A DNA stretch of 20,940 nt from an uncultured Roseburia sp. (lineage in GTDB: Bacteria > Bacillota > Clostridia > Lachnospirales > Lachnospiraceae): the NCBI GenBank assembly GCA_947384095.1, contig CANDFU010000001.1, forward strand, positions 1-20,940. Direction: 5' to 3'. The notes under the pieces are model-generated. The model searched no databases. It had not been told where the DNA came from and worked only from the letters and a program-made list of their open reading frames with translations. A program made the position numbers and the translations under genes. Of the stretch, positions 1-20,940 are shown one piece after another (the first letter of the stretch is position 1; the number at the start of each line of letters is the position of its first letter).

Positions 1-2
1 GG

Positions 3-983
3 CATTATACCAGAATGGCTGTGCTGCCCAAACTGTATAATAAAAGCCCGGATACCAGGCTCAGACTTCACAATGTCCATCATCTGAACGATCCGCTCGA
101 GGGTGTGCTTCTGATCAATCAGCTGAGAGAAACGCTTCCGGTGGAAAAAGATTCGCTGATTCAGACCTTGTGGGATAAGTACAATTCCGACGAGGGCGGA
201 GCCGTGCGCAATATGGTATATATGGGCAGTTTTACCAGCCGCCTGGATCATCTGAACATGTGGGACCGGTATGGGGACGGTCAGAAAGGAGTCGCGCTCT
301 GCTTCGACGGAAAAGCATATTTTGACAAGGAGGCAAAGATTTCGTTTGCAAAAATGTCTACGAGCGGAAGTTATGGACGTTATAAGGTGGAGGACATAAA
401 ATATCCGCTCTATATGGTTCTTTATCTGCCGGAGAAGAACGGGAAAGGGCTGGAGAAGGCAGAAGAGTATGCCCGTCACAGAGAGGCTGCCGCGGAGGCG
501 GGAAATGATAAAAAAGAGAAAAGCTGGTGGGGGATGCAGGCGGATCTGATCCGTGATCTCATCCGGCTGGAGAAAAAGATCGGGGAATGTCTGGAAGAGA
601 TGCAGAAAGTCTTAAAAAGCATAGAGGAAGAAGGCCGGGAAACAGAGGAGGAACGCCGGATGTACATAAGGCTCAGAGACGAGCTCTGCCATGCCATCAT
701 GGTAATCATTGATCTGGTCCGGTTTCTGATCAAAAGCGATAAATACCGGGATGAGCGTGAATTTCGTGTAATCCAGTATTCGGATGATCCGGAGTGTGAG
801 GGTGAGGGAACGGAGGTTCCAAAGCTGTATATCCCGATTGAAAAAGAACTGGTCTACAAAAGAGTATGTTTCGGGCCGCTTGTCAAGGAATTTGAGTCAA
901 AGGCGGCCTATGTCTTAAATATCAAGAGAAACGGAGCGGATGTGGAGGTGCAGAAGTCGGCCATCTCATTTAAAGAAGGATAG
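3..983 (+). CDS. DUF2971 family protein, 5'-truncated by the window edge
   Basis: The reading frame is open to the first complete codon. Just before the first ATG (position 15) it reads His-Tyr-Thr-Arg, which fits the usual DUF2971 opening (a Tyr-x-Tyr-Thr-like stretch before the NDPxE motif). ATG 15 also has no ribosome binding site, so the true start lies outside the window. Numbered from ATG 15, NDPLEG is at 25-30 and the core block with NMWDRYGDGQKGVALCFD is at 81-98. The C-terminal KYRDEREFR (243-251) matches the family's K-x-x-x-W/Y-x-x-E-x-E-x-R signature. Between these is an unusually long charged helical insertion (about 145-225). DUF2971 proteins have no established biochemical function and often lie in accessory or defence neighbourhoods. 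The stop is 14 bases before the next gene, so it probably shares the operon. Family call fairly secure; function unknown. Confidence 0.8.
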   Translation, partial: HYTRMAVLPKLYNKSPDTRLRLHNVHHLNDPLEGVLLINQLRETLPVEKDSLIQTLWDKYNSDEGGAVRNMVYMGSFTSRLDHLNMWDRYGDGQKGVALCFDGKAYFDKEAKISFAKMSTSGSYGRYKVEDIKYPLYMVLYLPEKNGKGLEKAEEYARHREAAAEAGNDKKEKSWWGMQADLIRDLIRLEKKIGECLEEMQKVLKSIEEEGRETEEERRMYIRLRDELCHAIMVIIDLVRFLIKSDKYRDEREFRVIQYSDDPECEGEGTEVPKLYIPIEKELVYKRVCFGPLVKEFESKAAYVLNIKRNGADVEVQKSAISFKEG

Positions 984-997
984 GCGGGAGGGCGTGC

Positions 998-1675
998 ATG
1001 CGGGAAAGAAGTAAAATATTGATCACGGGAAGCACGCACGGCATCGGAAAGACCGTGGCGGAAAAGTTTCTCGGGGAAGGCTGGGAGGTATATGGCTGCG
1101 GGAGCAGCCGGGATGATAAGAGGGGACCGGATATTTCCGTCGAAGAGGAAGTGAGGGCGCTTTCTGGCTGGTGCGGCGCAGTGGACGCGGCTTTTAACAA
1201 TGCCGGGACGGGATGTGCGCCGGAACCGGCGCACTGCATGGATACCAGTGCGGCGAGGCGGATTCTGGAGGTAAACCTGCTGGGAACAGCTCTTTGCATG
1301 AAATATGAGTGCGCGCAGATGCTGCAGAAGGGCGGTGTGATCGTAAACAGTTCGTCGGTGGCTGCGTTTCGGGCGGCAACCGGGGCCGACCCCGTCTATG
1401 CTGCGTCCAAAGCGGGCGTTCTGCGTCTTACGGCGGAGGCGGCTGTCAGGCCGGAGTACAGAGACCGGATCCGCTTTTTTACAGTCATCCCCGGCTGGAT
1501 TGAAACACGAATGACGGCAATGGATGATAAGCGCGAGTGGGAGAAAAGGCTGCCGGGCGGGCGCGCGGGTACGCCGCAGGAAGTGGCAGAGCTGGTTTAT
1601 CGGATCATAAAAGAACAGGACTGCTTTGATTCGGGGCAGGAATTTCACGTCAACGGGGGAGGGATTCTGGTGTGA
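998..1675 (+). CDS. Short-chain dehydrogenase/reductase (classical SDR)
   Basis: This 225-residue protein has all the hallmarks of a classical NAD(P)-dependent SDR oxidoreductase. The dinucleotide-binding motif TGSTHGIG is at 10-17, NNAG at 67-70, the structural Asn at 93, catalytic Ser at 118-120, and the YAASK active site gives Tyr134 and Lys138. The C-terminal VNGGG (218-222) is the usual substrate-loop ending. The ATG at 998 is preceded by GGGAGGG (986-992) at good spacing. It is somewhat shorter than the usual 245-255 residues, mainly between the first strand and NNAG. Its stop overlaps the GTG start of the next gene by 4 bases, so translation is probably coupled. Substrate cannot be read from sequence. 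The neighbours (epimerase, aminotransferase, glycosyltransferase) suggest oxidation or reduction of a sugar or sugar-derived alcohol, which is inference. Confidence 0.9.
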   Translation: MRERSKILITGSTHGIGKTVAEKFLGEGWEVYGCGSSRDDKRGPDISVEEEVRALSGWCGAVDAAFNNAGTGCAPEPAHCMDTSAARRILEVNLLGTALCMKYECAQMLQKGGVIVNSSSVAAFRAATGADPVYAASKAGVLRLTAEAAVRPEYRDRIRFFTVIPGWIETRMTAMDDKREWEKRLPGGRAGTPQEVAELVYRIIKEQDCFDSGQEFHVNGGGILV

Positions 1676-4248
1676 GTAAAAGAAGAACAGACGGGCAAAA
1701 ACGGGTCAGCGGTATCCTGATGGCGCTAAGCAGCCTGCCGGGGGCTTACGGCATCGGGGATCTGGGAAAAGAGGCCAGGTACGCGGCGGACTGGATGAGA
1801 CGGGCCGGATTTACACAGTGGTCGCTTCTTCCGCTGAACCCGACCAGCCACGGGGACAGCCCGTATCAGAGTCCCAGCGCGTTTGCCGGAAATATCAATT
1901 ACATATCGCCGGAACTTCTGGCGGAGGACGGGCTGCTGGGGCCGGAGGAAGTAAAAGAGGCCGTTTCGGGGACGGAGGGCAGGGTGGATTACGGTGAACT
2001 GTTTGTGACGCGGCCGAAGCTCCTGCGCCGCGCGTTCCGGCACTTTGCGGAGCAGGGCGGCTGCGAGAGAGCGGATTATTGGAAATTCTGCCGGGAAAAT
2101 GAGGACTGGCTGGGCGACTATGCCGCTTTCATGACGATCAAGGAAAAAATGGGCTATCTTCCCTGGCAGCAATGGCCCGGGGCGCTGGCGCACCGGAAAG
2201 AACCGGAATATTCCCGGTATCTGGAGCAGTGGAAAGAAGATACGATGTTCTGGGAGTTTACCCAGTATCTTTTTTTCAGCCAGTGGATGCGGCTTAAGGA
2301 ATATGTCAACGGACGGGGAATCGGGCTGATCGGCGATATGCCGTTTTATGTCGCGCATGACAGCGCGGACGTCTGGAGCCACAGGGAGTTGTTTGCCGTG
2401 AGCCGGGAAACCGGAAAGGTGACGATGTGGGCAGGCGTTCCTGCGGATTATTTTTCGGGACGTGACCGAAACTGGGGAAATCCGGTCTATGCGTGGGAAA
2501 GTCATGAGGCGGAACATTACCGATGGTTCCGAAACAGGATAAAAGTCAGCGGGGCGATGTATGACGGCCTGCGGATTGATCATGTCATCGCGGCGAGACG
2601 GTATTTCGGGATCCGGGACGGGGAGAAAACGGGTGTGTGGTATGACGGTCCGGATCTGAATCAAAATCAGTTTACACAGGCAGTCCGGGAAGAGGCGGAG
2701 CGGGCCGGGTTATCCGTGATTGCGGAAGATCTCGGGGAGGTTCCGCCGGGCTTAAGAGAGCGGATGCACGAAATCGGATGGCCGGGGATGCGCGTCTTAC
2801 AGTTTGCTTTTACAGGGGCTTACGGGCCCAAAAGCAATCATCTTCCGTTTTACCATGACAGGGACATGGTGGTTTATACCGGAACGCATGATCACCCGAC
2901 GCTGAAAACGTTTCTGGAGAAGAAAACAGAGGAAGAGCTGCAATATATGAAATGGTGGACCGGGAAGCGCACGCGCAGCGAGCTGAGATGGGCGCTGATC
3001 GAGGAGGCGTACAAGTCTGTGGCCGACCAGGTGATGATCCCGGTTCAGGACATACTGGGGTACGGGGAAGAGGCCCGGCTGGTTTTTACTGAGGAACCGG
3101 AGCGTTCCTGGAAGTGGAGGATTAAAAGCCTGGCGGAGTTTTCGGAAGAGGCGGCTCTGAGAATGAAAAAAACGGCGGTTCTCACAGGGCGGTATGAAGA
3201 TGCGAAAGAAATGCCGGAAGGCCTGGCCAGGAATAAAACCGTCATACTGGTTACGGGCGCTTCCGGCTTTATCGGCACGAATCTGACCGGGCGGCTTTTA
3301 AAAGAAGGATATGCCGTGATCGCAGTGGATACGGAAAAGCCGCAGATTTCCTATGAGGGATACCGCCGGAGTGAAATCATCGGAACAGATGTCTGTTCCT
3401 TTGATCTTCTGACGGTAAACGGCGACATCGGAGACGAAACGCTGCTGGAAGAGATTTTCCAGTATGAGATCGGATATGTGATCCACCTGGCCGCGCTCTC
3501 GACAATCCAGCTCGGGGCAGTCAGCTATGAGGAGACGATGCGCGTGAATGTGAAAGGGACAGAGACTCTGCTTCGGGCGGCGGAGAAAGCGGGCGGCGTG
3601 AAAGGATTTGTCTATGCGTCGACCGACAAGGTTTACGGAGAGATGCAGTCACAGGCGTATACGGAGGAGATGCCGTTACATCCGTCCGTTTCTCCTTACG
3701 ATCTCTCGAAGGCACAGGCGGACGAGCTGGTGCGAAGGTGGGCAAAAGAGCGCGGAGGGCACGGGATTGTGCTTCGATTCTGCAATATTTATGGAAAATA
3801 CGACCGGAAGGCGACGCGTATCGTTCCCGGGACAATGCAGTCCCTGTTAAAAAAGCGCGGGTGCGTGCTGCGGATGTTTCGTGACGAAGAGGGGCACATC
3901 AGAAATTTCGGGAGGGATTTTCTGTATGTGGATGATCTGTGCGGGGCAGTCTGTGATATATTAAAAAAACTGGATATATGGAATCGGGATGAGACGGAAG
4001 CGATGTGGGGGGAGGCGTTTAATCTCGGCACAAAGCATTGTTATCCCATGGATGAGATGATATATAAGATGCAGATGCTGACCGGAATCCATGTGCTTCC
4101 GCAGATCGAGCTGTCAGAAGCGGGGGCAGAGGTCACGCAGCAGTGTATGGACTATTCCAGGGCCCGGGAAGTTTTTGGTTTTCTGCCGGGGACGTCCCTT
4201 GAGGACGGACTTGCGGCCGTTGCGGAATGGTGGAAAGGAAATCTATGA
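1672..4248 (+). CDS. Fusion: GH77 4-alpha-glucanotransferase + NAD-dependent epimerase/dehydratase
   Basis: One 858-residue frame encodes two complete enzymes. Residues 1-508 are a MalQ/amylomaltase (GH77): the early SPYQSPSAFAGN motif (64-74), nucleophile Asp303 in RIDH, acid/base Glu352 in AEDLGE, and the third acid Asp407 in GTHDH. The domain ends with the usual family C-terminus. After a linker of about 13 residues, 522-858 form an extended-SDR sugar-nucleotide epimerase/dehydratase: TGASGFIG (528-535), Ser650-Thr651, and Tyr676-x3-Lys680. GH77 transfers maltooligosaccharide units between glucans; extended SDRs usually act on UDP-, GDP- or dTDP-sugars. The GTG start follows GGGGGAGGG and overlaps the previous stop. 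No frameshift or stop separates the halves, but internal ATGs near 3163 and 3211 might also yield a separate epimerase. MalQ is normally standalone (about 500 residues), so the fusion is unusual. The epimerase substrate is unknown. Confidence 0.9.
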   Translation: MSKRRTDGQKRVSGILMALSSLPGAYGIGDLGKEARYAADWMRRAGFTQWSLLPLNPTSHGDSPYQSPSAFAGNINYISPELLAEDGLLGPEEVKEAVSGTEGRVDYGELFVTRPKLLRRAFRHFAEQGGCERADYWKFCRENEDWLGDYAAFMTIKEKMGYLPWQQWPGALAHRKEPEYSRYLEQWKEDTMFWEFTQYLFFSQWMRLKEYVNGRGIGLIGDMPFYVAHDSADVWSHRELFAVSRETGKVTMWAGVPADYFSGRDRNWGNPVYAWESHEAEHYRWFRNRIKVSGAMYDGLRIDHVIAARRYFGIRDGEKTGVWYDGPDLNQNQFTQAVREEAERAGLSVIAEDLGEVPPGLRERMHEIGWPGMRVLQFAFTGAYGPKSNHLPFYHDRDMVVYTGTHDHPTLKTFLEKKTEEELQYMKWWTGKRTRSELRWALIEEAYKSVADQVMIPVQDILGYGEEARLVFTEEPERSWKWRIKSLAEFSEEAALRMKKTAVLTGRYEDAKEMPEGLARNKTVILVTGASGFIGTNLTGRLLKEGYAVIAVDTEKPQISYEGYRRSEIIGTDVCSFDLLTVNGDIGDETLLEEIFQYEIGYVIHLAALSTIQLGAVSYEETMRVNVKGTETLLRAAEKAGGVKGFVYASTDKVYGEMQSQAYTEEMPLHPSVSPYDLSKAQADELVRRWAKERGGHGIVLRFCNIYGKYDRKATRIVPGTMQSLLKKRGCVLRMFRDEEGHIRNFGRDFLYVDDLCGAVCDILKKLDIWNRDETEAMWGEAFNLGTKHCYPMDEMIYKMQMLTGIHVLPQIELSEAGAEVTQQCMDYSRAREVFGFLPGTSLEDGLAAVAEWWKGNL

Positions 4249-5441
4249 TCAGTGAAGTGGTAAAACGATTATTCGATTATATGGAGGCGGGTCTGCCGCA
4301 GGATCAGGCGCCGCTGCGCACCCTAAACGCTGTCGGCAGTTATCCGCTGGCCTACCGGACGTTCGGCGGGCAGGCGCAGGGAAACGGGGATCTGGACGAT
4401 GCAGTCATGGAGACGGCGTTCGGCAGTCATTATCTGCTGACGATGCTTTGTTCCGGGGCCGTGATACGGCGGATCCTGTACCGGGAGCCGCAGTCATACC
4501 ATAGTCTTTACTGCGACGGAATGACATTCCGTTTTCTGGACCGCCACGGCCTTGCGGAGCACGGCGTGTGGGACCGGATAGACCATGCGGCGCTGGATGA
4601 AAATATTACGATGAATAATGTCGACCACCGCATTTACTATTCGGCCGCCAAACCGTTTGCGCTGCTGAAGGAAGCGGGAATCGCGGGGGAGAAGGGGCTC
4701 CCGGTTCTGTTTGTGGATGCCGATCTTATTTTAAAAAAGCGCCATGACGCAATCCTGCGGCATCCTGAAACGATACGGGCTGCATACGGGCATCTGGAAG
4801 CGATCGGGACGTCCTGCTATCCGGACTTTACGGGACTTCATTTCCCGGAAGGGTATCGGCTGCCGCCGTACCGTACCGATCTGCCCGCTGTCAATACCTG
4901 TCTGATGTATTTTCGGGATCTGGAGCTGATGGCGGAGTGGAGCCTGTTTTTCAAAGATCTTTTTCTTGACAACCGGGTCGACGGGGAGCCGGACGCCGTT
5001 ACGATTTCAAGGCAGCTTCTGGGAATTGACCAGCGCACGTTTCCCATGATCGCAGACCATCACGGGTATTGGAAAGACGGGCAGGTGGAGGCGTTTCTTG
5101 ATCTTATCTGGGATCCGCCGTATTTTCGCCACAGCAGAACGGGAGAGACCGGAGAGTGGCATTACTACACGCTGGAATATCACCCGGAGCATGCAGACTG
5201 GCTGCAGGATATCACGCACACCTGGATTAACAAGCGGAATATCGAACGTGATCTTATGTACCGGAATTACCAGGGCTGTATGATGCTGGAAATCATTCTG
5301 GAGCTGGAACCGGGCATGGAACCGTATCTCGTTTCGTTTGACAGCCTGAAGCCGTATTTTGATCTGAGAAAACAGTATGGAACGATTGAAAATATGCTTT
5401 TGTCCGGCGCGGTGAGAGACCGGCTGGATAAGGAGTGCTGA
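4245..5441 (+). CDS. Putative GT-A-like glycosyltransferase, family not recognised
   Basis: I do not recognise a named family. The 398-residue protein carries LFVDADLILKK around 155-165, where Asp158-Ala-Asp160 looks like the metal- and nucleotide-binding DxD motif of GT-A glycosyltransferases. About 55 residues on, AVNTCLMYF (215-223) resembles the 'N-T-G-V-M-x-F' acceptor-side segment of GT8-like enzymes. The rest is rich in Trp, Tyr and His, and no signal peptide or membrane segment is evident, so it is probably cytoplasmic. I chose ATG 4245 because AAAGGA lies about 5 bases upstream and the ATGA overlaps the preceding stop by 4 bases; an in-frame ATG at 4227 is less well placed. Its position between an epimerase and an aminotransferase fits a role in sugar transfer. 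That role is inference, and another nucleotide-diphosphosugar enzyme is possible. Confidence 0.6.
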   Translation: MISEVVKRLFDYMEAGLPQDQAPLRTLNAVGSYPLAYRTFGGQAQGNGDLDDAVMETAFGSHYLLTMLCSGAVIRRILYREPQSYHSLYCDGMTFRFLDRHGLAEHGVWDRIDHAALDENITMNNVDHRIYYSAAKPFALLKEAGIAGEKGLPVLFVDADLILKKRHDAILRHPETIRAAYGHLEAIGTSCYPDFTGLHFPEGYRLPPYRTDLPAVNTCLMYFRDLELMAEWSLFFKDLFLDNRVDGEPDAVTISRQLLGIDQRTFPMIADHHGYWKDGQVEAFLDLIWDPPYFRHSRTGETGEWHYYTLEYHPEHADWLQDITHTWINKRNIERDLMYRNYQGCMMLEIILELEPGMEPYLVSFDSLKPYFDLRKQYGTIENMLLSGAVRDRLDKEC

Positions 5442-5464
5442 AGAGAGGGGACAGGAGGACAGGG

Positions 5465-6763
5465 ATGCCGCAGGATACGGAAAATGAAAACAGCCGGCTG
5501 CTGAAACGGCTGGCGAAATATCTGCCCCGGGGGTGTATCAGGGAAGGAGACCACGTTCCGGTGAGCGGGAGCGGGAGTTTTTATACCGACGCGCAGGGGA
5601 AAGAATACCTTGATTTCTCTTCCGGGATTTTTACCAATTCGTTCGGCCACGGGTGTGCGCGCCTGAACCAGGCGGGATTTAAGCAGGCAGAACGGCTTGC
5701 CAACATTCACGGCAGACACTGTGCGGCCGAGCTCACGTTTTACCGTCGGCTGTTTTCGCATCTCCCTGCAGAGGATTACAAGGCCATTCCGTATAATGAC
5801 GGTGGATATACGATTGACCGCGGGTTATCGGACGTGATCAATCACTTTGGAAAGCGGCGCGTCGGAATCGCGGCGTATCGCAATGGGTTTCACGGAAAGA
5901 CGCAGGCGGGAAAGCTCCTGATTAACGAGACCCGGAAGGCGGCGCTTTACGACAATTTTCAGATTGACTTTCCGAACTGCTACCGGTGTCCATGGAAAAA
6001 GAAAAAGACGGCCTGTGATATGGAGTGTGCAGAAGCGGCGTGCAGTAAGCTGAGGGAAAAGGAAGCCAGGGCGCTTATCTTCGAGCCCGTGCAGGGGGCC
6101 GGTATCCTGGTTCCGCCTCCGGACTACTGGAAGGCGATAGAGAGATTCTGCAGGGAACAGGGGATTGTTCTGTTTGCGGACGAAGTGTTGACGGGCGGCG
6201 GACGGACGGGGGAATACCTTGCCTGTACCCGTTTTGGGATTGTGCCCGATCTGATCGCGCTCACAAAAGGGCTTGCCAATGGGAAACCGCTCTCCGTGCT
6301 GCTGGAGCGCGAGTACCTCACCGGGAACCAATACGCGGTAAGGCCGCTGGAGCGTGCGTCCACGTTTGCCGCGCATCCGGAGGCGCTGGCGGTCGCCGGG
6401 GAGCTGCTTTTGATGCTGGAAGAAGGAGAGATCCTGCCGCGCGTCCGGCGGTACGGAAAACTGCTTGCGGAAGGGCTTGCAGAGCTTCCGGGGCGTTTTT
6501 TGCAGGTCGGCGATGTGCGGAGCTTAGGGCTTATGGCGGCGGTCGAGTTTGTGCGGGATAAGGAGTCGAAAGAGCCGGATCCCCTGTTTTCCATGCGTGT
6601 GTTCGATCAGTGCAGGAAAAGTGGCCTGGAGACGATCGGGGGAGGCCATATCCTCCGCCTGGCGCCGCCGCTGAATATCGAGGAGGACGACCTGCTGCGG
6701 GGCCTTGCCATCCTTGCGGAATGTATCGCAGAAGTACAGGCGGGAGGGATGAAGAGTGAATGA
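5465..6763 (+). CDS. Class III pyridoxal-phosphate aminotransferase
   Basis: The 432-residue protein is a fold-type I, class III aminotransferase (GABA/ornithine/diaminobutyrate type). FADEVLTGGGRTG places PLP-binding Asp239, and ALTKGLANGKPL places the Schiff-base lysine at Lys268. GFHGKTQAG (141-149) is the usual aromatic-His-Gly PLP-stacking segment, and STFAAHP (299-305) is the phosphate-binding segment. NCYRCP (171-176), followed by four more cysteines up to 193, resembles a cysteine-rich segment I recall from GabT-like relatives. The usual N-S-G-x-E-A motif before the HG segment is replaced by NDGGYTID (111-118), which may reflect unusual substrate or cofactor handling. ATG 5465 is chosen for AGGAGG at 5453-5458; a GTG at 5435 is in frame but lacks this. 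It is 23 bases behind the previous gene and overlaps the next by 8 bases. It probably aminates a keto-sugar or similar intermediate, which is inference. Confidence 0.88.
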   Translation: MPQDTENENSRLLKRLAKYLPRGCIREGDHVPVSGSGSFYTDAQGKEYLDFSSGIFTNSFGHGCARLNQAGFKQAERLANIHGRHCAAELTFYRRLFSHLPAEDYKAIPYNDGGYTIDRGLSDVINHFGKRRVGIAAYRNGFHGKTQAGKLLINETRKAALYDNFQIDFPNCYRCPWKKKKTACDMECAEAACSKLREKEARALIFEPVQGAGILVPPPDYWKAIERFCREQGIVLFADEVLTGGGRTGEYLACTRFGIVPDLIALTKGLANGKPLSVLLEREYLTGNQYAVRPLERASTFAAHPEALAVAGELLLMLEEGEILPRVRRYGKLLAEGLAELPGRFLQVGDVRSLGLMAAVEFVRDKESKEPDPLFSMRVFDQCRKSGLETIGGGHILRLAPPLNIEEDDLLRGLAILAECIAEVQAGGMKSE

Positions 6764-8228
6764 TTTTTATTGTATGCGTTTTTATGTCACTTACCGGTGC
6801 AATTCCAGATGCAGTTACTGTAATGTCTGGCAGGAAGACCGTTTTCGCGGTGTAAAAGAGCTTGCGCCGGAAGAGGCGGAGAAACTGATCCGGCAGTGTT
6901 ATGACGTCGGCGTCCGCTATATCGATTTTACCGGGGGCGAGCCGACGTTGTACCCGCATCTCATAAGACTGGTGCGGTACGCAAAAAGCCTGGGGATTAA
7001 AACGGAAGTCACGACGAACGCCATTTCAAACGATTCCGGCCGGATGCGCGAGATCGCCGGGTGCGTCGATAAGTGGAATCTTTCGCTGGACACATTAAAT
7101 CCGGATACCTATCGAAAAACCAGGGGTGTGGACTGTTTTGACGCGGTGTCAGAGACGCTGAGGGAAACCATTAAGGTCCGCCGGCCGAAAATCATGACCG
7201 TCGTCTCCGCTGAAAATGAATCGGAGCTGGACAACCTGATTTCTTTTGCGCAGCGCAATGGGGCCGAGATTTATTTAAATCCGGTCTTTTCTTACTTTGG
7301 AACGGCGCACCCGGAGGATACGGCGGAATTTTCACAGCGGATTCTTGAGCGGATATATCGGCCCTGTACGGTTGTCATGCTGCATTTCCTGGAATTTTAC
7401 CGGGAGGGGGCCGACAGGCCGCCCTGCTCCGCCAACATAAGGACGCTGACCTTTGCGCCGGACGGCGCCCTTGTGCTTCCCTGTTACCATGCCATGCGGG
7501 AAGTGATTTCCTGGAGCGGAAGCCTTGACAAAATGCTGGCGGACGAGCGGTTTAAGGCGTATGGACGGCAGGCAGAAACATCCTCTTGCAGAAATTGTAA
7601 TGTGGTCCCTTATTTCGGGATCTCATTTAATTACCGGCTGGATTCTTTTTTCCTGATGCAGTCCTACACGGAAAAATTAAATCATTTAAAGCGCGATTTC
7701 TTAAATGACATCACCGGATGGGAGCGGGAGGAAGGCAGGCTGCACCTTCATCTGCAGGAGCTTCTCGCGATCCTGCGTTCCCTGCGCATCGAGAGAACGC
7801 AGGATGAGGAATGGCTCTATCGGGCGGATTGGACCGGGGCGGGGTATCGGACAAAAGTTTACCGGAAGGCGCTGGATCGGGCGGTTTATGCCCGGGAACG
7901 GCAGGCACAGGACTGCTGGCAGCTCACGCTGGTCCCGCATCACGGGTTTGATCAGATTTATGAAAAGGTTTACCGGAAGCTGTACCGCGGCATAAAAGCG
8001 GGGGAGTACGGGGAAGCGGCTCTCGGGCTGTTAAACAGAGCGGCCGAATTTCAGCTCCGGTGGTGGAAATGGTATGTGAGTAAATATATGAATGTCACGA
8101 TAAAGTGCAGGGCCGACCGGGAGGAAGCATGGCTTTCTGCGTATCTGGAGCAGATCGCCGCATGGGGAGACGCGCAGGGGGACGGGGAGGCCGTGCAGGC
8201 GGCCGGAGAGCTTATGCAGGATTTTTGA
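6756..8228 (+). CDS. Radical SAM protein with SPASM-like cysteines and long C-terminal extension
   Basis: This 490-residue protein opens with the radical SAM cluster motif C-N-S-R-C-S-Y-C (Cys15, Cys19, Cys22), followed by GGEP (60-63), the SAM-binding motif. A second cysteine region at about 225-290 (PPCS, LPCYH, and the pair SSCRNC) resembles a SPASM/twitch domain, which would bind an auxiliary iron-sulphur cluster. The last 190 or so residues are helical, rich in Trp, Tyr and Arg, and match nothing I recognise. Radical SAM-SPASM enzymes modify peptides, sugars or cyclitols. The aminotransferase, epimerase and glycosyltransferase next door favour a sugar-type substrate, and I found no precursor-peptide gene nearby. 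The GTG start at 6756 has GGGAGGG about 8 bases upstream and overlaps the previous stop; the ATG at 6774 is an alternative. It is the last gene of the operon. Confidence 0.88.
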   Translation: MNDFYCMRFYVTYRCNSRCSYCNVWQEDRFRGVKELAPEEAEKLIRQCYDVGVRYIDFTGGEPTLYPHLIRLVRYAKSLGIKTEVTTNAISNDSGRMREIAGCVDKWNLSLDTLNPDTYRKTRGVDCFDAVSETLRETIKVRRPKIMTVVSAENESELDNLISFAQRNGAEIYLNPVFSYFGTAHPEDTAEFSQRILERIYRPCTVVMLHFLEFYREGADRPPCSANIRTLTFAPDGALVLPCYHAMREVISWSGSLDKMLADERFKAYGRQAETSSCRNCNVVPYFGISFNYRLDSFFLMQSYTEKLNHLKRDFLNDITGWEREEGRLHLHLQELLAILRSLRIERTQDEEWLYRADWTGAGYRTKVYRKALDRAVYARERQAQDCWQLTLVPHHGFDQIYEKVYRKLYRGIKAGEYGEAALGLLNRAAEFQLRWWKWYVSKYMNVTIKCRADREEAWLSAYLEQIAAWGDAQGDGEAVQAAGELMQDF

Positions 8229-8256
8229 TTGTAAATTCCGGATAGTCTGTTATAAT
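8229..8256 (+). promoter_or_regulatory. Sigma-A-type promoter upstream of the nuclease-helicase gene
   Basis: TTGTAA (8229-8234) and a perfect TATAAT (8251-8256) are separated by 16 bases, directly behind the stop of the radical SAM gene. Transcription would begin near 8263 and leave a leader of about 105 bases before ATG 8369. No hairpin-plus-U-tract terminator separates it from the upstream operon, so readthrough is possible. Confidence 0.65.
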
Positions 8257-8368
8257 AACAGCATGGAGGAGCCGCCGGGGACGGGGGTGCGGAAAAACGG
8301 ACCTGGTATATCGCGGTGAGCATACTTCGGGGAGATATTCATTATGACGGAAATAAAAGAGTAGGGCC

Positions 8369-10750
8369 ATGGAGCAAAAAGAAACCATCCGGATCTCAGT
8401 CCGGAACCTGGTAGAGTTTATTCTGCGGGAGGGAGACATCGATAACCGGTACGGGAAGATGGCTTCGCCGCAGGCGATGCAGGAGGGAAGCCGGATTCAC
8501 CGGAAAATACAAAAGCGCATGGGGGCGGATTATCACGCGGAGGTGCCGCTCAGGATCACCGTCGACCAGGAGCGGTATTTTCTGGTGGTGGAAGGCCGGG
8601 CGGACGGAATCGTGACGGCGGCGCAGGGAGACGTGATGATCGACGAGATCAAGGGCGTTTACCGGAAGCTGGATACGCTTACGGGACCGGCCGGCCTTCA
8701 CCGGGCGCAGGCGATGTGCTATGCCTATATTTATGCCTTGCAGCACGATCTGGATGAAATTGATGTGCAGCTTACGTATTGCAATCTGGACACAGAGGAA
8801 ATCCGCACTTTCAGGGAGCATTTTTCGTTTCCGGCGCTGGAGGGATGGTTTCAGGCGCTGATCGGGGAATACCGGAAATGGGCGGATTTTCAGTTTTCGT
8901 GGAGGGAGCGCAGACAGGCGTCCATCAAGACGCTTACGTTTCCGTATGCGTACCGCAAGGGACAAAAGGAGCTGGCCGTGGACGTCTACCGCACGGTCAG
9001 CCGGAAAAAAATATTGTTTGTGCAGGCGCCGACCGGGGTCGGGAAGACGATTTCCACGATATTTCCCGCAGTGAAGGCGGTCGGCGAAGGGCTTCTGGAC
9101 CGGATTTTTTATCTGACGGCAAAGACGGTCACGGGGACGGTGGCGCGGGAAGCGTTCGCGCTTTTACAAAAGCAGGGATACCGGGCGAAGATCGTCTCGA
9201 TTACGGCCAAAGAAAAGCTCTGCAGATGTGAGGTCATGGACTGTAACCCCTCGCACTGTTCCTATGCGAAAGGCCATTTTGACCGGGTGAACGATGCGGT
9301 GTATGATCTGCTGATGCGGGACGATCAGCTTACGCGCGAAGTGTTCTTAGAGCAGGCGGAAACGTATCGGGTGTGCCCGTTTGAGCTCTGCCTGGATACG
9401 GCATCCTGGGCGGACGATATAATCTGTGACTACAATTATGTATTTGATCCGAATGTGTATTTAAAACGTTTTTTTGCGGAAGGAGCGAAAGGCGACTTTC
9501 TTTTTCTTGTGGATGAGGCGCACAATCTGGTGGAGCGCAGCCGGGAAATGTACAGTGCGCAGCTGTACAAGGAAGACTTCCTTGCGATGAAAAAGATCGT
9601 GAAAAAGTATGATGTAAAACTGGCCGCCGATTTTGAGAAGTGCAACCGGATTCTGCTCGGATACAAACGGGAGTGCGAGACGTATGTCATCTATGAGACC
9701 ATCGGAAATCTGGTGTACGCGCTCGCGCGGCTGGGAGAGAATCTGGATGAATTTCTACAGAAGACGCCGGAATTTCCGGAGCGGCGGGAGGTCACGGATT
9801 TCTATTTCCGGCTCAGGGACTTCCGGAATGTCTGTGATCTGCTTGACGAACATTATGTCATCTATTCGGAACACGAGGAGGACGGGCGGTTCAAATTAAA
9901 ACTCTACTGTGTGGATCCGTCCAGGAACCTGCAGGAGCGCATCGACAGGGGAAGGGCGGCCGTCTTTTTTTCCGCCACGCTTCTGCCGATTCATTATTAT
10001 AAAAGCCTGCTCTCAACGCGGACCGACAATTATGCCGTCTATGCGCAGAGTGCATTTTCCGAGGAACAGCGGCTCCTTTTGCTGGCAAACGACGTCAGCA
10101 GCCGCTACACAAGAAGGAATACGGCGGAATACAGGCGGATGGCGGACTATATCCTGGGGACGGCGCTCGCAAAAAAGGGGAATTATATGGCGTTTTTCCC
10201 TTCCTATAAAATGATGGAAGAGGTTTATGAGGCGTTTCTGACGCTTGACGGGGCAGAGAAGACGGAGCGTATCTTACAGCAGCCGGGAATGCAGGAAGAG
10301 GAACGGGAGTCTTTTCTGGCGGCGTTTTCGGCCGAAACGTCCCCGGCGAGGGAAAAATCGCTCGTGGCGTTCTGTGTCCTGGGCGGGATTTTCGGGGAGG
10401 GCATCGATCTGAAAAACGAGCAGCTGATCGGGGCTGTCGTTGTGGGGACGGGTCTCCCGCAGATCAGCAATGAGCGCGAAATTCTGAAGGATTATTATGA
10501 CAGACATTCCGGGGAAGGATTTGATTTTGCCTACCGGTATCCGGGGATGAATAAGGTGCTGCAGGCGGCAGGGCGTGTCATCCGGACGGCGGAGGATGAG
10601 GGTGTGATCGTGCTTTTAGACGATCGGTTTGTGCAGAGTGACTATCAGAGGCTGTTTCCGAGAGAGTGGGAGAAGCACACGGTGTGCAGGATCGGGACGT
10701 TTCAGGGGTATCTGCGGAAGTTCTGGGAGGTAGGATATGACAGAGACTGA
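8369..10750 (+). CDS. PD-(D/E)XK nuclease fused to XPD/DinG-type Fe-S helicase
   Basis: The 793-residue protein has two parts. Residues 1-180 look like a RecB/Cas4-type nuclease: His44 in EGSRIHRKI, Asp79 in GRADG, the IDEIK core (Asp92-Glu93-x-Lys95) and the Q-x-x-x-Y motif (Gln114, Tyr118). Residues 190-793 are a superfamily 2 helicase of the XPD/DinG group: Q-motif-like RKGQKE (196-201), Walker A APTGVGKT (220-227), DEAH (382-385), and near the end QAAGRVIR (motif VI). Between Walker A and DEAH, cysteines at 285, 287, 292, 297, 336 and 341 are the likely iron-sulphur ligands of this family. It should be an ATP-dependent 5'-3' DNA helicase with nuclease activity for repair. The start has only a weak ribosome binding site (GTAGGG), and an in-frame stop lies just upstream. 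Its last 14 bases overlap the next gene. Confidence 0.88.
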   Translation: MEQKETIRISVRNLVEFILREGDIDNRYGKMASPQAMQEGSRIHRKIQKRMGADYHAEVPLRITVDQERYFLVVEGRADGIVTAAQGDVMIDEIKGVYRKLDTLTGPAGLHRAQAMCYAYIYALQHDLDEIDVQLTYCNLDTEEIRTFREHFSFPALEGWFQALIGEYRKWADFQFSWRERRQASIKTLTFPYAYRKGQKELAVDVYRTVSRKKILFVQAPTGVGKTISTIFPAVKAVGEGLLDRIFYLTAKTVTGTVAREAFALLQKQGYRAKIVSITAKEKLCRCEVMDCNPSHCSYAKGHFDRVNDAVYDLLMRDDQLTREVFLEQAETYRVCPFELCLDTASWADDIICDYNYVFDPNVYLKRFFAEGAKGDFLFLVDEAHNLVERSREMYSAQLYKEDFLAMKKIVKKYDVKLAADFEKCNRILLGYKRECETYVIYETIGNLVYALARLGENLDEFLQKTPEFPERREVTDFYFRLRDFRNVCDLLDEHYVIYSEHEEDGRFKLKLYCVDPSRNLQERIDRGRAAVFFSATLLPIHYYKSLLSTRTDNYAVYAQSAFSEEQRLLLLANDVSSRYTRRNTAEYRRMADYILGTALAKKGNYMAFFPSYKMMEEVYEAFLTLDGAEKTERILQQPGMQEEERESFLAAFSAETSPAREKSLVAFCVLGGIFGEGIDLKNEQLIGAVVVGTGLPQISNEREILKDYYDRHSGEGFDFAYRYPGMNKVLQAAGRVIRTAEDEGVIVLLDDRFVQSDYQRLFPREWEKHTVCRIGTFQGYLRKFWEVGYDRD

Positions 10751-12035
10751 CGTAGCGGTGATCGGCGGCGGCGCCGCGGGTCTTACGGCGGCGATTGCCG
10801 CGGCTTGCGGCGGCGCAAAGACTACGGTGATCGAACATACGGATCGCGTCGGCAAAAAGATTCTTGCCACCGGCAACGGAAAATGCAATTATACAAACGC
10901 GCTGCAGGGTGTTTCCTTTTACCGGGGGAATGACCCTGCATTTGTCTTGCCGGTACTGGAACAATCCGGGCTTGCGGAGACGTTGTCCTTTTTCCGGAAG
11001 CTGGGCATCCGCCCCAGGGAAAAAAGCGGCTGTTATTACCCGGCCAGCGGACAGGCTTCTTCTGTTCTCGATGTGCTGCGGATGGAGGCGGATTTCAGGG
11101 GTGTGGAAACGGTTACGTCCTGTGAGCCCCGGCGGCTCCGGCGGAGAGGAGACATTTTTTTTCTGGAGGCGGATAAAAACACGTTTCTGGCAAAGTCGCT
11201 TATTTTTGCGACGGGGCTTCTCGCCAGCCCGAAAACAGGGAGCGATGGGAGTGCCATACCGCTGATCCGCAGGCTTGGGCATCATTTTGTCGACGTTGTG
11301 CCTGCGCTTGTGCCGCTTGAAGGAAAACAGCATTTTTTCAAGGCGGTTGCCGGTGTGCGGACGCCCGCCGCGGTAGCGCTCTATGTGGAAAAGTCCGCCG
11401 GGTGCGGGAAATATGAAAAGGCCGCTTCCGACACAGGAGAGCTTCAGCTGACTGCGTATGGGATTTCGGGGATCCCGGTTTTTCAGGTCAGCCGTTATGC
11501 GTCCAGAGCGCTCGCGGAAAAAAAGCAGGTATATGCCCTGCTTGATTTTGCGCCGGACTGTACGGACGCAGAACTAAAAGAGCAGATACGGGGCCGTTTC
11601 GGGGCATATGCCGGGAGGAAAACGGCGGGTGAAGCGATGATCGGCCTGTTCGACAAGAAGTTAAACGCTGTGCTGCTCAAAGAGGCCGGGATCGGCCCTT
11701 CCGCAGGAGCCGGAAGCGTTGAGGCCGCGCTGCAGAAAAAGCTGTGCGGTGTTATCCGGCGCCTTAGGGTGGACGTGACGGCGACAAGGGGATTTGAGGC
11801 CGCGCAGGTCTGTGCGGGCGGCGTCGACACCAGGGAGATCAATGCGGAAACGATGGAATCCAGGCTTGTTCCCGGCGTTTTTTTTGCCGGGGAGGTCGTT
11901 GACATAGACGGCGCCTGCGGCGGATACAACCTGCAGTGGGCGTGGTCGAGCGGGACCGTGGCAGGCCGTTGCGCCGCACGGCGGGCAGGGGCGGCGGGGA
12001 TGCGCCGGTGCATGATGCATCCGGAACAGCCATAA
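10737..12035 (+). CDS. BaiN/HI0933-family NAD(P)/FAD-dependent oxidoreductase
   Basis: This 432-residue flavoprotein has the FAD-binding GGGAAG at 10-15, then GKKILATGNGKCNYTN (39-54), the hallmark of the HI0933/YhiN/BaiN group. The C-terminal FFAGEVVDIDGACGG (382-396) contacts the flavin. The length is as expected, about 400-430. The family's best known member, BaiN of Clostridium scindens, reduces steroid double bonds in bile-acid dehydroxylation, but most members are uncharacterised and I do not claim that activity here. ATG 10737 is preceded by GGGAGG (10725-10730) and lies inside the 3' end of the helicase gene, so the two are probably coupled. The gene is followed by about 240 bases without an obvious terminator. 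Confidence 0.9.
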   Translation: MTETDVAVIGGGAAGLTAAIAAACGGAKTTVIEHTDRVGKKILATGNGKCNYTNALQGVSFYRGNDPAFVLPVLEQSGLAETLSFFRKLGIRPREKSGCYYPASGQASSVLDVLRMEADFRGVETVTSCEPRRLRRRGDIFFLEADKNTFLAKSLIFATGLLASPKTGSDGSAIPLIRRLGHHFVDVVPALVPLEGKQHFFKAVAGVRTPAAVALYVEKSAGCGKYEKAASDTGELQLTAYGISGIPVFQVSRYASRALAEKKQVYALLDFAPDCTDAELKEQIRGRFGAYAGRKTAGEAMIGLFDKKLNAVLLKEAGIGPSAGAGSVEAALQKKLCGVIRRLRVDVTATRGFEAAQVCAGGVDTREINAETMESRLVPGVFFAGEVVDIDGACGGYNLQWAWSSGTVAGRCAARRAGAAGMRRCMMHPEQP

Positions 12036-12054
12036 TTTTATTCCTCTTTCGGAA

Positions 12055-12231
12055 TTGGGCACCCACGGAAGAAAAAAAGGACAATTAATTATTATTATAT
12101 CGTTGATATGCATACTGTCAGTAGCTGCCATCATGATTATAGTAGCTGCCGTCAGCGGCGATAAAACAAAATATGGACCATGTGAAGCGCTGAGTCATTA
12201 CGCAAATATGCTGCTTCAACGAACGGAGTAA
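12055..12231 (+). CDS. Possible small single-pass membrane protein (58 aa)
   Basis: A frame in the gap between the two flavoprotein genes encodes a basic N-terminus (GTHGRKKGQ), then 23 hydrophobic residues (11-33, rich in Ile, Leu, Val and Ala) and a polar tail with one Cys, ending at TAA 12229-12231. This is the layout of a small bitopic membrane protein with a cytoplasmic N-terminus. The weak point is the start. TTG 12055 gives the full basic N-terminus but has no clear ribosome binding site, while AAAGGA at 12076-12081 sits before non-standard ATT codons. The frame is open upstream only to 12016. I do not recognise a family. The composition looks deliberate, but chance in an AT-rich spacer is not excluded. 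Confidence 0.35.
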   Translation: MGTHGRKKGQLIIIISLICILSVAAIMIIVAAVSGDKTKYGPCEALSHYANMLLQRTE

Positions 12232-12235
12232 TTTT

Positions 12236-12280
12236 ATGGCTTTGCGCTGTAACAGGGCGCAGGAAAGAGGAAAGATATGA
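12236..12280 (+). CDS. Possible 14-codon leader ORF coupled to the flavoprotein pseudogene
   Basis: ATG 12236 has GGAG at 12225-12228, 7 bases upstream, and encodes MALRCNRAQERGKI before TGA 12278-12280. That stop overlaps the ATG at 12277 of the next gene in an ATGA arrangement. Good spacing and stop-start coupling are what is expected of a translated leader ORF. At this length the pattern could arise by chance, since AGAGG at 12266-12270 could equally serve the downstream ATG directly. Confidence 0.25.
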   Translation: MALRCNRAQERGKI

Positions 12281-13747
12281 TTCGTATCAGTCAGATCAGA
12301 CTGCCGCTCCGGCACACGGACGCACAGCTGGAGCAGAAAATAGTGAAGATATTGAAATTAAAAGAAGAGACAGCGTTTACATACCGGATCGTAAAGAAGT
12401 CCATTGATGCGCGCAAAAAACCGGAATTATTTTATTCCTATGCCGTCGACGCTGAGCTTGCGGGCGAAGAGGCGGTTTTAAAGAAGGTGGACGACCGGAA
12501 TGTGACAAAGGTTACGGAAAAAAAATATGTGATTCCGGCGTGCGGGACGAGGAGAAGGGACGACCGTCTGCCCACCGTGATTGCCGGGGCAGGGCCGGCC
12601 GGGCTTTTCTGCGCCTATGCGCTTGCGCAGAGCGGTATTGCGCCGGTTGTGATTGAGCGCGGGAAGCGGGTGGAGGAGCGGATGCGCGACGTGGCGTTCT
12701 TCTGGGAGACCGGTATTTTAAATCCGGCCTCGAACGTGCAGTTCGGCGAGGGCGGAGCGGGGACTTTTTCGGACGGAAAGCTCAATACGCTGGTGAAAGA
12801 TCCGGCCGGCAGAAATCGGTTTGTGCTGGAAACGTTTGTAAGGTTCGGGGCGCCGGAAGAGATTCTTTATGAAGGCAGGCCGCATATCGGGACAGACGTC
12901 CTCTCCGGCGTGATCGGGCGCATGCGCACGGCGATGGAGGAGATGGGAGTCATTTTCCGGTTCGGGACGTGCCTAACGGATTACCGGACGAAAGATGGAA
13001 ACCTAAAGGAGATCGAACTTGATCACAAAGAATGGATGCCGGCCGGACGCCTCATCCTTGCGATCGGGCACAGTGCACGTGATACATTTGGGATGCTTGC
13101 CGGCGAAAGACGGCAGGGGCGTTTACACGTTCTGTATGTGCCCGGGCGGTTATGTTGTCAATGCCTCGTCGGAGGAGGGAAGGCTTGCCGTAAACGGCAT
13201 GAGTTACTCCGGCAGGACCGGGAAAAATGCCAACAGTGCGGTGATCGTCACCGTCACGCCGGCGGATTTTTTTGCGTCGGACGGCCCGGACGCGCTGGCC
13301 GGCGTCCGCTTTCAGCAGAGGCTGGAGGAGCGTGCCTGGGCGCTGGCCGGCGGAAAGATTCCGCAGCAGTTGTTTGGCGATTACTGCAGGAACCAGGTTT
13401 CGGCGGATTATGGTTCTTTTGTCAGCGCGGCGAAGGGAGCGTGCGCTTTCGGTAATCTTAAGGGGCTTCTCCCGGCTTCGCTGGAAAAAGCCTTTGTCGG
13501 GGGGATGCATCGGTTTTCACGCCAGATCCGGAACTTTGACCGGTATGATGCGATTTTATCCGGAGTGGAGTCGCGGACGTCCTCTCCGGTGCGGATTCCG
13601 AGAAAAGAAGACTTTATGTCTGCAGTCGCGGGAATTTATCCCTGCGGGGAAGGCGCCGGATATGCGGGGGGAATTATGTCGGCGGCGATGGACGGGCTGA
13701 AGGTTGCGGAAGCAGTTGCCCGTTCGCTGAAAAAGGATGTTGATTAA
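12277..13747 (+). pseudogene. COG2509-type FAD-dependent oxidoreductase, broken by internal deletion and frameshift
   Basis: Residues 1-276 of the first frame are a good member of the COG2509 flavoprotein group: an N-terminal 90-residue domain, then FAD-binding GAGPAG (104-109), the FGEGGAGTFSDGKLNT stretch, and LILAIGHSARDTF. Near 13090-13112 this frame loses similarity and runs on as nonsense to 13455. The family's next conserved block, GRGVYTFCMCPGGYVVNAS, resumes in the +1-shifted frame and continues to the natural C-terminus (ending at TAA 13747), including GEGAGYAGGIMSAA. About 40-45 residues expected between the ARDTF and GRGVYTF blocks, including the usual RIEHPQ stretch, are missing. 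This is therefore a deletion of about 130 bases that also breaks the frame, not a simple one-base error. The start ATG 12277 has AGAGGAAAG upstream. Function in this strain is probably lost. Confidence 0.85.
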
Positions 13748-13768
13748 AAATAAGGGAACCGCTATAAT
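13740..13768 (+). promoter_or_regulatory. Promoter of mutS-mutL
   Basis: TTGATT (13740-13745) and a perfect TATAAT (13763-13768) with a 17-base spacer overlap the 3' end of the broken flavoprotein gene. Transcription would start near 13775, leaving a leader of about 118 bases before the GTG of mutS. The leader contains a small hairpin, AAACGT/ACGTTT (13840-13845 with 13851-13856), about 35 bases before the start codon. Confidence 0.7.
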
Positions 13769-13892
13769 AGCCACAGAAACTACGCACTGCGGCCTGACGC
13801 GTCCATGGAGCCTGCGGCATAGATGCGCGCTCCCGATTGAAACGTCATAAACGTTTGTATGGAAAACAACAAAAGAAACTGAGGAAAAATAC

Positions 13893-16541
13893 GTGGCAGA
13901 GTACACACCGATGATGCAGCAATATCTGCAGACAAAAAAAGAATATAAGGACTGCATTCTTTTCTACCGTCTCGGGGATTTTTACGAGATGTTTTTTGAG
14001 GATGCACAGATTGTCTCGAAGGAGCTGGAACTGACGCTGACCGGGAAAAACTGCGGGATGGAGGAGCGGGCCCCGATGTGCGGCGTTCCGTTTCACGCGG
14101 TGGAGGGGTATTTAAACAGACTGGTCGCAAACGGGCACAAGGTTGCGATCTGTGAGCAGGTGGAGGATCCGAAGCTGGCGAAAGGCCTGGTAAAGCGCGA
14201 GGTGATCCGCATCGTCACGCCGGGAACAAACATGGATGCACAGGCGCTCGACGAGTCGAAAAATAATTATATTATGTGTGTCGTCTATCTTGCCGATAAA
14301 TACGGTATTTCCTTAGCGGACGTGTCGACGGGAGATTATTTTGTGACGGAGGTCGACAGCGAGCGCAGGCTTGTGGACGAGATCACAAAATATACGCCCT
14401 CTGAAATCGTGTGCAGCGAGAGCTTTTATATGAGCGGCATGGATTTCGAGGACTTAAAGCAGCGGCTCCACATTACCATTTATGCATTGGACGCGTGGTA
14501 TTTTGAGGATGAGCTGGCGAAAAAGACGCTGACGGAGCATTTTAAGGTGAAAAGCCTGGAAGGCCTGGGTCTGGCGGACTATGACTGCGGCGTGATTGCG
14601 GCCGGGGCGCTCTTAAAATATCTGTATGAGACGCAGAAGAACGGCCTGGAACATATTTCCGCCATCCACCCGTATTCCACCGGAAAATATATGATTATCG
14701 ACAGTTCGACCAGGCGGAATCTGGAGCTCGTAGAGACCCTCAGAGAAAAGCAGAAACGCGGTTCCCTGCTGTGGGTGCTGGATAAGACAAAAACCGCCAT
14801 GGGGGCGAGGCTTCTCCGCTCTTACGTGGAACAGCCGCTGGTTGATATGGAAAAGATTGAAAGGCGGCAGGACGCCATCTGTGAGCTGAACCGCCATGTC
14901 ATCACGCGGGAAGAGCTGCGGGAGTATTTAAACCCGATCTATGATCTGGAGCGTCTGATCACCCGTGTCACCTATCTGACGGCCAATCCCAGGGATCTGA
15001 TCGCGTTTCGCAATTCCATCGGGATGCTTCCGCCCATCAAGGCTCTTCTGGACGAATTTGAAAGCGGCCTGTTGAAGAATATCCGGGAAGATATGGACAC
15101 GCTGGAAGAATTGTATGATCTGATCGACGTGTCGATTCTGGAGGACGCGCCGATATCAGTCAGGGACGGCGGACTGATCAAAGAAGGGTATCACGAGGAA
15201 GTCGACCGCTGCCGCAGCGCCCGGACGGAGGGTAAAACCTGGCTGGCAGACTTAGAAGCAAAGGAACGGGAAAAGACCGGGATTAAAAATCTGAAAATCA
15301 AATACAACAAGGTTTTCGGTTATTATCTGGAAGTCACCAATTCCTACAAAAATCTGGTCCCGGATTATTTTACCAGAAAGCAGACGCTTGCCAACGCCGA
15401 GCGTTATATCACGCCGGAATTAAAAGAGCTGGAAGATATGATCCTGGGCGCGGAGGACAGGCTTGTCACGCTGGAATATGATCTGTTCTGCGAGGTGCGG
15501 GAGAAAGTTGCCGCGCAGGTGGTGCGCATCCAGCGGACAGCCAAGGCCGTCGCCGGCCTGGATGTGCTGGCGTCCCTGGCCCTTGTCGCGGAGCAGAACA
15601 ATTACTGCCGCCCGAAGATCAGCGATAACGGTGTGATCGACATTAAAAACGGCCGTCACCCGGTCGTGGAAAAGATGATCGCAAACGATTTGTTTATCGA
15701 CAATGATACTTATTTAGACAACGGAAACAACCGCATTTCCATTATCACCGGGCCAAACATGGCCGGGAAATCAACTTATATGCGGCAGACGGCCCTTATC
15801 GTGCTGATGGCCCAGATCGGCAGCTTTGTCCCTGCCTCCTCCGCAAAAATCGGCATTGTGGACCGCATTTTTACCCGCGTCGGCGCATCGGATGACCTCG
15901 CGAGCGGCCAGAGCACGTTCATGGTGGAGATGAACGAGGTCGCCAATATCCTGCGCAATGCCACGTCCGACTCTCTTCTGATTTTAGACGAGATCGGGCG
16001 CGGGACGAGCACATTTGACGGTTTAAGCATCGCCTGGGCGGTGGTGGAGCATATCAGCAACCCGAAGCTGCTCGGGGCGAAGACGCTCTTCGCCACGCAT
16101 TACCACGAGCTGACGGAGCTGGAGGGCAAGCTTGGAAACGTAAATAATTACTGTATTGCCGTCAAGGAAAAAGGAGACGATATCGTTTTCCTGCGAAAGA
16201 TTGTAAAAGGCGGGGCGGACAAGAGCTACGGCATTCAGGTGGCGAAGCTGGCCGGAGTGCCGGATTCGGTGATCGGCCGCGCAAAAGAGATTGTGGAAGA
16301 GCTGGCCGCGAACGATATCACCGGCGCGGCGCGCACCATCTCCGTGCACCGCGGGGGAAAAAAGAAAAAAGAACGCCTGGACGAAGTGGACTTAAGGCAG
16401 ATGTCGCTGTTTGACACGGTAAAAGATAACGATATCATTGAAGAACTGCGCAATACCGATCTCGGCCATCTGACGCCGATCGAGGCGCTCAACAAGCTTT
16501 ATGAACTGCAGAATAAAGTTAAAAACCGCTGGCAGGGCTGA
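13893..16541 (+). CDS. mutS: DNA mismatch repair protein MutS
   Basis: The 882-residue protein is a full-length MutS, which binds base mismatches and small loops to start mismatch repair. The mismatch-wedge motif GDFYE (Phe30-x-Glu32) lies in the N-terminal domain. The ATPase has Walker A GPNMAGKST (620-628) and Walker B LILDE (Asp699-Glu700), followed by GRGTSTFDG. Near the C-terminus QMSLF (836-840) fits a beta-clamp-binding motif, which would tether MutS to the replisome. The N-terminal YTPMMQQYLQTK is the usual family opening, so the GTG start at 13893 (with GAGG about 9 bases upstream) is well supported. It has its own promoter and is followed 45 bases later by mutL. The sequence appears intact. 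Confidence 0.98.
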   Translation: MAEYTPMMQQYLQTKKEYKDCILFYRLGDFYEMFFEDAQIVSKELELTLTGKNCGMEERAPMCGVPFHAVEGYLNRLVANGHKVAICEQVEDPKLAKGLVKREVIRIVTPGTNMDAQALDESKNNYIMCVVYLADKYGISLADVSTGDYFVTEVDSERRLVDEITKYTPSEIVCSESFYMSGMDFEDLKQRLHITIYALDAWYFEDELAKKTLTEHFKVKSLEGLGLADYDCGVIAAGALLKYLYETQKNGLEHISAIHPYSTGKYMIIDSSTRRNLELVETLREKQKRGSLLWVLDKTKTAMGARLLRSYVEQPLVDMEKIERRQDAICELNRHVITREELREYLNPIYDLERLITRVTYLTANPRDLIAFRNSIGMLPPIKALLDEFESGLLKNIREDMDTLEELYDLIDVSILEDAPISVRDGGLIKEGYHEEVDRCRSARTEGKTWLADLEAKEREKTGIKNLKIKYNKVFGYYLEVTNSYKNLVPDYFTRKQTLANAERYITPELKELEDMILGAEDRLVTLEYDLFCEVREKVAAQVVRIQRTAKAVAGLDVLASLALVAEQNNYCRPKISDNGVIDIKNGRHPVVEKMIANDLFIDNDTYLDNGNNRISIITGPNMAGKSTYMRQTALIVLMAQIGSFVPASSAKIGIVDRIFTRVGASDDLASGQSTFMVEMNEVANILRNATSDSLLILDEIGRGTSTFDGLSIAWAVVEHISNPKLLGAKTLFATHYHELTELEGKLGNVNNYCIAVKEKGDDIVFLRKIVKGGADKSYGIQVAKLAGVPDSVIGRAKEIVEELAANDITGAARTISVHRGGKKKKERLDEVDLRQMSLFDTVKDNDIIEELRNTDLGHLTPIEALNKLYELQNKVKNRWQG

Positions 16542-16586
16542 AAACGGATTTTGATGAAGAGTTTCGTCTGTAAGGGAGGAAAAGCA

Positions 16587-18656
16587 ATGCCCGAAATTAC
16601 GGTATTAAGTCAGGAAACGATTGACAAAATCGCAGCCGGAGAAGTGGTGGAGCGTCCCTCTTCGGTTGTAAAAGAACTGGTGGAAAATGCGATCGACGCC
16701 AGGGCGACGGCTGTCACGGCCGAGATCAGGGAGGGCGGTATTTCGTTTATCCGCATTACCGACAACGGCTGCGGCATCGCGCGTCCACAGGTCCCGATTG
16801 CATTTCTGCGTCATTCCACCAGCAAAATCAAGAGTGTGGAGGATCTTTTTCACGTCACATCTTTGGGATTCCGCGGCGAGGCGCTCTCGAGTATCGCAGC
16901 GGTGGCGCAGGTGGAGCTGATTACCAGGACGTATGGTGAACTCACAGGTACCCGCTATGTCATAGAAGGTTCCAGGGAAAAAGAAAACGAAGAAATCGGG
17001 GCGCCGGACGGAACCACATTTATTGTCCGCAATCTTTTTTATAATACCCCGGCCAGGCGGAAGTTTTTAAAGACGGCGCAGACGGAGGGAAACTATGTCA
17101 ACGACCTTATGGAACGTCTTGCCTTATCCCATCCCGATGTCTCTTTCAAATTTATAAACAATGGGCAGACAAAGCTGCACACTTCCGGAAATTCCAGCGA
17201 AAAAGACCTGATTTACCATATTTACGGACGGGATATCACATCGTCCCTTCTGCCGCTCGATGTGGAAACGGATTTTTTTTCGGTAAAAGGGTTTATCGGG
17301 AAGCCGTCCGTGTCGCGCGGCAACCGGAATTTTGAAAATTATTTTATCAACGGCCGGTACATTAAGAGCAGTCTGCTTTCCAAGGCTGTCGAGGAGGCGT
17401 ATAAGGGGTTTTTAATGCAGCGCCAGTATCCGTTCTGCGTTCTCTATCTGGATATGGACAAGGAACTGCTCGATGTGAACGTGCATCCGGCAAAGATGGA
17501 ACTGCGCTTTTCGCACAGCGAGGAAATCTTCCGGGAACTCTGCCGTCTGATCAGAGATGCGCTGACGCGCAGGGAACTGATACCGGAGGTACCGGTGAAA
17601 GAGAAAAAAGGAGAAAAGCGTCCTGTCGTCAAGGCGTCCATTCCGGAACCGTTTGAGAAAAAGCGGCTTGACGATATCCGCAGCGCCGTGGCCGGAGACA
17701 GCCCTTATCAGAAAAAATATCCACAGCGGGAAGGAGCCGGGACAAGACAGCCGGAGCCGGGGGAGTCGAAGCGCTTTTTTGACAGACTCATGCCGCGGCG
17801 GGAGGAAAAAGAGCGGACGGAAGCCGAAAATCAGAAGGACATGCGGCAGAAGCCGCAGGGAAAGCCGGAAGTATCACAGAAAACGGAAATACAGGCGGCG
17901 GGAGCGGAGTCTGCCGCTGCAGACGCAACAGGGCAGGATGAGATGTATATGGCAGAGCAGGCGCCGGATACCGGCCGGGCTGCGTCTTTCGTGGCGGAAC
18001 AGACGATGCCCTCCCCACAGATTTACGATCAGCAGACGTTTCTCACCAGGGAAAACGGTTTTCTGACAGAAAATGCGGTCAGAAAGCACAAGGTGATCGG
18101 ACAGTTATTTGACACGTACTGGCTGGTGGAGTACGAGGACAGGCTTTTCGTCATCGATCAGCACGCGGCTCACGAAAAAGTATTATATGAAAAAATGATG
18201 GCGCGGCTGAGAAAGAAGGAATTTACATCGCAGGCCGTGAGCCCGCCCGTCATACTGACGCTGAGCGTCAAAGAACAGGAAACGCTAGAAAGATACGGAG
18301 AGCAGATCAGGATGTCCGGCTATGAGATCGAACCCTTCGGCGGAAAGGAATACGCCATCAAAGCCGTTCCTGCGGAGTTTGACGCGGTTGACAAGAAAAG
18401 CATGTTTCTTGAACTGCTCGACGACTTTTCCGGCCTGGGAGGGAAAGATGCGCCGGAACAGATCCTCGAAAAGACGGCCTCTATGTCCTGCAAGGCCGCT
18501 GTAAAAGGAAGCCAGCGCTTAAACCGCGCGGAAATGGAAGAACTGATCACGGAACTTTTATCCCTCGACAATCCGTATCACTGTCCGCACGGGCGGCCGA
18601 CCATTATCTCGATGAGCCGGTATGAGATTGAGAAAAAATTTAAACGCATTGTATAG
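16587..18656 (+). CDS. mutL: DNA mismatch repair endonuclease MutL
   Basis: This is a complete 689-residue MutL. The GHKL ATPase motifs are all present: ELVENAIDA, DNGCGIA, TSLGFRGEALSSIA, and GTTFIVRNLFYNTPARRKF. A low-complexity Glu/Lys/Arg/Ala linker (about 345-500) leads to the C-terminal dimerisation domain. That domain carries the endonuclease motif DQHAAHEKVLYE (524-535) and the zinc-binding CPHGRP (666-671), so this MutL nicks DNA itself, as is usual in organisms without MutH. I start the gene at ATG 16587, preceded by GGGAGGA (16574-16580) and giving the canonical MPEITVLSQETIDKIAAGEV opening. An upstream in-frame ATG at 16551 would add 12 residues without family support. It forms an operon with mutS and ends at the terminator just downstream. 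Confidence 0.98.
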   Translation: MPEITVLSQETIDKIAAGEVVERPSSVVKELVENAIDARATAVTAEIREGGISFIRITDNGCGIARPQVPIAFLRHSTSKIKSVEDLFHVTSLGFRGEALSSIAAVAQVELITRTYGELTGTRYVIEGSREKENEEIGAPDGTTFIVRNLFYNTPARRKFLKTAQTEGNYVNDLMERLALSHPDVSFKFINNGQTKLHTSGNSSEKDLIYHIYGRDITSSLLPLDVETDFFSVKGFIGKPSVSRGNRNFENYFINGRYIKSSLLSKAVEEAYKGFLMQRQYPFCVLYLDMDKELLDVNVHPAKMELRFSHSEEIFRELCRLIRDALTRRELIPEVPVKEKKGEKRPVVKASIPEPFEKKRLDDIRSAVAGDSPYQKKYPQREGAGTRQPEPGESKRFFDRLMPRREEKERTEAENQKDMRQKPQGKPEVSQKTEIQAAGAESAAADATGQDEMYMAEQAPDTGRAASFVAEQTMPSPQIYDQQTFLTRENGFLTENAVRKHKVIGQLFDTYWLVEYEDRLFVIDQHAAHEKVLYEKMMARLRKKEFTSQAVSPPVILTLSVKEQETLERYGEQIRMSGYEIEPFGGKEYAIKAVPAEFDAVDKKSMFLELLDDFSGLGGKDAPEQILEKTASMSCKAAVKGSQRLNRAEMEELITELLSLDNPYHCPHGRPTIISMSRYEIEKKFKRIV

Positions 18657-18665
18657 CCGGAAGCA

Positions 18666-18717
18666 AAAAGCCCCTCTTTCGTTCATGGTAATGCCGGGAA
18701 TGAAAGAGGGGGCTTTT
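18666..18717. terminator. Bidirectional intrinsic terminator between mutL and the DUF5050 gene
   Basis: Arms at 18666-18684 and 18698-18717 form a stem of about 18 pairs (AAAAGCCCCTCTTTC against GAAAGAGGGGGCTTTT, with one bulged base and one G-T pair) and a 13-base loop. A-rich sequence on one side and T-rich on the other let it act in both directions. It sits 9 bases after the mutL stop and 3 bases beyond the stop of the convergent gene. Confidence 0.9.
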
Positions 18718-18720
18718 CGT

Positions 18721-19743
18721 CTATTTTTCTTCTTCTGCGCCCGGATTAAAGATATTGACCATTCCTCCCGGTGTGATACTGGTGTAATACATCGTGCCGT
18801 TTGAGAAATCGCTGAAATAGACGTAGCGTGAGGTGGCGTTGATGTCGGTATAGTTGCCTTCCGCGATCACCGCATATTCCGTTCCGTCCGTGCGCATCCG
18901 GCAGAGGGCGGGGGAGACGGGATCATTTTTCTGGAAGAAAATATAGTTGTCTACGATATTATAACAGTCTACCCGGTCTCTCGTGAGCAGAGTCACGCTG
19001 CCGTCAAGCAGGTTTGCCCGTGCAAGCGCATAATTATTGTCACAGTCCAGAAAATAGGCGTCGCTTCCGACTACAATGGGCATCCAGCAGTTTCCGTTGT
19101 AGATCATGCGGGAAGTGTCGGTGGCCGTATCGTGCTGCCAGATATAGTGATCGCTTGCAATCCCGTTGTGATAGAAATACTGTCCGTTTGTCGAGCAGGT
19201 GAAAAACGGCTGGTCGCTGACCTGTTCTCTTCCGGAAGCGTCGATTTTTACCTTATAAAGCGTGGAAGCGGTCTCTTTTTCATATCTGACATAATAAATG
19301 TAGTCTCCGAGCAGGGAAGCATACATACTGGGTTCCTGGTCTAAGATCACCTCTGATCTGCCGTTTTCACGGTTGACGCGGCAGAGACTGTCCGTTGCGG
19401 AATCAAGAAACGCGTACTGGTGAGTTGCCCTTGGGTTGGTGCGGATATAATAAACGTAGTGTTCGTCCACATTGATGTAAGTCACGACATCGTCGGACAG
19501 TTTTTTCAGATCGGTACCGTTTATGCCCATGGAATAGAGCCTGTGTCCGTCCGAGGGATTGGCAAAAAAGATGGTCCCGTTGTCCTCGCAGAAGAGACCG
19601 GTGTTGTAGAGGTTTCCGGCCGTGTTTCCATTGACGTAAGAGCGGTTGAACTTTGTCCTGCTGTTCCACAGAAAGAATGCGCCGGTGCCTACAGCACAGA
19701 GCAGCAGCGTCAGAATAACAATCAGTGGTATGTGCTTTTTCAT
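18721..19743 (-). CDS. Membrane-anchored DUF5050 beta-propeller-like protein
   Basis: The 340-residue protein starts with MKKH, then a hydrophobic segment (about 5-25) that should act as a signal anchor or uncleaved signal peptide, placing the rest outside the membrane. The body is a series of repeats of roughly 45 residues with the pattern 'Y-I/V-Y-Y/F ... L-Y-x-V/M ... G', for example HYVYYI, DYIYYVRY, QYFYHN, NYIFFQ and RYVYFSD. This is typical of DUF5050 domains, predicted to fold as a beta-propeller related to the LRP/YWTD type. The function is unknown, though an extracytoplasmic sensing or binding role is common speculation. The start is supported by GGGGGAG (19752-19758 on this strand) 8 bases upstream. 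It converges on mutL across the shared terminator. Confidence 0.85.
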   Translation of the reverse strand: MKKHIPLIVILTLLLCAVGTGAFFLWNSRTKFNRSYVNGNTAGNLYNTGLFCEDNGTIFFANPSDGHRLYSMGINGTDLKKLSDDVVTYINVDEHYVYYIRTNPRATHQYAFLDSATDSLCRVNRENGRSEVILDQEPSMYASLLGDYIYYVRYEKETASTLYKVKIDASGREQVSDQPFFTCSTNGQYFYHNGIASDHYIWQHDTATDTSRMIYNGNCWMPIVVGSDAYFLDCDNNYALARANLLDGSVTLLTRDRVDCYNIVDNYIFFQKNDPVSPALCRMRTDGTEYAVIAEGNYTDINATSRYVYFSDFSNGTMYYTSITPGGMVNIFNPGAEEEK

Positions 19744-19762
19744 AGAGAAACTCCCCCTTTTC

Positions 19763-19800
19763 TATAAGGATCAGGGCGGCAGAAGCGCCTTGATCCTATA
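19763..19800 (-). promoter_or_regulatory. 5' leader hairpin or operator of the DUF5050 gene
   Basis: An inverted repeat of 12 contiguous pairs (GGATCA...GGCG against CGCC...TGATCC, one G-T pair) is extended by a bulged A and three more pairs, with a 7-base loop at 19779-19785. It lies immediately downstream of the -10 box, so it would form the very 5' end of the transcript. It has no U-tract, so it is not a terminator. It may protect the mRNA end or be a repressor operator. Confidence 0.6.
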
Positions 19801-19805
19801 AGCAG

Positions 19806-19835
19806 ATTATAACATTTCTGCCCATGAACTTGCAA
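19806..19835 (-). promoter_or_regulatory. Promoter of the DUF5050 gene
   Basis: On the - strand, TTGCAA (19830-19835) and a perfect TATAAT (19806-19811) are spaced by 18 bases. The predicted start is near 19799, about 55 bases before the ATG, right at the base of the leader hairpin. Confidence 0.7.
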
Positions 19836-19939
19836 GGGTTACTTGCCATCGGCGCCCGGATGTAAGATAGTATCTGATCGGAATTGTGATTGTGATCTGA
19901 TGGTTTTTAAGGGAATTATGATACCCATCTTATTTGTCT

Positions 19940-20441
19940 TCAATCTCCAAATCCGTTTCCTGCCGCCTTATGTTTTGCCGCATAATTTTGCAGATACGTC
20001 CAGAATTTATCTGATAATGTATATTTTTCGTCTACATTTTTATCCAGAATATCACGCATAACAGGCCTTGGAAATTTTGGTGTCAGATCAAAATGAAATT
20101 CCACGTTTTTCCCATATTTTTTACGGTCAAACCCCACACCCTTCCGCCTGTTCCCCAAAATTAGCAAAATAGGTCTGCTGGCTGTATTTATTCCATTCGT
20201 TTGAATAAACACAATGTCCTCCGGACTTTTCAAATGCAATTCTCATCCCACCTATTCCCGCAAACAAATCAATGAAGGTAAATTGCCTGTCGCTGACCTC
20301 ACGCTGTCTCTTTCGCATATCCGTAACGTAATATGCAGCTGCTTCCCGCAGGCAGTCCTGCATTGTCTGCTGCATCATTGTGGGATAGCGACTCAGTTCA
20401 TTGTATAAATCATCATCAACTCGTATATGTATCTGCCTCAT
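19940..20441 (-). pseudogene. DNA cytosine-5 methyltransferase remnant with internal deletion
   Basis: The first frame (20441 down to 20127) starts at an ATG with AAAGGTGATG upstream. It encodes about 50 residues resembling a ribbon-helix-helix segment, then FTFIDLFAGIGGMRIAF (motif I, DLFAGIGG at 58-65) and VYSNEWNKYSQQTY (motif II). It breaks just after FANFGE. A different frame then carries GFDRKKY, EFHFDL, the RDIL-x5-DEKYTLSD-KFWTYLQ block and GNGFG, typical of the region after motif VIII in bacterial C5 methyltransferases. Motif IV (Pro-Cys-Gln, the catalytic cysteine), motif VI (Glu-Asn-Val) and most of VIII are missing, about 115-130 residues by family expectation. It also ends early, without motifs IX and X. 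No active enzyme is possible. Base composition is visibly more AT-rich than the genes to the left, consistent with transfer. Confidence 0.85.
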
Positions 20442-20484
20442 TCACATCACCTTTGGGAAATAATCTGTACCTGATTTTTCCCTT

Positions 20485-20513
20485 GTTATACTCTTACCAA
20501 ACATAAAAATCAA
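20485..20513 (-). promoter_or_regulatory. Promoter of the methyltransferase remnant
   Basis: On the - strand, TTGATT (20508-20513) and TATAAC (20485-20490) have a 17-base spacer and lie about 45 bases before the remnant's ATG. The promoter looks intact although the gene is not. Confidence 0.55.
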
Positions 20514-20553
20514 GCAAAGATTACCGAATATATGTTCTTTTGCGCGGTTCTTC

Positions 20554-20627
20554 CCCGGGCTGAATACCATGATGCGCCGGTATTGGAAATGACCGCCTGC
20601 CCGGGTCTGCCTCCGGCTTATTTTTTT
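20554..20627 (+). repeat. Nested inverted repeats with a T-run
   Basis: CCCGGGC (20554-20560) and GCCCGGG (20599-20605) are perfect inverted repeats that enclose a second pair, AATACC (20563-20568) and GGTATT (20579-20584). The right arm can instead pair as GCC-C-GG (20599-20604) with CCGGC (20613-20617), followed by TTATTTTTTT. This would be a weak + strand terminator exclusive of the outer stem. No gene is visible between 20442 and 20761; this element and the promoters are all I see there. Confidence 0.35.
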
Positions 20628-20690
20628 GCCCCGTTCCTGTAAATTTTTATCGGAAAAATCTGAATCGGTATGGATGGACAGCCGGAGTTA

Positions 20691-20699
20691 TGATATACT
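20691..20699 (+). promoter_or_regulatory. Extended -10 promoter of the leader-peptide transcript
   Basis: TGATATACT contains the extended -10 TG dinucleotide followed by TATACT (20694-20699). No good -35 box is seen at normal spacing, which is common for extended -10 promoters. The start would be near 20706, about 56 bases before the leader ATG. Confidence 0.5.
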
Positions 20700-20761
20700 T
20701 ACACGCAGAAAGCATTTCATCAGTTCCGGCCGTCCTTACGCAACAGAGGGTGCGTTTGCGA

Positions 20762-20821
20762 ATGGAGAACGAGAAATGGTACTACCGCTTTCAGAAAACG
20801 TCCCCTGTAAGCTGCCCATAA
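20762..20821 (+). CDS. Putative 19-residue regulatory leader peptide
   Basis: ATG 20762 opens a short frame encoding MENEKWYYRFQKTSPVSCP, closed by TAA 20819-20821. AGAGGG (20745-20750) lies upstream in the loop of a small hairpin (ACGCA 20738-20742 with TGCGT 20751-20755). Trp-Tyr-Tyr-Arg-Phe in so short a peptide, Pro as last residue, and a stop codon in the loop of the next hairpin all suit a ribosome-stalling or amino-acid-responsive leader. The peptide is not one I can assign to a known family. It is in the same frame as the downstream gene, separated by this single stop. Coding status is inferred from layout, not from homology. Confidence 0.5.
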   Translation: MENEKWYYRFQKTSPVSCP

Positions 20822-20878
20822 GGGCAAAAACAAGGGGAAGTACACAGCAATTCACGATATAAGGTTAAAAGCCTTGTG
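20802..20878 (+). promoter_or_regulatory. Putative attenuator: alternative hairpins between leader peptide and downstream gene
   Basis: CCCCT (20802-20806) pairs with AGGGG (20833-20837) around an inner hairpin, GCCC (20814-20817) with GGGC (20822-20825), whose ATAA loop holds the leader stop codon. A second hairpin pairs AAGG (20861-20864), the likely ribosome binding site, with CCTT (20872-20875) directly before GTG 20876. ACAAGG (20830-20835) could instead pair with CCTTGT (20872-20877), excluding both. A ribosome held on the leader would block the first stem and so shift this balance. No U-tract follows, which points to control of translation rather than termination. Confidence 0.4.
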
Positions 20879-20940
20879 AATAAGAAAAGTTCAGGAAATT
20901 CATCTGCAGATTCCGGTTTGCCGGGGAAAGGCATGGGTTT
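20876..20940 (+). CDS. Start of a gene running off the right edge; product unknown
   Basis: From GTG 20876 an open frame reads MNKKSSGNSSADSG and continues with LPGKGMGF to the edge, 21 complete codons. AAGG (20861-20864) is 11 bases upstream and is partly hidden in a hairpin. The polar Ser/Gly-rich opening before Gly-Lys-Gly-Met-Gly-Phe could precede a membrane domain, but too little is visible to assign a family. ATG 20933, with GGGGA nearby, is an alternative start. The frame has no stop after the leader's TAA at 20819. Confidence 0.35.
   Translation, partial: MNKKSSGNSSADSGLPGKGMG

Follow-up and report, generated by a model that had tools for sequence, protein, structure and literature searches.

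The 20,940-nucleotide stretch of DNA analyzed here (the window), which is the entire contig C1 of a genome that is 62% complete, carries an operon whose reality as a conserved unit is near certain and which encodes a classical SDR, a fusion of a GH77 4-alpha-glucanotransferase to an extended SDR, a GT-A-type putative glycosyltransferase (GT), a class III aminotransferase (AT) and a radical SAM enzyme (rSAM). From the enzyme families and from precedent we infer, tentatively and at somewhat less than an even chance, that the operon makes a malto-oligosaccharide modified with an amino sugar, along the lines of the amino-sugar branch of the acarbose pathway but without the cyclitol half of that pathway.

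Organization of the operon and its flanks

The operon consists of five open reading frames (ORFs; 998-1675, 1672-4248, 4227-5441, 5435-6763 and 6756-8228), all on the plus strand. The features of the region are:

3..983, plus strand, C-terminal part of a DUF2971 protein (PF11185, 31 bits), the 5' part lying beyond the contig end
998..1675, plus strand, classical SDR of 225 amino acids, predicted oxidoreductase (PF13561/PF00106; adh_short_C2, 110.7 bits)
1672..3195, plus strand, GH77 (MalQ-type) 4-alpha-glucanotransferase domain of an 858-amino-acid fusion (PF02446, 451.9 bits)
3241..4248, plus strand, extended-SDR (epimerase/4,6-dehydratase-like) domain of the fusion (PF01370, Epimerase, 155.8 bits; active-site STDK)
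4245..5441 (ORF from 4227), plus strand, GT-A-fold putative glycosyltransferase (DxD at residues 164-166 of the 404-amino-acid ORF)
5465..6763 (ORF from 5435), plus strand, class III PLP aminotransferase (PF00202, Aminotran_3, 204.4 bits; PLP-lysine context TKGLANG)
6756..8228, plus strand, radical SAM enzyme, putatively of the SPASM/twitch type as judged from its fold and cysteines (PF04055, Radical_SAM, 92.4 bits)
8229..8256, plus strand, promoter-like TTGTAA-16-TATAAT with TG (10/12 matches), directly after the rSAM stop

Junctions of 4, 4, 23 and 8 bases had been described in an earlier note on this DNA and are confirmed as overlaps of 4, 4 and 8 bases and one gap of 23 bases. From the ORF frames and the sequence, SDR and GH77 overlap by the 4 bases GTGA, and the extended SDR and the GT overlap by the 4 bases ATGA if the GT starts at 4245, a start that is backed by the homologue in locus L003. 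The gap between GT and AT amounts to 23 bases if the AT starts at the ATG at 5465, which is preceded by AGGAGG and has a homologous ATG in locus L002, and AT and rSAM overlap by 8 bases. The enzyme classes given in the same note were borne out by Pfam for the SDR, the GH77-Epimerase fusion, the AT and the rSAM, and by an AlphaFold model for the GT-A protein.

The DUF2971 gene is cut by the contig start, its stop lies 14 bases before the SDR start, and it probably belongs to the transcription unit as the first gene. Relatives at the equivalent place are an 849-amino-acid protein in L002 (4167-6716) and two ORFs in L003, and no DUF2971 match was found in L004. Downstream, the operon is followed by dinG-, mutS- and mutL-like genes. 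The promoter-like site at 8229..8256 is probably that of the dinG-like gene behind it, in which case the operon would end at 8228; the site is weak, as 4 promoter-like sites were observed in the region and 4.4 were expected from shuffles.

Several features of the surroundings were recorded separately. A FAD-dependent dehydrogenase-like gene (12277-13747) is broken up in the window into ORFs of 392 and 242 amino acids that overlap each other, where L002 has a single 531-amino-acid ORF (17860-19455). Near the contig end, a 104-amino-acid ORF on the minus strand (20127-20441) reads by eye as a short leader, a DNA cytosine methyltransferase-like start and then a stop. In L003 the operon is followed by a macro-domain protein (14155-15501; PF01661, 72.8 bits) in which membrane-like stretches are seen by eye.

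Conservation, linkage and distribution

A scan of genome contigs returned three loci with the GT, at 88% (L002), 70% (L003) and 68% (L004) identity. The order SDR, GH77, extended SDR, GT, AT and rSAM is kept in L002 and L003, and L004 shows the same order to the end of its contig after the GT, with the rSAM on another contig of its genome; the co-occurrence of the families in the same order, named in the earlier note as a check, is therefore seen in L002 and L003 and, as far as the contig reaches, in L004. Between the window and L002, dN/dS ranges from 0.08 to 0.19 for six genes, the DUF2971 part included, and is 0.09 for dinG and 0.06 for mutS. The SDR shares 82, 67 and 65% identity with those of L002, L003 and L004, respectively. 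Compared with L002, the window's SDR (998-1675) shows a 42-base in-frame gap, that is 14 residues fewer, which by eye falls close to the third Rossmann strand; the SDR may be impaired, or the gap may be an assembly error.

Wider linkage was scored indirectly, as identical size of the longest contig, one per cluster, using the best 120 rSAM and GH77 matches listed. Of the 40 clusters in the GT group with 66% identity or more, 25 lay on contigs of at least 8 kb, with the window's own GT and GH77 included, and of these 25 at least 12 shared contig size with a listed rSAM, at least 16 with a listed operon-type GH77 and at least 19 with either. In the GT group of 51-58% identity, at least 8 of 16 shared contig size with a listed rSAM and 0 of 16 contigs showed GH77 linkage among the matches listed; in the most distant GT group all three shared contig size with a listed rSAM. 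As controls, none of 70 GT contigs matched in size those of 39 far rSAMs or 74 canonical-like GH77s.

The distribution of the operon is rare and patchy. In counts that include the own or seed genome, the GT was found in 2 of 62 genomes of the genus, as a true match in 1 of 397 genomes of a family sample (with 3 further weak partial matches), 2 of 392 of an order sample (with one weak match, in G483, besides) and 1 of 391 of a class sample (3 further weak partial matches), in 1 of 37 genomes of the genus of G457 and in 1 of 38 of the family of G671; the rSAM was found at 1e-40 in 1 of 348 genomes of a phylum sample. Eight same-genus genomes, drawn from 23 with a dinG match among 24 searched, had 13.5-16 kb upstream of dinG without operon genes, save for one weak extended-SDR match (31% over 160 amino acids). 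Genome G671 belongs to a different family of the order; its distant GT has no operon partners on the 19.9-kb contig, and such an rSAM was not found in this genome at 1e-20. Beside this lone GT lies a member (L023, 8058-9146) of a family without a Pfam match, another member of which lies shortly before the operon SDR of L004 (5692-6675); the two share 28% identity over 108 amino acids (E 3e-11 against 3 sequences).

The aminotransferase and the radical SAM enzyme

The operon AT is a class III enzyme by its Pfam match and may take the position of AcbV, the class III aminotransferase of acarbose biosynthesis. The rSAM possesses a CX3CX2C motif (C15, C19 and C22) which is invariant together with C224, C243, C281 and C387, and C278 is nearly so. 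Its structural model (pLDDT 90.8) has SPASM/twitch enzymes as best fold matches, and no SPASM domain model is among its Pfam matches. Because SuiB came first in the fold comparison (23.6 and 22.9) and MoaA equaled BlsE (22.2), the fold does not tell the reaction. The rSAM shares a radical SAM fold with a putative auxiliary-cluster region with BtrN (butirosin; described in excerpts of the literature), BlsE (blasticidin) and DesII (desosamine), which are enzymes of sugar or cyclitol chemistry; it differs from them in a long C-terminal part that is barely covered by the fold comparison. It stayed under the cut-off in all 25 NCBIfam matches listed (of 52), on which ground a RiPP pathway was provisionally set aside. 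A remoter relative occurs in Bernardetia (30% over 60%), with no annotated GH77 or class III AT nearby.

These likenesses would also suit an aminoglycoside- or aminocyclitol-like small molecule, for which a BtrN/BlsE/DesII-like rSAM and the AT would act as a pair and GH77 would merely supply glucose units. We judge this unlikely: the fold comparison is silent on the reaction, the score with the BlsE model is 47.4 against 400, and a cyclitol synthase was not found in the four operon genomes. An anti-phage or conflict system, with the DUF2971 gene in front and a viperin-like rSAM core, would fit the rare and patchy spread, and matches to PADLOC models point the same way, PDC-S31 matching the L002 DUF2971 protein (3e-8) and pVip the rSAM core (77.5 bits, residues 8-163). 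However, the rSAM scores 69.9 with the viperin equivalog NF038283 against a cut-off of 180 and has further conserved cysteines and the long C-terminal part, and PADLOC has no matching model for the SDR, the GH77 fusion, the GT or the AT, so that we regard such a system as very improbable.

Relatives in an acarbose-type Streptomyces cluster

A search of 72,556 plasmids gave as best AT match one with 38% identity over 98% (the next one listed has 32%, and 1827 records matched) and as best rSAM match one with 34% over 94%, in the sole record covering at least 80%. Both are located in one cluster at about 126-164 kb of the plasmid NZ_CP107895.1 from Streptomyces sp. NBC_00467, so that a single plasmid record connects these two enzymes to an acarbose-type cluster. 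By BLASTP, the AT is 39% identical to the Streptomyces AT (L029). The cluster comprises a sedoheptulose-7-phosphate cyclase, a cupin, the AT, three ABC-transporter genes, kinases, a GT, a sugar-phosphate nucleotidyltransferase, NUDIX and HAD proteins, malQ, GMC and aldo/keto oxidoreductases, the rSAM and glgA, and rfbB and a glucose-1-phosphate thymidylyltransferase gene lie at most 9 kb from the cyclase. It is called acarbose-type here because its make-up fits, with cyclase, malQ, rfbB, exporters and an AcbA/B/V-, AcbI- and AcbQ-like logic; no characterization of the NBC_00467 cluster was found. Common to this cluster and the operon are the AT and rSAM relatives, malQ and rfbB, whereas the sedoheptulose-7-phosphate cyclase, GMC oxidoreductase, aldo/keto reductase, kinases, transporter genes and glycogen-synthase-type GTs are its own extras; its malQ product is only 26% identical to the operon GH77 over 416 residues, and it is without a relative of the operon GT, which had no match among the plasmids.

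According to excerpts of the published studies, AcbA, AcbB and AcbV lead to dTDP-4-amino-4,6-dideoxyglucose (PMC8234114), AcbI transfers this amino sugar from the dTDP-linked donor to maltose (PMC9200736), and AcbQ lengthens acarbose and its 7-phosphate alongside the housekeeping MalQ (PMC10146171, PMC11205506), while being dispensable in vitro for acarbose itself (PMC9200736). As far as these sources go, the acarbose/acarviostatin clusters (acb, gac and sct) have in common with the operon a 4,6-dehydratase-like enzyme, an aminotransferase and a dedicated 4-alpha-glucanotransferase beside a housekeeping one. The earlier note had known of no characterized pathway with this set, which does not hold as worded, as the acarbose/acarviostatin logic (AcbB, AcbV and AcbQ) is documented in these excerpts and relatives of AT and rSAM occur together in the acarbose-type Streptomyces cluster. 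In the open-licence PMC literature, no paper on the enzyme set of the operon was found, and the term "radical SAM" does not occur in the three acarbose papers checked for it or in ten papers listed for such an enzyme set.

The operon pathway is distinct from the acarbose pathway, as no C7-cyclitol synthase was found and the glycosyltransferase differs. With the L029 cyclase as query, a C7-cyclitol synthase (EEVS/sedoheptulose-7-phosphate cyclase) was not found in the four operon genomes: three of them gave one match each, all of which were AroB (378, 369 and 368 bits against a cut-off of 305), and G000, which is 62% complete, gave none. The Streptomyces cyclase itself scores 222 bits against the same AroB cut-off of 305. 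As this synthase was not found, we do not assign the operon to the acarbose clusters. Acarbose clusters use the GT5-like AcbI/AcbS where the operon has a GT-A-type enzyme of no Pfam family, and the operon differs further by its extra radical SAM enzyme and classical SDR. It contains neither an exporter nor a nucleotidyltransferase.

A GH77 subfamily and its fusion to an extended SDR

The operon GH77 scores above the cut-offs of NF011080 (496.1 against 477) and TIGR00217 (289.8 against 205.65), and its catalytic motifs RIDH, IAEDLG and THD are retained. The operon-type GH77s, a set of 38 proteins of at least 53% identity (P0191-P0228; cut chosen by the analyst), form a subfamily with an altered loop, which reads RIDHVIAARRYFGI in the window's domain. 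They share the family and the catalytic RIDH, EDLG and THD motifs with housekeeping MalQ, whereas V or A replaces the F that follows RIDH in MalQ, IAxxRYFG is found where MalQ has a RGFxxYY/YW loop, and the gene adjoins or is fused to genes of SDR enzymes. RIDH[VA] occurs in 36 of the 38 (two are without RIDH) and RIDHF in 53 of 74 canonical-like GH77s (21 without exact RIDH). A second GH77 is present in all four operon genomes, in G000 and G458 in pieces.

Fusion of GH77 to the extended SDR is a minority state, seen in 3 of the 38 operon-type GH77s including the window's own, and in L003 and L004 the two are separate ORFs. A second, different fusion, P0235, joins GH77 to a classical SDR, and its contig has the same size (79,824) as that of a GT and an rSAM; likewise, the contig of P0236, a GH77 with a related loop, equals in size that of an rSAM of 46% identity.

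The active site of the extended SDR in the window, L003 and L004 is STDK, not STDE. An Asp-Lys pair takes the place of Asp-Glu in CDP-glucose 4,6-dehydratase and FlaA1. The domain scores below the dTDP-glucose 4,6-dehydratase model (RmlB, TIGR01181; 121.9 against a cut-off of 365.1 bits), and it aligned also with rfbB of the Streptomyces plasmid (locus L071). STDK and the name rfbB, carried by 7 of the 10 listed plasmid matches, argue against a plain GalE-type epimerase; yet the best solved relative is the UDP-glucose 4-epimerase 4zrm (104.8 bits), ahead of DesIV 1r66 (93.7 bits).

A glycosyltransferase of the GT-A type

The GT matches no Pfam family at E 0.001 and no NCBIfam model. Its AlphaFold model (pLDDT 91.9) matches GT-A-fold enzymes: Foldseek placed RmlA first (E 1.5e-4, TM 0.29/0.38), whereas VIA-align placed glycogenin and GT6 on top, with a Z difference of less than 1 between them and about 9-10% identity. 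A function as nucleotidyltransferase, suggested by the Foldseek result, was set aside and the reading as a glycosyltransferase preferred because the DxD is invariant, in line with the VIA-align matches. In a search of viral contigs by pattern, 52 stretches matched and none was a relative.

The glycogenin-like fold raises the alternative of a modified storage or cell-surface glucan, in which the GT-A enzyme would start or cap an alpha-glucan, GH77 would extend it and the amino sugar would block or mark its ends, the product staying a polymer. However, glycogenin and GT6 are on a par, inspection by eye of the operon's neighborhood in L002-L004 revealed no polymerase, flippase or branching enzyme, and the relatives of AT and rSAM lie in a cluster of the small-molecule type; we consider a glucan of this kind as unlikely as an aminoglycoside-like product. 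A capsule or exopolysaccharide locus was put aside, since no flippase, polymerase or initiating transferase was seen by eye among the listed ORFs (at least 100 or at least 150 amino acids) of L002-L004, where nine neighboring proteins were run against Pfam, including a 649-amino-acid protein of L004 without a match. The three loci read thus lend no support to the capsule building block that the earlier note had considered.

Proposed pathway

For the amino-sugar-modified malto-oligosaccharide that we tentatively prefer, the extended SDR with its STDK site would turn a nucleotide hexose into a 4-keto sugar, its most likely role being that of a 4,6-dehydratase-type enzyme, and the keto group would be converted to an amine by the class III aminotransferase in an AcbV-like reaction. 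The GT-A enzyme would then move the amino sugar onto a malto-oligosaccharide acceptor, a job that AcbI, a different GT, performs in the acarbose pathway, and the operon GH77 would make or extend the glucan acceptor or the product, like AcbQ beside the housekeeping MalQ. The rSAM, together with the classical SDR, may bring about a further redox change, for example the oxidation of an unactivated carbinol as by BtrN, and the pathway would proceed without any C7-cyclitol. The STDK site, the 26% identity of the GH77 to its Streptomyces counterpart, the different GT, the lack of an exporter gene and the dispensability of AcbQ count against this amino-sugar pathway.

A bolder proposal, which we hold to be doubtful, would have anaerobic Lachnospiraceae make an oxygen-independent, C7-cyclitol-free, acarbose-like amino-oligosaccharide. 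A portable module of AT and rSAM, shared with a Streptomyces cluster of the pseudo-oligosaccharide type, would aminate a sugar at an unactivated position; the sugar would be attached by a new GT family and the glucan tuned by a repurposed GH77, and the product would serve as an inhibitor of alpha-glucan enzymes between competing bacteria.

If the amino-sugar pathway is true, anaerobes that are possible competitors for starch would have a reduced biosynthesis of amino-oligosaccharides of the acarbose kind that involves a radical enzyme. The operon offers a new family of GT-A type that no Pfam or NCBIfam model covers, and a small enzyme set for directly testing the role of a radical SAM family that is also found in the acarbose-type Streptomyces cluster. 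As a separate observation, the same Streptomyces plasmid carries near that cluster a blasticidin-like set (L071, 15985-20376), annotated as cytosylglucuronate synthase, blsE and blsF.
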